Positions 1 through 64,000 of a stretch of DNA of 64,000 nt are shown one piece after another. The position numbers and the translations under genes are program-made. Source of the stretch: Glycocaulis abyssi (GTDB lineage: Bacteria; Pseudomonadota; Alphaproteobacteria; Caulobacterales; Maricaulaceae); NCBI RefSeq assembly GCF_041429775.1, contig NZ_CP163421.1, positions 2,195,001-2,259,000 of the forward strand, read 5' to 3'. How positions within the stretch are numbered: position 1 is the first letter of the stretch; each line of letters begins with the position of its first letter. The notes below the pieces were generated by a model that made no database searches, had not been told where the DNA came from, and saw only the letters and a list, made by a program, of their open reading frames with translations.

Positions 1-1821
1 GAATTCTACGGCGCGGGCCTTGATAGCCTGTCTCTGGAAGACGCGGCCACCATCGCCAACATGGCCCCGGAATACGGCGCGACCTGCGGCTTCTTCCCCG
101 TCGACAACGAGACCCTCGCCTACCTCGCCTCCACGGGCCGCGACGCCTCGCGCGTCAAGCTGGTCAAGGAATACTCGCGTGCTCAGGGCATGTTCCGCCC
201 GGAACGCACTGACGAGCCGGTCTATACCGACACGCTCCACCTTGATCTGGCTTCCGTCGAGCCGTCGCTGGCCGGACCTAAGCGCCCGCAGGACCGTGTA
301 GCCCTGAAAGACGCCGCCGACGAGTTCGCGCAAGTGCTCGACAGCGAATTCAAGAAGCTTGAAGACGGCGCCCGTCAGGTGCGCGTCGAGGGCGAGCAAT
401 ACTCGGTCGGGCATGGCAGCGTGGTGATCGCTGCCATTACCTCGTGCACCAACACCTCCAACCCGTCCGTCATGCTGGGCGCGGGGCTCGTTGCCCGCAA
501 CGCGGTCAAGCGCGGGCTGAAAGTCCAGCCCTGGGTGAAAACCTCGCTGGCGCCGGGTTCACAGGTTGTCACCGACTATCTGTTGCGCGCCGGTCTGCAG
601 GATGATCTCGATGCGCTCGGCTTCAATCTCGTGGGCTATGGCTGCACGACCTGTATTGGCAATTCCGGGCCGCTTCCTGAAAAGATCTCCAAGGCGATGG
701 CCGAGGGTGATCTGGTGGCCTGCTCGGTCCTGTCGGGCAATCGCAACTTCGAAGGCCGGGTCAATCCGGATGTGCGCGCCAACTATCTGGCGAGCCCGCC
801 TCTGGTCGTCGCCTACGCGCTCGCCGGGACGATGAATATCAACCTCACCGAAGACCCGATCGGCTATGACGACAATAACGAGCCGGTCTATCTGAAAGAC
901 ATCTGGCCGACGTCCGCCGAGATCGCCGAAGTGGTCCGCTCGGCCGTCACGCCGGACATGTTCGCCACCCGCTATGCCGACGTCTTCAAGGGCGATGAGT
1001 ACTGGCAGGGCATTGAGAGCGGTTCGGGCCTCACTTACGACTGGCCGGATTCCACCTATGTCGCCAACCCGCCCTTCTTTGAAGGCATGACGACGGATGT
1101 CACCCCGCCGTCAGACGTGAAGGATGCGCGCATCCTTGGCCTCTTTGGCGACAGCATCACCACCGACCACATCTCGCCGGCAGGCTCCATCAAGGCGGCA
1201 AGCCCGGCAGGCAAATGGCTGCAGACCAATGGCGTGGAGCCGCTGGAGTTCAACTCCTACGGCGCGCGCCGGGGCCACCATGACGTGATGATGCGCGGCA
1301 CATTTGCCAATATCCGCATCAAGAACCAGATGGTGCCGGGCGTTGAAGGCGGCGTGACCATCCACCACCCGTCGGGCGAGCAGATGGCGATCTATGATGC
1401 GGCGATGAAATACGCCGAGGAAGGCCGTCCGCTGGTCGTCTTTGGCGGCAAGGAATACGGCACCGGCTCCTCACGGGACTGGGCAGCCAAAGGCACGCGG
1501 CTTCTGGGCGTGCGCGCCGTCATCACCGAGAGCTTTGAGCGCATCCACCGCTCCAACCTTATCGGCATGGGCGTGCTGCCGCTGGTCTTCAAGGACGGGC
1601 AGAGCTGGTCTTCGCTGGGCCTGAAAGGCGATGAGACGGTAACGCTCGACGGTGTGTCGGCCATCACCCCGCGCGCCGATGTGAAGGCCGTCATCACCGC
1701 GTCTGACGGCACCTCCAGGACGGTGACGCTGCGCGCCGCCATCGATACCGAGAACGAGCTCGACTACTTCAAAAACGGCGGCATTCTCCACTACGTCCTG
1801 CGCCAGCGCGCAGCGGCGTAG
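1..1821 (+). CDS. acnA: aconitate hydratase AcnA, 3' part (truncated by window start)
   Basis: Aconitase of the TCA cycle, interconverting citrate and isocitrate through a [4Fe-4S] cluster. The reading frame is open from base 1, so the true start lies upstream. About 606 of the roughly 890 residues expected for AcnA are visible. The three cluster cysteines are present: one in an SCTNTS motif (codon 445-447) and two in a GCTTC motif (codons 643-645 and 652-654). The C-terminal swivel domain follows, with a [13 protein letters not shown] stretch near 1150 and a [10 protein letters not shown] substrate-binding loop near 1470. The gene is convergent with pnp, from which a repeat pair and a bidirectional terminator separate it. 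Family assignment is secure; only the 5' end is missing. Confidence 0.97.
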
Positions 1822-1852
1822 GGACCTTCCGCTCTCAGCATTGTCATGGTGT

Positions 1853-1961
1853 CTCCCCCCGTTCACGGGGGGAGTGGTCCGGAGGACCGAGGGGGGATAT
1901 TCGAAACAAGCTCCCCCCCCTCCGTCAGCTACGCTGACACCTCCCCCGTAAACGGGGGAGG
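1853..1961. repeat. inverted pair of ~45-bp intergenic palindromic repeats
   Basis: Two related units lie in opposite orientation in the acnA-pnp spacer. Unit one starts with a C-rich/G-rich hairpin (about 1853-1874) and continues with a GGTCC-GGAGGACC arm. Unit two ends with the matching hairpin (about 1940-1961), preceded by the palindrome GTCAGCTACGCTGAC (1924-1938). Reverse-complemented, unit two aligns with unit one over about 45 bases, and differences in the stems are compensated. This is the layout of a REP/BIME-type doublet. Whether the family is dispersed genome-wide cannot be seen here. Confidence 0.75.
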
Positions 1962-1986
1962 AAACCTGACAGCCGCACCAAACACC

Positions 1987-2020
1987 AAAAAAAACCCCGG
2001 ACGTTTCCGTCCGGGGTTTT
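1987..2020. terminator. bidirectional rho-independent terminator between acnA and pnp
   Basis: A perfect 9-bp GC stem (1995-2003 with 2008-2016) has a TTTC loop, extended by AAAA/TTTT. Eight A residues on the left become an eight-U tail for the minus-strand pnp transcript. The right side gives TTTTC for acnA. It fits the end of the long rimP-pnp operon best. Confidence 0.92.
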
Positions 2021-2045
2021 CTCATATCAGGCTAGGTGATGGCGC

Positions 2046-4175
2046 TTACGCGGCGTCGCCCTCAGCGGTGATTTCCTCACCGGTTTCCTGGTTCACGACC
2101 TTCATGGAAAGTTTCACCTTACCCCGGTCGTCAAAGCCCATCAGCTTCACCCATACAGAATCGCCTTCCTTGACGACATCGTTGGGGTGATTGACGCGCT
2201 CGGCCTTCAGCTGGGAGACGTGAACGAGGCCGTCACGCGCGCCGAAGAAGTTCACGAAGGCACCAAAGTCCATGACCTTGACCACCTTGCCCTGATAGAT
2301 CGCGCCCTGCTCCGGCTCAGCCGTCAGCGAGTGGATCCAGTCGCGGGCCGCCTTGATGGAGCCTGCGTCCGACGAGGCGATCTTGATCGTGCCATCGTCT
2401 TCGACATTCACCTTGGCACCGGTCTTCTCCACAATCTCGCGGATCACCTTGCCGCCCGTGCCGATGACATCGCGGATCTTGTCGACCGGGATTTTCATCT
2501 GCTCGATGCGCGGCGCGGTATCGGCCAGCTCGCCGCGGGCGCCGGTAAGCGCCTTGTTCATCTCGGCGAGGATATGGGCGCGCCCGGCATGAGCCTGGCT
2601 CAGCGCGGTTTCCATGATCTCCTTCGTGATGCCGGCGATCTTGATGTCCATCTGCAGCGAGGTGATGCCAACTTCGGTACCGGCCACCTTGAAGTCCATG
2701 TCGCCCAGATGATCTTCGTCACCGAGAATGTCCGACAGCACGGCAATGCCGTCCGGGTCCTTGATAAGGCCCATGGCGATGCCCGAAACCGGACGCTTGA
2801 TCGGCACACCGGCATCCATCAGCGCGAGGGATGAACCACACACCGTCGCCATCGAGGACGAGCCGTTGGACTCGGTGATCTCGGAGACCAGACGGATCGT
2901 GTAGGGGAAGTCTTCCGCGCTCGGCAGAACCGCGCGCATGGCCCGCCAGGCCAGCTTGCCATGGCCAATCTCGCGGCGGCCCGGAGCCAGGCGGAAGGAG
3001 GTTTCACCGACCGAATAGGGCGGGAAATTGTAGTGGAGCATGAAGCGCTCCTTATACATCCCCGTCAGATCGTCGATCATCTGCTCGTCTTCGCCGGTGC
3101 CGAGCGTGGCAACACACAGCGCTTGGGTTTCACCGCGCGTGAACAGGGCCGAACCGTGCGTGCGCGGCAGAATGCCCGCTTCCGACACGATAGCGCGCAC
3201 ATCGTCCAGCTTGCGCCCGTCAATGCGCTTGCCGGTCTTGATGATGCCGCCGCGCACGACAGACGCTTCCACGTCTTTGAGCACGCCTTTGAGCACCGCC
3301 GGATCAACACCGTCGGGATTGGCTTCCGACAGGGCGAGCTCCGCGATGGCCTTTTCCTTCGCGGCACCAAGCGCCGCATAGCGCTCGGTCTTGTCCTTGA
3401 TGGTGTAGGCTTTGGCGATATCCTTGCCGACGAGCTTCTGGACCTTGGCTTCCAGCTCGGAATGGTCTTCCGGCACGAAGTCCCACGGCTCTTTCGCGGC
3501 TTTTTCCGCCAGGCGGATGATCATGTCGATCACGGGCTGGAAAGCCTCGTGGCCGGCCATCACCGCGCCGAGCATAACCTCTTCGGTCAGTTCTTTCGCT
3601 TCGGATTCCACCATCATCACGGCATCGCCCGTACCGGCGACAACCAGATCAAGCTCGGTGTCCTCCATCTCCACGATGGTCGGATTGATGATGTAGCCAC
3701 CATCCTTGTAACCCACGCGCGCAGCGCCGATGGGGCCAAGGAAGGGCAGGCCGGACAGAACCAGCGCCGCCGACGCGCCGACCATGGCCACGATATCAGG
3801 ATCGTTTTCCATGTCGTGCGACAGGACGGTCAGCATGACCTGGGTGTCGTTCTTGAAGCCTTTGGGGAAGAGCGGGCGGATCGGCCGGTCGATGAGGCGC
3901 GAGGTCAGCGTCTCCTTATCGGTCGGACGGCCTTCGCGCTTGAAAAAGCCACCGGGGATCTTGCCGGCTGCGAAGTATTTTTCCTGGTAGTTCACGGTCA
4001 GCGGGAAGAAATCCATTCCTTCCTTGACCTGTTTCATCGCCACGGCGGTCGCGAGCACACTTGTCTCGCCGTAAGTGACCAGAACCGATCCGGTCGCCTG
4101 GCGGGCCATACGGCCGGTTTCAATGGTGAGCTGGCGTCCAGCCCAGTCGATCGTCTCTTTTTGAATATTGAACAT
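2046..4175 (-). CDS. pnp: polyribonucleotide nucleotidyltransferase (PNPase)
   Basis: Phosphorolytic 3'-5' exoribonuclease and degradosome component. The 709-aa length is normal for the family. Domains in order are a first RNase PH-like domain, an all-helical linker, a second RNase PH domain, a KH domain with a GTGGKVI core near residue 570, and an S1 domain near residues 628-700. It is the last gene of the rimP operon, 95 bp downstream of rpsO, with a strong hairpin in between (4226-4255). In enterobacteria the pnp leader is an RNase III/PNPase autoregulation target; the hairpin here could play a similar part, but that is inference. Confidence 0.98.
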
Positions 4176-4225
4176 GTTCTCTCGTACGTACGGACAGGAC
4201 CATGACCATCATGGCCCCTTAAGGA

Positions 4226-4255
4226 AACGCCGGTCACCTCTGGGTGACCGGCGTT
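4226..4255 (-). terminator. stem-loop between rpsO and pnp (terminator or processing site)
   Basis: A perfect 13-bp stem (4226-4238 with 4243-4255) has a TCTG loop. On the minus strand it is followed by TTTCCTTAAGG, a poor U-tract, so termination would be partial. It could equally be an RNase III-type processing hairpin in the rpsO-pnp intercistronic RNA. Confidence 0.7.
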
Positions 4256-4270
4256 GAAGGGAAGCAGAGC

Positions 4271-4540
4271 CTAGCGGCGCAGGCCCAGCTTTGCGATCAG
4301 GACCCGGTAACGCGGTTCGTCAATGCGGGCCAGATAGTCAAGAAGGCGGCGGCGCTGGGAGACGAGCTTGAGCAGGCCCCGGCGCGAGTGATTGTCCTTC
4401 TTGTGAGTCTTGAAATGCTCGGTGAGGTTGGCGATGCGCTCGGAGAGCACGGCCACCTGAACCTCCGGCGAACCGGTGTCGTTGGCCTCACGGGCATATT
4501 CCTTGATGAGCGCAGCTTTGCGCTCTGCAGTGATTGACAT
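4271..4540 (-). CDS. rpsO: 30S ribosomal protein S15
   Basis: Primary 16S rRNA-binding protein of the small-subunit platform, 89 aa, full family length. The conserved core is seen as [13 protein letters not shown] around residue 24 and the basic [19 protein letters not shown] segment around residues 52-70. It sits between truB (145 bp upstream) and pnp, the standard order in proteobacteria. The start ATG is preceded by a GAGGAGA ribosome-binding site. Confidence 0.98.
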
Positions 4541-4685
4541 AAGTCATCTCCTCAGTGCCGGTCATTTCCGGCCTTGCCAGGGCACCGTCCAGCAAGGTCG
4601 GCAGTCATGCGCGGTGCTTATGGACGCAAAGTGTGCCGATAGCAAGGCGTGTAAGGGGATTTCGCTGGTCAACTCCGCGCGAGGA

Positions 4686-5645
4686 TCAGGCACCGGACGC
4701 CGCGAATACCCGCCAGGGCGAGAGCTTGCCTGCCTGAAGGTCGCCAATGGCCACCGGATTATCGCCGTCCATGGCCAGCACCGAGCGCGAACAGTCCCGG
4801 TCACCTACCCAGCGCTCACAGCGCAGCGCCCGCAGTGCTTCCACCCGGCGCGGCGGCACCACAATGGCCCGGCCCTGGCGTAAGTAAGCCACCTGATCAG
4901 GGGTTACATCCAGTACCGGCAGATCGCTGGCAGCGGCATGGACCGGCTCGAGCGCTTGCGCCTCGCGCCCCTCAGCTTTCAGTCCATCGAGATCAGCCAG
5001 CGTGAGGGCATCAGCGATATCAAACGGCCCGACCGCGACCCGGCGCAGCGCGGCGACATGCCCCTCCGCGCCCAGCGCCGCCGCGATATCGCGCACCAGA
5101 GAGCGCACATAGGTGCCTTTGCCACACTGCATTTCCAGAACAGCCAGGTCCGCCGACGGCGTATCGAGCAGGGACACCGCATCGATGCGCACCGTGCGCG
5201 CGTCCAGCTCTACCGTCTCGCCTGCACGCGCCAGATCATAGGCACGCGCGCCATCCACGCGAATGGCCGAGAAGGCAGGCGGTATCTGGTCTATCTCGCC
5301 GACAAAGCGCGGCAGGACAGCCTCGATGGCCGCGCGTGCAGGGCGCACATCGCTGGTGGCCGTCTCCTCGCCCTCGGCGTCCAGCGTATCGGTGGAGATG
5401 CCCCAGCGGATTGTGAAGCGATAGGTCTTCATGCCGTCCTGCGCGAACGGCACGGTCTTGGTGGCCTCACCCAGCGCAATCGGCAAAAGCCCCGTCGCCA
5501 GCGGATCGAGCGTGCCGGCATGGCCGGCCTTGCGAGCGTCAAAAATGCGCCGCACGGCCGACACGGCCTGCGTGGAGGTCATCTCGGCGGGCTTGTCCAG
5601 CAAGACCCAGCCATCGACCGGATTACCCTTTTTCCTGCGTGCCAT
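4686..5645 (-). CDS. truB: tRNA pseudouridine(55) synthase
   Basis: Isomerises U55 to pseudouridine in the T-loop of tRNAs. The 319-aa length is typical. The catalytic aspartate is Asp47 within [12 protein letters not shown], and the KGTYVRSL motif of the fold is present in the second half (around residue 176). It lies 6 bp downstream of rbfA and upstream of rpsO in the same operon. The C-terminal region (from about residue 245) is the variable PUA-like extension. No anomaly is seen. Confidence 0.97.
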
Positions 5646-5651
5646 ATCCGC

Positions 5652-6020
5652 TCAGTCCAGATCGCGCTTTACCTGCGGGCGCGAGAGCACCGCGTCCACA
5701 TGGGCGGCTTCCTCGAAGCGGTCATCGGCTTCAAAGCGCAGCTTGGGCGTGAAGCGCAGATCGATACGGCGGGCCAGCTCGCGCTGGAGATAACCTGACG
5801 CATGGTCGAGCGCCTTGGCCAGCTTCACCCGGTCGGCCTGACCCATGGCCGCGACGAAAACAGTCGCATGGCGCAGATCGGGGCTCATGCGCGCCTCGGT
5901 GACGGTCACCGGCAACCCTGCCACGGCCGGATCATGGATCGCGCCTTCGGCGATGATATCGGCCAGCGCGCGGCGCACCAGTTCACCGGCGCGCAGCTGT
6001 CTCTGGGACTGGGCTTTCAT
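5652..6020 (-). CDS. rbfA: ribosome-binding factor A
   Basis: Small KH-fold protein for late 16S rRNA maturation of the 30S subunit, 122 aa. Recognisable family features are the N-terminal RQLRAGELVRRALADI helix, the VTVTEARMSPDLRHATVFV strand-loop-strand core, and the basic RIDLRFTPKLRFEAD stretch near the end. It is translationally close to truB (6 bp). Upstream the order is broken by a transporter gene where infB would normally be adjacent. Confidence 0.96.
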   Translation of the reverse strand: MKAQSQRQLRAGELVRRALADIIAEGAIHDPAVAGLPVTVTEARMSPDLRHATVFVAAMGQADRVKLAKALDHASGYLQRELARRIDLRFTPKLRFEADDRFEEAAHVDAVLSRPQVKRDLD

Positions 6021-6122
6021 GGATCTGCACCTCGTTTCCGCGCAGGACGGGCCGGGATTGAACCGGGACGCCCTTGAGAAGGGGGCGGGTGATACGCGCT
6101 TGCAGGGGCGCTGGCAAGCCGG

Positions 6123-6584
6123 TCAGCCACGCACCACCATGATAGCACCGGCCACCAGAAGGAGCACGCCACCGATACGCACCAGATTTGCCGGGCGCAC
6201 ATCAAGGCCCAGAAGCCCAAAATGATCCATGGCCAGCGCTGCAATCAGCTGGGCAGCGATAAGGACCGCGAAAAACGCGCCCACCCCGATTTTCGGGGTT
6301 GCCCACATGGCAGTTGTCACGAACAGCGCGCCCAGCGCCCCTCCGGCGATCCACAGATGGGGCGGGACCGAGGCGAGAGTTTCCCGGCTCGGCAGACCAT
6401 TTCTCAGCACAAACACGCTTACCACGGCCAGCATGACAAGCGCCCCGGCACTGAAATTCACCAGCGCGGCGCGCAGGGGCGAGCCCAGCAGAGCGGCGAG
6501 CTGGGCGTTGAAGGCAGGCTGCGTCGCCACCGCCGCGCCAGCAACAACAACCATGATGATCGGAAAAACAAGAGAGGCGTTCAT
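6123..6584 (-). CDS. DMT-superfamily (DUF606/YdcZ-type) membrane transporter
   Basis: A 153-aa protein made almost entirely of hydrophobic helices. About five membrane segments are visible, starting at residues 6-25 and alternating with short polar turns, and the protein ends in VLLLVAGAIMVVRG. The half-length drug/metabolite-transporter layout matches the YdcZ/DUF606 family. The substrate cannot be deduced. It is inserted between infB and rbfA inside the translation operon, downstream of a terminator-like hairpin, so it may have its own expression. Family assignment is by overall pattern. Confidence 0.85.
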   Translation of the reverse strand: MNASLVFPIIMVVVAGAAVATQPAFNAQLAALLGSPLRAALVNFSAGALVMLAVVSVFVLRNGLPSRETLASVPPHLWIAGGALGALFVTTAMWATPKIGVGAFFAVLIAAQLIAALAMDHFGLLGLDVRPANLVRIGGVLLLVAGAIMVVRG

Positions 6585-6675
6585 GCGGCTTCCTCTGTAT
6601 TCTGCGGCGGTCTGGCTTCAACACGTCCCGGCACCGGTGCGTTCCCTGAAAGCAGGGTTCGCCCCGCCGCCAAGG

Positions 6676-6702
6676 AAAAACCCCGCCGTTGCCAGCCGGG
6701 GT
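6676..6702 (-). terminator. terminator-like hairpin after infB
   Basis: On the minus strand the 6-bp stem ACCCCG/CGGGGT (6697-6702 with 6680-6685) is followed by five U residues and CC. It lies 30 bp past the infB stop and before the inserted transporter gene, so it would reduce read-through into the distal half of the operon. Confidence 0.65.
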
Positions 6703-6731
6703 CTGCCAATCGTCCGTCAAACCCGGAAGGC

Positions 6732-9299
6732 TCAGAGCTTGCGCTCGATCTCCTCCACGGTGAAGCACTCGATCTGGTCGCCCTTTTGCAGGTCCTGATA
6801 GCCGACAAAGCCCATGCCGCATTCGGTACCGGCACGCACTTCATTGACCTCGTCCTTGAAGCGCTTGAGCGTGGACAGCTCCCCTTCATGGATGACGGTG
6901 TCATTGCGTAGCAGGCGCACACCGCAGCCGCGGCGCACCACGCCCTCGGTCACGCGGCAACCGGCCACCTTGCCCAGCTTGGTGATGTTGAAGACTTCCA
7001 GAATCTCGGCGTAACCGATGAAGGTTTCGCGTTTCTCCGGTGCCAGAAGACCTTCCAGCGTCTTCTTCACGTCATCAATGACATCATAGATGATCGAGTA
7101 ATAGCGGATCTCGACCTTCTCGGCCTCGGCGAGGTCTCGCGCCTGCTTGTTGGCGCGCACATTGAAGGCAAAGATGGGAGCGCCCGACGCCTTGGCCAGC
7201 TGCACATCGGCCTCTGACACACCGCCCGGAGCCGCATGGATGACGCGGGCGCGCACTTCCTCATTGCCCACTTTCTCCAGCGCGCCGGTCAGCGCCTCGG
7301 CAGAGCCCTGCACATCCGCCTTGATGAGGACGGGCAGCTCCTGCACCTCGTTCTGCTGCAGGCGGGCCATCATCTGTTCCAGCGATGTGCCGCCACCGCC
7401 CGTGCCAGCCGATTTGTCGCGGCGCTGGCGCATGCGGTAATCGACGATCTCGCGGGCACGCGCCTCGCTTTCCACCACCGAGAAGGCTTCGCCGGGCTCC
7501 GGCGCGCCATCCAGGCCGAGAATCTCGGCTGGCAGTGACGGACCGGCTTCGCTCATCTGCTGGCCGCGCTCATTGGTCAGCGCGCGCACCTTGCCCCATT
7601 GCACGCCCGCCACAACGATATCGGCGCGTTTCAGCGTGCCGCGCTTGACCAGAACGGTGGCAACCGGGCCACGGCCCTTGTCGATCTGGCTTTCGATCAC
7701 AATGCCTTCGGCGGAACGGTCCGGATTGGCTTTCAGCTCCAGCATTTCTGCCTGCAGCGAGATCGCATCGGTCAGCTCATCAAGGCCGATCTTCTTCAGC
7801 GCCGAGACCGGCACGAACTGGACATCGCCGCCCATGGATTCGGTCACGATCTCGTGCTGCAGGAGCTCATTGAGCACCTTGTCCGGCGTGGCATCGGGCT
7901 TGTCGATCTTGTTGACCGCCACGATCATTGGCACACCGGCCGCCTTGGCGTGATTGATGGCTTCCACCGTCTGCGGCATCACGCCGTCATCCGCCGCGAC
8001 CACCAGGATCACGATATCGGTGGCTTGCGCGCCGCGTGAACGCATCGCCGAGAAGGCCGCGTGGCCGGGCGTATCCAGGAAGGTGATCTTGTCACCGGAT
8101 TTGAGCTGCACCTGATAGGCGCCGATATGCTGGGTGATGCCACCCGCTTCCCCGCCTGCCACATCGGTGGAGCGCAGCGCATCGAGAAGCGAGGTCTTGC
8201 CGTGGTCAACATGGCCCATAATGGTCACGACCGGCGGGCGCGGCTGCTTGGTGTCTTCAGGGTCATCGGCCGAGATGAAGCCCTCTTCCACATCCGCGTC
8301 CGAGACGCGCTTCACGCGGTGGCCGAACTCTTCAACGATCAGCTCGGCATCATCGGCCTCGAGATAGTCCACGGCGCGGACCATCTGGCCCTGCTTCATC
8401 AGGAATTTCACCACATCGGCGGCGCGCTCCGCCATCCGGTTGGCCAGTTCCTGCACCGTAATACTTTCCGGCACGACGACATCGCGCGCAACTTTTTCAC
8501 GCTCGGTGCCGCCTTGCGTGCGGCGCTGTTTCTCGCGTTCGCGGGCGCGGCGCATCGAGGCGAGCGAGCGCTGACGCCCCTCATCATCCTCGACCAGATT
8601 CTGAATGGTCAGGCGGCCCTTATGGCGGCGCTCACCGGAATCCTTGGAGCGCGAAGGCGCGGCCTTGGCAGCCGGTGCCAGCTTCTTCTTGGCGCGGCCC
8701 TCATCATCATCGCTATCGCCGCCGCGTGCCTCGTCCTTGGCGCGCGCCTCCTTGTCGACAACCTTGCGCTGGGGCTTGGCGGTGTCAGGATCAACAGGCA
8801 CAGGAATATCGGCCGGATCGGGCGCTGCAGCACGTTCTGCTTCCGCCTGCTTGCGGGCCTCGGCCTCCTTGCGGGCTTCTTCCTCGCGCTTGCGCTGGTC
8901 TTCAAGGGCCTTTCGGTCCTCATCGGCCTTGCGGGCAAGTTCGGCCTCTTCGGCCTTTTTCTTCGCGTCACGCTCGTCCGCTTCGGCGCGGGCGCGCGCA
9001 ATGGCGCGCTGGCGGCGGATCAGCTCTTCCTCGGAGAGGCCCAGCTGCTTGGCCTTGGCGGCCAGCGCCGCGCGGGCCTTGTCGGCATCGCTGGCAGCAG
9101 GCTTGCCAGACGGTGTCCCGGCATCCTTGCCCGCAGGCGCACCGGCAGCGCCCGGAGCAACCCGCTTGCGCTTCTTCTCCACGACAACGGCCTTGGAGCG
9201 GCCGCGCGCAAAGCTCTGCTGCACGGTGCCCGATCCGGTACGTGCGCCGAGGGTGAGGGGCTTGCGGCCCGAAGGATTGCGTTCGTCAGCGTCGCTCAT
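6732..9299 (-). CDS. infB: translation initiation factor IF-2
   Basis: GTPase that places initiator fMet-tRNA on the 30S subunit and drives subunit joining. The protein is 855 aa. The long N-terminal third is low-complexity and charged, rich in Ala/Lys/Glu with KRKRV and REREKQRR stretches. The G domain follows, with GHVDHGKT near residue 361, DTPGHAAF and NKID, then domains II-IV and a C-terminal fMet-tRNA-binding region. It lies downstream of the YlxR gene across a 126-bp spacer containing a hairpin (9395-9413). Length and architecture are normal for alphaproteobacteria. Confidence 0.98.
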
Positions 9300-9394
9300 A
9301 AACGTCTTTCATCGCGGCTCTTGCGTAAAAAGGCATATCGAGGCGCTGCGCCGCAGCAACGCCCACTGCCTTGTCCATCCGGCTCTGGCCAAAG

Positions 9395-9413
9395 GCCCGC
9401 TAACCTAGCGGGC
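9395..9413 (-). terminator. perfect hairpin between ylxR and infB
   Basis: An 8-bp perfect stem (9395-9402 with 9406-9413) has a 3-nt loop. On the minus strand it is followed by CTTTGG, so the U-tract is weak. It is probably an internal attenuating or processing structure rather than a full terminator, since infB lies just downstream. Confidence 0.55.
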
Positions 9414-9425
9414 TTGCCTGCCGTT

Positions 9426-10073
9426 TCAACTCTCTCCTGCCGGGCCGTCCGGCATTTGCGGTCCAACCGGCCGGAACCCGCCCAGTTTTCCCATCAGCAC
9501 GCCAAACGCCGCCGCCTCCGGTCCCGGCGAAAGCACCAGGTGCACAACGCCGGAGCGTCCCAGTGCCGCGCCAAGTTCTGCGGCGCTGAAACACATCGCC
9601 ACAGGCAGGCCCGGCGCTGCACGATGCGCCAGCTGGTCCAGCTTGCGCCGCCCGTCCGCCGCGCCGTCACTGGCCTCGATGCGCCAGGCCGGCGAAGGCG
9701 ATGCCGTGATGGCACCTCTGGCACCATCATACCCCATTGCGAGCCGTCCTGCGCGCCTGGCGAGACCCAAAATTGACAGTGCCCGTGCAGCCAGCTGTCT
9801 TTCGATCTCGTCGGCCAGCCCCTCAGGCACCGTCACCGGCCCTTCAAACGCCCGCTGGAAGGCCTTGCGCCGGATCGCGATGGCAACCGCTTCCCGGCCG
9901 GCACTGATCCAGGCGCCGCGTCCGGGCAGCTTCGCCGCGATGTCCGGCACGATCACGCCGTCCGGACCGGCCACCACGCGGATCAGGCTGGCTTCGTGAG
10001 CGGTTTCACCGCTCGCGATACAGCGCCGTGTCCGGGGCGTCTTCACGCGCGATTCCCGTGCGCCTCGGCTCAC
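9426..10073 (-). CDS. YlxR-L7Ae fusion RNA-binding protein
   Basis: A 215-aa protein with two RNA-binding modules. The N-terminal YlxR/DUF448 domain (about residues 12-75) carries RRCIASGE and GRGAW motifs. The second domain (about 90-190) resembles ribosomal L7Ae/YlxQ, with [14 protein letters not shown] at its start. Firmicutes encode these as separate genes between nusA and infB; the fused form is common in alphaproteobacteria. The start is GTG, overlapping the nusA stop by four bases (GTGA), which implies translational coupling. The precise role is unknown; binding to ribosomal RNA, or to RNase P RNA as reported for YlxR, is plausible. Confidence 0.9.
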
Positions 10074-11818
10074 TTTGTCTCGTCTTCCTCCGCCGTCTCA
10101 GCGTCCTCACCGGCATTGATGAGGGTTTCAAGGTCCACACCCAGACGTTCCGCTTCGGCCTCAAGCGCGGCAAGGTCAAACTCGCCATCCTCGGCCAGCG
10201 CCTCCTCGACGGCTTCCTCGACAGCCTCCGCATCAGCTTCGTCAGCCTCTTCAACCGGCAGATCCTCTTCGGAAATCCACCCGGCCGCGACGCGTGCCTT
10301 CATAATCATGCGCTCGGCCTCAGCCGCATCGATATCGAACCCGTCAAGAATGCCCGGCTCGCGCACACGCTCACCATCACGGGTCTCATACCAGCCGCGC
10401 AGATCGTCCGGCGTCATGCCGGCCAGATCGTCGACCGTGAACACCTCGTTCTCGCCGAACTTCACCGCCATCGGCAAGGTGACGCCTTCAATGGCAAGGA
10501 CATCGTCCTCGACGCCCAGCTCCTTGCGGCGGGCATCCTGCTCGGCGGCCTGCTTGTCGAGATATTCGCGCGCGCGGGTCTGGATTTCCTCGGCCGTCTC
10601 GTCATCAAAGCCTTCGATGACGGCAATTTCGTCCAGCTCGACAAAGGCGAGGTCTTCCACATCGGTGAAGCCCTCTGTGGCCAGAAGCTGGGCAATGACC
10701 TCGTCCACATCAAGGGCTTCCATGAAGATCGCCGTGCGCTCGGCAAACTCTTTCTGGCGGCGCTCGCTCTCTTCAACCTCGGTCAGGATATCGATGGACC
10801 AGCCGGTCAGCTGGCTGGCAAGGCGCACATTCTGGCCCCGCCGGCCAATGGCCAGCGACAGCTGGTCATCAGGCACCACCACTTCGATGCGCTGGTTTTC
10901 CTCATCCAGCACCACCTTGGCGACTTCTGCCGGCTGCAGCGCGTTGACGATGAAGGTCGCCGGGTCGGGGTTCCACGGAATGATGTCGATCTTCTCGCCG
11001 GCCAGCTCGTTGACAACTGCCTGCACGCGGCTGCCGCGCATACCGACGCACGCGCCCACAGGGTCGATAGAGCTGTCATTGGAAATGACGGCGATCTTCG
11101 CGCGGCTGCCCGGATCACGCGCCACACGCGGGATTTCGATAATACCCTCATAGACTTCCGGCACTTCCTGCGCGAACAGGGCGGCCATGAAATCGGGATG
11201 CGCGCGCGACAGGAAAATCTGCGGGCCACGCACCTCGGTGCGCACATCATAGATATAGGCGCGCACGCGGTCATTGGGCTGCAGGGCCTCGCGCGGGATG
11301 GCGTCATTACGGCGGATAATGCCTTCGGCCTTGCCCAGATCGATAATGGCATTGCCGTATTCGACGCGCTTGACGATGCCGTTGATGATCTCGCCGATAC
11401 GGTCCTTGTACTCTTCGTACTGACGCTCGCGCTCGGCTTCGCGCACTTTCTGCGTGATGACCTGCTTGGCGGTCTGCGAGGCGACCCGGCCAAACTCGAT
11501 CGGCGGCAGCTCTTCCTCGAACACGGTGCCGATCTCGGCATTCGGGTCGATCTTCTTAGCTTCTTCCAGGCTGATTTCCTGGGAGTCGTTCTCGACTTCC
11601 TCAACCACCGTGGTGTGGCGGGTCAGCTTCATCTCGCCGGTCTTGGGATGAATCGAGCAGCGTATGTCCAGCTCGCTGCCATAGCGCGAGCGGGCGGCTT
11701 TCTGGATCGCCTCCTCGATGGCGGCGAGCACCAGCGGCTCGTCAATCATCTTCTCCTGCGCAACCGCGCGGGCAATCTGCAGAAGTTCCAGCCTGTTGGC
11801 GCTGACCCCGATGGCCAT
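10070..11818 (-). CDS. nusA: transcription elongation/termination factor NusA
   Basis: RNA polymerase-binding factor that modulates pausing, termination and antitermination. The 582-aa protein shows the N-terminal RNAP-binding domain, an S1 domain, and two KH domains ([15 protein letters not shown] near residue 250 and [13 protein letters not shown] near residue 320). An acidic C-terminal part has two helix-hairpin-helix AR-type repeats (about residues 365-500). The tail is very acidic. It lies 13 bp downstream of rimP. Because NusA itself affects hairpin termination, the terminator in this operon's leader could provide autoregulation. Confidence 0.97.
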
Positions 11819-11831
11819 GATGAGTATCCTG

Positions 11832-12416
11832 TTATCTGTTGGTCTTTGAGGTTTTGTCGGTTTGGGTGTCTTCAGTCACGGTTTCGGCCCCGTCCGTCCA
11901 GACCGGGGCCTTCCCGCCGCGCCCTTTGAGGCTCTCGGCGATCAGCGCATCGGTCAGCACAAGGCGGGCCTCGGCAATCCATTCAAACGGCAGCATGGCC
12001 GTCTCGTCCTCGCCCTCGAGGTCGATCAGCACGTTCTCGCCCTCAATCCCGGCCAGAATGCCGCGAAAGCGCTTGCGGTTCTCCACGAGGCGGTCGAGTT
12101 CGATCTTCGCTTCAAACCCGTCCCAGCGCTCAAAATGGGTGAGCATGGTCAGCGGGCGGTCAATGCCGGGCGAGGAGACTTCCAGCACATATTCGCCCGA
12201 AATCGGATCGTTCGTTTCAAACACGTCGGAGAGGGCGCGCGACAGCTTCGCACAATCTTCCACATCCATCGTGCCATCGGCTTTCTCGGCCATGATCTGC
12301 ACGGTCTGGCGCTTGCCCGACAACACGCGGATGCGCACGATCTCATAGCCCATCGCGTCAGCGACCGGGTCCGCGAGCGCGGCAATGATCTCGTCCTGGC
12401 GGCTGCGTGTTCTCAA
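11832..12416 (-). CDS. rimP: ribosome maturation factor RimP
   Basis: Assists 30S subunit assembly. I place the start at a TTG (12416), giving 194 aa. A GGAG ribosome-binding site lies 5 bases upstream, and homology begins just after it. A longer frame from an ATG at 12503 would start about 10 bases after the predicted transcript start and would read through a terminator hairpin, so it is unlikely. The core motif EVSSPGIDRPL is at about residue 96. It is the first gene of the rimP-nusA-ylxR-infB operon, as in most proteobacteria. The C-terminal 30 residues are Thr/Lys-rich and variable. Confidence 0.93.
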   Translation of the reverse strand: MRTRSRQDEIIAALADPVADAMGYEIVRIRVLSGKRQTVQIMAEKADGTMDVEDCAKLSRALSDVFETNDPISGEYVLEVSSPGIDRPLTMLTHFERWDGFEAKIELDRLVENRKRFRGILAGIEGENVLIDLEGEDETAMLPFEWIAEARLVLTDALIAESLKGRGGKAPVWTDGAETVTEDTQTDKTSKTNR

Positions 12417-12454
12417 AACGGCTCCGGGGCGGCCAACTGGCCGAAAAGGCAATG

Positions 12455-12482
12455 AAAAAGGCGGCCCCCGATGAGAGCCGCC
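12455..12482 (-). terminator. rho-independent terminator in the rimP leader (attenuator candidate)
   Basis: On the minus strand GGCGGC (12482-12477) pairs with GCCGCC (12465-12460), with further weak pairs inside the 11-nt loop. Five U residues follow (12459-12455). It lies between the predicted promoter and the rimP start, with no gene upstream on this strand, so it can only act on the operon's own leader. Confidence 0.8.
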
Positions 12483-12520
12483 CGATAGTGCCATCCGGCA
12501 CATCGAACCTGATGGGCGCG

Positions 12521-12549
12521 CTTATACGCCTGTGGCGCGCCAAATGCAA
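12521..12549 (-). promoter_or_regulatory. sigma-70-type promoter of the rimP-nusA-infB operon
   Basis: On the minus strand a TTGCAT -35 (12549-12544) is separated by exactly 17 bases from a TATAAG -10 (12526-12521). The transcript would start near 12514, giving a leader of about 98 nt that contains the terminator. Confidence 0.7.
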
Positions 12550-12605
12550 TGGGGATGGGCGGCAGCCCTTGACCCCTGCCCCCGGTGCGTGGCGCATTTG
12601 CTGCC

Positions 12606-13148
12606 ATGGCCCTTCGTGTCTTTGCCGCCCTGCCCATACCTGACGAGATCGCCGAGCGGGTGAGCCCGCTCCTCAAAGGCGTGCCGGGCGCGAAATGGCG
12701 CCCTGAAGAGAACTTCCACATCACGCTCGCCTTCTATGGCGACTGGCCAGAGGACGTAATTGCCGAGCTGGATCACGAGCTGTCCCTCATACGCATTGCT
12801 CCGTTCGAGCTGCGCCTGAAAGGCACCGGCCATTTCGGCAAGGCCAGCCCCACCCAGCTCTGGCTAGGGGTCGAGGGCGGCGAGCCGCTCGAACGCCTTG
12901 CCCGCCAGTGTCACCGCGCCGGGGTGAAGGCCGGGATGGAGATGGAAAAGCGCAATTATACGCCGCACCTGACGGTGGCCTATCTCAACATGGCCGAGAC
13001 CCGGCGCGTGCAGAGATTTGAAGAACGGCTGAATTTGTGGGCGTCAGAGCCCTTCCTGGCCGACCGCTTCCATCTCTATTCCAGCCACAGCCGTGGCCGC
13101 GGCCCCAATGCCTACGAGATCGAGGCGGAATACCCGCTGGAGGGGTGA
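12606..13148 (+). CDS. thpR: RNA 2',3'-cyclic phosphodiesterase (2'-5' RNA ligase family)
   Basis: Member of the 2H phosphoesterase superfamily that opens 2',3'-cyclic phosphates on RNA. Both signature HxT motifs are present, His38-Ile-Thr40 and His121-Leu-Thr123, at the normal spacing. The 180-aa length is typical. I choose the ATG at 12606 (MALRVFAALP) because family homology starts there; an in-frame ATG seven codons upstream is possible. It is divergent from the rimP operon, with about 57 bp between the rimP promoter region and this start, so the two promoters are back to back. Its physiological RNA target is unknown. Confidence 0.93.
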   Translation: MALRVFAALPIPDEIAERVSPLLKGVPGAKWRPEENFHITLAFYGDWPEDVIAELDHELSLIRIAPFELRLKGTGHFGKASPTQLWLGVEGGEPLERLARQCHRAGVKAGMEMEKRNYTPHLTVAYLNMAETRRVQRFEERLNLWASEPFLADRFHLYSSHSRGRGPNAYEIEAEYPLEG

Positions 13149-13154
13149 GGTCCC

Positions 13155-13592
13155 CTAACCCTCCAGCTTTTCCAGCGCCTTGCGCCAGCTATCAGGCAGG
13201 GAAACCGGGCGGCGGGTCTTGCGGTCCACATAGACATGAGTGAAATGGCCCTCGGCGATGGCCTCCTCCCCGCCCTCGTGGAAAATCGCGATCTCGTAGC
13301 GCACCGAGGAATTGCCCAGCCTTGCCACCCTGATGCCCGCCTCCAGCCGGTCGGGGAAGGCCGCCGGGGCGTGATAGCGGCAACCGGTCTCCACCACGAG
13401 GCCGATAGGATCACCGGCGGCAATATCGAGAAGCCCCGCCTTGACCAGCCAGCGGTTCACCGCCGTGTCGAAATAGGCGTAATAGGTGACATTGTTGATA
13501 TGGCCGTAGACATCATTATCCGCCCAGCGCGTTTCGATACGCTCAAACGCGGCATAGTCAGGTCGCCGGGCGGGTGGTTCGCGCCCGCTCAC
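13155..13592 (-). CDS. acyl-CoA thioesterase (4HBT/YbgC-type hotdog)
   Basis: A 145-aa single hotdog-domain thioesterase. The signature [13 protein letters not shown] is at residues 22-34, with the catalytic aspartate (Asp27) and the following Gly-His. It hydrolyses acyl-CoA or a related thioester; the substrate is not predictable. Its GTG start overlaps the stop of the upstream alcohol dehydrogenase by four bases (GTGA), so the two are cotranscribed and probably translationally coupled. It converges with thpR, with only 6 bp between the stops. Confidence 0.9.
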
Positions 13593-14728
13593 AGGATTTC
13601 CTCATACATGGCAACTATATCGCCATAGGCCATGGGCCGCGGATTATTGGGCAGGAGCCGGTCATTGGCCGCCACATCCTCGGCCATGGCGGGAATATCA
13701 TTATGGCTGATACCCAGCTGGGAAAGGCGGCGCTCAATCCCCACCGCATCGGCGATCCGCTCCATTTCCGCGATCAGCCCCGCAGAGCTGGGATCAAGGC
13801 CGATATGGCCGGCAATCTCGGCATAGAGATTCTCCGCGGCGCTGGCATTGAAGCGCAGAACGGGCGGCAGGACGACCGAGTTGGAAAGCCCGTGCGGCAC
13901 ATGGAACATGCCGCCCAGCGGATAGGCCATGGCATGCACCCCGCCCACGGGCGAGTTGGAGAAGGCCTGGCCCGCCAGCATAGCACCCAGCAGCATGCCG
14001 GCGCGCGCCTCGCGGTCTGATCCGTCCTTGCACACCCGCTCCAGATTGGCGTGAAGCATTTTCAGCGCCGCCAGCGCCAGCGCATCGGAGACCGGATTCT
14101 TGAAGCGCTTGCCGGTAAAGGCTTCGATGGCGTGCACCATGGCGTCAATGCCGGTCGCCGCCGTGATATGCTTGGGAAGCCCCAGCGTCAGATCCGCGTC
14201 CAGCACCGCCATATCCGCATAGAGCGGCGCAGCGGCAATGCCCCGCTTGGACGTTGCGCCGGTGGTGATCACAGCCACGCTGGTGACTTCAGAGCCGGTA
14301 CCAGCGGTGGTGGGAATGAGGATAAGCGGCAGGCGCGGACCCTTCACACGGTCCATGCCATACATGTCGGAAAGCGGCTGGTCTGAGCCGAGCAGCAGGG
14401 CGACCACCTTGGCGGTGTCCATCGGACTGCCCCCGCCAAAGCCGATCACGGCCTCTGCCCCAAACGCACGCCCCTCGGCCACGGCTTCTTCGATGACGCT
14501 TTCCGGCGGATCGGCCACCACCTTGTCATAGACATGGACCTGAAAACTTTTCGCTTTCAGACCCTCCAGCGCGCCATTGAGCAGGCCCAGCCCCATCACA
14601 CCGTTGTCGGTGATGACCAGCAGGCGTCTGGCGCCTTTCAGGGCAGGCGCGGCGTGACGCGCCAGCTCAGTGGCAGCGCCGGGCGCGGAAACAATGTGGG
14701 GAACAGTGCGGAACTGGAACGGAGTCAT
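13589..14728 (-). CDS. iron-containing alcohol dehydrogenase
   Basis: Group III (Fe-dependent) NAD(P)-alcohol dehydrogenase, 379 aa from the ATG at 14728, the normal length. A TTG 36 bases upstream is an alternative start. The NAD-binding [10 protein letters not shown] motif is near residue 92. The metal-ligand region runs from [10 protein letters not shown] to [12 protein letters not shown] and HVPHG, supplying the Asp and three His ligands of the family. It precedes and overlaps the thioesterase gene. The pair could serve aldehyde/alcohol and acyl-CoA conversion, but the substrate cannot be read from sequence. Confidence 0.93.
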
Positions 14729-14821
14729 GGCGCGGCCCTGATGCTGAACGGTGAAGTTCAGCAAGGCTGGCCGCTTGCGGCGTCCAGTTCAAGTGGAAGG
14801 TTTAGCTGTGCCGGGGCCGGC

Positions 14822-15094
14822 TCAGGCGACGCCGATACGCGGCGGGCCACCATGGGCCGATTCCGAAGGGCCAAACGCCCGGTCCAGAAGATGGGTGGAA
14901 TCCTGCGCCAGCTCGATCGCTGCCGACAGATGCTCCAGTATCTTCATGTTATTGCCCATGACGTGCAGGGCTTCGGGGCGCGTATCCTCGGAGATTTTCG
15001 TCGAGCGCGCCAGCACTTCGGCCCGCAGCTGGATGAGGATATCCTCAAGCTTGCGGCCGCCGGGGTTGGTTTCGGATACGAGAAAGCGGGTCAT
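14822..15094 (-). CDS. conserved hypothetical protein, 90 aa
   Basis: The start at 15094 has an ideal AGGAGG ribosome-binding site eight bases upstream; a longer in-frame extension to 15337 lacks one and runs through the divergent gene's coding region. The protein is soluble and helical, beginning [20 protein letters not shown] and ending GGPPRIGVA, with a repeated acidic/hydrophobic pattern. I recall similar short proteins annotated as hypothetical across Caulobacterales, but I cannot verify this here. There is no known domain or function. It is divergent from the pterin dehydratase gene, with an 85-bp shared upstream region. Confidence 0.8.
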
Positions 15095-15179
15095 TTCCGC
15101 CGCCTCCTTTCTTGTTGCACCGGAACCGACTATGCCAGCGATGAGTCTTTTTTCCGTAAACAGCAATAGGAGCGATGAT

Positions 15180-15470
15180 ATGGCCCCGCAAAAGATCGGC
15201 GCGGACGCCGCCCTGAAACAGCTTGAAGGCTGGACCAGGGCTGACGGCACGCGCGACGCCATTACCCGCACGCTGAAATTTGATGATTTCAACGCCGCTT
15301 TCGGCTTTATGACGCGCGTCGCGCTGAAAGCCGACAAGATGGACCATCACCCGGAATGGTTCAATGTTTACAACAAGGTGGAAGTTATTCTCACGACGCA
15401 TGACTGCGATGGCGTCAGCGCGCTCGACGTGGAGATGGCCAGATTCATCAACGCTGCTGCTTCCGCCTGA
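15180..15470 (+). CDS. phhB: 4a-hydroxytetrahydrobiopterin dehydratase (pterin-4a-carbinolamine dehydratase)
   Basis: Dehydrates 4a-hydroxytetrahydrobiopterin during aromatic amino acid hydroxylation. The 96-aa length is typical. The signature [20 protein letters not shown] carries the active-site histidines (two adjacent at about residues 57-58, a third near residue 75). I place the start at the ATG at 15180, with TAGGAGC upstream; a larger in-frame extension back to 14751 overlaps the opposite-strand gene and has no family homology. Confidence 0.95.
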
Positions 15471-15482
15471 GCCGGGTTTTGG

Positions 15483-15498
15483 TTAAGCTTTCGTTAAC
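15483..15498 (+). promoter_or_regulatory. CtrA-type binding site (TTAA-N7-TTAAC)
   Basis: A TTAA half-site at 15483-15486 and TTAAC at 15494-15498 are separated by exactly seven bases. This is the full consensus of the cell-cycle regulator CtrA in Caulobacterales and relatives. It lies 70 bp upstream of the secreted-protein gene at 15568, a usual position for activation. Confidence 0.65.
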
Positions 15499-15567
15499 CA
15501 TGCCGGAGCGGGGGCAAACGGCCTCTATGTCGCCAGGAGGCATGGGCAATCAACGGGAGATTTATTC

Positions 15568-15891
15568 ATGCTGACCATGCTTGCTGCCAGTCTTGCACTT
15601 TTTGGCGCTGACGATCACGCCATGTCGGTCGATGCGCTGATTGAACATGCGCTTCAGGTCCAGTCCGGCGACGTCACCTACACGGTGATGCTGAACGAGG
15701 ACGGCACCTATTCCAGCGATGTAGGCATTTCGGGCACCTGGGAAGTGCAGGGCGACGAGCTGTGCACAAGCCGCGCGACCGGCGAAACCAATTGCCAACC
15801 CATTCAGGAGGGCTTGAGCCTTGGCGATAGCTGGGAAGGTGAGAACACGGCTGGCGAAACCGTCACCTTCACCATCGTCCCGCGCGCCTAG
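15568..15891 (+). CDS. small exported protein of unknown function
   Basis: A 107-aa protein with a short hydrophobic N-terminus (MLTMLAASLALFGA) that looks like a signal peptide. A polar, acidic domain follows with two cysteines (CTSRATGETNC) likely to form a disulfide in the periplasm. A CGGGAGA ribosome-binding site lies 12 bases before the ATG. A consensus CtrA site lies upstream, suggesting cell-cycle control. I do not recognise a family; the DGTYSSD...GTWEVQGDELC pattern resembles small lipocalin-like or Inh-like beta-barrel proteins, but this is only an impression. Confidence 0.75.
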   Translation: MLTMLAASLALFGADDHAMSVDALIEHALQVQSGDVTYTVMLNEDGTYSSDVGISGTWEVQGDELCTSRATGETNCQPIQEGLSLGDSWEGENTAGETVTFTIVPRA

Positions 15892-15908
15892 ACAGATCTG
15901 CGCGGAGC

Positions 15909-16334
15909 CTATGGCTCGTGCAGCGCGATCGCGCGGATCAGGACCTCGGCGCCCCGCGTGCCGAGCGTCCTGTCGGTCGATTGCTGCAACAGGCGTGTAA
16001 TCCTGACAAAATCAGGCACATCGCCCGCCCAGTAGCCCAGCCCCCCATAGCTGGTCAGCACGGTGGTATAACCATCGCGCAGCCGCAGCATGCTGGCGCG
16101 CGCCTGCTCGCGAAGCGTCTCGTCGGGAATATCCAGCGAGAACTGGACCTCCAGCACACCGCCAATATAGCCGCCCGCCCGCACCGAGGCCGATACCGGC
16201 TCCATGCGCACATAGCTTGGCGATGTCGACAGCACGCGGTCCGACGGCCCGGACTGTATCTCCGGCTCGTCCGCTGGCGGGCCTGACAGGGCAAGGGCGG
16301 CAGTCGCCAGAAGGGTCGCAAGCAGGGTTTCCAT
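15909..16334 (-). CDS. exported protein with possible FliL-like domain
   Basis: A 141-aa protein with an N-terminal hydrophobic segment (residues 4-18, signal peptide or anchor). The periplasmic part starts YVRMEPVSASVRAGG, continues LEVQFSLDIPDETLREQARASMLRLRDGY, and ends with AEVLIRAIAL. This strand-helix-strand pattern resembles the periplasmic domain of FliL-type proteins, but no flagellar genes are nearby and the match is by eye. It lies downstream of the TPR gene on the same strand (50-bp gap) and could be the last gene of that cassette. Confidence 0.65.
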   Translation of the reverse strand: METLLATLLATAALALSGPPADEPEIQSGPSDRVLSTSPSYVRMEPVSASVRAGGYIGGVLEVQFSLDIPDETLREQARASMLRLRDGYTTVLTSYGGLGYWAGDVPDFVRITRLLQQSTDRTLGTRGAEVLIRAIALHEP

Positions 16335-16384
16335 GACAGGGATACTAGCCCGTCATGCGTAAACAAGCGGTTGGCAAGGCGTGG

Positions 16385-17239
16385 CTAGAAGTCAGCACTG
16401 AGGCGCGACAGGGACGGATCAAGCGTGACGGCCTGCCGGTAATAGCCGCGCGCGGAGGCGGTTTCGCCACTGGCCCGGCTGGCATAGGCCAGCGACACAA
16501 GGATGCTGGCATTATCCGGCGCGCCGTGATGCGCGCGCTCCAGCGCATGGGCCGCAGAATGGTGCATGCCCAGCACCGTCATCACCTGGCCCTGTTCATA
16601 CCGGCGCCATGGCGAGTCTTCTGCGGCAATCGCCCGGTCGATATGGGACAGGGCTTCACGATTGCGCCCCGCCCGGCGGGCATGGCTTGCCTGCTCATCA
16701 TGCCAGATGGCCGCCAGTTGCGGTGTCAGCGCTCCGGGATTGAGGCCCGCCAGCTCTGTCTGCGCTGCGCCATGCTCTCCGGCAAGGCGGGCGCCGCGCG
16801 CAGCCATCAGCCGGTCCTGTGCAGCGCCCGACAGCACCGCCGCATCCTGCCATGCCTGACGCGTACCCGCCCAGTCGCCGGCCGCTTCTGCGCGGTAGGC
16901 ATAGCTGCGCAGGGCGAAAAGCTGCTCATCGACGCTCAGCGTATGACGCTCGGCCAGCACGGCCTGCAGCGCCGTCACCGCGCGGTCATTATCGTCAACG
17001 TCAATTGCGCAGGTTGCAGCCGCCAGCCAGTCGCGCACATCCCCGCTAGAGCGGGCCAGCTCCACGAAAGCGCTATGGGCGGCCCGGCACTGCCCCTCTG
17101 CGGCCAGCGCATAGGCGCGCTCGCGCAGGGCATAGTCCTCGGCCACCTGCCCCGATACGCTCAGGCCGGCAGCCACCAGCACCGCGCCAAACGCGGTCTT
17201 GATAACGCCGCCAGCGTGAATGGAAGCGAGAAGCGCCAT
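16385..17239 (-). CDS. periplasmic TPR-repeat protein of the NfrA/NfrB cassette
   Basis: A 284-aa protein with an N-terminal hydrophobic segment (residues 10-30, signal peptide or anchor). It is followed by helical hairpins with tetratricopeptide character: Ala-rich pairs such as ERAYALAAEGQCRAAHSAF, RRYEQGQVMTVLGMHHSAAHALERA and VSLAYASRASGETASARGYY. It is co-directional with and 99 bp downstream of the NfrA-like gene, and its repeat style resembles that protein's N-terminal half. It may be a duplicated scaffold part of the exporter. Enterobacterial nfr loci have no obvious counterpart, so the role is inferred from context only. Confidence 0.75.
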   Translation of the reverse strand: MALLASIHAGGVIKTAFGAVLVAAGLSVSGQVAEDYALRERAYALAAEGQCRAAHSAFVELARSSGDVRDWLAAATCAIDVDDNDRAVTALQAVLAERHTLSVDEQLFALRSYAYRAEAAGDWAGTRQAWQDAAVLSGAAQDRLMAARGARLAGEHGAAQTELAGLNPGALTPQLAAIWHDEQASHARRAGRNREALSHIDRAIAAEDSPWRRYEQGQVMTVLGMHHSAAHALERAHHGAPDNASILVSLAYASRASGETASARGYYRQAVTLDPSLSRLSADF

Positions 17240-17338
17240 GTCCTGCCTCTGGCCTTAACCCTAAGACGGCAAGGTTTATACGCCTGCTGGCGCTTGTCTT
17301 CCAGAGAAATCGAAGCGGAATGCACAAATCGTGAACTG

Positions 17339-19027
17339 TCAGAAATTGACCACCACACGCCCAATAACGCTCTGGCCGGGCGTGTCGCCCATGCCTGCCC
17401 GGTATTCCAGCTCGAAATCGACCCGGTGGCGGTAGGCCCGGTACTGATCCTCGCCAAACCAGCGCGAGACCATCACCCCGGCGCCCGCTTCCAGCCGCTC
17501 ACGCGTGACCAGGCTGTCATTGGAGATCTGGCCGACAGCGGTGAGGTAGGGCGTGACGGCCCAGCCTTCGCCTGCCCGGAAGCGCAGGCCATGGCGCACC
17601 GACGCATAAGCCGACGTGAACTGCGGATCGTCCGGTATCCAGGCCAGATCGCCATAGAGGCTGGTATAGGTCCAGCGGTCGGCAACCGGGTTCCAGTCAC
17701 CCCCTTGCGTCCAGCCATAGGAGGCCCGCAGGAGCCAGGCATCGCGCGCCAGATCACCGCCAGCGATCAGGCGTTCGCCCGCCAGGTTGAAATCATGGCT
17801 GGCAAAGGGCTTCCAGCGCACGCCGAGACCAAGCTGCAGCGTATCATCGGCAAGCGAGAGCGCCCCGGCCTCAAGGCTCTGATAGGCGCGCCCATAAAGC
17901 GTCAGCCCCCGGCCTGCACGGTACAGCCCCTCCGGCCGCCAGCCCGCCTCCATGCCGATCTGGCTTTCAAAACTGCCCTGCTCAGGCAAGGCAAACCCGC
18001 CCGGAGCCACGTCATCGCGATAGGTCAGATAGCCGGTGAAATATGTGGTCCGCTCCAGCGTCTCCACCTCGCGGCGCAGGCGGTAGACCCGCATCGGATC
18101 CTCATTGCCGGTCTGCGCAACGCTATGACGGTCAATGGCATCGCGAAAAGCAGTGGCCGCGGCGCTACGCTGTCCGGCCGCCGCGCGGGCATAGCCCTCT
18201 TCCTCGCGCACGGTGAGATTTAGCTGCTCGCGGCCTGCCACATCGGCAAAGATCAGCGCCGCATCCTCATGGCGGCCTGCCCGCCGGTAGGCATAGGCAT
18301 TGGCCAGCGCAATCTCGCGACTGTGCGGATCGGCGCTATAGGCCGCCTCCAGCGCGATGAGCGCCCCGGCATCATCGCCCGCCGCCTGCAGCCAGAGTCC
18401 CTTGTCGAAATGCCGGAAAGCGGCCGGTTCGATGGCAATGGCCCGGTCCATCCACATTGCCGCCTCGCGCGGCTGGTCAGCGGCAATCGCGCGCGCACGT
18501 TCCTCGAAAAGAAGCGCCAGCTCACTGCCGTCGAAAGCCGTTTCATCGAGCGCAGACAGCCGCGCGCGCGCTGCGCCCTCCTGGCCTGCAAGGCGTAAAG
18601 CCCGTGCGGCGCGCAAACCATCGCTGGCAGAGCGCGACAGGCTGGCCGCCTCCGCCCAGGCCCAGCGCGAGCGGTTCAGATCACCGGCAGCTTCAGCCTG
18701 GAAGCCGATGGAGCGCAGCACATAAAGCAGCGCGTCTGAGTCCAGGCCGCCAATCGTGTGGGCATAGAGATAGGCTTCCAGCGCCGTGGCCGGATCACCC
18801 AGCGTCACGGCGCAATCGCCTGCCATGATCCAGCCCTGCGCGGTACCGGCGTTGACGGCCTGCTGGCGCAAATGCTCATAGCCGCAAGCCGCCGGCTCGG
18901 AGCTGCTGGCAAAGGCCGTAACGGCGCGGGTCAGGTCCGGACCGGACTCAAACAGGAGACCGGCAGCCAGAAGGCCAAGCGCGGTGTTGAACCGCAGGCG
19001 GGTCAGGCGGGGGCGGGCGTGTCTCAT
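17339..19027 (-). CDS. NfrA-like outer-membrane TPR/beta-barrel polysaccharide exporter
   Basis: A 562-aa protein with an N-terminal signal-like hydrophobic stretch (about residues 10-25) and a periplasmic domain of TPR hairpins (about 40-300). The C-terminal half (about 320-562) has alternating strands ending VIGRVVVNF, with the terminal Phe of outer-membrane barrels. This is the arrangement of NfrA, the outer-membrane component of the N4-glycan-receptor system, but it is shorter than the roughly 990-aa E. coli protein. Its start overlaps the stop of the NfrB-like gene (ATGA). The predicted job is to export the glycan made by that glycosyltransferase. The family call rests on gene pairing plus architecture. 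Confidence 0.8.
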   Translation of the reverse strand: MRHARPRLTRLRFNTALGLLAAGLLFESGPDLTRAVTAFASSSEPAACGYEHLRQQAVNAGTAQGWIMAGDCAVTLGDPATALEAYLYAHTIGGLDSDALLYVLRSIGFQAEAAGDLNRSRWAWAEAASLSRSASDGLRAARALRLAGQEGAARARLSALDETAFDGSELALLFEERARAIAADQPREAAMWMDRAIAIEPAAFRHFDKGLWLQAAGDDAGALIALEAAYSADPHSREIALANAYAYRRAGRHEDAALIFADVAGREQLNLTVREEEGYARAAAGQRSAAATAFRDAIDRHSVAQTGNEDPMRVYRLRREVETLERTTYFTGYLTYRDDVAPGGFALPEQGSFESQIGMEAGWRPEGLYRAGRGLTLYGRAYQSLEAGALSLADDTLQLGLGVRWKPFASHDFNLAGERLIAGGDLARDAWLLRASYGWTQGGDWNPVADRWTYTSLYGDLAWIPDDPQFTSAYASVRHGLRFRAGEGWAVTPYLTAVGQISNDSLVTRERLEAGAGVMVSRWFGEDQYRAYRHRVDFELEYRAGMGDTPGQSVIGRVVVNF

Positions 19028-20778
19028 GACATGGTCTCCAGTATGCGGGCCGGAACAGGCATGGGCGGCGGGGCAGGTATAGCCTGTTTCGGCGCGCCGG
19101 CGCGTCTGTCCAGATTGAAAGTGATATGGGCTTGCGAGGGAGGAGGCAGCGCGGCACGTACCGGCGCAGGCGCAGGGCTTGCCAGCTCTGCGGTGAGCGT
19201 ATCGGGCAGGGTGCGCGCAGCCATGGGCCGCTCATGGGAGGCAAAGCTCGACTGGGTGCGGCGTATCTCCTCTGGCGAGGGATAGGAGTGCATGGTCTTG
19301 TCCCAGGTGATCGCCACGCCGGTAACCAGGTGGACGATCCAGCGCCGGTTGGCCCGCGCTGCGGCGAGAAAGCCGATATAGTTGGCAACCACCATGCGCA
19401 CCGGCACCAGCACCATGTATTTGATCCCGTGTGTGGTGCCGGTGAAGATCAGCCGGTGGACCAGCCGGTTCACCAGGAACCAGAAATTGATCAGCACGAT
19501 CGACCACACCCAGCTTTTCGGATCGATCAGCGGCGGCAGCCCGCCTGTTTCAGGAATAGTGGCAGAGATTAACCAGTACAGCGCCCACTGGACAGTGATG
19601 AAATAGGCCAGCATGCCCGTGGGCGCGGTCCAGATCGCCTTGCGGTCACGATAGAGAAAATAGCGGTGAACGAGCGGCCCGACCCATCCCAGCTGGCGCC
19701 AGCCCATATAGGAAATGCCCAGCATCCAGCGTGATTTCTGCCTTACCGACACCTTCATCTGGTCGGGGAAAAACTCGCGCGTGCACACCAGCTCGACGCG
19801 CGTGCGGCGCTTGCCTTTGGGCGTTGTCACGCGCACGCGGGCGAAATAGCGCACGAAGGCTGACTTGAACCCGGCCTCGTAGAGGCGGTGACCGATATCA
19901 TAATCCTCGGTCAGGCTGTCGGTATTGAAAGGCAGGTTCTCGCGCTCGGCATTGAGCAGATCAATGACCCGGCGCGACAGCGCGGTTGCCACCCCGGCAG
20001 AGGGCACTTGCGCGGTCATGTGGGAGCGCACGACCAGATCCTTGGTATGCCACTCGGCGAACTCGTCCATGTAATGGCCCGCCACCAGCGCATTCCAGGC
20101 ACGCGGCATGGACAGGACCGGCAATTGCACCATGTCGGCCCGGTCCAGCCACGCATTCATCACCTTGAAGGACAGGGGATGGATGACATCCTCGCTGTCA
20201 TGCATGACGAACGCGTCATAGCGCCTGCCGGTCTGCGCCTCGCGCGCAATCGCGTTCTGGACGATCCAGTTCAGGCAATCGGCTTTCGAGGTCGGGCCGG
20301 GATGGCCGACATTGGCCCGGTAGACATTGCCATGACGGGCCACCAGCGCGTCGGCCTCGCGGATCGTGTCCGCATCGTTGGGGTAGACCCCGATAAAGAT
20401 GTCATAGGCGGTGTAATCGAGCTCCTGAATGGTGTGGTCCACCATGCGGGCGATGACATCAGCCTCGTGCCAGGCCGGAATGAGTATGGCCAGGCGCTTT
20501 TCAGGCATGGCACGCAGTTTTTCCACCGAGGGGATGCGCCGGAAGGGCCGCAAGACGAGGTTCTGCGCCGTCAGCACCCAGTAATAGAGGTCCAGAAACG
20601 TGTCATCGATGGAAGAGACGAAGATCACCAGAGCGGCGTAGACCGTCGCCCAGGACAGCACCATCCAGTAGAGGCGCGCCGCTTCGCCCAGGCTTTCGCG
20701 GGTTGCCGGGTCGGCAAACCAGTCACCAAAGCCCCCGATCAGGCCCGCAGCCACCTCGATGAGAGAAAACCAGTCCAT
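19024..20778 (-). CDS. NfrB-like family 2 glycosyltransferase (inner-membrane polysaccharide synthase)
   Basis: A 584-aa processive-type GT2. Membrane segments lie near residues 38-55 and as a cluster around 390-490. Catalytic motifs are HDSEDVIHP (substrate Asp residues), TEDYD (general base) and QKSRW (the QxxRW signature of cellulose/hyaluronan-type synthases). The HDSED/TEDYD spelling matches NfrB. The E. coli protein is about 745 aa with a C-terminal MshEN c-di-GMP domain; here the C-terminus is only a Pro/Ala-rich tail of about 75 residues. It is first in an operon with the NfrA-like and TPR genes (4-bp overlap). The glycan product is unknown. Confidence 0.87.
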   Translation of the reverse strand: MDWFSLIEVAAGLIGGFGDWFADPATRESLGEAARLYWMVLSWATVYAALVIFVSSIDDTFLDLYYWVLTAQNLVLRPFRRIPSVEKLRAMPEKRLAILIPAWHEADVIARMVDHTIQELDYTAYDIFIGVYPNDADTIREADALVARHGNVYRANVGHPGPTSKADCLNWIVQNAIAREAQTGRRYDAFVMHDSEDVIHPLSFKVMNAWLDRADMVQLPVLSMPRAWNALVAGHYMDEFAEWHTKDLVVRSHMTAQVPSAGVATALSRRVIDLLNAERENLPFNTDSLTEDYDIGHRLYEAGFKSAFVRYFARVRVTTPKGKRRTRVELVCTREFFPDQMKVSVRQKSRWMLGISYMGWRQLGWVGPLVHRYFLYRDRKAIWTAPTGMLAYFITVQWALYWLISATIPETGGLPPLIDPKSWVWSIVLINFWFLVNRLVHRLIFTGTTHGIKYMVLVPVRMVVANYIGFLAAARANRRWIVHLVTGVAITWDKTMHSYPSPEEIRRTQSSFASHERPMAARTLPDTLTAELASPAPAPVRAALPPPSQAHITFNLDRRAGAPKQAIPAPPPMPVPARILETMS

Positions 20779-21122
20779 CCCCGCCCCGCTCGTCCCGCGC
20801 CCGGCACGTGCCAGGCAGCTCTAGGGGTAGGGGTGGAGTTTGCTGAAAATTAATCCTGATTAAGGCGATAAAAGGCCAACAAATACAGTCAGATCGCGTT
20901 CATCTCCGGTTCATCTTGGGGGTCCGGGCGCCGTTAACGCGTTGAAATTACGTAGCCCGGACCGGGCACCGGCGACAGGTCCGCTGAAAGCCGAGTGCCT
21001 CATTACCGCCGTTTTAGGCAAAGCCTGCCCGAAAGCGCCTGCACGGTTCGCAAGGCACGGCCGCGCGCCCGCAAGCGCGAGCGGGGGCCGGCTGAGCGGA
21101 CACAAAGAAGAACGGGAAGAAA
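20779..21122. other. 344-bp intergenic region upstream of nfrB-like gene and downstream of tRNA-Ala
   Basis: There is no convincing gene. An AT-rich patch (about 20845-20885) contains a TTAA-N6-TTAA palindrome, one base short of the CtrA spacing. It is the likely promoter region of the nfr-like operon, though no clear -35/-10 pair stands out. The rest is GC-rich spacer between that promoter and the tRNA gene. Confidence 0.5.
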
Positions 21123-21198
<76 letters not shown>

Positions 21199-21336
21199 AC
21201 TTCTCGAAGAGGTCAGGGAGGTAGTGCCGGGCAGGCCGTCTTGTCAAGCAGCGGATGGAGCGGCTTTGAAAATCGCTAGCCGTCCGCTTGACGCCCGCCC
21301 CGCCGCATAGATAGTGCGAGGCAAATCGGGGGAGGC

Positions 21337-22626
21337 ATGACGCGCATGGAAGCCTTGACGCATTCAATGTCCACGCACGGCTTCATGCCCCACGGCATGT
21401 GCTATCTGTGGGAACCCTCCATTTTGTGGACCCATGTGCTCTCCGACGCCGCCATCGCGCTGGCCTATTTCTCCATTCCCGCCGCGCTGGCCATTTTTTC
21501 GATACGCAGACCCGACCTGGTCTACCGCCCGGTCATGTGGCTGTTCGTGGCGTTCATCCTGCTATGCGGCACGACACATCTGTTCTCCATCTGGACGGTG
21601 TGGAACCCGCATTATCAGATTGAGGGACTGCTCAAGGCCATGACAGCAGCGGTGTCGCTGGCGACCGCCATCGCGCTATGGCCATTATTGCCACGTGCGC
21701 TGGCCCTGCCCTCCAATATCCAGCTGCAACGCTCCAATCAGGCCCTTCAGGCCGAGATCGGGCGCCGGGACGAGGCCGAGGCGCGCCTGATGGCGGTGAC
21801 AGGCCAGCTTGAGCACCGTGTCATCCAGCGCACGCGCGATCTGGAACGCGCCAACGCGGCCCTGCGCCAGTTTGCCGCCGCCGCCGCCCATGATCTCCAG
21901 GCACCCTTGCGCCACATCCATATCTTCTCCCAGCTCATCGAACAGGAAGAAGCCGCCACCATGAGCGCGGACGGTCAAAAGCACCTGCTCAAGGTGCGCG
22001 AGGGCGCACAGCGCGCGCAGACCCTGATCGGCGTGCTTCAGGAATACGCGCAGCTGGTGAACCGGCTGCCGCAGGCCGAGACGGTGGAGCTGACGCGTAT
22101 CCTTGCCAGCGTGAGCTCGTCACTGGATGACGAAATCGAAGCCAGCGGCGCGTCCCTGGATTTTGACGGCTTGCCCGCCGTGGAGGGCGATACCGTCCTT
22201 CTGACCCAACTTTTTCAAAATCTGGTTTCCAACGCGATAAAGTACCGCTCCGCCCTGGCACCGGTCATTACCGTACGCGGCAGGCAAGCCGATGACGGCA
22301 TGATCGAAATTTCCATTGCAGACAATGGAATCGGGATCGATCCGGCTCACGCCCAGACCATTTTCCAGATGATGAAACGCCTCCATGACGACACCCGCTA
22401 TCCCGGCATGGGAGTCGGTCTGGCCTTCTGCAAGGAGATCGTCGAGAGCCATGGCGGCGAAATTTGGCTGGACGAAACCCACCTTCACGGCGCACGCTTC
22501 TGCCTGACCCTGCCAGCACCCGGCTCTTCGCCCGCTGGCGGCGTTGCCCGGAAAGCCAGCGAGCCAGAGGGCTCGGGGGGAGAAAATGGCGAAAAGCATC
22601 CGTCTCCTGCTCGTCGAGGACGATGA
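21337..22626 (+). CDS. sensor histidine kinase with ethylene-receptor-type membrane domain
   Basis: A 429-aa kinase. The N-terminal three-helix membrane domain (about residues 30-118) matches the ethylene-binding domain of plant ETR1 and cyanobacterial Etr1. Asp37, Tyr44, Ile47, Pro48, Ile74, Cys77 and His81 occupy exactly the spacing of ETR1 Asp25, Tyr32, Ile35, Pro36, Ile62, Cys65 and His69; the Cys/His pair binds Cu(I). A coiled coil (about 130-180), a HisKA domain with His185 in AAHDLQAPLRH, and an HATPase with NAIKY, DNGIGI and GVGLAF motifs follow. There is no GAF domain. The start ATG has a strong GGGGGAGG site. The last 41 bases overlap the response-regulator gene, so the two form a pair. 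Confidence 0.9.
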   Translation: MTRMEALTHSMSTHGFMPHGMCYLWEPSILWTHVLSDAAIALAYFSIPAALAIFSIRRPDLVYRPVMWLFVAFILLCGTTHLFSIWTVWNPHYQIEGLLKAMTAAVSLATAIALWPLLPRALALPSNIQLQRSNQALQAEIGRRDEAEARLMAVTGQLEHRVIQRTRDLERANAALRQFAAAAAHDLQAPLRHIHIFSQLIEQEEAATMSADGQKHLLKVREGAQRAQTLIGVLQEYAQLVNRLPQAETVELTRILASVSSSLDDEIEASGASLDFDGLPAVEGDTVLLTQLFQNLVSNAIKYRSALAPVITVRGRQADDGMIEISIADNGIGIDPAHAQTIFQMMKRLHDDTRYPGMGVGLAFCKEIVESHGGEIWLDETHLHGARFCLTLPAPGSSPAGGVARKASEPEGSGGENGEKHPSPARRGR

Positions 22627-22996
22627 GAGTGACGCGTTCCTGACCAAGCGTGCCTTTGCCGACATGAAAGGCACCAATCTCATGCATGTGCCGGGCGGAC
22701 AGGCGGCGCTGGATGCGCTGCAATCGGGCCGGTTCGACATCATGCTGCTTGATCTGAACCTGCCGGGCCTCTCCGGCCACCAGGTCATCACGGCCTTGCG
22801 CGAACGCGAAGAGCCGGAGCTGGTGCCGATCATCGTGTTCACGTCGTCAAACCATCCCGGCGACGTCAACAGGGCCTATGAGGCCGGGGCCAGCGCCTAT
22901 GTGCGCAAACCCGACAGCCTGGGCGGCTACCAGCAGGTGGCCGACGCGGTATGCCGCTTCTGGCGGGATCATGCCGAGATACCCGGCCGGCACTGA
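22586..22996 (+). CDS. single-domain response regulator (partner of the ethylene-type kinase)
   Basis: A 136-aa stand-alone receiver of the Rcp1/CheY-like type, with the acidic pocket Glu11-Asp12-Asp13, phospho-acceptor Asp56 in MLLDLNLPG, a Thr/Ser switch in VFTSS and Lys in AYVRKPDS. No output domain is present, so it signals by protein contact or phosphotransfer. The start ATG has GGGGGGAG upstream and lies inside the 3' end of the kinase gene, which strongly suggests coupled translation. A 14-residue longer frame from 22544 has no ribosome-binding site. Confidence 0.92.
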   Translation: MAKSIRLLLVEDDESDAFLTKRAFADMKGTNLMHVPGGQAALDALQSGRFDIMLLDLNLPGLSGHQVITALREREEPELVPIIVFTSSNHPGDVNRAYEAGASAYVRKPDSLGGYQQVADAVCRFWRDHAEIPGRH

Positions 22997-23107
22997 CCAC
23001 GCCGCACATGGCACGCTTGCGGGACACCCTTGCGTGACCGGGCTTTGCCCGTCTAGACAGTCGCCACCCCTTGCTACGCCACGGCGTGCGTCCAGACGGA
23101 GACAGCG

Positions 23108-23413
23108 ATGACCTTTGGTCAGGCCCTGATTATCTATTTCATCATTCCGGTACTGAATATTCTGGTACTGCTCATCTTCGTGAACGTGGTGCTGAGCTGG
23201 CTCGTCGCCTTCAACGTGGTCAATCCGCAAAACCAGTTCGTCAACACGATCTGGCGGGTAACCAGCGCGCTGACCGAACCGGTCCTTGCACCGATCCGCC
23301 GCATCCTGCCGCCTCTGGGCGGGATTGACCTCTCGCCGCTGGTCCTGCTGCTCATCATCTTCTTCGTGCGCGAATGGGTGATTATGGGGCAGATATTCCC
23401 GGCTCTGGGCTAG
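23108..23413 (+). CDS. YggT family membrane protein
   Basis: A 101-aa protein with two hydrophobic segments (about residues 8-30 and 75-95) and the central NxVNPQNQFVNTIWRVTSALTEPVLAPIRRILPP-like signature of the YggT family (residues 37-70), in which the TEP.L.PIRR core is the hallmark. Family members are linked to osmotic tolerance, cell division or organelle-like membrane organisation. It lies 5 bp upstream of folD and is probably cotranscribed. The function is not established biochemically. Confidence 0.93.
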   Translation: MTFGQALIIYFIIPVLNILVLLIFVNVVLSWLVAFNVVNPQNQFVNTIWRVTSALTEPVLAPIRRILPPLGGIDLSPLVLLLIIFFVREWVIMGQIFPALG

Positions 23414-23418
23414 CGTCC

Positions 23419-24330
23419 GTGATCACACCTGATTTCATCCGGCATCGCGAAGGGCTTGCCAGCCTGATTGACGGCAAGCTCGCCTCGGCAGCACTGGACG
23501 CGGCCGTCGCCTCGCAGGCCGCCAGCCTGACGGCCCGGATCGGGCGCAAGCCCTGCCTCGCCGTCGTACTGGTGGGCGATGATCCGGCCAGTCATGTCTA
23601 TGTGCGCAACAAGGTGCGCCGCACTGAAGCGGCGGGCATGATCTCGCAGGAATTCCGCCGCCCCGATGACCTGCCCGAAGCTGAGCTGATCGCGCTGGTT
23701 AAGACGCTCAACGCCGATCCGGCGGTGGATGGTATCCTGGTGCAGATGCCGCTGCCGTCTCACATGGATGCCCGGCGCGTCGTGGAGACGATAGACCCGG
23801 CCAAGGATGTCGACGGCCTGACCGCCACCAGTGCGGGCCGGCTTATACTGGGCGCTGAGGGCTTGCGCCCCTGTACGCCATCGGGATGTGTATGGCTGGC
23901 AAGAAAGGCGCTCGGCGATCTGTCCGGCCTCCATACCGTGGTGATCGGACGCTCCATCCTGGTCGGCAAGCCGGCCGGCCTGCTCTTCCTTGAACAGAAT
24001 TGCACGGTAACGCTCGCCCATTCGCGCACGCGCGACCTGCCGGGCGTGTGCCGGTCGGCCGACATTCTGGTCGCTGCCGTCGGCAGGGCGCAAATGGTAC
24101 AGGCCGGCTGGATCAAGCCGGGCGCGTGTGTACTTGATGTCGGCATAAACCGCACCGATACCGGACTGGTTGGTGATGTCGCCTTTGAGGCGAGCGAGCG
24201 TGTTGCAGGCCATATCACGCCTGTTCCCGGCGGCATCGGCCCCATGACCATCGCTGTCCTGCTGGCCAATACGCTGAAAGCGGCCGCCGCCCGCACGGGC
24301 CAGTCAATCGACGATCCCCTCGCAGGATAG
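23419..24330 (+). CDS. folD: methylenetetrahydrofolate dehydrogenase/cyclohydrolase
   Basis: Bifunctional NADP-dependent enzyme interconverting 5,10-methylene-, methenyl- and 10-formyl-THF in one-carbon metabolism. It is 303 aa from a GTG at 23419, five bases after the yggT stop. An ATG at 23374 inside yggT is in frame, but family homology starts after the GTG. The catalytic Tyr61 and Lys65 (SHVYVRNK), the GRSILVGKP cofactor loop and the C-terminal PVPGGIGPMT motif are all intact. Confidence 0.96.
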   Translation: MITPDFIRHREGLASLIDGKLASAALDAAVASQAASLTARIGRKPCLAVVLVGDDPASHVYVRNKVRRTEAAGMISQEFRRPDDLPEAELIALVKTLNADPAVDGILVQMPLPSHMDARRVVETIDPAKDVDGLTATSAGRLILGAEGLRPCTPSGCVWLARKALGDLSGLHTVVIGRSILVGKPAGLLFLEQNCTVTLAHSRTRDLPGVCRSADILVAAVGRAQMVQAGWIKPGACVLDVGINRTDTGLVGDVAFEASERVAGHITPVPGGIGPMTIAVLLANTLKAAAARTGQSIDDPLAG

Positions 24331-24376
24331 GACGCGTCTTTACGCTTTGCTAAGCGCACGGGACTAGCTTGAAAGC

Positions 24377-24802
24377 ATGAACGCTGTTGCACAAACAACC
24401 CAGACCCTGCGCGTCCTGCATGTCGAGGATGATTTCGCCGACGCCATGTTGCTGCAGCAGGCTCTGTGCGATGCAGGCGGCTATGAGTTCGAGCTGGAAG
24501 TGGTGCGCACGCTGACCGATGCCAAGCGCAAGCTGGCCCGGCGCCAGTATGATCTCATCATTGTTGATCTGCGCCTGCCGGACTCAATAGATCCCGCCGA
24601 CACGGTGCGCACGGCAGAAAAGATCGCGCGCGGCACGCCGGTTCTGGTGCTGACCGGCTCGGCGCGAGTGGATGCCGAAGCGCTGGGTCCGCACCTGACC
24701 ATTCTGGACAAGAACGAGTTCTTCAACGGCAAGGACCGCACGGCGAGCTTCCGCCTGATGCGAAAAGTCCAGGACGCCGCCAACGACGCGCTGCATCTTT
24801 AA
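24377..24802 (+). CDS. single-domain response regulator
   Basis: A 141-aa receiver-only protein, with Glu17-Asp18-Asp19 acidic residues, acceptor Asp64 in IIVDLRLPDS and the switch Thr in LVLTGSA. The final strand region is ILDKNEFF, with the lysine retained. It belongs to the same general class as the regulator at 22586 but is clearly diverged. No kinase is adjacent; the nearest is the ethylene-type kinase 1.75 kb upstream, so it could be a second target of that kinase. No output domain. Confidence 0.88.
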   Translation: MNAVAQTTQTLRVLHVEDDFADAMLLQQALCDAGGYEFELEVVRTLTDAKRKLARRQYDLIIVDLRLPDSIDPADTVRTAEKIARGTPVLVLTGSARVDAEALGPHLTILDKNEFFNGKDRTASFRLMRKVQDAANDALHL

Positions 24803-24852
24803 GGGCTTGCCAGCCCTTTCCGTGAGGCACCACCGCTCTAGCTCATCTCGCC

Positions 24853-25599
24853 ATGAGCAATACGCTTGCATCCCTGCCTGAAAACTATCGCGCGCTGGTC
24901 ATTGGCGCGTCCGGCGGCATTGGCGGCGCGTTTGTACGCCATCTGGCTGCCGATCCGCGCTGCGGCGAGGTTCACGCCCTGTCGCGCTCGGGCGAAGTGC
25001 CGGACAGCCCAAAGGTCCGCCCCGGATCAATCGATCTGGAAGACCCGGCCAGCATCAGGCGCGCGCTGGCACCTGTGAGCGACGACGGCCCGGTGCATCT
25101 GGTGATCACCGCCAGCGGTATATTGCACGGCGAGGATTTCGGCCCGGAAAAGACCTGGCGTCATCTCGATGCAGACAGCATGGCCAGGCTGTTCGCCGTC
25201 AATACCACTGGTCCGGCACTTGTGGCCGCCGCGCTGCTTGACGCCCTGCCGCGCGAGGGCAAATCGGTCTTTGCCGCCCTCTCGGCGCGCGTCGGCTCGA
25301 TATCGGACAACCGGCTGGGTGGCTGGCACGCCTACCGAGCATCCAAGGCCGCGCTGAACCAGATCATCCGCACACTCTCCATCGAACTGGCCCGCAAGCG
25401 GCGCGAAGCGCTCATCGTCGGCCTGCATCCCGGCACGGTGGAGACGGCCCTCTCCGAGCCCTTCCGGGGCAATGTCCCAGAGGGAAAGCTCTTCACGCCG
25501 GAATACAGCGCTGGCCGCCTGCTGGCGGTCATCGACACGCTGACCCCTGAACACTCCGGACGCTGCTTTGACTTTGCAGGCGATGAGGTGATGCCCTAG
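24853..25599 (+). CDS. short-chain dehydrogenase/reductase (C-factor-like)
   Basis: A 248-aa classical-type SDR. The nucleotide-binding GASGGIGGAF motif is at residues 18-27, the catalytic Tyr and Lys are in YRASK (about residue 159), and a preceding Ser lies in the SARVGSI segment. C-terminal HPGTVETALSEPF is typical of the C-signal/CsgA-related SDR group. The substrate is unknown. The genome carries a paralogue at 43841-44530 with the same active-site layout. Confidence 0.9.
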   Translation: MSNTLASLPENYRALVIGASGGIGGAFVRHLAADPRCGEVHALSRSGEVPDSPKVRPGSIDLEDPASIRRALAPVSDDGPVHLVITASGILHGEDFGPEKTWRHLDADSMARLFAVNTTGPALVAAALLDALPREGKSVFAALSARVGSISDNRLGGWHAYRASKAALNQIIRTLSIELARKRREALIVGLHPGTVETALSEPFRGNVPEGKLFTPEYSAGRLLAVIDTLTPEHSGRCFDFAGDEVMP

Positions 25600-25715
25600 G
25601 GCGACTCTAATACAGAAACCAACTCGTGGTTAACGTGTATCAATATTGTTTGATTCCAAAGGTTGTATTTTGTAGGGTGTAATATTGAGGGGCTGCGCAG
25701 CGTTGTGAGGCTGGC

Positions 25716-27665
25716 TTGCGCACTACACCATTATCCATGGCGGTTACCGCTTTAGCTGTGGGTCTGTTGCTGGCAGCTTTTGTGGCTCTGGCATGGCTGT
25801 CATATACGCCTGCATCCTTGCAGAGTCAGCCAGAGCCCGGTCTTGAGCGTTATGCGCTGATCATCGGCGCGGCGCAGTATCGCAGCCTGCCATCCCGCTC
25901 AGACTATGCGCGCCAGGCCAGGGCCATGGCACGTCATGCCGAGCAGTCGGGCTATGCCCTGATCAGTGGCGGGCCGGTGCTCAATCCCACCGAGTACGAG
26001 TTGCGCCGTGCGATCGATATTCTGGGCAGGCTGACAGAAGGCGGGGCGGAGGCATTCATCTACTTTGCTGGCCACGCCATCCCCGGACAGGATACGATCT
26101 TCCTTCTGTCCACCGATTCCGAGCCACCGCCGCTGGTGCTCTATGCCGAGGGCGGCATGCGCCTTGAGGAAGCCTGGAGCCATCCCATTGGCAGCGGGCC
26201 GTCCAGCACGGTCATCGTCATCGAGACCGAGGGTGTGGGCGGACTGTTCAGCGGCGGGATATCGGCCTTCGGCACCGGATTTGACACGCTTGAAGTCCCA
26301 GACAGCGTCACAGTGGCGATCAGTGACCGGGGCGGGCCGGTGACGGTCGAGGGCAATGCGTTCCACCGTGTCAGCCCCGCCCGGCCGCGCCTGATCTTCG
26401 AGGCCCGTGACCGCGAGGATGTCCGCCCAGCCTTCTTCACGCCCTCGCTGGTGGAGCTGCGCCTGCTGGAGGAAGCCGACCTGACGGCGGCCCTCGAACT
26501 GGCAAGCCTGCACGTGCACGAATACACATCCGGACAGCTCAGCCCGGTAATTTTTGACCGCAGCTTGCTGGATGTCGCCCCGCCAGCCCGCAGCGAACCG
26601 CCGGCGATCGTGCTGGCCGAAACCGAACTCCTCATAGACGAGGCTCCACCCCCCGACCTGCCCGGCAGTGCCAGCGTCACCGCTGATCTCGTCTTGCATG
26701 ACACCACTGACATCATCTTGCCGGCCGCGCGCTCCGAGAGTCAGGCCGGCCAGTCCGTCATCGAGTTGATACAGATGTTCGAGGCGTTCCGCGGTGAGAC
26801 CTATCTGGACGCTGCGGGCATTCCCACCATCGGGTACGGCCATACCGGCCGCGAGGCACGCACAGGCAATGTGATCACCCATGGACGCGCGGTCGAACTG
26901 CTCATGGAGGATATCGACATCGCGGCGGCGGCGGTTGACGCAGCCGTCACCCGGCCCCTGACCGATAATCAGCGCAACGCCCTGATATCGCTTGTATTCA
27001 ACATAGGCGGCCAGGCGTTCCGCAATTCCACACTTCTGCGCCTGATCAATAGCGATATCCATTCGGTCAGCGCCGCCCAGTTTCTGCGCTGGGTGCATGC
27101 GCGCGTGCCCGGCAGCGGGATGCGGGCCTTACGCGGACTGGAAAGCCGCCGCCAGCTGGAAGCCTTCCTTTTCCTCGTCGAGGAGGACAGCGTTACCGCG
27201 CGCGAGCTGATCATCTCGTTCGAGCCCTTCCGCGCCAGCGCCACACGCGTGCGCAACTGTTCCGTCATCGGATATGGCCGCGCGCTCCGGCCCTGCGAAG
27301 AGGAGTTCGACACTCAGATCAGCCAGGTGGAAGCGCTGCAGTATCTGCGCCGGGAGCTCGTGCAGATAGAGAGCGAGCTGCGCGCCCTTGTCGGCGTTCC
27401 GGTATCGCAGGCGCAGATGGCGGCTCTGGTATCCTTCGTACATCAGAACGGGCTGGAAGCCTTTGAGCGCTCGCGCATCCTCGCGCGGCTCAATCAGGGC
27501 GACTATACCGGCGCGGCCAATGCGCTGCGCCTGCATAACGCCTTTACTGGCGCCCCGGCCATGCAGGTCGGTCAGAGCCAGATCGAGCGGCGCGCCGCCG
27601 AAGCCGCACTCTTCTTCGCCCATGGCGGGGATTATGTGGTCATGCCAGGGGAGGCCGCATCCTGA
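25716..27665 (+). CDS. exported caspase-like pseudoenzyme fused to two GH24-type lysozyme domains
   Basis: A 649-aa protein. Residues 10-30 form a membrane anchor or signal. Residues 44-180 resemble a caspase/metacaspase p20 unit: YALIIGAAQY first strand and His120 in FIYFAGH; the strand expected to carry the catalytic Cys reads VIVIETEGVGG with no Cys. Residues 347-486 form a GH24 lysozyme with the T4-type triad Glu356, Asp365, Thr371 at the canonical spacing and a GYGHT loop. Residues 494-635 are a second lysozyme-like copy that keeps Glu503 but lacks the Asp and Thr, and has GYGR. The start is taken as TTG with GTGAGG upstream; an ATG at 25737 is possible. The upstream spacer is AT-rich. 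Confidence 0.8.
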   Translation: MRTTPLSMAVTALAVGLLLAAFVALAWLSYTPASLQSQPEPGLERYALIIGAAQYRSLPSRSDYARQARAMARHAEQSGYALISGGPVLNPTEYELRRAIDILGRLTEGGAEAFIYFAGHAIPGQDTIFLLSTDSEPPPLVLYAEGGMRLEEAWSHPIGSGPSSTVIVIETEGVGGLFSGGISAFGTGFDTLEVPDSVTVAISDRGGPVTVEGNAFHRVSPARPRLIFEARDREDVRPAFFTPSLVELRLLEEADLTAALELASLHVHEYTSGQLSPVIFDRSLLDVAPPARSEPPAIVLAETELLIDEAPPPDLPGSASVTADLVLHDTTDIILPAARSESQAGQSVIELIQMFEAFRGETYLDAAGIPTIGYGHTGREARTGNVITHGRAVELLMEDIDIAAAAVDAAVTRPLTDNQRNALISLVFNIGGQAFRNSTLLRLINSDIHSVSAAQFLRWVHARVPGSGMRALRGLESRRQLEAFLFLVEEDSVTARELIISFEPFRASATRVRNCSVIGYGRALRPCEEEFDTQISQVEALQYLRRELVQIESELRALVGVPVSQAQMAALVSFVHQNGLEAFERSRILARLNQGDYTGAANALRLHNAFTGAPAMQVGQSQIERRAAEAALFFAHGGDYVVMPGEAAS

Positions 27666-27670
27666 CCCGC

Positions 27671-28024
27671 ATGTTGATGATATTTCTCGCCCTTGGCCTG
27701 ACCGGTCTGGTCTTCCTGACCGAGAGCTGGACACCGCTCGGCTTCGCTCACGGGCTTCTCTATCTCGTTCCCCTCATCCTGTTACGCCATGAGCCTCTGG
27801 CCCTGCAGGCTGGCATGGCCGTGCTGGTCACGATAATGATCGTGATCGGCTATCTGGCTTCACCGCCCGGTTTCCGGGAAGACTATGTCCTGCTCAACCG
27901 GGCGCTGTCCGTGCTGGCGGCTTGGGCGATGGTAATCATCCAGGCCGACGGACGGGCGGCGGCACTGGTCAACTCACCGCCCGGTCGCGGCCCTGCCAGT
28001 AAGGCTCGCGGAGAACGCGTTTGA
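27671..28024 (+). CDS. small membrane protein resembling a detached sensor-kinase membrane domain
   Basis: A 117-aa protein with three to four hydrophobic helices (about residues 2-18, 28-40, 46-64, 77-92) separated by short loops, then a polar Pro/Gly/Arg tail. The pattern GLLYLVPLILLR...YLASPPG...LNRALSVLAAW resembles the N-terminal membrane region of many histidine kinases, but no kinase domain follows. It starts 5 bp after the lysozyme-fusion gene, so the two are probably one operon. The last 56 bases overlap the 3' end of the opposite-strand acyl-CoA synthetase gene, so the true C-terminus is fixed by a stop inside that gene. Confidence 0.7.
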   Translation: MLMIFLALGLTGLVFLTESWTPLGFAHGLLYLVPLILLRHEPLALQAGMAVLVTIMIVIGYLASPPGFREDYVLLNRALSVLAAWAMVIIQADGRAAALVNSPPGRGPASKARGERV

Positions 28025-29540
28025 GGATTTTGCCCGTGGGATTGCGCGGCAAAGCTTCGATGAAGTCGACCGTTTTGGGCACCTTGTAGGCCGCGATGCG
28101 CTCCCGTGCGTGCGCGATCAGCGCTTCGGGCGTCACATCCGATCCCGGCGCCTTCACCACCACGGCCTTCACCGCCTCGCCCCAGCGCTCGTCCGGCACG
28201 CCGATCACGGCCACATCCGCCACGCCCGGATGGGAGAAGAGCGCGTTTTCCACCTCTGCCGGGTAGATATTCTCGCCGCCGGAAATGATCATGTCCTTCA
28301 CCCGGTCATGGATGAAGAGATAGCCATCGGCATCGAGATATCCGGCATCGCCCGATTTGAACCAGCCATCTGCATTGATCGCCTCTGCCGTGGCATCAGG
28401 CCGGTTCCAGTAGCCTGTCATCAGGCTGGTGCCGCGTATCCACACCTCACCCACCTCGCCTTGCGCGACCGGCTGGCCGTCCTCGCCCGCGACGCGGATC
28501 TCGATACCGGCATTGGGCTTGCCGGCGGCGCGCAGCTTGCCGCGCGCAGGATCATGGTCGGCCGGCGGCAGGTGCACCGCCGCCCCATTGGTCTCGGTCA
28601 GGCCATAGAACTGGATAAAGCCGCAATCGAAAATCTTCACTGCTTTCAGCAGCAATTCCTCCGCAATCGGCGAGGCACCATAGGCGACAAGCCTGAGCGA
28701 GGAGAAATCACGCGGTTTCGCCGCGCTCGCCTGCACCAGGAACAGAATCACCGCCGGCACGAAGAAGCTGGTCTGGACCTTGTGCTGCTCGATGAGATCA
28801 AGGATCGCGACCGGGTCCACTTCCTTGACGATGATGTTCGTCGCCGCCTGATAGAAGCCCAGCAGTGCCCAGTTCGTGCCCGCCACGTGGAAATAGGGCA
28901 TGGCGATGAGGTTCGGGTCGCCCGGCTCCCAGCGCACAAACCCGTCATGCAGACCCTGCTCGAAGAGCGAGAGATAGGCCCCGTGCGAGAGCACCACACC
29001 CTTGGGATGGCCCGTCGTGCCGGAGGTGTAGAGCTGTAGCACGTCCTCTTTCGGGTCGGTCTTCAGCATCGGATCGGTGTCGGACTGCCCGTCCCGCCAG
29101 CCCGTATAGCCTTTCCATCTGGCATGCCCGCCATCAAGCGCGATCACCGTGCGCAGCGAAGGCAAAGCGGGCAGAAGGCTCTCCACCAGCGGATAGTATT
29201 CGGCATCGACAAAGAGCGTGGTGACGCCGGCATCCTTCAGGATGAAGAGGATTTCCGGGGCCGCCAGCCGCCAGTTCACGCCGGTCAGCACGCAGCGCGC
29301 CTTGGCCGCCCCAAACAGAAGCTCGGCGAAAGAATCGCTATTCTTGCCAAGATGGCCAATGCGCGTGCCGGGCTTTGCTTCCAGCGCGATCAGCCCGTTG
29401 GCGACCCGGCTGGCATGGCCATCCAGCGCAGCATAGCTCGTGGTGCGATCCTGGAATATCTGCGCCGCTACTGCGCCGTTCACGCGCGCCTGCTGGCGCA
29501 CGATATCGGCCATGGATACGAGCTTGCCCGCATCGATCAT
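27969..29540 (-). CDS. AMP-binding long-chain acyl-CoA synthetase
   Basis: A 523-aa adenylate-forming enzyme that activates a carboxylic acid to its CoA thioester. The P-loop-like YTSGTTGHPKGV motif is near residue 167, the adenylation QFYGLTET motif near 305 and GEVWIRG near 365. A TGYWNRPDAT segment follows, and the C-terminal catalytic-lysine motif is NPTGKILKR near the end. The start at 29540 has GGAGG eight bases upstream; a longer frame to 29681 lacks homology. The acid could be fatty or another organic acid. It is a monocistronic gene, convergent with the small membrane protein. Confidence 0.93.
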   Translation of the reverse strand: MIDAGKLVSMADIVRQQARVNGAVAAQIFQDRTTSYAALDGHASRVANGLIALEAKPGTRIGHLGKNSDSFAELLFGAAKARCVLTGVNWRLAAPEILFILKDAGVTTLFVDAEYYPLVESLLPALPSLRTVIALDGGHARWKGYTGWRDGQSDTDPMLKTDPKEDVLQLYTSGTTGHPKGVVLSHGAYLSLFEQGLHDGFVRWEPGDPNLIAMPYFHVAGTNWALLGFYQAATNIIVKEVDPVAILDLIEQHKVQTSFFVPAVILFLVQASAAKPRDFSSLRLVAYGASPIAEELLLKAVKIFDCGFIQFYGLTETNGAAVHLPPADHDPARGKLRAAGKPNAGIEIRVAGEDGQPVAQGEVGEVWIRGTSLMTGYWNRPDATAEAINADGWFKSGDAGYLDADGYLFIHDRVKDMIISGGENIYPAEVENALFSHPGVADVAVIGVPDERWGEAVKAVVVKAPGSDVTPEALIAHARERIAAYKVPKTVDFIEALPRNPTGKILKRVLREPYWQGRDRAVS

Positions 29541-29712
29541 TCGCGTCTCCTCCCTCATTGCGCGCGGGAGCTTTGCCCCTAACGCCCCGGCCACTGACGG
29601 GCCTTTTATGCACGCGATGATAGGGGAAGACGCGCGAAGGGGAAGGGGGTGGGTGGATGCTTGCCTTGACCGAAACACCACCCGATCCTAGTGGCCCAAG
29701 CCAAACAGCAAA

Positions 29713-30318
29713 TTACCAAGCTTTAGAAGCGTGACTAAACCCGCTTTTTATAAGCAAGTCGTAAAATGACTTGCCTTTCTTCTGAATTTTATACTTCCCA
29801 TCAGAAAAAGTTATTAAATCGTTTACCATAAGAAAATTCAACCATTGGTTCACGTTGGAAAAGGTAAGGCCCCCAGCAAGCTTCTGATGTTTGTGGAAGA
29901 GTTGCATAAGATCTTGTTCTGATCTCGGCGCTTCAACCAATAAGCTAATCGCTTCAATTTGAGTGCCAAAAATAAGCCTAAAAATATACTCACTAAATGC
30001 TCTACGGTTTGCGCTTGCAATGGCCTGAACCATGACATCATCATCTGGGCAGTTATTTTCTTTCCACGCCTTCACCTCATCAGTCCAAGGCTCAAGCCCT
30101 TTTTCAACCAACAGGTTTCCGCCGGTTGAACTTAGAGGGCTGACACCGACAGCACCCTTAGGATTTTGTGGGTTTAATTCGACACCATTAAACCCGGCTT
30201 TTTTAATACGCGATAGCAAATCTATTATTTCTGTTCGAAATATGACGACTAAAAAAGCAATGAGTGCTGGCCACATCGCCGCCACTATAATATCCGAGAT
30301 TATTTGCAATATGGCCAT
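29713..30318 (-). CDS. AT-rich gene of unknown function beside tRNA-Thr
   Basis: A 201-aa protein. Residues 5-27 form one membrane segment, followed by a basic linker. The C-terminal half is soluble, with a helix-rich region and a pattern (VNQWLNFLMVNDLITFSDGKYKIQKKGKSFYDLL) resembling a winged-helix domain. Base composition is much lower in GC than every neighbour, with codons such as TTT, AAA and AAT frequent. Together with its place 90 bp from tRNA-Thr this suggests horizontal acquisition. I recognise no family. There is no integrase, and I could find no copy of the tRNA 3' end on the far side. A membrane-anchored regulator is one possibility. Confidence 0.75.
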   Translation of the reverse strand: MAILQIISDIIVAAMWPALIAFLVVIFRTEIIDLLSRIKKAGFNGVELNPQNPKGAVGVSPLSSTGGNLLVEKGLEPWTDEVKAWKENNCPDDDVMVQAIASANRRAFSEYIFRLIFGTQIEAISLLVEAPRSEQDLMQLFHKHQKLAGGLTFSNVNQWLNFLMVNDLITFSDGKYKIQKKGKSFYDLLIKSGFSHASKAW

Positions 30319-30347
30319 TAGAATTAAGCTTCCGAATTTTATGCAAA

Positions 30348-30371
30348 TTAAAACCCTTGCCGACGGGCAAG
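30348..30371 (-). terminator. rho-independent terminator of tRNA-Thr
   Basis: The stem CTTGCC/GGCAAG (30371-30366 with 30361-30356) has a 4-nt loop and is followed on the minus strand by GGTTTTAATTT. It starts 37 bp past the tRNA 3' end and lies just before the unknown gene's upstream region. Confidence 0.75.
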
Positions 30372-30407
30372 TACATGGAATTTACTGATTCTCTTATTAT
30401 GAAGCAA

Positions 30408-30483
<76 letters not shown>

Positions 30484-30650
30484 TTTGCCACGTCGTTTAA
30501 CGGGCGGGTGCGGGGGCGAGGCGGACGGCCCCTTCCCGGCGGCGCGCAAACTATCCGCGAACGCGTGTCTTCGCAAGCGCGCTTGTGCGTGTGGTGGTGG
30601 CGGCGCGGTTTCGGGGCGCGCAGCCGCAGCCTGACATGCGTCTACCCATC

Positions 30651-30920
30651 AACCGGGTTCCCGGGCTTGCCTGTCCCCGTGAAAACGGGGAACCCGGGAT
30701 CCAGTCTTTCTCCCGCCTCAACTGGCAAAGTGCGGCGCTCCTGGACTCTGGGTCCCCGCTCGGGGGCGGGGACCCCGGCGGAAAGGCCAGAGCACCCCCT
30801 GCAATACCAGATACCAACACCCCAACCTCGTCATCCCCGCGCAGACGGGGATCCAGAGATCGTAGAGCGAGGACAGTGCCAAGTGGCTCTGGGTTCCCGC
30901 CTGCGCGGGAACGACGAAAG
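30651..30920. repeat. two inverted doublets of REP-like palindromes
   Basis: The 533-bp spacer between tRNA-Thr and udk has no gene but holds four GC-rich hairpins: about 30653-30692, 30750-30776, 30832-30852 and 30890-30912. The third and fourth align as inverted copies over about 28 bases, with stem changes compensated (ATCCCCG/CGGGGAT versus GTTCCCGC/GCGGGAAC, flanked by GTC and CCAGA). The first and second are a similar inverted pair sharing GTCCCCG and a CCAG flank. This is a BIME-type cluster of the common 'TCATTCCCGCG...GGGAATCCAG' class of proteobacterial repeat. Confidence 0.8.
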
Positions 30921-31016
30921 GTAAGACGGTCTGGCTCTCCGGCGCGCAGCGCCGCAAGCGCGACCGCGCGCCCGCGACTTTTCGCGGAACACCGCAACGC
31001 GGACGCGTTGCGAAAA

Positions 31017-31661
31017 CTAAAGACGTTCCCGTATCGCCTCCACAACCGGCTTGGCCAGTGCGTCGAAAAACGCTTCCAGATGGTCGGCCGGGCGGGCCGC
31101 CGCCGCGTCATTGCCGATGATGATATCGGCGCAATCGGCATTGGGGTGCGTCCATTCATGGTGCATGGGACGGACCGTGCCCAAATACTGGCCAACGACC
31201 GACTGGGCGGTGCGTCCGCGCTCGTTCACATCGCGCAGCAGGCGCCGGGCGAGGCGGATATCGTCGGGCGCATCGACATAGACGCGGATATCAAACAGCT
31301 CTTTGAGCCGCGCATCGCAGAAGAGGTGAATGCCCTCCACGAAGATGATGTCACACGGCGCGATGCGGCGCGTATCGGCGCGCCGGCGATGGATGGTGAA
31401 ATCATAGATCGGCGCATCCACGCTCTCGCCGCGCCGCAGCGCGTCCAGATGATCGGCCAGAAGCGCATGGTCGCGAGAGGCCGGATGATCGAAATTGAAG
31501 CGGGCCGCATCAAAGTCCGGCGAGGCACCGTGATCGCCATAATAATCATCTTCGGCCATGACGAGCGCGCTCAGGGGCGCAATGGCGCGGGCGGCGGCGC
31601 GCGCAATCTCGGTCTTGCCGGAGGCTGATCCCCCGCTTACCCCCACGATCAGCCGTGCCAT
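31017..31661 (-). CDS. udk: uridine kinase
   Basis: Phosphorylates uridine (and probably cytidine) in pyrimidine salvage. The 214-aa protein has a P-loop GGSASGKT at residues 10-17, substrate motifs AEDDYYGD (about 36-43) and FNFDHP (about 55), and IIFVEGIHLF for the Walker B-like strand. It lies 11 bp downstream of hemY in the same direction, so it may be the tail of the hem operon. Phosphoribulokinase-family relatives share this fold, but the motifs fit Udk. Confidence 0.88.
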   Translation of the reverse strand: MARLIVGVSGGSASGKTEIARAAARAIAPLSALVMAEDDYYGDHGASPDFDAARFNFDHPASRDHALLADHLDALRRGESVDAPIYDFTIHRRRADTRRIAPCDIIFVEGIHLFCDARLKELFDIRVYVDAPDDIRLARRLLRDVNERGRTAQSVVGQYLGTVRPMHHEWTHPNADCADIIIGNDAAAARPADHLEAFFDALAKPVVEAIRERL

Positions 31662-31672
31662 ACGCTAGCCCT

Positions 31673-33199
31673 TTAGCCCTTGCCGTCTTCGTCATCGACG
31701 CCCGGATCATCGGGCGCAAAGCGCGGACCCGCAGCCGGGGTTTCCTCGCGCTGTCTCGTTTCCCGGTCTGGTAAAGGCGCAGGGGCGATGATGACAGGCC
31801 CAGACTCAGTAGAGGGGTCAGTGGCAGGCGGTTCTTTTGCAGCAGGCTTTGGGGCCTCAAGGAGAACCCGGTCCGGGATGGCCTCGGCGATCATCTCAAA
31901 GCGCTCATGGCGCGGATGGATCAGCCGCTCCTCATCGCCCCAGGCATAGACCAGGCGCTGCCAGTCGCTCTCGGCAAAATTGAAGGCTTCACCGTCGCCA
32001 TCAATGTCCGACCAGTCCGGCTCGCCCGGCGCATGGGCGGCGCGGGCGAGATAGCGCTGGGCGGCGTCCTCATCGCCTTCAAGGCGGGTCAGGCGAGCTG
32101 CCAGCGTACACACACGCGCCGATAGCGGCGTTTCGGCCAGCAGCGGCGTGATGGCACTGCGCGCAGCCTCGATATTGCGCTGCTGCAGGGCGATGCCGGT
32201 GAGCAGCAGGCGCGATTCCCGGTTATCGGGATTGAACTCGGCGAGCGCACGCAGGCGGGCGGCTTTCTTCGTTGCCGTGTCGGACTTGCGAAGCTCGCCA
32301 TAGACGCGCGCAATCGCCGGGTGGGGGCGCAGCCGCCAGGCGGTTTCAAGTATGTCAGCCGCCTTGCGGTGGCGGCGGCGCGAAGGCAGGAGATCGCCTG
32401 CCAGCACGGCGGCGGGCGCAAAGCCGGGCGAAGCGAGCGCCGCCTTCTCGGCCAGCTCTGCGGCCTTTTCTGCGTCGCTCTGGCGGGTCTGGCGCGCCTT
32501 GACGGTCAGGATGACGGCACGGCGGCGCGCGGCGCTGTCCGGCGCGATATGGCGGCGCTTCTCGCCCTCGGAGAGGGTTTCCAGCGCCTCATCCCAGCGC
32601 GCGGCCGCCACTTGCGCGTTAAACAGGCTGTCAAACGCCCAGCGGGCCGTGCGCGCTTCCGCAAAGGCCTTGCCCGCATGATTGATTACATTGCCGGTCT
32701 CGCCTTGCGTTTCGGCCAGCACGGAGAGACCCCGGTGCGCGACAAGGCGGGTCTTGGGGTCTTCCAGCAGGGCCTCGTAATGCCCGCGCGCCGCCAAGAG
32801 GTTGCCCGCCGCCTCTGCGGCTCTGGCAGCCAGCAGGCGTGACAAGGCCGGCCGCTCCAGCAGGGCATCGGCGCGTGCGGCCTGCCGCACGGCCAACTCG
32901 CCTTCGCCTGCAGCAGCGGCGATCAGCGCGCGTTCGAGCGCATCCACCCCCTGCTCGCGGCGGCGGCGCTGGCGCAGCTTGCGCCAGGCATCGGGCGCGC
33001 CCCACATCTTGGCGATCAGCCACCACAATACGGTCAGCAGGAAGGCCGCAACGATCAGCACACCCATGAAGAGCGCAAAGCTGGTCTCGGCCTGCCAGCC
33101 AAGAAATTCAAAGCTGGCCGTACCGGGATTGAGGGTCAGCCAGACGGCAAGGATCGCCGTGACGACGCACAAGGCAACGGTGAGGATAAGGCGGATCAT
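31673..33199 (-). CDS. hemY: HemY-like membrane TPR protein
   Basis: A 508-aa protein with the HemY N-terminal domain. Two membrane segments (about residues 3-20 and 42-64) are followed by a TPR-rich domain (about 90-420), with typical helices such as AAEAAGNLLAARGHYEALLEDPKTRLVAHRGL. The C-terminal 70 residues are Pro/Glu-rich. This is the 'heme biosynthesis operon' HemY of gamma/alphaproteobacteria, not the protoporphyrinogen oxidase of the same name. Its start overlaps the upstream Mic60-like gene by 4 bp. The molecular role is unclear. Confidence 0.9.
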   Translation of the reverse strand: MIRLILTVALCVVTAILAVWLTLNPGTASFEFLGWQAETSFALFMGVLIVAAFLLTVLWWLIAKMWGAPDAWRKLRQRRRREQGVDALERALIAAAAGEGELAVRQAARADALLERPALSRLLAARAAEAAGNLLAARGHYEALLEDPKTRLVAHRGLSVLAETQGETGNVINHAGKAFAEARTARWAFDSLFNAQVAAARWDEALETLSEGEKRRHIAPDSAARRRAVILTVKARQTRQSDAEKAAELAEKAALASPGFAPAAVLAGDLLPSRRRHRKAADILETAWRLRPHPAIARVYGELRKSDTATKKAARLRALAEFNPDNRESRLLLTGIALQQRNIEAARSAITPLLAETPLSARVCTLAARLTRLEGDEDAAQRYLARAAHAPGEPDWSDIDGDGEAFNFAESDWQRLVYAWGDEERLIHPRHERFEMIAEAIPDRVLLEAPKPAAKEPPATDPSTESGPVIIAPAPLPDRETRQREETPAAGPRFAPDDPGVDDEDGKG

Positions 33200-34449
33200 G
33201 GCGTGCTCCTGCCCGGGGTGGCGTCGCTGCTGAGCGCATTGCGCAGTGTGATGAGACCGGCCTCGATTTCAAGGCGGGCGCGGGCGCGAACCAGCCAGTC
33301 AGAGGCCGCTTCAGCTGCCGGGCCTTCCAACCGCCCTGCCGCTTCCACCGCGCCGGAAAGATCGCCGCGCGCAAGGCGGCTTTCAGCCTGACCCACCAGA
33401 GCCAGCGCGCTATCGGGGCTGGTATCGGCGGGACGGATTTCAAACAGGCCCAGAAAGCGCCGCGTCTCGCCAGAGGCGGAACGTATGGCCGCTGCGGGGA
33501 AGCTCTCTGCCAGCTCATCGGCTGATGGCACACCCCGGCGCGCATGGGGCTGCAGGGCGGCAAGGCCCGGCGCGTTTGGCCACAGCCGGGCCATGTTGGC
33601 GCGCTCGGCCTCAAAACTCTCTGAGCCTTGCGCCGCTTCGCGCAAAGCCGTGAAGGCCAGAATGCGCGCCGCCGACCGCTCGACGGCCTCGGCCTCGCCG
33701 CCAGCGCTGGCTTCGGCCTCGCTCAGACGGGCTTCGAGCGCATCAAGGCGGGCCGAAAGCCTTTCCCCCGCCTCCTCTATCGCTTCGGATGTGGTGCGCG
33801 ACAGCTGGCGGTAGGCTTCGCTCTGCCGGTCTTCAGCCGCCGCAAGCTCTGTATCCATGCGGCCATCCTGAGCGGACAGCCGGGCCTCCAGCGTCCTCAG
33901 CGCTTCTTCCAGCGGGGCGAGATCAGCCGCTCCGCCGCCAGCCACAGGCCGGTTTTCAATGGCGCTGCGCAGGACATCGATCTCGGCCCGAAGCCCCCCT
34001 TCGCGTTCATCCAGCAGGGCTTCCAGCGCGGCCTCATCAAGGCTCGCGCCTGTCTCACCCGCCGGGCGGGCCTCCACCGCCTCCACACGTTCTTCCAGCG
34101 CGCGTATCTCGCTGTCGAATGTGCGCAAGGCTTCGGTGGGCACCATTTCGGTCATGGGCCGGTCTTCTGCCGCGTTCAGGCGCGCGTCCAGCCCTGCCAG
34201 CTGGCTTTCCAGACGGGCGATCTCTGCGCTGGCATCTGCCGGTTCGCCCTCCTGGTTCAGGCCAGCTGCAAACCAGCCCGCTACCCCGCCAACCCCGCCT
34301 GCCAGCACCAGCGCCAGTACAAAACCGGCAAAACGCATCACCGCCTTGCCGCCGCCGGAGCGCTTTTCAGGCTTTGCCGGTTCAAATTCGGCATCGATCG
34401 GCTCTGCCTCGCCGGGCGGAGGGGTGTTCTCGGGGGAGTCCGCTTGCAT
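33196..34449 (-). CDS. Mic60/mitofilin-like inner-membrane protein (COG4223)
   Basis: A 417-aa protein from the ATG at 34449. An acidic N-terminal tail of about 35 residues leads to one membrane helix with glycine spacing (about residues 39-62). A long coiled coil follows (about 75-265, heptad-like Leu/Ala/Glu/Arg), then a C-terminal mitofilin-type helical domain (about 270-415) starting FTALREAAQGSESFEAERA. Alphaproteobacterial Mic60 homologues sit in exactly this hemC/hemD-hemY context and shape intracytoplasmic membranes in phototrophs. It overlaps hemY by 4 bp and follows hemD by 40 bp. Its role in this presumably non-phototrophic organism is open. Confidence 0.85.
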   Translation of the reverse strand: MQADSPENTPPPGEAEPIDAEFEPAKPEKRSGGGKAVMRFAGFVLALVLAGGVGGVAGWFAAGLNQEGEPADASAEIARLESQLAGLDARLNAAEDRPMTEMVPTEALRTFDSEIRALEERVEAVEARPAGETGASLDEAALEALLDEREGGLRAEIDVLRSAIENRPVAGGGAADLAPLEEALRTLEARLSAQDGRMDTELAAAEDRQSEAYRQLSRTTSEAIEEAGERLSARLDALEARLSEAEASAGGEAEAVERSAARILAFTALREAAQGSESFEAERANMARLWPNAPGLAALQPHARRGVPSADELAESFPAAAIRSASGETRRFLGLFEIRPADTSPDSALALVGQAESRLARGDLSGAVEAAGRLEGPAAEAASDWLVRARARLEIEAGLITLRNALSSDATPGRSTP

Positions 34450-34489
34450 GATCGGGTCTTCGCGCCTTTGGTTCTGCGTCTTGCCCACT

Positions 34490-35218
34490 CTAGGGTGCGC
34501 CGCGCCGCTTCGCCAGTTCATCAAGCGCGGCTAGAAGACTGTTTTCGGCGGGTTGCGCCGCGATATGCGCTTTCAGACCGCGCGTATGCAACGGTACGGC
34601 GGCACGCTCCGATATGGCGATGAACTCCAGACGCGCGAGGGCAGCAGTCAGTTCCGCCGCATCCACCAGCGCCAGAAAGCGCGCCGCACCCCGCGCCGAA
34701 TGGATGAGCACAATGGCCGGACCATCTGCAAGCGCCGCTCTGGCACGGGCGGTCAGCCCGCGCGCCAGCCGTGTGCGGTAAACGGTGTGGGTCGTGGCGC
34801 TGAGACCCAGAACCTCCAGCATGCCTGCCAGATCACCGGCCCTGTCCTCGCCGCTCAAATGCAGGACATGACAGCCCGCAGGCAGGGCTCGCGCGATGGT
34901 CCGCGCCAGCGCTTCGGCATCCCCGTCAGCGCTGGTGACAGACGCAAAGCCAGCCTCGCGCGCAGCCTTTGCCGTGCCTTCTCCGACTGTAAAAACAGGC
35001 AGGTGAAGCAGTGGTCCGATATCGCGGAGGGCCTGCAGCGCATTGGCGCTGGTCAACGCCAGCGCATCCGCGCCATTGGCATGGATGAGGCTGCGCGAGC
35101 GCACCACTTGCGAAACCGGGCAGGCAATCGCGGTGAAGCCCATTGCCCGGACGGCCCGGGCGGTGCGGGCATTGCCCGGCTGGGTGCGCGTGATGACGAC
35201 CGGTCGGCCGGGTTTCAT
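34490..35218 (-). CDS. hemD: uroporphyrinogen-III synthase
   Basis: Closes hydroxymethylbilane to uroporphyrinogen III in tetrapyrrole synthesis. The 242-aa length is typical. Sequence conservation in this family is low, but the two-lobed Rossmann-like layout is visible: VVITRTQPGNARTARAV at the start, ALALTSANAL near residue 52, the hinge TVGEGTAKAAREAGF near residue 78 and IVLIHSARGAARFLAL near residue 170. It overlaps hemC by 4 bp. Assignment is firmly supported by context. Confidence 0.93.
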   Translation of the reverse strand: MKPGRPVVITRTQPGNARTARAVRAMGFTAIACPVSQVVRSRSLIHANGADALALTSANALQALRDIGPLLHLPVFTVGEGTAKAAREAGFASVTSADGDAEALARTIARALPAGCHVLHLSGEDRAGDLAGMLEVLGLSATTHTVYRTRLARGLTARARAALADGPAIVLIHSARGAARFLALVDAAELTAALARLEFIAISERAAVPLHTRGLKAHIAAQPAENSLLAALDELAKRRGAP

Positions 35219-36183
35219 GACCCGGTGCCGGTGAGGATGGCTTCCACCGCCGCCCCTCCATCCTTGCGCAGGGCCTCTCCCAGAGACAGGCCGAACGCGC
35301 GGGCCGCTTCAATCTTATCGATCCCGGTTCGCGCATCATCCATGCGCCAGCGCTGCGAGCCGTCGGGTTTGAGCACTTCGGCGGTGAGGTGCAGACTGCC
35401 ATCGCTAAAAGCTCCATAGGCAGCCAGCGGCGTACGGCAGGAGCCATCCAGCGCTTCCAGCACGCCGCGCTCGGCCGCTATGGCAAGCGCTGTGGGCACA
35501 TGGTTCAACGGGGCAAGGGCTGCACGGGCCGCATCATCATCGCTGCGGATCGTCACACCGATAGCGCCTTGCGCGGGCGCGGGCAGGCTGTGCGCGAAAT
35601 CAAGGCCCGGCCAGTCGCCTTCCGGGCGTCCCAGCCGTTTCAGCCCCGCCTTGGCCAGAAACGTCGCAGCGATAGGGCCATCTTTCAGTTTTTGCAGGCG
35701 GGTGCCGACATTGCCGCGTAAAAGCGTGATCTGAAGATCAGGCCGGGCATGGAGCGCCTGTGCCTGACGGCGCAAGGAAGCCGTGCCGATCAGCGCACCT
35801 TCCGGCAGGCTCTTCAGCGTGCCGGGGCCGGTGGCAGTCAGCAATATGTCTGACGGGTCTTCGCGTTCGAGCACACAAGCCAGCTCCAGCCCGTCCGGCA
35901 GATGGGTGGGCACATCCTTCATCGAGTGGACAGCAAAAGCCGCCTTGCCGTCCAGCTGTGCTCGGTCGAGCTCGCGGGTGAAGAGCCCCTTGCCGCCAGC
36001 ATCCAGCAGTGCCCGGTCGGTGATCTGGTCGCCCGTGGTGACAAGGCCGAGGATCGGAAAACCCCCTTCGATGTCCTCCACACCATGCGCGGCCGCCAGC
36101 TGTGCCTGCACCATCAGCGCCTGCGCCATGGCCAGCGGGGAGGTGCGGGTAGCTATCGCCATGACGGGCCGGGAAGCGGTCAA
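35215..36183 (-). CDS. hemC: porphobilinogen deaminase (hydroxymethylbilane synthase)
   Basis: Polymerises four porphobilinogens to hydroxymethylbilane. The 322-aa protein has the catalytic Asp90 in HSMKDVPTH, the substrate Arg cluster in TASLRRQAQ, and Cys249 in DGSCRTPL, which anchors the dipyrromethane cofactor. It is first in the hemC-hemD-Mic60-hemY(-udk) operon and is divergent from tsaD with only 44 bp between the starts. Confidence 0.97.
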   Translation of the reverse strand: MTASRPVMAIATRTSPLAMAQALMVQAQLAAAHGVEDIEGGFPILGLVTTGDQITDRALLDAGGKGLFTRELDRAQLDGKAAFAVHSMKDVPTHLPDGLELACVLEREDPSDILLTATGPGTLKSLPEGALIGTASLRRQAQALHARPDLQITLLRGNVGTRLQKLKDGPIAATFLAKAGLKRLGRPEGDWPGLDFAHSLPAPAQGAIGVTIRSDDDAARAALAPLNHVPTALAIAAERGVLEALDGSCRTPLAAYGAFSDGSLHLTAEVLKPDGSQRWRMDDARTGIDKIEAARAFGLSLGEALRKDGGAAVEAILTGTGS

Positions 36184-36198
36184 GATGATCTCCGTGAG

Positions 36199-36227
36199 TT
36201 GTCAGCCTGCCGGAGCGGCGCTAACGG
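36199..36227 (+). promoter_or_regulatory. possible promoter for tsaD
   Basis: TTGTCA (36199-36204) and TAACGG (36222-36227) are separated by 17 bases. The predicted transcript start falls at about 36233-36235, on the in-frame ATG at 36234, so a leaderless tsaD message is possible. The -10 is a weak match. Confidence 0.35.
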
Positions 36228-37364
36228 ATGGGTATGGCGTTATCCCATACCCACCCCGGCGCGCAAGAAGCCCAGCCCGTTACCGTGCTGGGCCTGGAAT
36301 CGAGCTGTGATGACAGCGCGGCGGCAATTGTGCGCCTGAACCCTGACGGAAGCACGCAAGTTCTGGCCGAGCGCGTCATCAACCAGAATAGCGATCATGC
36401 CCCCTTTGGCGGTGTGGTGCCGGAGATTGCCGCGCGCAGCCACGCCGAACGCATGGACCATCTCGCCCGCGAGGTGTTGGAGGAGGCGGGGCTAGGCTTT
36501 GACGCGCTCGATGCCATCGCGGCCACCGCCGGTCCCGGCCTCATTGGCGGGGTGATGGCCGCGCTGATGACGGCCAAGGGACTGGCGCTCGGTTCGGGCA
36601 AGCCGCTGATCGCGGTCAATCATCTTGAAGGCCATGCGCTTTCGCCACGCCTTGTTGAACCCCTCCCCTTTCCCTGGCTGCTCCTGCTGGTCTCTGGCGG
36701 GCATACCCAGCTTTTGAGCGTGGAAGGCGTGGGGCATATGACCCGGCTCGGCTCCACCATCGATGACGCGGCGGGCGAAGCCTTCGACAAATCCGCCAAG
36801 GTGCTGGGCCTTGGCTTTCCCGGCGGGCCTGCGCTGGAAAAGCTCGCCGCGCAAGCAACCGACCCGTCACGCTTCCCCCTGCCGCGCATGCTGGCCCACG
36901 ACAAGTCCTGCAATTTCTCGTTCGCGGGCCTGAAAACAGCCGTGAAGCGCAGCTTTGACGCGCTGGACGCACCGGCAGACGCAGACAGAGCCGACCTTGC
37001 CGCCAGCGCTCAGGCCGCCATCGCGGCGCATCTGGCCGAGCGCACGGGCCGGGCGCTCGATCTGTATGCAGAGCAAAATCCTCAAGGCCGGGTGCTGGTC
37101 GCGGCAGGCGGTGTAGCCGCCAACCGGGCGGTACGCGAAGCGCTGGTGAAAGAGGCTGAGGCACGCGGCTTCCGCACGCTCTTCCCGCCCTTGAAATACT
37201 GCACGGACAACGCCGCGATGATTGCGCTGGCGGGCGCAGAGCGTTTGCGCCTCGGTATCACTGATGATCTTACCGTACCGGCCCGCGCGCGCTGGCCGCT
37301 GGATTCCGGTGCAGCCAGTGACGATCCGCTGCTAGGGTCTGGCAAGAAGGGACCAAAGGCATGA
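36228..37364 (+). CDS. tsaD: tRNA N6-adenosine threonylcarbamoyltransferase TsaD
   Basis: Transfers threonylcarbamoyl from TC-AMP to A37 of ANN-decoding tRNAs, working with TsaB/TsaE. The 378-aa protein has the ASKHA ATPase fold: [15 protein letters not shown] near residue 20, the metal-binding HLEGH motif near residue 130, [11 protein letters not shown] near 150 and [13 protein letters not shown] near 225. The start may be 36228 or the ATG two codons later. The next gene, gpsA, overlaps by 4 bp (ATGA). Confidence 0.97.
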
Positions 37365-38356
37365 GCGCAGGACTGGGCATTATCGGGGCGGGCGCATGGG
37401 GCACGGCGCTGGCGCAGGCAGCCGCGCGCGCCGGCACGCCCTCTATCCTTTGGGCGTTCGAGCCGGAGGTGGCAAAAGCCATCAACGAAACCCGCGAAAA
37501 CCCGGTCTTCCTCAAAGGCGTGACGCTGGATGCAGCCATCCGCGCCACCAATGACGCCGCGGACCTCTCGGCTTGTGATGCCTGGCTAGTCGTCACCCCC
37601 GCCCAGCACATGCGCGCCAGCCTTGAAGCCTTCGGCGCACATCTCAAACCCGGCACGCCGGTCGCCCTGTGCTCGAAAGGCATTGAGCGCGGCACACTCA
37701 AACTGATGAGCGATGTGCTGGCTGAGACCCTGCCAGAGGCCATTCCGGCTGTCCTCTCCGGCCCGTCCTTTGCCGCCGATGTGGCGCGCGGCCTGCCGAC
37801 CGCGGTGACGCTGGCCTGCACCGATGCGGGCGCGGGCGAAAAGCTCATCGCCATGATCGGGTCAGCCAGCTTCCGCCCCTATCTGGCCGATGATCTCATC
37901 GGCGCGGAGATTGGCGGCTCGGTGAAGAATGTGCTCGCCATCGCGGCAGGCATTGTCGAAGGACGCGGGCTTGGCAAGTCGGCCCATGCCGCCCTCATCG
38001 CACGCGGGTTTGCCGAGATGACGCGCCTGGCCGTGGCGCTGGGCGCGCAGCGTGAAACCCTCACCGGGCTTTGCGGGCTGGGTGATCTGGTGCTCACCTG
38101 CTCCTCGCCGCAATCGCGCAACATGTCGTGCGGTCTGGCGCTGGGCCGGGGCGAGGCGCTGGCAGACATCATGGCCGCACGCAATTCGGTGACAGAAGGT
38201 GTCGCCACCGCGCCCGCCGTCATGGAGCTTGCTGCGCGCCATGGTGTCGACATGCCGATCTGTGAGGCCGTGGCGGCGATTGTGGGCGGGAAGGCCAGCG
38301 TCGATGATGCCATCAACGCCCTGCTCTCACGTCCCTTCACCAGCGAGGGCGCGTGA
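37361..38356 (+). CDS. gpsA: NAD(P)-dependent glycerol-3-phosphate dehydrogenase
   Basis: Makes sn-glycerol-3-phosphate from dihydroxyacetone phosphate for phospholipid synthesis. The 331-aa protein has the dinucleotide-binding [12 protein letters not shown] at residues 6-17, the VVTPAQHMR strand, [17 protein letters not shown] near residue 130 and the catalytic-lysine region [12 protein letters not shown] near residue 187. It overlaps tsaD at the start and the Rieske gene at the end, so these three form a tightly coupled operon. Confidence 0.97.
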
Positions 38357-38694
38357 GCATGAGCGATATGCCCCCTCCCGGCACCGTGCTGGGCCGTCTG
38401 GACGCCTTAAGTGATCCCGGTGCCTTCCCGTCAGACTATGAGCCTCTGCCCATATTGCTGGTGCGCAAGGGCGATGACGCCTTTGCCTATGTGAATGTCT
38501 GCCCGCACCAGGGCCGCCCGCTCTGCCTGCCTTCAGGACGGACACTCATCAGCGAGGAAAGCTTCATCGTCTGCCCGTTTCACGGGGCAAGCTTTGCCAT
38601 TGAGAGCGGCGCGTGCACGGGCGGGCCCGCCGGAAAGGCAGGTCTCAAACCTGTGCCGGTGGAAGTGAGAGACGGCGAGATCGTCGCCGCCTGA
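38353..38694 (+). CDS. Rieske [2Fe-2S] domain protein
   Basis: A 113-aa protein, a single Rieske fold of the soluble NirD/ferredoxin type. The cluster ligands are in CPHQG (about residue 51) and CPFHG (about residue 75), and both boxes are complete. The GTG start overlaps the gpsA stop by four bases; an ATG two codons further is an alternative. It probably acts as an electron carrier or a small oxygenase-type ferredoxin; no partner reductase or oxygenase is nearby. Confidence 0.9.
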
Positions 38695-38708
38695 CCACTT
38701 CCTTCTCC

Positions 38709-41700
38709 CTATTCCGCCGAAGCGTTCTGCGCCAGCTCACGCAGCTCGGTCGAGGCAATGGCGATCTTGGAGAGCGTCCACCCGCCAGACGCCGACAATT
38801 GCTCGATCAGATGATCGGTGCGGTCCACCTCATGGGCGTGCGTCACCTGCCAGGAAGAGACCAGCTCGCCGGCCCATTCCTCTGACGGCTCCTCCACCCC
38901 CGCTTTCAGCTTGCCGCCTGCTGCATCGGCGTAGCGGGCAATGGCGGTGGAGATGGCCAGCTGGCTGGCAAACAGATCCTCCACAAGGCGGCGCGTGGCT
39001 AGCCTGTCCCAGTGCTGGTCCGAGGTCAGATAGCTGGCGGCAGAGCGCAAGGGATCGAACCCGAAACGCTCCCCGATGGCATGATAGGTGCGCGCCGCCG
39101 CCGCTAGCGGCCAGCCTGCCCTAGCGGCCAGATCGATAATGTCCGTGGCGGGGATAAGCGGCTGCAGCAGTGCCGTCTCGCCCGCCAGCTTTGCCGGCGC
39201 GCCCTCATCGGTCAGACGCGACCGGCGGCCGGCCACACCGGCCCGCTCATGGCTGGAGAGGATGCTCTCGCCCCATTCGCGCAGCTGGTCAGCGCCTTGC
39301 AGGTAACGCGCGATCATGTCGCCGACCGGCGCGGCCTTGCCCGCTTCCTCGGCGCGGGCGCGCCGGGCGAGCCACACCGTCTGCTTGAAGAGCAGGCGGC
39401 GCACCTCCTGGTGCAGGCTGGTCTGGGCGCTGGCAGACACCTTGTTGTCGAGCGCATTGATCTTCGCGGTCAGATCATCAATGCGGAAAATCTCCCGCGC
39501 CGCGGCAAACGCCTTGGCAATGGCCGGAACATCAGCCCCGCTCAGCTCCAGCGCCCGCTGCAGGAAGTCCGGCCCACCCATATTCACCAGATCATTGGCG
39601 ATGCGCGTCGCTATGATTTCCCGCTTCAGCCTGTGCCCGTCCATGGCATCGGCAAACTTGTGCAGGGCTTTCGGGAAATAGGTGACCAGCGTATCGGTGA
39701 AATGCGGATCGTCCGGCACGTCACAGGCCACGATCTTGTCGAACAGGGCGATCTTCACATAGCTCGTGATGATGGCGATTTCCGGCCGTGAAAGCCCGTC
39801 ATTCTGGTCTTTCAGCCCTCTTATCGTCTCTGTCGATGGCAGGCCCTCAACCGCCCGGTCCAGACGCCCTTCGGCTTCCAGGCTCTCCATGACGCGCTCA
39901 TGCACATCAAGATCCTCCGCCGCCCGGTCACGGGCCAGCGTCAGGGTGAGTGTCTGGTCGTAATTATGGCGCAGCACATGCTCGGCCACATCGTCCGTCA
40001 TGGATTCGAGCAGCTTGTTGCGGTCCTCCCGGCTCATATCGCCCGCACGCATCATCGGATTGAGCAGGATCTTGATATTCACCTCATGGTCGGAGCTGTC
40101 GACACCGGCCGAGTTGTCGATGAAATCACCATTCACGCGGCCACCCTTGCGGGCAAAGGCAATGCGGGAGGCTTGCGTCATGGCAAGGTTTGCTCCTTCG
40201 CCAACCACACAAGCCCTCATCTCTTCGGCATCAACCCGGATGGCGTCGTTATTCTTGTCACCGACCTGATAGTTCTGCTCAGCGGCGGCCTTCACATAGG
40301 TACCGATCCCGCCAAACCACAGAAGTTCCACCTCGGCTTTCAAAAGCGCATGCAACAGCTCGTTTGGCGTCGCGCTCTTGCCTTCAAGCCCGGTCAGACA
40401 GCGTATCTCGTCATTGAGCGGGATGGCTTTGGCAGAGCGCGAGAACACGCCCCCATCCTTCGAGATCAGCTTGGTGTCGTAATCCTGCCAGCTGGAGCGC
40501 TCCATATCGAACAGGCGCTTGCGCTCCTTCCAGCTGGCTTCGACGTCCTGCGGATCAGGATCGATGAAGATGTCGCGATGGTCGAACGCGGCCAGCAGAC
40601 GGATCTGCTTTGAAAGCAGCATGCCATTGCCGAACACATCGCCGGACATGTCACCGACGCCGATAACGGTGAAGGGCTCGTTCTGGATATCCTTGCCCCG
40701 CTCGCGGAAATGGCGCTTGACCGATTCCCACCCGCCGCGCGCGGTGATCGCCATTTTCTTGTGGTCATAGCCAGCAGAGCCGCCCGACGCGAAGGCATCG
40801 CCCAGCCAGAAATCATATTCGTCCGTGGCGACCGCGTTGGCGATATCGGAAAAGCTGGCCGTACCCTTGTCGGCGGCCACCACCAGATACGGGTCTTCCC
40901 CGTCCCAGCGCACCACATCCTTTGGCGGCACCACATTGCCGTCCGCATCAAGATTGTCGGTGATATCAAGAAGCCCGCGCAGGAAGGTGCGGTAGCTCTC
41001 CTTGCCTTCTGCCATGAAGGCATCCCGGTCAGACGGTTTGGGCAATTGTTTGGGATAGAAGCCGCCCTTGGAGCCGACCGGCACAATGACCGCGTTCTTC
41101 ACCTGCTGGGCCTTTACCAGACCCAGAACCTCGGTGCGGAAATCCTCGCGCCGGTCCGACCAGCGAAGTCCGCCGCGCGCAACAGGGCCAAAGCGCAGAT
41201 GCACGCCCTCCGCGCGCGGGCTCCACACGAAAATCTCGCGATAGGGCTTGGGCGCGGGCAGGTCACGCAGCTTGCGGCTGGCGATTTTCAGCGAAATCCA
41301 GGGCTTGGGCTGACCGTCCTTGCCCGTCTGGTAGAAATTGGTGCGCAGCGTGTACTTGATGAGCTTGACCAGCCGGCGCAGCGCCTTGTCATGGTCAAGG
41401 CTGGAGACCGCGTCCAGCTTGCCGCGCAATTCCTTCTCCAGTGCCGCCGATTTTTCCTCACGCGCCTTGTGGTCAAGATCAAGCGAGGGATCAAAGCGCA
41501 GACGGGCAAATTCCAGCAGGCAGCGCGCGATCTCGGGGTGCCCGCTAAGCGCCTCTTCCTGGATGGATTGCGACGGGTCCATGCCCGATTGCTGGCGGTA
41601 GCGCGCGCAGGTGCGCAGGAAAGCCGCCTCGCGCCAGCTCACCCCGATAGCCGGCACCAGCGTGTTGAACCCGTCATCTTCGGTGCGCCCGTCCAGCACG

Positions 41701-43634
41701 GCCAGCACCGCATCCTCAAACAGCGGGGCCAGCGTTTCCAGCTCTGCAAAGGTCCCCGAACGCGCACCTACTTCAAACTCGTGCACCCACAGTGTTTCGC
41801 GTTCCTCGCCCTCACGTGCACGCTGAACCGGATAGCCCGCCTCCGCCTCGACATGCAGGCCGAGATTTTCCAGCACGGGCAGCACCCGCGACAGGGCCAG
41901 CATCTGGCTGCGGCTATAGAGCTTCACGCGCAGATGCGCCTCGTCATCATCGGCGTCGCGATAGACACGCGCCTCGCGCGGCTTGTCAGCCGACAGCCTT
42001 TCAAGCCGCGCAATATCAGCGAGCGCCGCAGCAGGCTCGTAACGCTCGCGATAGCCAGCCGTATAGCCCTCCAGATAGGTGCGTACCGCACGCAGGGAAT
42101 CGGCATCGCCATCGCGGCGCGCCTCGGCTTCCAGCTCGTCTTCCCAGGTGCGCGCCAGCAGCGCGATCTCACGCTCGAGCTCGGCCGGATCGGGCTCTGG
42201 ATGGTTGAAGGGATCAAGACCGATGATGAAGTGGACACGCGCCAGCGCCCCGTCGCCAAACATCGGATAGAAGGCCGACAGACGGCCATTGAAGGCTTTG
42301 CGGATCAGCTCGCCTGCCTCCACCCGCACCCGCGTGTTATAGCGGTCCCGCGGCACGTAGAGCAGAACCGACACGAAGCGGTCAAACTGGTCACGGCGCA
42401 GGAAGAGCCGGGTACGCGGGCGGTCAAACAGGTGCAAAATGCCCTGGCTGATTTTCAGCAAATCCTCTTCAGAGGTCTGGAACAGCTCGTCGCGCGGATA
42501 ATTCTCGACAATGTGCTGGAGCTTTTTCGCCGAGTGCGAGCCGGGTGCCTTGCCCGCCTTGTCCAGCACGCGCCGCACTTTTCGCCGGATCAGCGGGACA
42601 TCGCGCGCCATCTGGTCATAGGCTTCAGCCGTGAACAGGCCGACAAAGCGCGTCTCGCCAACCACCGCACCATCATCGCGGTAGCGCTTGACCCCGATAT
42701 AATCCATGTAGACGCGCCGGTGGACGCGGCTTTTCATATTGGCCTTGGCCACGATCACCGGGCTGGGCGCGCGCAGGAAAGCCTCGATTGCGGGCACGAT
42801 GACCAGCGGCTCGGAGGTACGGCGCAGCACCGTGCGGTCAGGATCGCGCAAAATGCCCTTGCCGCTGTCTTTGAGAATTTCCGGCTCGCGCGAGCGCAGA
42901 TTGCCCGCCTCATCGACATCAAACCCGTAGGCCCGGCAGCCAATGAAGGCGAAATGGTCATCACGCAGCCAGCTCAGGAAGGCGAGCAATTCCTCCACCT
43001 CCTCGCGCGGCGCAAGGGTGTTGGCCGCTTTGAGATGCTCCAGGCATTCATCCATGCGCGCGCGCATGTCGCGCCAGTCCTCGACCGCCTCGCGTACATC
43101 GCTCAAAGTGGCGCTCACCTCGGCTTCCAGCGCCTCGCGGGCTGCCTTGTCGAGCACATCGACATGCACCTGGATCATGGATTCGGCCACGACGCGCCCG
43201 GACCCGTCAGAGCGCTTGCCATCCTCGTCCCGGCGCACCTGCACGATCGGGTGAACCATGGCGAGCACATCAAGGCCCTGTGAGGCGATCTCGCCCATCA
43301 CCGAATCAACCAGGAAGGGCCGGTCCCGCCCGATAACCTCGACGATATCGCGCCCCAGGGGCTTGCCGTCCTTGCCGGTGCCCTCGCGCACGCGCACCTT
43401 GATCTTGTCGCTGGTGCGGGTCGCGGCGAACTCCCAGAAATCCCCGGAAACGGTCAGCGCATCATCAAGCGCAATGCCCTGCAGATCGTCAGAGAGCGAG
43501 TCTTCCCAGACCTGTCCGGCAAAGCTCTCCGCCGCATCATCCAGCGCGCCGAAGCGGGCCTTCCACTGCTTGCGGGCGGCTTTGAGGAACTCATCACGAT
43601 CAAAGGCATGGGCGGAACTGACGACGGCGGTCAT
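38709..43634 (-). CDS. gdhB: NAD-specific glutamate dehydrogenase, 180-kDa class
   Basis: Large catabolic glutamate dehydrogenase (1,641 aa) converting glutamate to 2-oxoglutarate and ammonium with NAD. It has a roughly 700-residue N-terminal regulatory region including ACT-like parts, then the catalytic core (about 730-1250) with GPVARGGLRWSDRREDFRTEVLGL, the substrate-lysine stretch VPVGSKGGFYPKQLP, and GVGDMSGDVFGNGM for nucleotide binding. A long helical C-terminal domain follows. It is a monocistronic-looking gene of full length with no break. This class in Caulobacter serves proline/arginine/histidine catabolism and links to cell division control (GdhZ). It converges with the Rieske gene. 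Confidence 0.96.
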   Translation of the reverse strand: MTAVVSSAHAFDRDEFLKAARKQWKARFGALDDAAESFAGQVWEDSLSDDLQGIALDDALTVSGDFWEFAATRTSDKIKVRVREGTGKDGKPLGRDIVEVIGRDRPFLVDSVMGEIASQGLDVLAMVHPIVQVRRDEDGKRSDGSGRVVAESMIQVHVDVLDKAAREALEAEVSATLSDVREAVEDWRDMRARMDECLEHLKAANTLAPREEVEELLAFLSWLRDDHFAFIGCRAYGFDVDEAGNLRSREPEILKDSGKGILRDPDRTVLRRTSEPLVIVPAIEAFLRAPSPVIVAKANMKSRVHRRVYMDYIGVKRYRDDGAVVGETRFVGLFTAEAYDQMARDVPLIRRKVRRVLDKAGKAPGSHSAKKLQHIVENYPRDELFQTSEEDLLKISQGILHLFDRPRTRLFLRRDQFDRFVSVLLYVPRDRYNTRVRVEAGELIRKAFNGRLSAFYPMFGDGALARVHFIIGLDPFNHPEPDPAELEREIALLARTWEDELEAEARRDGDADSLRAVRTYLEGYTAGYRERYEPAAALADIARLERLSADKPREARVYRDADDDEAHLRVKLYSRSQMLALSRVLPVLENLGLHVEAEAGYPVQRAREGEERETLWVHEFEVGARSGTFAELETLAPLFEDAVLAVLDGRTEDDGFNTLVPAIGVSWREAAFLRTCARYRQQSGMDPSQSIQEEALSGHPEIARCLLEFARLRFDPSLDLDHKAREEKSAALEKELRGKLDAVSSLDHDKALRRLVKLIKYTLRTNFYQTGKDGQPKPWISLKIASRKLRDLPAPKPYREIFVWSPRAEGVHLRFGPVARGGLRWSDRREDFRTEVLGLVKAQQVKNAVIVPVGSKGGFYPKQLPKPSDRDAFMAEGKESYRTFLRGLLDITDNLDADGNVVPPKDVVRWDGEDPYLVVAADKGTASFSDIANAVATDEYDFWLGDAFASGGSAGYDHKKMAITARGGWESVKRHFRERGKDIQNEPFTVIGVGDMSGDVFGNGMLLSKQIRLLAAFDHRDIFIDPDPQDVEASWKERKRLFDMERSSWQDYDTKLISKDGGVFSRSAKAIPLNDEIRCLTGLEGKSATPNELLHALLKAEVELLWFGGIGTYVKAAAEQNYQVGDKNNDAIRVDAEEMRACVVGEGANLAMTQASRIAFARKGGRVNGDFIDNSAGVDSSDHEVNIKILLNPMMRAGDMSREDRNKLLESMTDDVAEHVLRHNYDQTLTLTLARDRAAEDLDVHERVMESLEAEGRLDRAVEGLPSTETIRGLKDQNDGLSRPEIAIITSYVKIALFDKIVACDVPDDPHFTDTLVTYFPKALHKFADAMDGHRLKREIIATRIANDLVNMGGPDFLQRALELSGADVPAIAKAFAAAREIFRIDDLTAKINALDNKVSASAQTSLHQEVRRLLFKQTVWLARRARAEEAGKAAPVGDMIARYLQGADQLREWGESILSSHERAGVAGRRSRLTDEGAPAKLAGETALLQPLIPATDIIDLAARAGWPLAAAARTYHAIGERFGFDPLRSAASYLTSDQHWDRLATRRLVEDLFASQLAISTAIARYADAAGGKLKAGVEEPSEEWAGELVSSWQVTHAHEVDRTDHLIEQLSASGGWTLSKIAIASTELRELAQNASAE

Positions 43635-43840
43635 GCTCGGGGACGCTCCGTTTCAAACAGGCAGGTGCGCACCAGAGCGGCGCGCCGCAAATTATGCTGC
43701 CAGCCTAGCTGCACCGTTGCGCCATTCAAGCGATGAACGCCACTGCCGCATGATGAACACCAAGGCTGGACCAATTGGCGCGCGGTGTGGTTCGTTGCGA
43801 ACCTGAAAACAAGTCCTTTTTCTGCGGAGACTGTCGAAAC

Positions 43841-44530
43841 ATGCCCCACATGCTCATCACCGGCGCCAATCGCGGCATTGGTCTGGAACACACACGCGTG
43901 CTGCTCTCGCGCGGCTGGCATGTCAGCGCGGCCTGCCGCAACCCTGACAAGGCCAGCGATCTGAAGGCGCTTGATCCAGGCGACGGGCGCCTGAAAATCC
44001 TTGCCTATGATGCGGGCAAGGCCGGTGCGGCCGACGCGCTGAAAGCCGAAGTGAGCGGCCCGATCGACATTCTCTTTGCCAATGCGGGCGTATTCGGCCC
44101 CAACGACCAGAGCTTTGGCAATAGCGATTTTGACGCCATCACCCGGACCCTGCAGGTCAATGCCATCGCCCCGCTGAAACTCGCCGAGGCGTTCGCAGAT
44201 CAGGTGGCCAAGTCCCAGCTCAAAGTGATGGCCCTGCAATCAAGCCGCATGGGCTCCATCGCGGACAATACCAGCGGCGGCTACTACGCCTACCGGGCAT
44301 CCAAGGCAGCGCTTAACGCCATCGGCAGGTCGCTGAGCGTTGATCTCAAACCCAAGGGCATCATCACCCTCATCTTCCATCCCGGCTGGGTGAAGACCGA
44401 TATGGGCGGTGCTGGCGGCACGCTGACCGTCAATGAATGCGTGGAAGGCCAGCTTGATCTCATCGCACGCGCCAATCCGGCCATGAATGGCCGCTTCTTC
44501 CATGTCAGCGGCGAAGATCTCGATTGGTAA
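43841..44530 (+). CDS. short-chain dehydrogenase/reductase (C-factor-like paralogue)
   Basis: A 229-aa SDR from the ATG at 43841 (GGAG 12 bases upstream); an extension to 43775 has no homology. The cofactor motif ITGANRGIGLEH is at residues 6-17, NAG in ILFANAGVFG, an active-site Ser in LQSSRMGSI and the catalytic Tyr/Lys in YRASK. HPGWVKTDMGG is the usual C-signal-type motif. It is similar in layout to the SDR at 24853. The gene is followed by a strong but U-poor hairpin (44541-44580). The substrate is unknown. Confidence 0.9.
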   Translation: MPHMLITGANRGIGLEHTRVLLSRGWHVSAACRNPDKASDLKALDPGDGRLKILAYDAGKAGAADALKAEVSGPIDILFANAGVFGPNDQSFGNSDFDAITRTLQVNAIAPLKLAEAFADQVAKSQLKVMALQSSRMGSIADNTSGGYYAYRASKAALNAIGRSLSVDLKPKGIITLIFHPGWVKTDMGGAGGTLTVNECVEGQLDLIARANPAMNGRFFHVSGEDLDW

Positions 44531-44540
44531 AAGGAAAAGC

Positions 44541-44580
44541 GGGCGCTGCCAGACGGGGACAGGACAGTCCGGCAGCGCCC
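44541..44580 (+). terminator. hairpin after SDR gene
   Basis: A perfect 10-bp stem GGGCGCTGCC/GGCAGCGCCC (44541-44550 with 44571-44580) encloses a 20-nt loop and is followed by TTCGGG. The position right after the stop suggests transcription end, but the U-tract is poor. Confidence 0.5.
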
Positions 44581-44724
44581 TTCGGGTCTCACGATGGCAG
44601 GCTGGGGACGCACAAACGGAGACCCGCCTGTCTATACGCCGACCGCACGCAGGCGGATCAGTGGCGGAACAGAAAGCCGGGCAGACGGGTTCTTTAAAGC
44701 ACGTAACGCTCACAGGAGCCCGGC

Positions 44725-44925
44725 ATGACCGGCCACAAACCCCGACCAGTACCGACGCCCAAACCCGTTCCGCCATCAAAACGGCGCCCCCGCAAGTCCG
44801 CCCGTGAAAAGGCGCTCGACGAGGCGCTGGAGGAAAGCTTCCCGGCCTCTGATCCGCCCTCCATAACCCCGCCGGCAAACCGGGAACCGGATGACGGCAG
44901 CCGGGAAAAGCGCACGAAGGATTGA
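44725..44925 (+). CDS. small conserved protein with acidic ALDEALEESFPASDPPS-type motif
   Basis: A 66-aa protein with a clear ribosome-binding site (CAGGAGCCC) seven bases before the ATG. The N-terminus is Pro/Lys/Arg-rich, residues 27-47 form an acidic amphipathic helix followed by FPASDPPSITPP, and the end is charged. I recall this ESFPASDPPS motif as a recurring small hypothetical protein in alphaproteobacteria, often near stress genes, without assigned function. It is likely disordered. There is no partner in the neighbourhood; the IS element begins 116 bp downstream. Confidence 0.7.
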   Translation: MTGHKPRPVPTPKPVPPSKRRPRKSAREKALDEALEESFPASDPPSITPPANREPDDGSREKRTKD

Positions 44926-45041
44926 GGCGCAGGCGGAAATTGCACCCGGTTCACACAAGCAGGTATAATGGCTTGCACGAAAGCTCTGCCTCACGCCGGC
45001 AGACGGAATTCACAAAATTTCGGGATCAGGTCTGAGCGACC

Positions 45042-46323
45042 TGAGAGATAGGTGACGGAACGTACCGGACACATGGGTCACACTTTTGGCTTTGGGCTGG
45101 AGGTGGAGATGCCGTGGAAGGAGTGTTCGGTAATGGATGAGCGTGTTCGGTTTGTCGGCCGTCTTCTGGATGGCGAGAGCATGAGCGAGGTCTGCCGCCA
45201 GTTCGGCATCTCGCGCAAGACCGGCTACAAGATATGGGGCCGCTACAGGCAAGAGGGTCTGGAGGCGCTGTGCGACCGCTCGCGCCGCCCGGTGCGCTAC
45301 GCCAACCAGCTGCCTGACCAGATCGAGCGGCTGATCGTGGAAGCCAAGCGCGAGAAGCCTCACTGGGGCGCCAGGAAGATCCGCGAGTTGCTGGTGCGCA
45401 AGCTGGCCGGTGATGTGCGCATCCCGGCCAGGAGCACCGTCCATGCGGTGCTTGACCGGCACGGCCTGGTCAGCCGGTCGCGCAAGCGGCGCACGGCCAA
45501 CAAGGCCGTGGGCACGGCGCTGTCGCAGGCCTTTGAGCCCAACGATCTGTGGTGCGCCGACTTCAAGGGTGAGTTCAAGCTGGGCGACGGGCGCTATTGT
45601 TACCCCCTGACCGTCACCGACCAGGCCTCGCGCATGATCCTGGTTTGCGAAGCCCTTGAGAGTACCAAGGAGCGGCCCGTCATCGAGACCTTCGTGAGCG
45701 TGTTCAGGGAGCGCGGCCTGCCAGCCGCCATCAGAAGCGATAACGGCCTGCCCTTCGCCAGCCCCAACGGGCTCTACAACCTGTCGCGGCTGTCCGTGCT
45801 CTGGCTCAGGCTCGGCATCGCCATCGAGCGCATCAGGCCCGGCCATCCCCAGCAGAACGGCCGCCACGAGCGCATGCACCGGACCCTGAAGCAGGAAACT
45901 GCCCGCCCGCCGGGCATGAACGCCCTTCAGCAGCAGGCCCGGTTCGACGCATTCGTCAGCGAGTTCAATACAGAACGCCCGCACGAAGCCATCGCCATGA
46001 AGACGCCGGGCGAACTCTACACGCCCGCCTCAAGGCCATGGCAGGGACTGCAGGAGATCGACTACCCCCTCCACGACAAGGACATTCTGGTCACCGCATG
46101 CGGGCGCATCTGCATGCACCGCAAGAAGATCAACATCTCAACCGTGCTCGCCGGCCAGAAACTCGGAATCAAGGAAGTCGACGACGGCATCTGGCTCGTC
46201 AGCTTCATGACCTACGATCTGGGATATATCGACCTGGAACAGAAAACCCTGCAGACTATCGACAACCCGTTCGGCACGCGGGTGTCACCCATGTCTTAGG
46301 TACAATCCGTTACCTATGTCTCC
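45042..46323. mobile_element. IS481-family insertion sequence
   Basis: A single transposase gene lies between imperfect terminal inverted repeats of 42 bp (45042-45083 and 46282-46323) that match at 33 of 42 positions by hand alignment. Total length is about 1.28 kb. The right end lies 20 bp from the 3' end of tRNA-Gly. The transposase stop falls inside the right repeat, as is common for compact IS. I could not identify a clear target-site duplication; the outer ends could shift by a few bases. Confidence 0.85.
45109..46299 (+). CDS. IS481-family transposase
   Basis: A 396-aa DDE transposase that appears intact. An N-terminal helix-turn-helix ([22 protein letters not shown], about residues 24-45) is followed by a second DNA-binding part. 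The rve catalytic core has the first Asp in [10 protein letters not shown], the second in IRSDNGLPF and the Glu in [12 protein letters not shown]. The ATG at 45109 has GGAGGTGGAG directly upstream; an in-frame GTG at 45052 lies inside the inverted repeat. Overall length fits the longer IS481 members. No frameshift is visible, so the element may be active. Confidence 0.93.
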
Positions 46324-46343
46324 GGGTCGTACAGTCCGGCAAA

Positions 46344-46418
46344 TGGAGCGGGCGATGAGATTCGAACTCACGACCCTCACCTTGGCAAGGTGATGCTCTA
46401 CCCCTGAGCTACGCCCGC
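46344..46418 (-). tRNA. tRNA-Gly (anticodon GCC)
   Basis: Complete cloverleaf with encoded CCA. Acceptor GCGGGCG/CGCCCGC is perfect with a U discriminator, anticodon stem TCACC/GGTGA with loop TTGCCAA giving GCC, and T arm GTGAG/CTCAT. The IS element starts 20 bp beyond its 3' end. Confidence 0.97.
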
Positions 46419-46556
46419 TCATATGCGTTACCGGGGCTGGCCACTAGGACCAGAGGGCGCGGTATATCGCGCATCGCTGATCGTTTGGCAAGCCTTCACT
46501 GCCGCGTTCAATTCATCTCTTGCATTCGCGCCGCCGGACGGGGCAGGAAGGAGGCC

Positions 46557-47093
46557 ATGACAGCTTCGCTTACGCCCCTGCCGCTGCCCGCCCCGCCCGT
46601 GACCCGCGAGAGTCTGCTCAGCTTTCTCGATGCGCTGGGCATTGCCCACACCACGCACGATCACGCGCCGGTCTTCACTGTGGCCGAGAGCGACCAGATC
46701 AAGGCGCACATGCCCGGCGGCCACACCAAGAACCTGTTTCTCAAAGACAAGAAGGGCAATCTCATCCTCATCTCGGCAGAGCACTCGACGACAATCGAGC
46801 TAAAACGCCTGCATGAGCGCCTCAGCTGCGGACGGCTCTCCTTCGGGTCGGCAGAACGGCTGGAAGACTCGCTGGGCGTAACCCCCGGCTCGGTGACAGC
46901 CTTTGCCCTCGTCAACGACCCGGAGCGCCGCGTGCGCTTCATTCTCGATGCCGCGCTGATGGCGCATGAGACGCTGAATTTCCATCCGATGAAAAATGAT
47001 GCCACCACGGCCATATCGCGCGCCGGACTGCTGGCCTTTCTGGCCGCGCTGGGCCGGGAGCCTGAAATCATGGATTTCACGGCCGGGGCCTGA
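46557..47093 (+). CDS. prolyl-tRNA deacylase (YbaK/ProXp-PrdX type)
   Basis: A stand-alone aminoacyl-tRNA editing domain that clears Ala-tRNA(Pro) or a similar mischarged product. It is 178 aa from the ATG at 46557, which has AGGAGG upstream; a 24-codon extension is not supported. The catalytic lysine lies in [13 protein letters not shown] and the second signature in [18 protein letters not shown]. The HFHPM-like C-terminal [11 protein letters not shown] loop is typical of PrdX. It is divergent from tRNA-Gly. Confidence 0.92.
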
Positions 47094-47200
47094 CGGCCCA
47101 CTTGCAGTCTTGCCTCTGTCGGTCCACCTAAGGCGCGACACACCGACACTCCGGGATGCCCCTTTTGCGCCCCGGACAGGAACTCCAGGGATCAGACGTC

Positions 47201-48124
47201 ATGCAGATTTTCGGCAATCAGCCTGCTACCGGCCCAGCAGAACCCGCCGCCACCGGCCATGTGAAGGACTCCACCGACCAGAGCTTCATGGCCGATGTGG
47301 TTGAGGTCTCAAAGCAGGTCCCGGTCCTGGTCGATTTCTGGGCGCCCTGGTGCGGTCCGTGCCGCCAGCTGGGCCCCGTCATCGAAAAGGCCGTCAACGC
47401 GGCGGGCGGCAAGGTGAAGCTGGTCAAGATCAATATCGACGAGAACCCGCAAGTGGCAGGTCAGCTGCGCATCCAGTCCATCCCCGCCGTGCTGGCCTTT
47501 GTAAACGGCCAGCCGGTGGACGGCTTCATGGGCGCGCTGCCTGAAAGCCAGGTCACCGACTTCATCAAGCGCATAAGCGGCGAGATCGATGAAGCCGCGC
47601 TCGACGACGTGCTGGCACGCGCCGAAGAGGCGCTGGCACAAGGCGATGCGGGCGGCGCAGCGCAGGATTTCGCCGCTGTCCTGCAGGCGGCCCCGGAAAA
47701 CACCCGCGCGCTTGCGGGCATGGCGCGGGTATTCCTCTCGCAGGGCGACCGGGAGGGTGCTGAAGGCGTTCTGGCACAGGTGCCGCCAGCCAAGGCCGGC
47801 GATCCGGCCATCGCCGGGGTGCGCGCCGCCATGGAACTGGCCAGTGAAGGCGAGGATGCGGGCGATCCGGCCGATGCGCGAGCCGCGCTTGAGAAAGCGG
47901 GCGGCAAAGGTGCGGCCCTGCGCTATGATCTCGCCCGCGCGCTGATCGGTGCAGGCGATCTGGAAGGCGCTGCCGCCCAGCTTCTCGACTCCATTGCCGA
48001 GGACCGCGAATGGAATGAAGGCGCGGCCCGCCAGTTATTGCTGCGCGTCTTTGATGCCGCCGGACAGACATCAGAGCTGACAAGGGCCGGGCGCAAGCGC
48101 CTGTCCTCCATCCTGTTCAGCTAG
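47201..48124 (+). CDS. thioredoxin-TPR co-chaperone (CnoX/YbbN-like)
   Basis: A 307-aa protein with an N-terminal thioredoxin fold (about residues 20-130) and intact active site WCGPC (Cys51, Cys54), followed by about 170 residues of TPR-like helices. The architecture equals CnoX/YbbN, a holdase that protects clients under oxidative stress and hands them to GroEL. E. coli YbbN has lost a redox-active Cys (SxxC), whereas this copy keeps both cysteines as in Caulobacter, so it may also act as a thiol oxidoreductase. The start is taken at 47201; a longer frame lacks homology. Confidence 0.93.
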   Translation: MQIFGNQPATGPAEPAATGHVKDSTDQSFMADVVEVSKQVPVLVDFWAPWCGPCRQLGPVIEKAVNAAGGKVKLVKINIDENPQVAGQLRIQSIPAVLAFVNGQPVDGFMGALPESQVTDFIKRISGEIDEAALDDVLARAEEALAQGDAGGAAQDFAAVLQAAPENTRALAGMARVFLSQGDREGAEGVLAQVPPAKAGDPAIAGVRAAMELASEGEDAGDPADARAALEKAGGKGAALRYDLARALIGAGDLEGAAAQLLDSIAEDREWNEGAARQLLLRVFDAAGQTSELTRAGRKRLSSILFS

Positions 48125-48201
48125 CAGGCTGGCTGGAGGCGCGCGTCGGCCTATCTCTCTGAGTAGACGCGCCGCGAAGATCAGGAGGCCCGCGAAAACA
48201 C

Positions 48202-48864
48202 ATGCCCGTACATCCCGCCCTGCCGGACACGCTGCCGCTCTTTCCCATACGCGGCTGCATACTCCTGCCCGGCGAGGCTCTGCCCCTGAACGTGTTCGAG
48301 CCGCGCTATCTCAACATGGTCGATGATGCGATGAGCGGAAACGGGTTTATCGGCATGATCCAGCCGCGCGAAACCGGCCCTCGTGACCTGCCTGATCTGG
48401 AACGCGTCGGCACGGCCGGGCGCATCGCCAAACACTCCGAAACCGAAGATGGCCGCTATCTCATCGTACTGGTGGGCGTATCGCGCTTCACCCTCACCGC
48501 CCAGCCGCGGATGAAGACACCCTACCGCGTCGGGCGGGCAGACTATGCGGGATTTGAGCACGATATTGACGGGCCGCAGGCCGACGAGGCGGGCGTGGAC
48601 CGGGCAGGTTTCCTCGCGCTGCTCAAACGCTTTTTCGATCATGCCGGGATTGAGGCCGACTGGGCCTCCATGGATGGGGCGCCCCTGTCAGCCATTACCG
48701 GCAAGGTGGCCATGGCCGCGCCCTTCGACGCGGCGGCCAAGCAGGCCCTCCTGCAGGCTTCCAGGCCCTGTGTGCGGCGCGAACTTCTGGCCACGCTGAT
48801 GAGGCGCGTGCTTGAACAGGCCGGACTGGCCCCGCCCGATGACCCCTCAAACCGGCTGCACTAG
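48202..48864 (+). CDS. LON peptidase substrate-binding domain protein
   Basis: A 220-aa protein consisting of the Lon N-terminal (LON_substr_bdg) domain alone, with [30 protein letters not shown] at the start and IGMIQPRE near residue 50. No ATPase or protease domain is present. Such stand-alone proteins are widespread in alphaproteobacteria, usually between a CnoX-like gene and a Trm112-like gene, as here. The function is unknown; it may present substrates or regulate Lon. AGGAGG lies 13 bases before the ATG, a rather long spacing. Confidence 0.93.
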
Positions 48865-48904
48865 ACTTGCCGGACACACCGGCTTTGCCTTAAACACGCT
48901 GGCC

Positions 48905-49123
48905 ATGAGCACCGAGAAAACCACCGACACACCCAATCCGCGCCGGTCCGCCCATGTGGACCCGAAATTGCTGGAAATCCTTGTCTGTCCGGTCACACGC
49001 CAGACGCTGGAATATGACCGCGAGGCAGGCGAGCTGATTTCCCGCGCGGCGGGCCTTGCCTATCCGGTGCGCGAGGGCGTGCCGGTCATGCTGCCCGAAG
49101 AGGCGCGCCAGATAAATGGCTGA
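48905..49123 (+). CDS. Trm112-family small zinc-finger-like protein
   Basis: A 72-aa protein of the Trm112/YcaR family. The core [16 protein letters not shown] and [19 protein letters not shown] are diagnostic. Bacterial members are proposed partners or activators of methyltransferases. Only one cysteine of the canonical zinc set remains, as is usual for short bacterial versions. Its 3' end overlaps the DUF971 gene start by 8 bases. The start at 48905 follows a poor ribosome-binding site, and the gene may be leaderless or coupled to the upstream gene. Confidence 0.9.
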
Positions 49124-49445
49124 CCCGGCCCGCTCGCCCTGGCCGGTCCGGCTGGCCTTCCAGGCACGGGCAAAAAACCTGCGTGCCAGCTTTGATGATG
49201 GCGCGGTGTTCGACATTCCTTACGCGCTCCTGCGCCGCGAAAGCCCCTCTGCCGAGGTGCAGGGCCATGGTCCCGGCCAGAAGCGCGCCGTCCCTCATGC
49301 TGATCGCGTCACCATCACCGCGGCAGAGCCGGTCGGGCGCTATGCGGTGCGGCTGGTCTTCGATGATGGCCATGATAGCGGGATCTATTCATGGACCCTG
49401 CTGCGCACGCTGGGCGAAGCGGCGCAAAGCGCCCCGCAATCCTGA
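49116..49445 (+). CDS. DUF971 family protein
   Basis: A 109-aa protein with the DUF971/GBBH-like N-terminal fold: [31 protein letters not shown] near residue 25, then [24 protein letters not shown] near residue 80. Known as an add-on in gamma-butyrobetaine hydroxylases and as a stand-alone protein linked to iron-sulfur biology (ApbC fusion in some species). Here it is stand-alone and translationally coupled to the Trm112-like gene. The exact role is not known. Confidence 0.9.
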
Positions 49446-49504
49446 TTTGCCAGCACGGACCTGAGCCGTCACACTCCCTCGGCAGCAGCTTGCAGGACAT
49501 GCAC

Positions 49505-49984
49505 ATGACCCTGATTATCCGCGCCCTTCTGGCCACGGCCGTTGTTGCTGTGTGTGCCACACCGGCGCTCTCACAAGACACCCATCCGGTGATCGAGCGT
49601 ATTGATGCGCAAGGTCTGCGCGCACTGGTCACAGGACTTGGCCACGACGTCACCAACGAGGCGGTTACCGAGGAGGGTCAGCCAATCCTGACAGCCACAA
49701 CCGGGAATATGAATTACATGGTAGCCGGCACGGTCTGCGAGAACGGGCAGTGTCAGGGGCTTCTCACCGAGCTGGTCTTTACCAACACCCCGGCCAGTCT
49801 CGAGATCGCCAACCAGGTCAATCAGACCTATGCCGCGATCAAGCTGGTCGTTGTGGATGATGATAGCGTCGTCTTCTCACGCTATGACGTGCTGAACGGG
49901 GGAACGACACTCGGCGCACTATCCACTTCAGTCAGCACGCTGCTGGATATAGCCGCCAGCATCGTTCAGACCTCTGACGAATAG
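49505..49984 (+). CDS. exported YbjN-domain protein
   Basis: A 159-aa protein with a signal peptide (TLIIRALLATAVVAVCATPALSQ, cleavage likely after ALSQ). The mature domain of about 135 residues shows the YbjN pattern: ERIDAQGLRALVTGLGHDVT, a Cys pair in TVCENGQCQG, and ASLEIANQVNQTYAAIKLVVVDDDSVVFSRYD. YbjN-like proteins resemble secretion chaperones; in alphaproteobacteria they are often periplasmic and of unknown function. The ATG at 49505 is preferred over one at 49499 because the GCAGGA site is then 7 bases away. Confidence 0.82.
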   Translation: MTLIIRALLATAVVAVCATPALSQDTHPVIERIDAQGLRALVTGLGHDVTNEAVTEEGQPILTATTGNMNYMVAGTVCENGQCQGLLTELVFTNTPASLEIANQVNQTYAAIKLVVVDDDSVVFSRYDVLNGGTTLGALSTSVSTLLDIAASIVQTSDE

Positions 49985-49995
49985 CCGGCCCGCCG

Positions 49996-51747
49996 TCAGG
50001 ACGGGGCGTCGGCCATGGCGGCCATTTCATCATCATCAGCAGGTTCAGGCGCCGGGGCAGGCCGGGGAGCGGGCTGTATGCGCGCCAGCAGGCTTTGCAG
50101 TTCCTGCAGCTTGGCCGGACCGTTCTCGGCGCGCGCTTCGGCCCGTCCCATTTCTGACGACAAAAGCCGCATGGCGCGCGCCTGTGCGTCCTGCTGGCAG
50201 CGCCCCAGGGGCAAAATGTCCTGCGCCGCCAGACGCAACAGGCCGGCGGCCCGGTCAAGGGCTGGCAGGTTTGACGCAGTGATGCGCTCAAAAAGCTGGT
50301 TGTCGTGAATGATGGCAATGCCCAGCTGGTCGAACACATCGCTCATTTCCAGCTTCGCCTCTTCGGGAAACGTGCCTTTCAAGGCCCGCTTTTGCAGCGA
50401 TGAGAGCGTTGCCAGGCGTTCAAACGGCTGGCCGGGTCCCTTGGTAAACCAGCTTACCGATTTTTGTGATGAGAGTTTTGCCCGCACGTAAGCAGCAAGC
50501 TTCACCTTGTTCTGCTCGCCCACCAGATTGTCTTCCATCGACAAAAGCCGGGTGATCTCGTCAGCTGGCGTGACGGCATCTTTGAGCGCCTCTTCAATGG
50601 ATTCAGGCGCAAGCAGGCGCGCCGAGCGCACCGTGAACGCCTCCACCAGCGCCTCGGGATTGAGGTGTTCGCCCGATGCCGCGATCAGGCGCTGGGCCAG
50701 AGACCGCGCCAGCGCGATCTCCTCAAGGACATTGTCAGGCTTGAAGCGTTTGGGCTGGCGCAGGGCATCAAGCACACGCCGCGCAATCTCGCCCTTGCTG
50801 CCGGGCAATTGCCTTGCCTCGAACTTTGACGCCAGCCGGCGCGCATTATCGGGCGCGCCGGTCATGCTGGGATGGGTCTGGGTGCCGGCAAACACGCTGG
50901 TCAGGCGCTCGACATGTGCGCCCAGATCCCGGCTCTGGCCGAGAATCTGGTTTAGCGCCCGGTCGAAGGACAGCATCTCGGCCAGAAACGCGTCCGCCTC
51001 TTTGGCCGCGAAGGCGCGCGCGTCAGGGTCCTCAGGCAGATCATCATGGAAATCGAGCAGCATCTCGGCCTTGCGCGCCATGCCGGACGCATTGGCAAGA
51101 CGTTCGGCGATGGCCCGGCGCAGGCGCGTCTCCGCGCTGCCTTCGGCGTGGATTTTCTCCGTCAGCTCCCGGAAACTGGCCGTCTTGGGGTCCTGCGCCT
51201 TGCGCTTGGCATCCTTGCGCGCCTTTTCGATGGCCTTTTCGACCAGCTCGGTCAGCAGGCGGACATAGGCGTGAACCGACGCGTCGGAGTTTTGCGAGCG
51301 CGCAATCGCCACTTTCTGGATGGCGTGCTGCAGATCGCTCTCGCACGCATCGAGCGCCTCAGCCATGTCAGGCCGGTAGAGCAGCTCCAGCGGGCAGATT
51401 TCCTGGCGCTCCAGCCATTGGGCAAGAGCGCGGCGCATGGTGTCGCGTGCGGCAGGCCCCGCCAGGTCTTCCGGCGTCACGCAAGGCAGGGTCGCTTCGC
51501 CGGTCTTGGCGTCGGGCACGCTGAAGCGCTCCGCGCCCACTTCGTGAATCGTCACCGAGGAGAATGTGCCGCTTGCCTCGCTCCAGGTCTCGCGGGCCAC
51601 CCGCGACGAGCCACGCGGCGCCTTGGCGACCAGCCTGTCAGCCAGCGCAATCGCGTCGGTGCGCTCGTTGACGGCTTCCACCAGCACCCATTCAGCCTTG
51701 GGATGCTTCTTGAAGAAAACCTCGAAATGGACTTTTCCGGAGGCCAT
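49996..51747 (-). CDS. large soluble protein of unknown function, 583 aa
   Basis: There is no signal peptide and no membrane segment. Residues 1-75 form a beta-rich unit (HFEVFFKKHPKAEWVLVEAV...VTIHEVGAERFSV). Most of the rest is helical, including a charged segment (EKAIEKARKDAKRKAQD, about 170-190) and a long Leu/Ala-rich region up to residue 540, then a Pro/Ala-rich acidic tail. I do not recognise a family. Composition and codon use are like the neighbours, so it is probably vertically inherited. It is divergent from chvI by about 160 bp. Possible roles, judged only from context, include stress or envelope regulation. Confidence 0.8.
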   Translation of the reverse strand: MASGKVHFEVFFKKHPKAEWVLVEAVNERTDAIALADRLVAKAPRGSSRVARETWSEASGTFSSVTIHEVGAERFSVPDAKTGEATLPCVTPEDLAGPAARDTMRRALAQWLERQEICPLELLYRPDMAEALDACESDLQHAIQKVAIARSQNSDASVHAYVRLLTELVEKAIEKARKDAKRKAQDPKTASFRELTEKIHAEGSAETRLRRAIAERLANASGMARKAEMLLDFHDDLPEDPDARAFAAKEADAFLAEMLSFDRALNQILGQSRDLGAHVERLTSVFAGTQTHPSMTGAPDNARRLASKFEARQLPGSKGEIARRVLDALRQPKRFKPDNVLEEIALARSLAQRLIAASGEHLNPEALVEAFTVRSARLLAPESIEEALKDAVTPADEITRLLSMEDNLVGEQNKVKLAAYVRAKLSSQKSVSWFTKGPGQPFERLATLSSLQKRALKGTFPEEAKLEMSDVFDQLGIAIIHDNQLFERITASNLPALDRAAGLLRLAAQDILPLGRCQQDAQARAMRLLSSEMGRAEARAENGPAKLQELQSLLARIQPAPRPAPAPEPADDDEMAAMADAPS

Positions 51748-51905
51748 GAAGTCAGCCTGCCCCTGATTATTTCCCCGCAGCTTGCCACACTGGCGCGTTA
51801 TGCTTAACCGCTCGTAACCACCAGGATCGTTTCAAGCCCCTTGCTCCCGCCGGGCAGCGCTGTAGGTTTGGGGTGACCTGCTCGTGTCAGAGGAACACAA
51901 CCCGC

Positions 51906-52607
51906 ATGGCCCAGATCGCCCTTGTCGATGATGACGAGAACATTCTCACCTCGGTCTCTCTCTTTCTGGAGGGCGAAGGCTATCAGGTCCAGACCTTTAC
52001 CGATGGCGTCGACGCGCTGGGCGTGCTGGCCGACAACCCGCCCGATCTGGCCATTTTCGACATCAAGATGCCGCGCATGGACGGGCTGGAATTGCTGCGC
52101 CGCGTGCGCCAGAGCTCAAACCTGCCGGTCATCTTCCTGACCTCGAAGGATGGCGAGTTTGACGAGGCGCTGGGGCTCGATCTGGGCGCCGATGACTATA
52201 TCGCCAAGCCCTTCTCCCATCAGCTTCTGGCCAAGCGCATCAAGGCGGTCCTGCGGCGCGCCCAGCCCGATGATGCCGATCTGCCGGCCGGCGAGACCGA
52301 CCAGAAGGCGCTGGTGCGCGGCTCGCTGACCCTTGATCCCAACCGTCACGCCTGTCTGTGGAACGGCAAGCCGGTGCGCCTGACCGTCACCGAGTTCCTG
52401 ATCCTGCAGGCGCTGGCCAACCGGCCGGGCTATGTGAAGAGCCGCGATAATCTCATGGACGCGGCCTATGACGATCAGGTCTATGTCGATGACCGCACGA
52501 TCGACAGCCACATAAAGCGCATCCGCAAGAAATTCCGTGTCGTGGACGACAGTTTTGACGGGATCGAGACCCTGTATGGCGTCGGATACCGCTACAAGGA
52601 GGCGTGA
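51906..52607 (+). CDS. chvI: response regulator ChvI (OmpR/PhoB family)
   Basis: A 233-aa two-domain regulator. The receiver has acceptor Asp52 in [11 protein letters not shown], the switch Thr in FLTSKDG and Lys in YIAKPF. The C-terminal winged-helix DNA-binding domain (about 130-233) ends [17 protein letters not shown]...GVGYRYKE. This matches ChvI/ExoS-type regulators of acid/envelope stress in alphaproteobacteria. The start is taken at 51906. The kinase gene overlaps its 3' end. Confidence 0.94.
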
Positions 52608-54216
52608 GCCGGGGCGGTTGCGCGCCCGGCTGGCCCAGCTTCCCTCGACGCTGCGTCAGGCGCTGTTTTCGCGCCTTGCAGCGAGCATTCTCGTTGCCAA
52701 TCTGTTTGCGCTGGGGCTTCTGGCGCTCGGCACGCTGGCGCTCATCGAGAACCGCACCGGCCTGATCGATGCCAAGGTCGACTCGCTGACCCAGCAGGCC
52801 GACATTATCCGCAATGTCATCACCGAGACAGCGGTCGAAGGCTCGCCTGAACCTGTGCTCAATGCGCGTATCGCCGCTGAGGTGCTGGCCCGGCTCTACG
52901 TGCCCGAAGGCACGCGCGCGATGATCCATGGGCCGGAAGGACGCCTCGCGGCCGACAGCTATCTGAGCGCCGGGCGGGTCAGTGTAGAGCTTCTGCCGCC
53001 GCCCGGTCATCGCGATGTGGAGGGCTTTTTCACCGGTCTCTGGCGTATGGCGCGCGACTTTGTCGGCGGCTTCTTTCTGCCTGCAGAGGAGCGCGAAGCG
53101 CGCGAACGCTCGCTGGGTGAGGAAATCGCCCTTGCCCAGACAACCGGAGAGGCGGTGGCCGGCGTACGCCGTGGCCGCTATGGCGAGCGCGTCGTCTCGG
53201 TGACGCTGGCCATAGCGCCGGTCCAGACCATTGTCGGCTCGGTGACCTATGAGTCCTATGACTATGACGCGCTCATCGCCGCTGACCGGGTGGCCATCCT
53301 GCCCTATCTGGGCTTTGCCGCGCTCATCATTGTCGCCTTCGGGGCTTTGCTGGCCTTGCGTATCGCTGGCCCGGTAAAGCGCCTGTCTGACGCGGCGCGC
53401 AGCGTTCAGTTGGCGGGCGGCAGGCGCGTACCCCTGCCGGACTTCTCGCGCCGGGGCGACGAGATTGGCGATCTGGAGCAGGCGTTCCGGGCGATGACCG
53501 ATGCGCTCTATGACCGGCTGGATGCGATTGAGAGCTTTGCCGCCGATGTCGCCCACGAGATCAAGAACCCGCTCACCTCCATCCGCTCGGCCGCCGAAGT
53601 GCTGGTGCGCGCGCGCGATGACAGCGCCCGCGAGCGCCTGGTCAGCGTGATCCAGAAGGATGTGCAGCGCCTCGACCGGCTGATAACCGACATTTCCAAC
53701 GCCTCAAGGCTCGATGCCGAGCTGGCACGCGATCAGGTAAGGCCGGTGGATCTGGTACGCCTGATCCGCGATATCGTGCGTGTCTACGTGGATGGAGAGC
53801 GGGCCTCATCGTCCCAGCTCGTCGTTGAAACCAGTCTTGCCGAAGCCTTTGTCGGCGCGCGCGAGGAACCGCTGGGCCGCGTCTTCACCAATCTGATCGA
53901 CAATGCGCTGACTTTCTCGCCGCCCGGCGGCACGGTGAGCATCACCATCCGCCGTGGTCAGGGTCAGGCCCGCGAGCGCTTTATCGTCACGGTGGAGGAT
54001 GAGGGGCCTGGCATCCCGCCCGAAGCGCTGGAGACCATCTTCAACCGCTTCTACACACAGCGCCCGGCTGGCACGGCCTTTGGCACCCATTCCGGCCTGG
54101 GCCTAGCCATTGCCCGCCAGATCATTACCGCCCATGGCGGGACGATCCACGCAGAAAACCGGACCGCCCCGGCGAGCGGCGCGCGCATGGTGATCCAGCT
54201 GCCAGGCGTGTCCTGA
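52576..54216 (+). CDS. chvG: sensor histidine kinase ChvG
   Basis: A 546-aa kinase. The first membrane helix (about residues 25-50) is followed by a periplasmic sensor region of about 190 residues, then the second membrane helix ([19 protein letters not shown]). A HAMP domain, HisKA with [18 protein letters not shown], and HATPase with [15 protein letters not shown] and [11 protein letters not shown] complete it. It partners ChvI. The start is uncertain: the ATG at 52576 overlaps chvI by 32 bases, and a TTG at 52618 placed after AGGAGG is the alternative. Confidence 0.93.
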
Positions 54217-54324
54217 AAGGCACGCCTGTGGCCGCGTTACAAGAGGCCCCTTTCACATATCTGAAATGCAAGGTTACATAGCGGTCACGTACGTTTCGCC
54301 CCCTGCTCCTTTTTTCGAGTTTCC

Positions 54325-54729
54325 ATGATCGGCCTCGTCATCGTCACCCACGGTCAGCTTGCCCAGGAACTGGTGGCAGCGACCGAACATGTCGTGGGCC
54401 GTCTGGCGGCATGCGTGGCCGTCTCCATCGGCGCCGATGACGATATGGAGCAGCGCAGGAGCGATATCCGCGCCGCGGTGGAGACCGCCGATAGCGGCGA
54501 TGGCGTCATCATCGTGACCGATATTTTTGGCGGCACCCCCTCCAACCTCTCCATGTCCCTGCTGGAAAAATGCAAGGTGGAGGTGATCGCAGGCGCAAAC
54601 CTGCCCATGATGATCACGCTGGCAGAGGCGCGCGGGCGCATGAGTCTCGCCGATCTGGCCGCCAACGCCTCCAGCGCAGGCAGGCGCTATATCACCGTTG
54701 GTTCCCACCTGATTGACGGGCTGTCGTGA
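54325..54729 (+). CDS. PTS EIIA component, mannose/ManX type
   Basis: A 134-aa phosphocarrier with the EIIA-Man fold. The phosphorylated His9 lies in VIVTHGQLAQELV, and IIVTDIFGGTPSNL (about residue 70) forms the active-site loop. No EIIB/EIIC permease is near, so it is a regulatory PTS branch as in other alphaproteobacteria. The gene overlaps ptsH by 4 bases. Normally hprK would lie between chvG and this gene; here only 108 non-coding bases separate them. Confidence 0.93.
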   Translation: MIGLVIVTHGQLAQELVAATEHVVGRLAACVAVSIGADDDMEQRRSDIRAAVETADSGDGVIIVTDIFGGTPSNLSMSLLEKCKVEVIAGANLPMMITLAEARGRMSLADLAANASSAGRRYITVGSHLIDGLS

Positions 54730-55001
54730 GCACAGTCACGGCGGACGTCACCATCGTGAACAAGCGCGGCCTGCATGCACGCGCGGCCGCGAAATTTGTC
54801 GGCCTGGCGCGTGAATATACCGCTTCGTTGAGTGTTGAGCGCGATGGCGAGCAGGCCGATGGCCGCTCCATCATGGACCTGCTCATGCTGGGTGCCGGGC
54901 CGGGTACCCAGCTGACGCTGAGCGCAGAAGGCGACGACGCTCAGGCGCTGACCGAAGCCCTGCGCACGCTCATCGAAAACGGGTTCGACGAAGGCGAGTA
55001 A
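54726..55001 (+). CDS. ptsH: HPr phosphocarrier protein
   Basis: A 91-aa protein with His17 in NKRGLHARAAAKF for phosphotransfer from enzyme I, and Ser48 in GRSIMDLLML corresponding to the regulatory Ser46 of HPr, which HPr kinase modifies. The GTG start overlaps the EIIA stop. The Ser is retained even though no hprK is seen in this cluster. Probably acts as a nutrient-signalling relay to the EIIA and possibly ChvIG. Confidence 0.95.
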   Translation: MSTVTADVTIVNKRGLHARAAAKFVGLAREYTASLSVERDGEQADGRSIMDLLMLGAGPGTQLTLSAEGDDAQALTEALRTLIENGFDEGE

Positions 55002-56582
55002 TCAGCCCTCGCGCGGACGCTCACCGGTTTCGCCGCCCGCATCCTCGCTGACAAAGGCATCATCCGCCTCTATCGCCGCATCCTCTGGCGTATCGGTATC
55101 GGCCTGTGCTTCTGTCTCAGAGCTCAGACGGGTATCATCACCCTCCGTTTCCGGCTGCACGATCCCGGCCGCCTCGACAGGCGCTTCGGGCTGCAGGGTT
55201 TCGGTCTCGGTGACCACCGGGCCGGCTTCAGCTTCCGCTTCCGCATCCGCTTCAGTATTGGCATCGGCGCCCGCTTCGACGCCGGCGCCAGAGCCGGCGT
55301 CCACGCCTTCGGCATCCCGGTTGACGCGCTCGGCCGAAGCATCGCCCGACAGGGCCTCTGACGGCATGGGCGGCGGCGGCGCGATATCCATGGAGCGCGC
55401 TTCAGCGCGCGGATCATGCGCCGCATCTTCGCCAGCTGCCTCCGCTTCGGGTGCCGCCATCTCACTCGTGCCTTCAGACGGCGCGCTGGCCTCGGCCTCG
55501 GGCAGTTCGCCCGCCTCCTCTTCAGAGCCGTCGGCAATCGCGCTTTCTTCACTCTGGCCGTCCGCCGCACGCGCCGAAATGGCCGCCGCCGCAACAGCAG
55601 CAACAGGCGCCGCTACCGCCGCGGCCGGTACGCCCTGCGCCTCTTCATCTTCGGCCGTTTCGGCCTCGGCTTGCGTCCCGGCAGCATCGCTAAGCTCGGC
55701 GGGTGTCTCGCGCCGGGTCACCATTTCCTGCGGCGGATGACGCAGCACATGGTCGGCCAGCCGGGCAATGCGCGCTTCGAGCCGCGCTGCATCGCGCCAG
55801 CGATTGACCATGCCCGCGACAATGAACAGGGCCGCGCTGCCCGCCAGAGCCAGCAGGGCCGGAATGGCCGCCATTTCGGGGCCATTAATGGCAATCGCGC
55901 CGGCCAGCGTGAGCACCAGGAAGACAGGCACCCAGGCAAACCGCCAGGAGCGCGCCGCAAAAGCCAGAAGAGCGCCTGCCGCTACAATACCGGCAAAGAT
56001 CGCAGCGCCCTCTTGGCCGGAGAGCTGCGGCGCCAGCGCGCCAAGGCTTTCCGCTACGCCGGGAACCGTTTCGGTCAGGCGGGCATCGGCGAGTCCTGGC
56101 TGAACGCTGACAAGCGCGGCAAAGATATCAAACGCGGGCAGGCCCGCAGCCAGGGCCGGCGCGAAAAGCCCCAGCACAGCAAGCAGTTGCGGCCAGACAA
56201 TCAGCACCGCCAGAGCCGCCATCACTACCATGGTGAGAATCCAGTTGGCATTGCGCGACACCCCGGCGCGGGACAATACACGGGTATTGTCCTGGCTGGT
56301 GCGCGTCCAGCTATTGGTGCGGTAATTGACGACCGCGACCGGGCTGGAACGGCGCTTGGGACCGGGCTGCATGCGGATCACGGCGGCATAATCGCCTGCG
56401 TCCAGCGCAAAGTCGCGCTTGCCGATCCGCACAGGATGGCGCTCGCCATCGAGATCCTGGATACGCCGCTCGTCTGCGCGCGCGCGCGGGTCCGATCCAA
56501 TGACCTGTCCCGGCGCCACGTAGAAATCGATCGCCCGGCTGCCAAATCGCTGGGTTGCGTGTGCTGTCGGCAGTATCGCCAT
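55002..56582 (-). CDS. membrane protein with long acidic Ala/Glu-rich tail, unknown function
   Basis: A 526-aa protein from the ATG at 56582 (an ATG 21 bases upstream is possible). Residues 1-95 form a soluble, FHA/S1-unlike beta-type domain with basic patches. Four to five membrane helices lie at about 108-285. From about residue 310 to the end there is a low-complexity tail of Ala, Glu, Asp, Ser and Pro, with repeats such as ADANTEADAEAEAEA. No known domain is recognised. The tail is probably disordered. It converges with ptsH, the two stops being adjacent with no spacer. Confidence 0.75.
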   Translation of the reverse strand: MAILPTAHATQRFGSRAIDFYVAPGQVIGSDPRARADERRIQDLDGERHPVRIGKRDFALDAGDYAAVIRMQPGPKRRSSPVAVVNYRTNSWTRTSQDNTRVLSRAGVSRNANWILTMVVMAALAVLIVWPQLLAVLGLFAPALAAGLPAFDIFAALVSVQPGLADARLTETVPGVAESLGALAPQLSGQEGAAIFAGIVAAGALLAFAARSWRFAWVPVFLVLTLAGAIAINGPEMAAIPALLALAGSAALFIVAGMVNRWRDAARLEARIARLADHVLRHPPQEMVTRRETPAELSDAAGTQAEAETAEDEEAQGVPAAAVAAPVAAVAAAAISARAADGQSEESAIADGSEEEAGELPEAEASAPSEGTSEMAAPEAEAAGEDAAHDPRAEARSMDIAPPPPMPSEALSGDASAERVNRDAEGVDAGSGAGVEAGADANTEADAEAEAEAGPVVTETETLQPEAPVEAAGIVQPETEGDDTRLSSETEAQADTDTPEDAAIEADDAFVSEDAGGETGERPREG

Positions 56583-56745
56583 GCCTCTTAATCCCCTCAT
56601 CACGCGCCATGTTCGTGCTCGTCACGGCTGTCAGCCAATGGCACAGACGCCCCTCGTTAAGAGAGTGTATACAAAAAACGGGCCGGTTTAACCTCTTGTT
56701 TGCAAATTCCCTGTGTCAGAGCCGTGACAGTGGGCAGCACGCCGT

Positions 56746-56774
56746 TTGCGATGTATCTGCGAGGGGTTTATACA
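56746..56774 (+). promoter_or_regulatory. promoter of ahcY
   Basis: TTGCGA (56746-56751) and TATACA (56769-56774) are separated by exactly 17 bases; the predicted start is near 56781, giving a leader of about 49 nt. I looked for a SAH riboswitch in the leader and upstream spacer (56604-56829) and saw none. Confidence 0.65.
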
Positions 56775-56829
56775 GCGCGCTCACCAAGCACTCCAGTTTT
56801 CGAACCCTGCGCAAAAAGAAGGATCATCC

Positions 56830-58248
<1,419 letters not shown>

Positions 58249-58268
58249 GCATCTGTCTCATGCGCATG

Positions 58269-58306
58269 AAAAGCCCCGGCGGATCCCTCCGCCGGGGCTT
58301 TTTTTT
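58269..58306 (+). terminator. rho-independent terminator of ahcY
   Basis: A perfect 12-bp stem (58272-58283 with 58288-58299) has a 4-nt loop and is followed by seven further T residues. This is a strong terminator on the plus strand; AAAA on its left also gives a usable tail for the convergent minus-strand acyltransferase gene. Confidence 0.93.
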
Positions 58307-58307
58307 A

Positions 58308-59177
58308 CTACCGGCCCCAGGCCAGCGCCTCGGCCTGTTGGAGGATTGAGGCGGTGGCTTCGGCCTCGCTGCCCGGTATCTCGCGGGCGGGGAGAGGATC
58401 GGAAAAACGCAAACGATAGGTCTTGCCGCGCTGGCGCATCAGCCCGTGAAAGAGCGTGATATCGCGCAGCTCCTCATGGATCTGGTCCAGCGCATAGAAG
58501 GCAAGCGGCATGGACTGGCGTACGCCCAGCGTCACCACCGGCGTATTGAAGCGCCGGGCGAGCGAGATCGCCGTCGGCGCCCACGGCTCCTCCACCAGCC
58601 CCCAGCGTTTCCAGCGCCAGCGCGCCATGCGCCCTGACGGGAAGATGGCAAGGCAGCGGCCATGATTGAGCGCCTCCATGGAGCCACGCAGCGTATCGCG
58701 GGCATTGGCCCGGCTGCGCGCATTCTTGCGCCATTCCACCGGGATCAGCATGTCTTCAAGGCCGGGGCAGACCCGCAGCGCATCCCGGTTGGCCAGAAAG
58801 CAAAGATCAGGGCGCTTCTCCCGGATCGCCTGCCACAGCGCGATACCGTCGGCGATGCCGCCGGGATGATTGCCGATAATCACCACCGGGCCAGTATCAG
58901 GAATGGCATCAAGCCCGTGCGTGTTCACCGTCAGGTCCAGATAGTCCGCCGCCCAGTCGAACGCCTCACGCGCCCGCATCGGCCTCACCGTATCGACCAT
59001 ACGGATCGCGTCGCGATAGCCCATCAGCGCGCCTGCGGTGGGCCGGACGATATTCCAGAGCCAGGGATGGCGGCGCAGGCGCGGCGCGCGCTCATCGATC
59101 AGCTGATCGACAAGTTCCTTCGCCGACTGGGGCGGCGCAGGGGGAATGGGATAAAGGTCGGCGGGATAAGGGCTCAT
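58308..59177 (-). CDS. lysophospholipid/glycerophosphate acyltransferase family protein (PlsC-like)
   Basis: A 289-aa protein with the PlsC catalytic block NHPGGIADG (NHx4D variant, about residue 100) and the substrate motif FPSGRMARW near residue 175. The combination resembles the hemolysin/ornithine-lipid type O-acyltransferase branch more than house-keeping PlsC. No strong membrane anchor; probably peripheral. It is expected to make a phospholipid or amino lipid acyl ester. It lies between ahcY (convergent) and the ars locus, with 27 bp to arsR on the same strand, so it may be cotranscribed with arsR. Confidence 0.87.
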   Translation of the reverse strand: MSPYPADLYPIPPAPPQSAKELVDQLIDERAPRLRRHPWLWNIVRPTAGALMGYRDAIRMVDTVRPMRAREAFDWAADYLDLTVNTHGLDAIPDTGPVVIIGNHPGGIADGIALWQAIREKRPDLCFLANRDALRVCPGLEDMLIPVEWRKNARSRANARDTLRGSMEALNHGRCLAIFPSGRMARWRWKRWGLVEEPWAPTAISLARRFNTPVVTLGVRQSMPLAFYALDQIHEELRDITLFHGLMRQRGKTYRLRFSDPLPAREIPGSEAEATASILQQAEALAWGR

Positions 59178-59204
59178 TACGAGTAGAGTTCGCGTGAGTG
59201 CGCC

Positions 59205-59570
59205 CTAGTTGCAAGCCCTCAGCGCGGATACCGCCAGCTTGGCCGTCACATCCCGGCACAGCTCGGGATCCCCGCCGCAGCAATCGGCGATGAGAAAGCT
59301 CACGAGCTCTGCTGTCGCCACCAGATTGGCGGCATAAATGCGCTGACGCCCGGCTTTCTCCACCTGCGCGAGACCCGCGCCCGTCAGCACGGCCAGATGG
59401 GCGGAAAGATTGCTGGGACTGATCCCTACCTGCTCTGCCAGCATGCCTGCTGCAAGTCCTTTGGGGCCTGCAGCGACAAGGGCGCGGAATATGCGCAGCC
59501 GGCCCTCATGGGCGAGGGCGGAAAGCTGGGCGCAGGCGCTGGATTCTTCGAGTTCGGGGCGATCTGACAT
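59205..59570 (-). CDS. arsR: ArsR-family transcriptional repressor
   Basis: A 121-aa winged-helix regulator with HTH helices around residues 30-70 (LAAGMLAEQVGISPSNLSAHLAVLTGAGL). Cysteines are at the N-terminus (Cys12) and in a C-terminal cluster (DCCGGDPELCRD, about 98-109, and ACN at the end), not the E. coli ELCVCDL position. This fits the ArsR type with C-terminal arsenite-binding cysteines. It is divergent from arsC. The start codon lies 4 bases from a palindromic operator, so it represses both directions. Confidence 0.93.
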   Translation of the reverse strand: MSDRPELEESSACAQLSALAHEGRLRIFRALVAAGPKGLAAGMLAEQVGISPSNLSAHLAVLTGAGLAQVEKAGRQRIYAANLVATAELVSFLIADCCGGDPELCRDVTAKLAVSALRACN

Positions 59571-59573
59571 TTC

Positions 59574-59615
59574 ATTTCAATAATTCTTGAAATATTGAAA
59601 TGTCAAGGTTAGAGA
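59574..59615. promoter_or_regulatory. ArsR operator and divergent ars promoters
   Basis: Perfect inverted repeat ATTTCAATA (59574-59582) / TATTGAAAT (59593-59601) with a 10-base centre, in a very AT-rich stretch. Plus-strand promoter candidate: TTGAAA (59587-59592), 17 bases, TAGAGA (59610-59615). Minus-strand: TTGACA (59606-59601) inside the same site. A repressor bound here would cover both. Confidence 0.8.
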
Positions 59616-59646
59616 TCGGGAAAACCCGCGCCACGGAAAGCCGCCC

Positions 59647-60162
59647 ATGATCCGCATTCTTGTCCTGTGTACCGGAAACTCCGCCCGCTCCATCCTGGGA
59701 GAGGCCCTGTTTAACGCACTGGGTGAAGGAAAAATCACCGCCATCTCTGCCGGGTCACAGCCCAAGGGCGAACCACACCCGGTGGCGCTGGAGACGTTAA
59801 AGGCGCATGGCCTTCCAACTGAGGGCTATAGTTCAAAGAGCTGGGACGTGTTCGCCGGAACGCAAGCACCTGAAATCCACGGCGTGATCACGGTGTGTGA
59901 CTCAGCGGCCAGCGAGACCTGCCCCATCTGGCCTGGCGCGCCGGTACAGGTCCATTGGGGCCTGCCAGACCCTGCCTATGTGACGCCGGATGCCGCCTGC
60001 CGCGAGGCGTTCGAGCAGACCTATCAGGCCCTTAAAACCCGCGTCGAAGCGGTGCTGGCGTTTGACGGTGATCTGTCTGATCCCGCCAGTCTAAATGCCG
60101 CCCTGAAGGCCGCGCATGAAGGCGTGTCCCTGCCCGGCTTCCAGCCCCGAGAGACTCATTGA
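59647..60162 (+). CDS. arsC: arsenate reductase (thioredoxin-coupled, LMW-PTP type)
   Basis: Reduces arsenate to arsenite. The 171-aa protein has the phosphatase-like loop CTGNSARS with nucleophile Cys8, and the partner cysteines Cys84 (TVCDSAASE) and Cys92 (TCPIWPG), the three-cysteine relay of the pI258-like class. The late part (about 135-171) extends the fold with a Pro-rich tail. It overlaps the arsenite pump gene by one base (TGATG). Confidence 0.93.
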
Positions 60163-61217
60163 TGACTGCACCCAAAGACGCTGCGCCTGCCGGTATTGGC
60201 CCGTTCGAGAAATGGCTCTCGGTCTGGGTTGGCCTCGCCATCATTGCCGGTATCGCGCTCGGCACATTCCTGCCCGGCCTGTTCGGCTTTCTGGCGGGGC
60301 TGGAATACGCATCGGTCAATCTGGCTGTCGCCATCCTCATCTGGGCGATGGTCTTCCCGATGATGGTGAATGTGGATTTTGGCGCGCTGATGCGTGTGGG
60401 CGAGAAGCCCAAGGGCCTCATCATCACGCTGGTGGTAAACTGGCTCATCAAGCCCTTCACCATGGCGCTGCTGGCTGTCGTCTTCTTTGAGGGCGTGTTT
60501 GCCCGCTTCATCGAACCGGAAAATGCCGAGCAATATATTGCCGGCCTCATCATTCTGGGCGCTGCGCCCTGCACCGCCATGGTGTTTGTCTGGTCGCAGC
60601 TCACAAAAGGCGATCCGGCCTACACGCTCGTTCAGGTGTCGGTAAACGACGCGATCATGGTCGTGGCTTTCGCCCCCATCGTGGCGCTGCTGCTGGGCGT
60701 CACCTCGATCTCCGTGCCATGGGAGACGCTTGTTCTCTCCGTGGTGCTCTATGTGGTCATCCCGCTCATCGCAGGCATAGCGGTTCGCCGCTGGCTGATC
60801 CGCACTGGTGGCACGGCGCGGCTGGACGGCTTCAATGCCCGGATCAAGCCGGTTTCGATCAGCGCGCTGATCGCGACCGTCGTGCTGCTCTTCGGCTTTC
60901 AGGGCGGGACGATCCTCAGCGCACCTTTGGTGATCGCCATGATCGCAGTGCCCATCATCATCCAGTCCTACGCCATTTTCGCGCTGGCCTATGGCGCAGC
61001 CTGGATGTGGAAAGTGCCCCATAACGTGGCCGCGCCATGCGCCCTCATCGGCACATCGAACTTCTTCGAGCTGGCGGTCGCCGTCGCTATCGGGCTCTTT
61101 GGGCTCAATTCCGGCGCTGCGCTGGCGACGGTCGTGGGCGTGCTGGTGGAGGTGCCGGTCATGCTCTCGCTGGTCGCGCTCGCCAACCGGACACGCGCCA
61201 AATTCCCGACGGAGTAA
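60162..61217 (+). CDS. arsB: ACR3-family arsenite efflux permease
   Basis: A 351-aa membrane protein with about ten transmembrane helices, the bile/arsenite/riboflavin transporter fold. The signature [15 protein letters not shown] carries the essential membrane Cys (about residue 137). It extrudes arsenite produced by ArsC. The ATG at 60162 overlaps the arsC stop; an in-frame TTG one codon earlier is not needed. It is the ACR3 (yeast-type) class, not the E. coli ArsB class; the symbol is used in the broad sense. Confidence 0.95.
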
Positions 61218-61222
61218 TCCCG

Positions 61223-61942
61223 ATGAGCCTTGATCCCTCCACACCACATCTGGATGAGGAGTGCTACCGCGATGTGGAGCTGGAGCGGCTCTTCCCGGCC
61301 ACCCGTGTCAGCCACAAGCCGCGCATCCTGCTGCTTTATGGGTCGGTACGTGACCGCTCCTTCAGCCGCATGGCCACTGAAGAAGCCGCGCGCATTCTGG
61401 AACGCCTTGGCGCGGAGACGCGCATCTATAACCCTTCCGGCCTGCCTCTGCCCGACGATGCGGATGTGAGCCATCCCAAGGTCGCCGAGCTGCGCGATCT
61501 CGTCATGTGGTCAGAAGGCATGGTCTGGTGCTCGCCCGAACGCCATGGCGCGATGACGGGCATTATGAAAGCGCAGATTGACTGGATACCGCTATCGCTC
61601 GGCGGAGTGCGTCCCACGCAAGGCAAGACGCTGGCCGTGATGCAGGTATCGGGCGGCTCGCAGAGCTTCAACACGGTCAACCAGCTGCGCGTGTTGGGCC
61701 GCTGGATGCGCCTCATCACCATCCCAAACCAGTCATCGGTCCCCAAAGCCTGGCTGGAGTTTGACGAGCATGACCGGATGAAACCCTCCTCGCTCTATGA
61801 CCGCATCATCGATGTCATGGAGGAGCTGGTGAAATTCACCCTGCTGACCCGCGATTGCGCCGATTATCTCGTGGACCGCTATAGCGAGCGCAAGGAAAGC
61901 GCCGCCGAAGTGTCAAAGCGCGTCGGCCAGCGCTCCATGTAA
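61223..61942 (+). CDS. arsH: arsenical resistance flavoprotein ArsH
   Basis: A 239-aa NADPH-dependent FMN reductase family protein that oxidises trivalent organoarsenicals such as methylarsenite. The phosphate-binding loop [13 protein letters not shown] (about residue 37) and [21 protein letters not shown] with [13 protein letters not shown] are the ArsH hallmarks. It starts 5 bp after the ACR3 gene. Together the operon handles arsenate, arsenite and methylated arsenicals, although no arsM methyltransferase is in the window. Confidence 0.95.
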
Positions 61943-62027
61943 CCGGCAGGCATGGAGGGGCGACGCCAGCGCAAAGGAAAGCTAGACTGGCGCTACAAGC
62001 TGACCTTCAGCAAGGGAATTGCCCGCA

Positions 62028-62396
62028 ATGAGCTTACTTGTCGCCCTCCTGCTTGCCGCGCAGACGCCGCAAGGCTCCGCCATCGCCGGAAACTACACAG
62101 CCACGGCGGAGGATGGCACGCAGTGCGCACTGGTGCTGATGCCGCCTGCCCGCCGCCCGCAAGGCGCGATGGCCCTGATGGCGGGCGCGGCGGGCCTTGC
62201 TGCCGTCTCGCCCGAGTGCGAGCTGGAAATCGCCGAAACCATGTTCTGGCAGTTCGAGGAGGACGAGGGCGGACATCTCATCTTTGTGGACGCGGCCGGC
62301 GACACGCTTTTCGCCGGCGAGCGGGCGAACGCGAACAGCCCCTGGCAGGGCGCCATGAGCGATGGCGCGCGCATCCGTCTGGAGCGCAACCGCTAG
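62028..62396 (+). CDS. small exported protein resembling Inh/AprI-type protease inhibitors
   Basis: A 122-aa protein with a short signal peptide (LLVALLLAAQTPQG). The mature part begins GNYTATAEDGTQCALVL and later has CELEIAE, a lone Trp in MFWQFEEDEGG, then LIFVDAAGDTLFAGER. A Cys pair plus one Trp and a G..L..dG..L ending match the beta-barrel Inh metalloprotease-inhibitor/Omp19 fold. There is no metalloprotease gene in the window. The ATG at 62028 has AAGGGA ten bases upstream. Assignment is by pattern only. Confidence 0.6.
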   Translation: MSLLVALLLAAQTPQGSAIAGNYTATAEDGTQCALVLMPPARRPQGAMALMAGAAGLAAVSPECELEIAETMFWQFEEDEGGHLIFVDAAGDTLFAGERANANSPWQGAMSDGARIRLERNR

Positions 62397-62415
62397 AATC
62401 TGCGCCCATCGGCAA

Positions 62416-62450
62416 GAAAAAGGCCGCCTCGTTTCACGAGGCGGCCTTTT
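62416..62450. terminator. bidirectional terminator
   Basis: A perfect 10-bp core stem GGCCGCCTCG/CGAGGCGGCC (62422-62431 with 62437-62446) has a 5-nt loop, with AAAAA on the left and TTTT on the right. It serves the plus-strand Inh-like gene and the minus-strand autotransporter gene. Confidence 0.93.
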
Positions 62451-62470
62451 CAGTTCACGGGTGTTCTGCC

Positions 62471-64000
62471 CTAGAACCGGGTGCGCAGACCAAAGATGAG
62501 TGCGTCCACGTCACGGATCCGGTTGCTACCTGCACGGGTCTCATAGGCCAGTGACAGATCGATCCCGTTGTTCAGACGCGCAATTGCGCCGACCGAGATT
62601 TCAAACCAGTCGCTTTCGGCATCCACACCGGTACCCAGGATAAGGCCCTGCGTGCCGGGCGTTCCGGCAAAATCACCCGCAATGGTTTCGCTCTCATCGC
62701 TGAGCCGGTTGGCGTAGCCAATATAGGCACGCGGTTCGAGCGTGAAACGGGCATTGTTCACGATAAGCCCGGCATCCAGCCCTACGCGAGCCGTTGTGAA
62801 GCTGTCCGAATAGCTCGACAGATCAAAAGCGGCAGGCGAACCGGTCACGCTGCCCGAATCAACCTCGACACGGTGCCAGGTAATGCTCGCCATCGGCGTC
62901 GCACGCAGAGCGCCATTGGTCACGGTGTAGCCAATCTGACCCGTCAGGTCATAGCTGTTGGCGCTCAGAGTGCCGGTAACCGGCAAAACGAGTCCGCCAA
63001 TGGCCACATCACGCCGGGCACGCGAGCTATGATCGCCATAGCTTGCCGCGAGCAGACCTTGCAGTCTTTCACCCCGATAGGCGGCGTAGCCGGTGAGCTG
63101 GACACTCTCCACCCGGCTATTGGCGGCACCGCCGCCGGCCAGGACCTGATCGCTTTCCGAAGTGGCAAAACCGATCGCAGCTCCGAAGCGCCAGCCATAG
63201 CGCCGGCCATAATCGATACCGGCCATTGCGAACCCGCCTTCGATATCGGCATTGGCCGAGCTGGCTGTGGTGGGAGCGGAGGCATCAACAAGGCCGGCTG
63301 TGAAGAACACCTCAAACCCGTTGCCGAGATCATGCACATCGGGCTGGCCGCCAGCATCGGCAGCGCGGGCAGCTTCGGCCAGCGACATGCCGCCCATGCC
63401 TGCGCCCGCCTCAGACCCCATCAGGCTGAACATGGCCTGGTTGCCGCCCGGCGTGCCACCGCCCGCTCCCGGGCCCTTAAGCATCCGGCCGCGCAGCGCA
63501 CCGGCCAGCAGATCGCCATGGCTTGTCAGCGTCCGGCGCAGCTGGAAGCCCTCATGTGGCACCAGATTCTCGAACGCATCCTCCAGCGGACCGTTCGGCA
63601 AGAGGTCCATCACCTGGAAGAGGGACGCCACCGGACCAGCCTGCGGATTGTCGCGCAGCTGGTCGAAGCGCGCACCGAGGGTTGCCTGGGACGGATTGGT
63701 GAAGTTGGCGAAATCGCTGAAATCTTCAGCCAGAATCTGCAACTCGACCATGCCGTCCGAATAGACAGGTGACAGGAACAGCACGCCTGGCAGATCAATT
63801 GTGCCATCGAACTCACCAGCGCGATCACCCGAATATTCCAGCACAGCGCGCCGGTCACCGCGGGTCGGAATGTAGCCGCCCACAGGATTGATGCCGGCAA
63901 CACCGCCAAGTGCGACACTGCCATCAACCAGCAGCATATCGCTGCCCTCTGCCGACCAGTCGAAAATCAGTGCGCCGGCGGCTGTCTGCACATAGTCGCC
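62471..64000 (-). CDS. autotransporter (type V secretion) protein, C-terminal part (truncated by window end)
   Basis: At least 509 residues are visible and the frame is open to base 64000. The N-terminal visible part is passenger beta-helix sequence: GDYVQTAAGALIFDW and SDMLLVDGSVALGGVAG, the repeat style that precedes barrels. The C-terminal 280 residues form an autotransporter beta-barrel with Tyr-Asp/Gly strands (FAMAGIDYGRRYGWRFGAAIGFA) and the terminal FGLRTRF ending in Phe. It is probably a cell-surface adhesin or enzyme; the effector domain is outside the window. A strong shared terminator follows. Confidence 0.92.
   Translation of the reverse strand, partial: GDYVQTAAGALIFDWSAEGSDMLLVDGSVALGGVAGINPVGGYIPTRGDRRAVLEYSGDRAGEFDGTIDLPGVLFLSPVYSDGMVELQILAEDFSDFANFTNPSQATLGARFDQLRDNPQAGPVASLFQVMDLLPNGPLEDAFENLVPHEGFQLRRTLTSHGDLLAGALRGRMLKGPGAGGGTPGGNQAMFSLMGSEAGAGMGGMSLAEAARAADAGGQPDVHDLGNGFEVFFTAGLVDASAPTTASSANADIEGGFAMAGIDYGRRYGWRFGAAIGFATSESDQVLAGGGAANSRVESVQLTGYAAYRGERLQGLLAASYGDHSSRARRDVAIGGLVLPVTGTLSANSYDLTGQIGYTVTNGALRATPMASITWHRVEVDSGSVTGSPAAFDLSSYSDSFTTARVGLDAGLIVNNARFTLEPRAYIGYANRLSDESETIAGDFAGTPGTQGLILGTGVDAESDWFEISVGAIARLNNGIDLSLAYETRAGSNRIRDVDALIFGLRTRF

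What the first reader, a model, noticed from the sequence alone, without database searches (positions are those of the whole stretch)
21337..22996. A two-component system whose kinase carries an intact ethylene-receptor copper-binding domain
The membrane domain of the kinase has Asp37, Tyr44, Ile47, Pro48, Ile74, Cys77 and His81, spaced exactly like the ethylene-binding residues of plant ETR1 (Asp25, Tyr32, Ile35, Pro36, Ile62, Cys65, His69), including the CGTTH box for Cu(I). Bacterial homologues are known mainly from cyanobacteria (Etr1, ethylene and light), so an apparent ethylene sensor in a marine-type alphaproteobacterium is noteworthy. The kinase lacks the GAF domain usually found next to this domain and overlaps by 41 bp a receiver-only regulator, implying a dedicated short pathway. 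Ethylene from algae or photochemistry could be the cue. Spacing is read from sequence; sensing is inference.
Basis: partly seen in the sequence, partly recalled or inferred. Interest (0 to 1): 0.82.

Follow-up and report, generated by a model that had tools for sequence, protein, structure and literature searches.

The report
Ethylene receptor kinase in Glycocaulis abyssi
A bacterium first isolated beside a deep-sea vent carries an intact copy of the membrane switch that plants use to detect ethylene, wired to a short two-protein signalling pathway; such receptors are already known and even proven in a related bacterium, so this is a sound new member of a known kind, with two unexpected details in its relatives.

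Summary
Window 21337-22626 (+) encodes a histidine kinase with a complete ethylene-receptor domain (Pfam ETR1_N, E=2e-38), all seven ETR1 binding residues, HisKA and HATPase domains, and a receiver-only regulator directly downstream. Contig lengths identify the genome as Glycocaulis abyssi LMG 27140T. The pair is a cassette between tRNA-Ala and yggT, present in 5 of 6 Glycocaulis. Most likely it is a Cu(I)-dependent ethylene sensor phosphorylating EtrR; ethylene binding is inferred. Two side results are less expected. (1) Bacterial domains carry a near-invariant PHGxC motif before helix 1, lost together with the copper ligands: a candidate copper-loading site. (2) In 8 of 16 Maricaulis genomes the ethylene domain is a stand-alone gene beside a separate membrane kinase found in exactly the same 8 genomes: a candidate split receptor.

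The parts
21337..22626 (+). etrK: ethylene-receptor-type histidine kinase, 429 aa (ETR1_N + coiled coil + HisKA + HATPase_c)
21388..21411 (+). PHGxCxxW motif (residues 18-25) just before helix 1; near-invariant in bacterial members
21415..21678 (+). three transmembrane helices of the ethylene-binding domain (residues 27-57, 64-89, 93-114)
   Evidence: AlphaFold2 model, mean pLDDT 91; Pfam ETR1_N residues 29-124; hydropathy
21565..21579 (+). CGTTH box, Cys77 to His81: putative Cu(I) ligands
21859..22521 (+). HisKA (175-240, H185) and HATPase_c (284-395) transmitter
22549..22626 (+). species-specific C-terminal tail created by loss of the stop codon kept in sister species; low model confidence
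22586..22996 (+). etrR: receiver-only response regulator, 136 aa, conserved tandem partner
21123..21198 (-). tRNA-Ala (CGC): left border of the cassette
23108..23413 (+). yggT: right border of the cassette; 129-183 bp from the tRNA in six relatives without the pair

Best explanation
etrK-etrR is a bacterial ethylene-receptor two-component system. The three-helix membrane domain of an EtrK dimer holds Cu(I) through Cys77 and His81 in helix 2 (shown: residues and helix; inferred: copper) and binds ethylene at that metal (inferred from family members). Binding changes the coiled coil that leads straight into the HisKA helices (shown: continuous helix in the model; inferred: switching), most likely lowering autophosphorylation of His185 as argued for other receptors. 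Phosphate passes to EtrR (inferred from the conserved tandem), which has no output domain and must act by protein contact or as a relay shuttle. Copper probably arrives from the periplasm after export by a CopA-type ATPase, possibly first caught by His19/Cys22.
For: Pfam ETR1_N E=2e-38. All seven ETR1 residues plus Lys100, the counterpart of AzoEtr1 Lys98 and ETR1 Lys91. 50% identity over 148 residues to AzoEtr1, whose first 130 residues bind 14C-ethylene saturably and in which Asp35 and Cys75 were mutated. Confident three-helix model with Cys77 and His81 at i, i+4. H-box, N, G1 and G2 residues conserved. Kinase-regulator tandem in all five Glycocaulis that have it and in several other lineages. 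A Cu-transporting ATPase is present in the genome, but that is true of most bacteria.
Against: No binding, copper or phosphorylation data for this protein. No solved structure of any ethylene-binding domain was found to check the model. The kinase domain is only 28% identical to AzoEtr1's, and EtrR gives no significant match to AzoRR, so output cannot be carried over. The pair is absent from one Glycocaulis genome and most of the family, so it is dispensable. In G495 an intact kinase sits at the same locus without the regulator.
Confidence: 0.75

Rival explanations
1. EtrK is a copper sensor: the domain binds Cu(I) and the kinase reports copper status of the periplasm, with ethylene binding incidental.
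For: The most invariant residues include metal-type ligands (H19, C22, C77, H81), and the domain recurs in organisms with no obvious plant or algal contact.
Against: No copper resistance genes adjoin the pair. Tyr44, Ile47 and Pro48, which in ETR1 serve ethylene binding, are also kept here. AzoEtr1 and SynEtr1 act as ethylene receptors.
Confidence: 0.1
2. EtrK senses another small ligand of Cu(I), such as another alkene, acetylene or carbon monoxide, in vent or hydrocarbon settings.
For: The source is a vent isolate; Cu(I) olefin sites are not perfectly selective (general knowledge of ETR1 chemistry).
Against: The ethylene residues are the standard set, and relatives come from soil, mats and surface water.
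Confidence: 0.1
3. The domain is a relict membrane anchor and the kinase answers to something else.
For: Degenerate copies exist at the same locus in three family members (L194, L195, L196: AGLAH in place of CGTTH in the one read in full).
Against: In this genome and its four congeners every key residue is kept; where the site decayed, another intact copy is present elsewhere.
Confidence: 0.05

Closest known systems
AzoEtr1-AzoRRetr1, Azospirillum brasilense (PMC11819568)
   Same: Alphaproteobacterial; ethylene-binding domain with all seven residues and PHGxC motif, 50% identical over 148 residues; histidine kinase; receiver-only regulator next door.
   Different: AzoEtr1 has a PAS domain, a different kinase subfamily (28% identity) and a regulator without significant similarity to EtrR.
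SynEtr1 (Slr1212)-Slr1213, Synechocystis
   Same: Ethylene-binding domain on a histidine kinase with a downstream regulator.
   Different: SynEtr1 is also a light receptor and its regulator activates transcription of a small RNA (as described in PMC11819568); EtrK has no photosensory domain and EtrR no output domain.
Plant ETR1
   Same: Three-helix Cu(I) domain with the same seven residues and spacing.
   Different: ETR1 has GAF and fused receiver domains and signals mainly without the kinase; its N-terminus has Cys4/Cys6 (from memory) rather than PHGxC, and its helix 2-3 loop is three residues longer by residue numbering.

Membership tests
Ethylene-receptor (ETR1_N) kinases | Significant match to the ETR1_N profile | tested here: met
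   E=2.1e-38, 130.9 bits, cut-off 27
Ethylene-receptor (ETR1_N) kinases | Seven binding residues D25 Y32 I35 P36 I62 C65 H69 | tested here: met
   D37 Y44 I47 P48 I74 C77 H81
Ethylene-receptor (ETR1_N) kinases | Three transmembrane helices with Cys and His on one face of helix 2 | tested here: met
   Helices 27-57, 64-89, 93-114, pLDDT above 90; C77 and H81 at i, i+4; no coordinates or dimer available
Ethylene-receptor (ETR1_N) kinases | Copper-dependent ethylene binding | not testable with these tools
   Needs expression and 14C-ethylene assay
Plant-type ethylene receptors (ETR1/ERS1) | GAF domain after the membrane domain | tested here: not met
   No GAF or PAS; excludes the plant-type architecture, not the bacterial family
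Two-component system | Phosphoacceptor His, N, G1 and G2 boxes in the kinase | tested here: met
   H185, N295, N299, D329, G331, G333, G359, G361 nearly invariant in 27 relatives
Two-component system | Receiver with acidic pair, phosphoacceptor Asp, Thr/Ser and Lys | tested here: met
   EDD, LLLDLNLPG, FTSS and RKP visible in the sequence; Response_reg E=4.7e-20
Two-component system | Phosphotransfer between this kinase and this regulator | not testable with these tools
   Only the conserved tandem supports it

The most novel reading that the evidence does not exclude
Bacterial ethylene receptors have a second, periplasmic Cu(I) site formed by the PHGxC motif that loads the ethylene-binding copper; and in Maricaulis the receptor is split, with a stand-alone ethylene-binding protein controlling a separate membrane kinase in trans.
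Probability: 0.25. Interest if true: 0.7.

Novelty: new member of a known kind. Interest (0 to 1): 0.45.

Why it matters
Ethylene sensing outside plants rests on very few tested proteins. This adds a minimal, culturable case (EtrK lacks light, GAF and PAS domains) in an organism first isolated near a hydrothermal vent, where plant or algal ethylene is not an obvious source. A minimal receptor with a single-domain regulator suits direct biochemical tests of how ethylene changes kinase activity. If the PHGxC motif loads copper, it would show how these receptors get their metal without a plant-type delivery system. If the Maricaulis pair is a split receptor, the ethylene switch can be studied apart from the kinase it controls.

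Tried and rejected
Structure search of the domain model against solved structures found nothing significant (best E 0.92), and a sequence search of the domain found no solved relative: no template was found. The 80 relatives fetched by peptide patterns were not used to judge the PHGxC motif, because one search pattern was that motif; only loci found with the Pfam profile, which lacks the motif, or lying at the yggT locus were counted. In that count, five truncated yggT-centred loci (L122-L126) were removed by hand. A cyanobacterial origin of this domain was considered; in the tree it groups with other proteobacterial, mostly alphaproteobacterial, domains, but deep forks are weak. A literature search for 'PHGHC' found nothing, as did one joining ethylene-binding domain with marine bacteria. 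The overlap as a sign of translational coupling was rejected because sister species lack it. A CHASE domain in the Maricaulis kinase was suspected, but Pfam did not support it.

Full report
What is there. Window 21337-22626 (+) encodes a 429-residue protein with ETR1_N (residues 29-124, E=2.1e-38), HisKA and HATPase_c domains and no GAF or PAS. HisKA scores just under Pfam's cut-off (25.4 against 26.9 bits), but the phosphoacceptor His185 and its surroundings are conserved. The next gene, 22586-22996, is a receiver-only regulator (Response_reg E=4.7e-20). The domain occurs once in this genome, and 14 control genomes give no match.

Which organism. The assembly's two contigs are 2,883,807 and 169,948 bp, exactly the chromosome and plasmid of Glycocaulis abyssi LMG 27140T, isolated at 1,762 m near a black smoker (PMC11559359). 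By the same table G001 is G. alkaliphilus 6B-8, G506 is Maricaulis maris ATCC 15285T and G495 is an Oceanicaulis metagenome genome.

Is it more than a motif. The AlphaFold2 model of the domain, built on 66 aligned relatives, has mean pLDDT 91 and helices at 27-57, 64-89 and 93-114; Cys77 and His81 sit at i, i+4 in the second. No coordinates were available, so side-chain geometry and the dimer were not examined. The full-length model shows one continuous helix from 127 to 205, joining the membrane domain to the phosphoacceptor helix. Catalytic residues are conserved across 27 relatives.

What is known already. AzoEtr1 of Azospirillum brasilense is a proven ethylene receptor: its first 130 residues bind 14C-ethylene, disruption abolishes binding by cells, ethylene lowers biofilm formation, and a 135-residue receiver-only regulator is encoded next door (PMC11819568). 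I recovered it from an A. brasilense plasmid. EtrK is 50% identical to it over 148 residues, but the kinase parts share only 28% and the two regulators gave no significant match. So the same sensor seems to have been joined to different kinase-regulator pairs.

How common. In an even sample of 398 Pseudomonadota genomes, 28 pass the family cut-off; in the window's own family 24 of 137 do. Relatives also come from Cyanobacteriota, Acidobacteriota, Balneolota, Gemmatimonadota and others. Short kinases without GAF or PAS are common.

The locus. Five of six Glycocaulis genomes have the gene. In those examined the order is tRNA-Ala(CGC), etrK, etrR, yggT, with folD, a second receiver gene and an SDR gene following where the fetched stretch reaches them. 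In six genomes without the pair at this place, including the sixth Glycocaulis, tRNA-Ala and yggT lie 129-183 bp apart, against 1,873-1,900 bp where the pair is present. Three other family members keep at this place a kinase whose domain has decayed (AGLAH in the one read in full) and have an intact copy elsewhere. The 41-bp overlap is not conserved: sister species stop at VTQ* or similar, where this species reads on into a low-confidence tail.

Side result 1, the PHGxC motif. Residues 18-25 (PHGMCYLW) lie directly before helix 1. P18, H19, G20 and C22 are invariant in 66 aligned relatives, but that set is biased because one search pattern contained the motif. Among loci found without using the motif, 40 distinct domains have both H19/C22 and C77/H81, 2 have only the copper pair, 1 has only the motif, and 6 have neither after removing five truncated loci (Fisher p about 1e-5, not corrected for relatedness). 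AzoEtr1 has the motif too. With a cytoplasmic kinase and three helices it should face the periplasm (inference). A copper-loading role and a structural disulphide role are both possible.

Side result 2, split receptors. In eight genomes of one genus, identified as Maricaulis, the domain is a stand-alone protein of about 120-140 residues, with motif and copper ligands intact, directly followed by or overlapping a separate kinase gene with its own membrane and periplasmic region. That kinase's sensor region was found in exactly the same 8 of 16 genomes of the genus (1 in 12,870 if independent, not corrected for relatedness). In the tree these domains form one clade apart from EtrK. A single Sericytochromatia MAG (L068) may be a second case. 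That the two proteins work together is inference.

Mechanism. Shown: residues, fold prediction, kinase and regulator integrity, conserved tandem. Inferred: copper, ethylene binding, direction of switching, phosphotransfer, and everything downstream of EtrR. A divergent NfrA/NfrB-like surface-glycan pair lies upstream in three other Glycocaulis genomes as well; since ethylene receptors alter biofilm in other bacteria, it is a candidate output, but nothing tests this.

Noticed in passing
L162 (1971-4128), L186-L192: In eight Maricaulis genomes the ethylene-binding domain is a stand-alone gene next to a separate membrane histidine kinase, and the two co-occur perfectly in 16 genomes of the genus.
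   Followed up: partly
21388-21411: PHGxCxxW motif ahead of helix 1, near-invariant in bacterial ethylene-receptor domains and lost with the copper ligands.
   Followed up: partly
L194, L195, L196: Degenerate ethylene-receptor kinases (AGLAH instead of CGTTH in L194) at the orthologous yggT locus in genomes that keep an intact copy elsewhere.
   Followed up: partly
17339-20778: NfrA-like and NfrB-like (glycosyltransferase) genes, divergent from etrK; the arrangement is kept in three other Glycocaulis genomes.
   Followed up: partly
24377-24802: A second receiver-only gene after folD, present in the family also where etrK-etrR is missing.
   Followed up: partly
25716-27665: Protein with two phage-lysozyme repeats and a weak caspase-like (Peptidase_C14) match at its N-terminus.
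   Followed up: no
L068 3986-6269: Possible second split receptor in a Sericytochromatia MAG: domain with coiled coil, overlapping a separate membrane kinase ORF.
   Followed up: no
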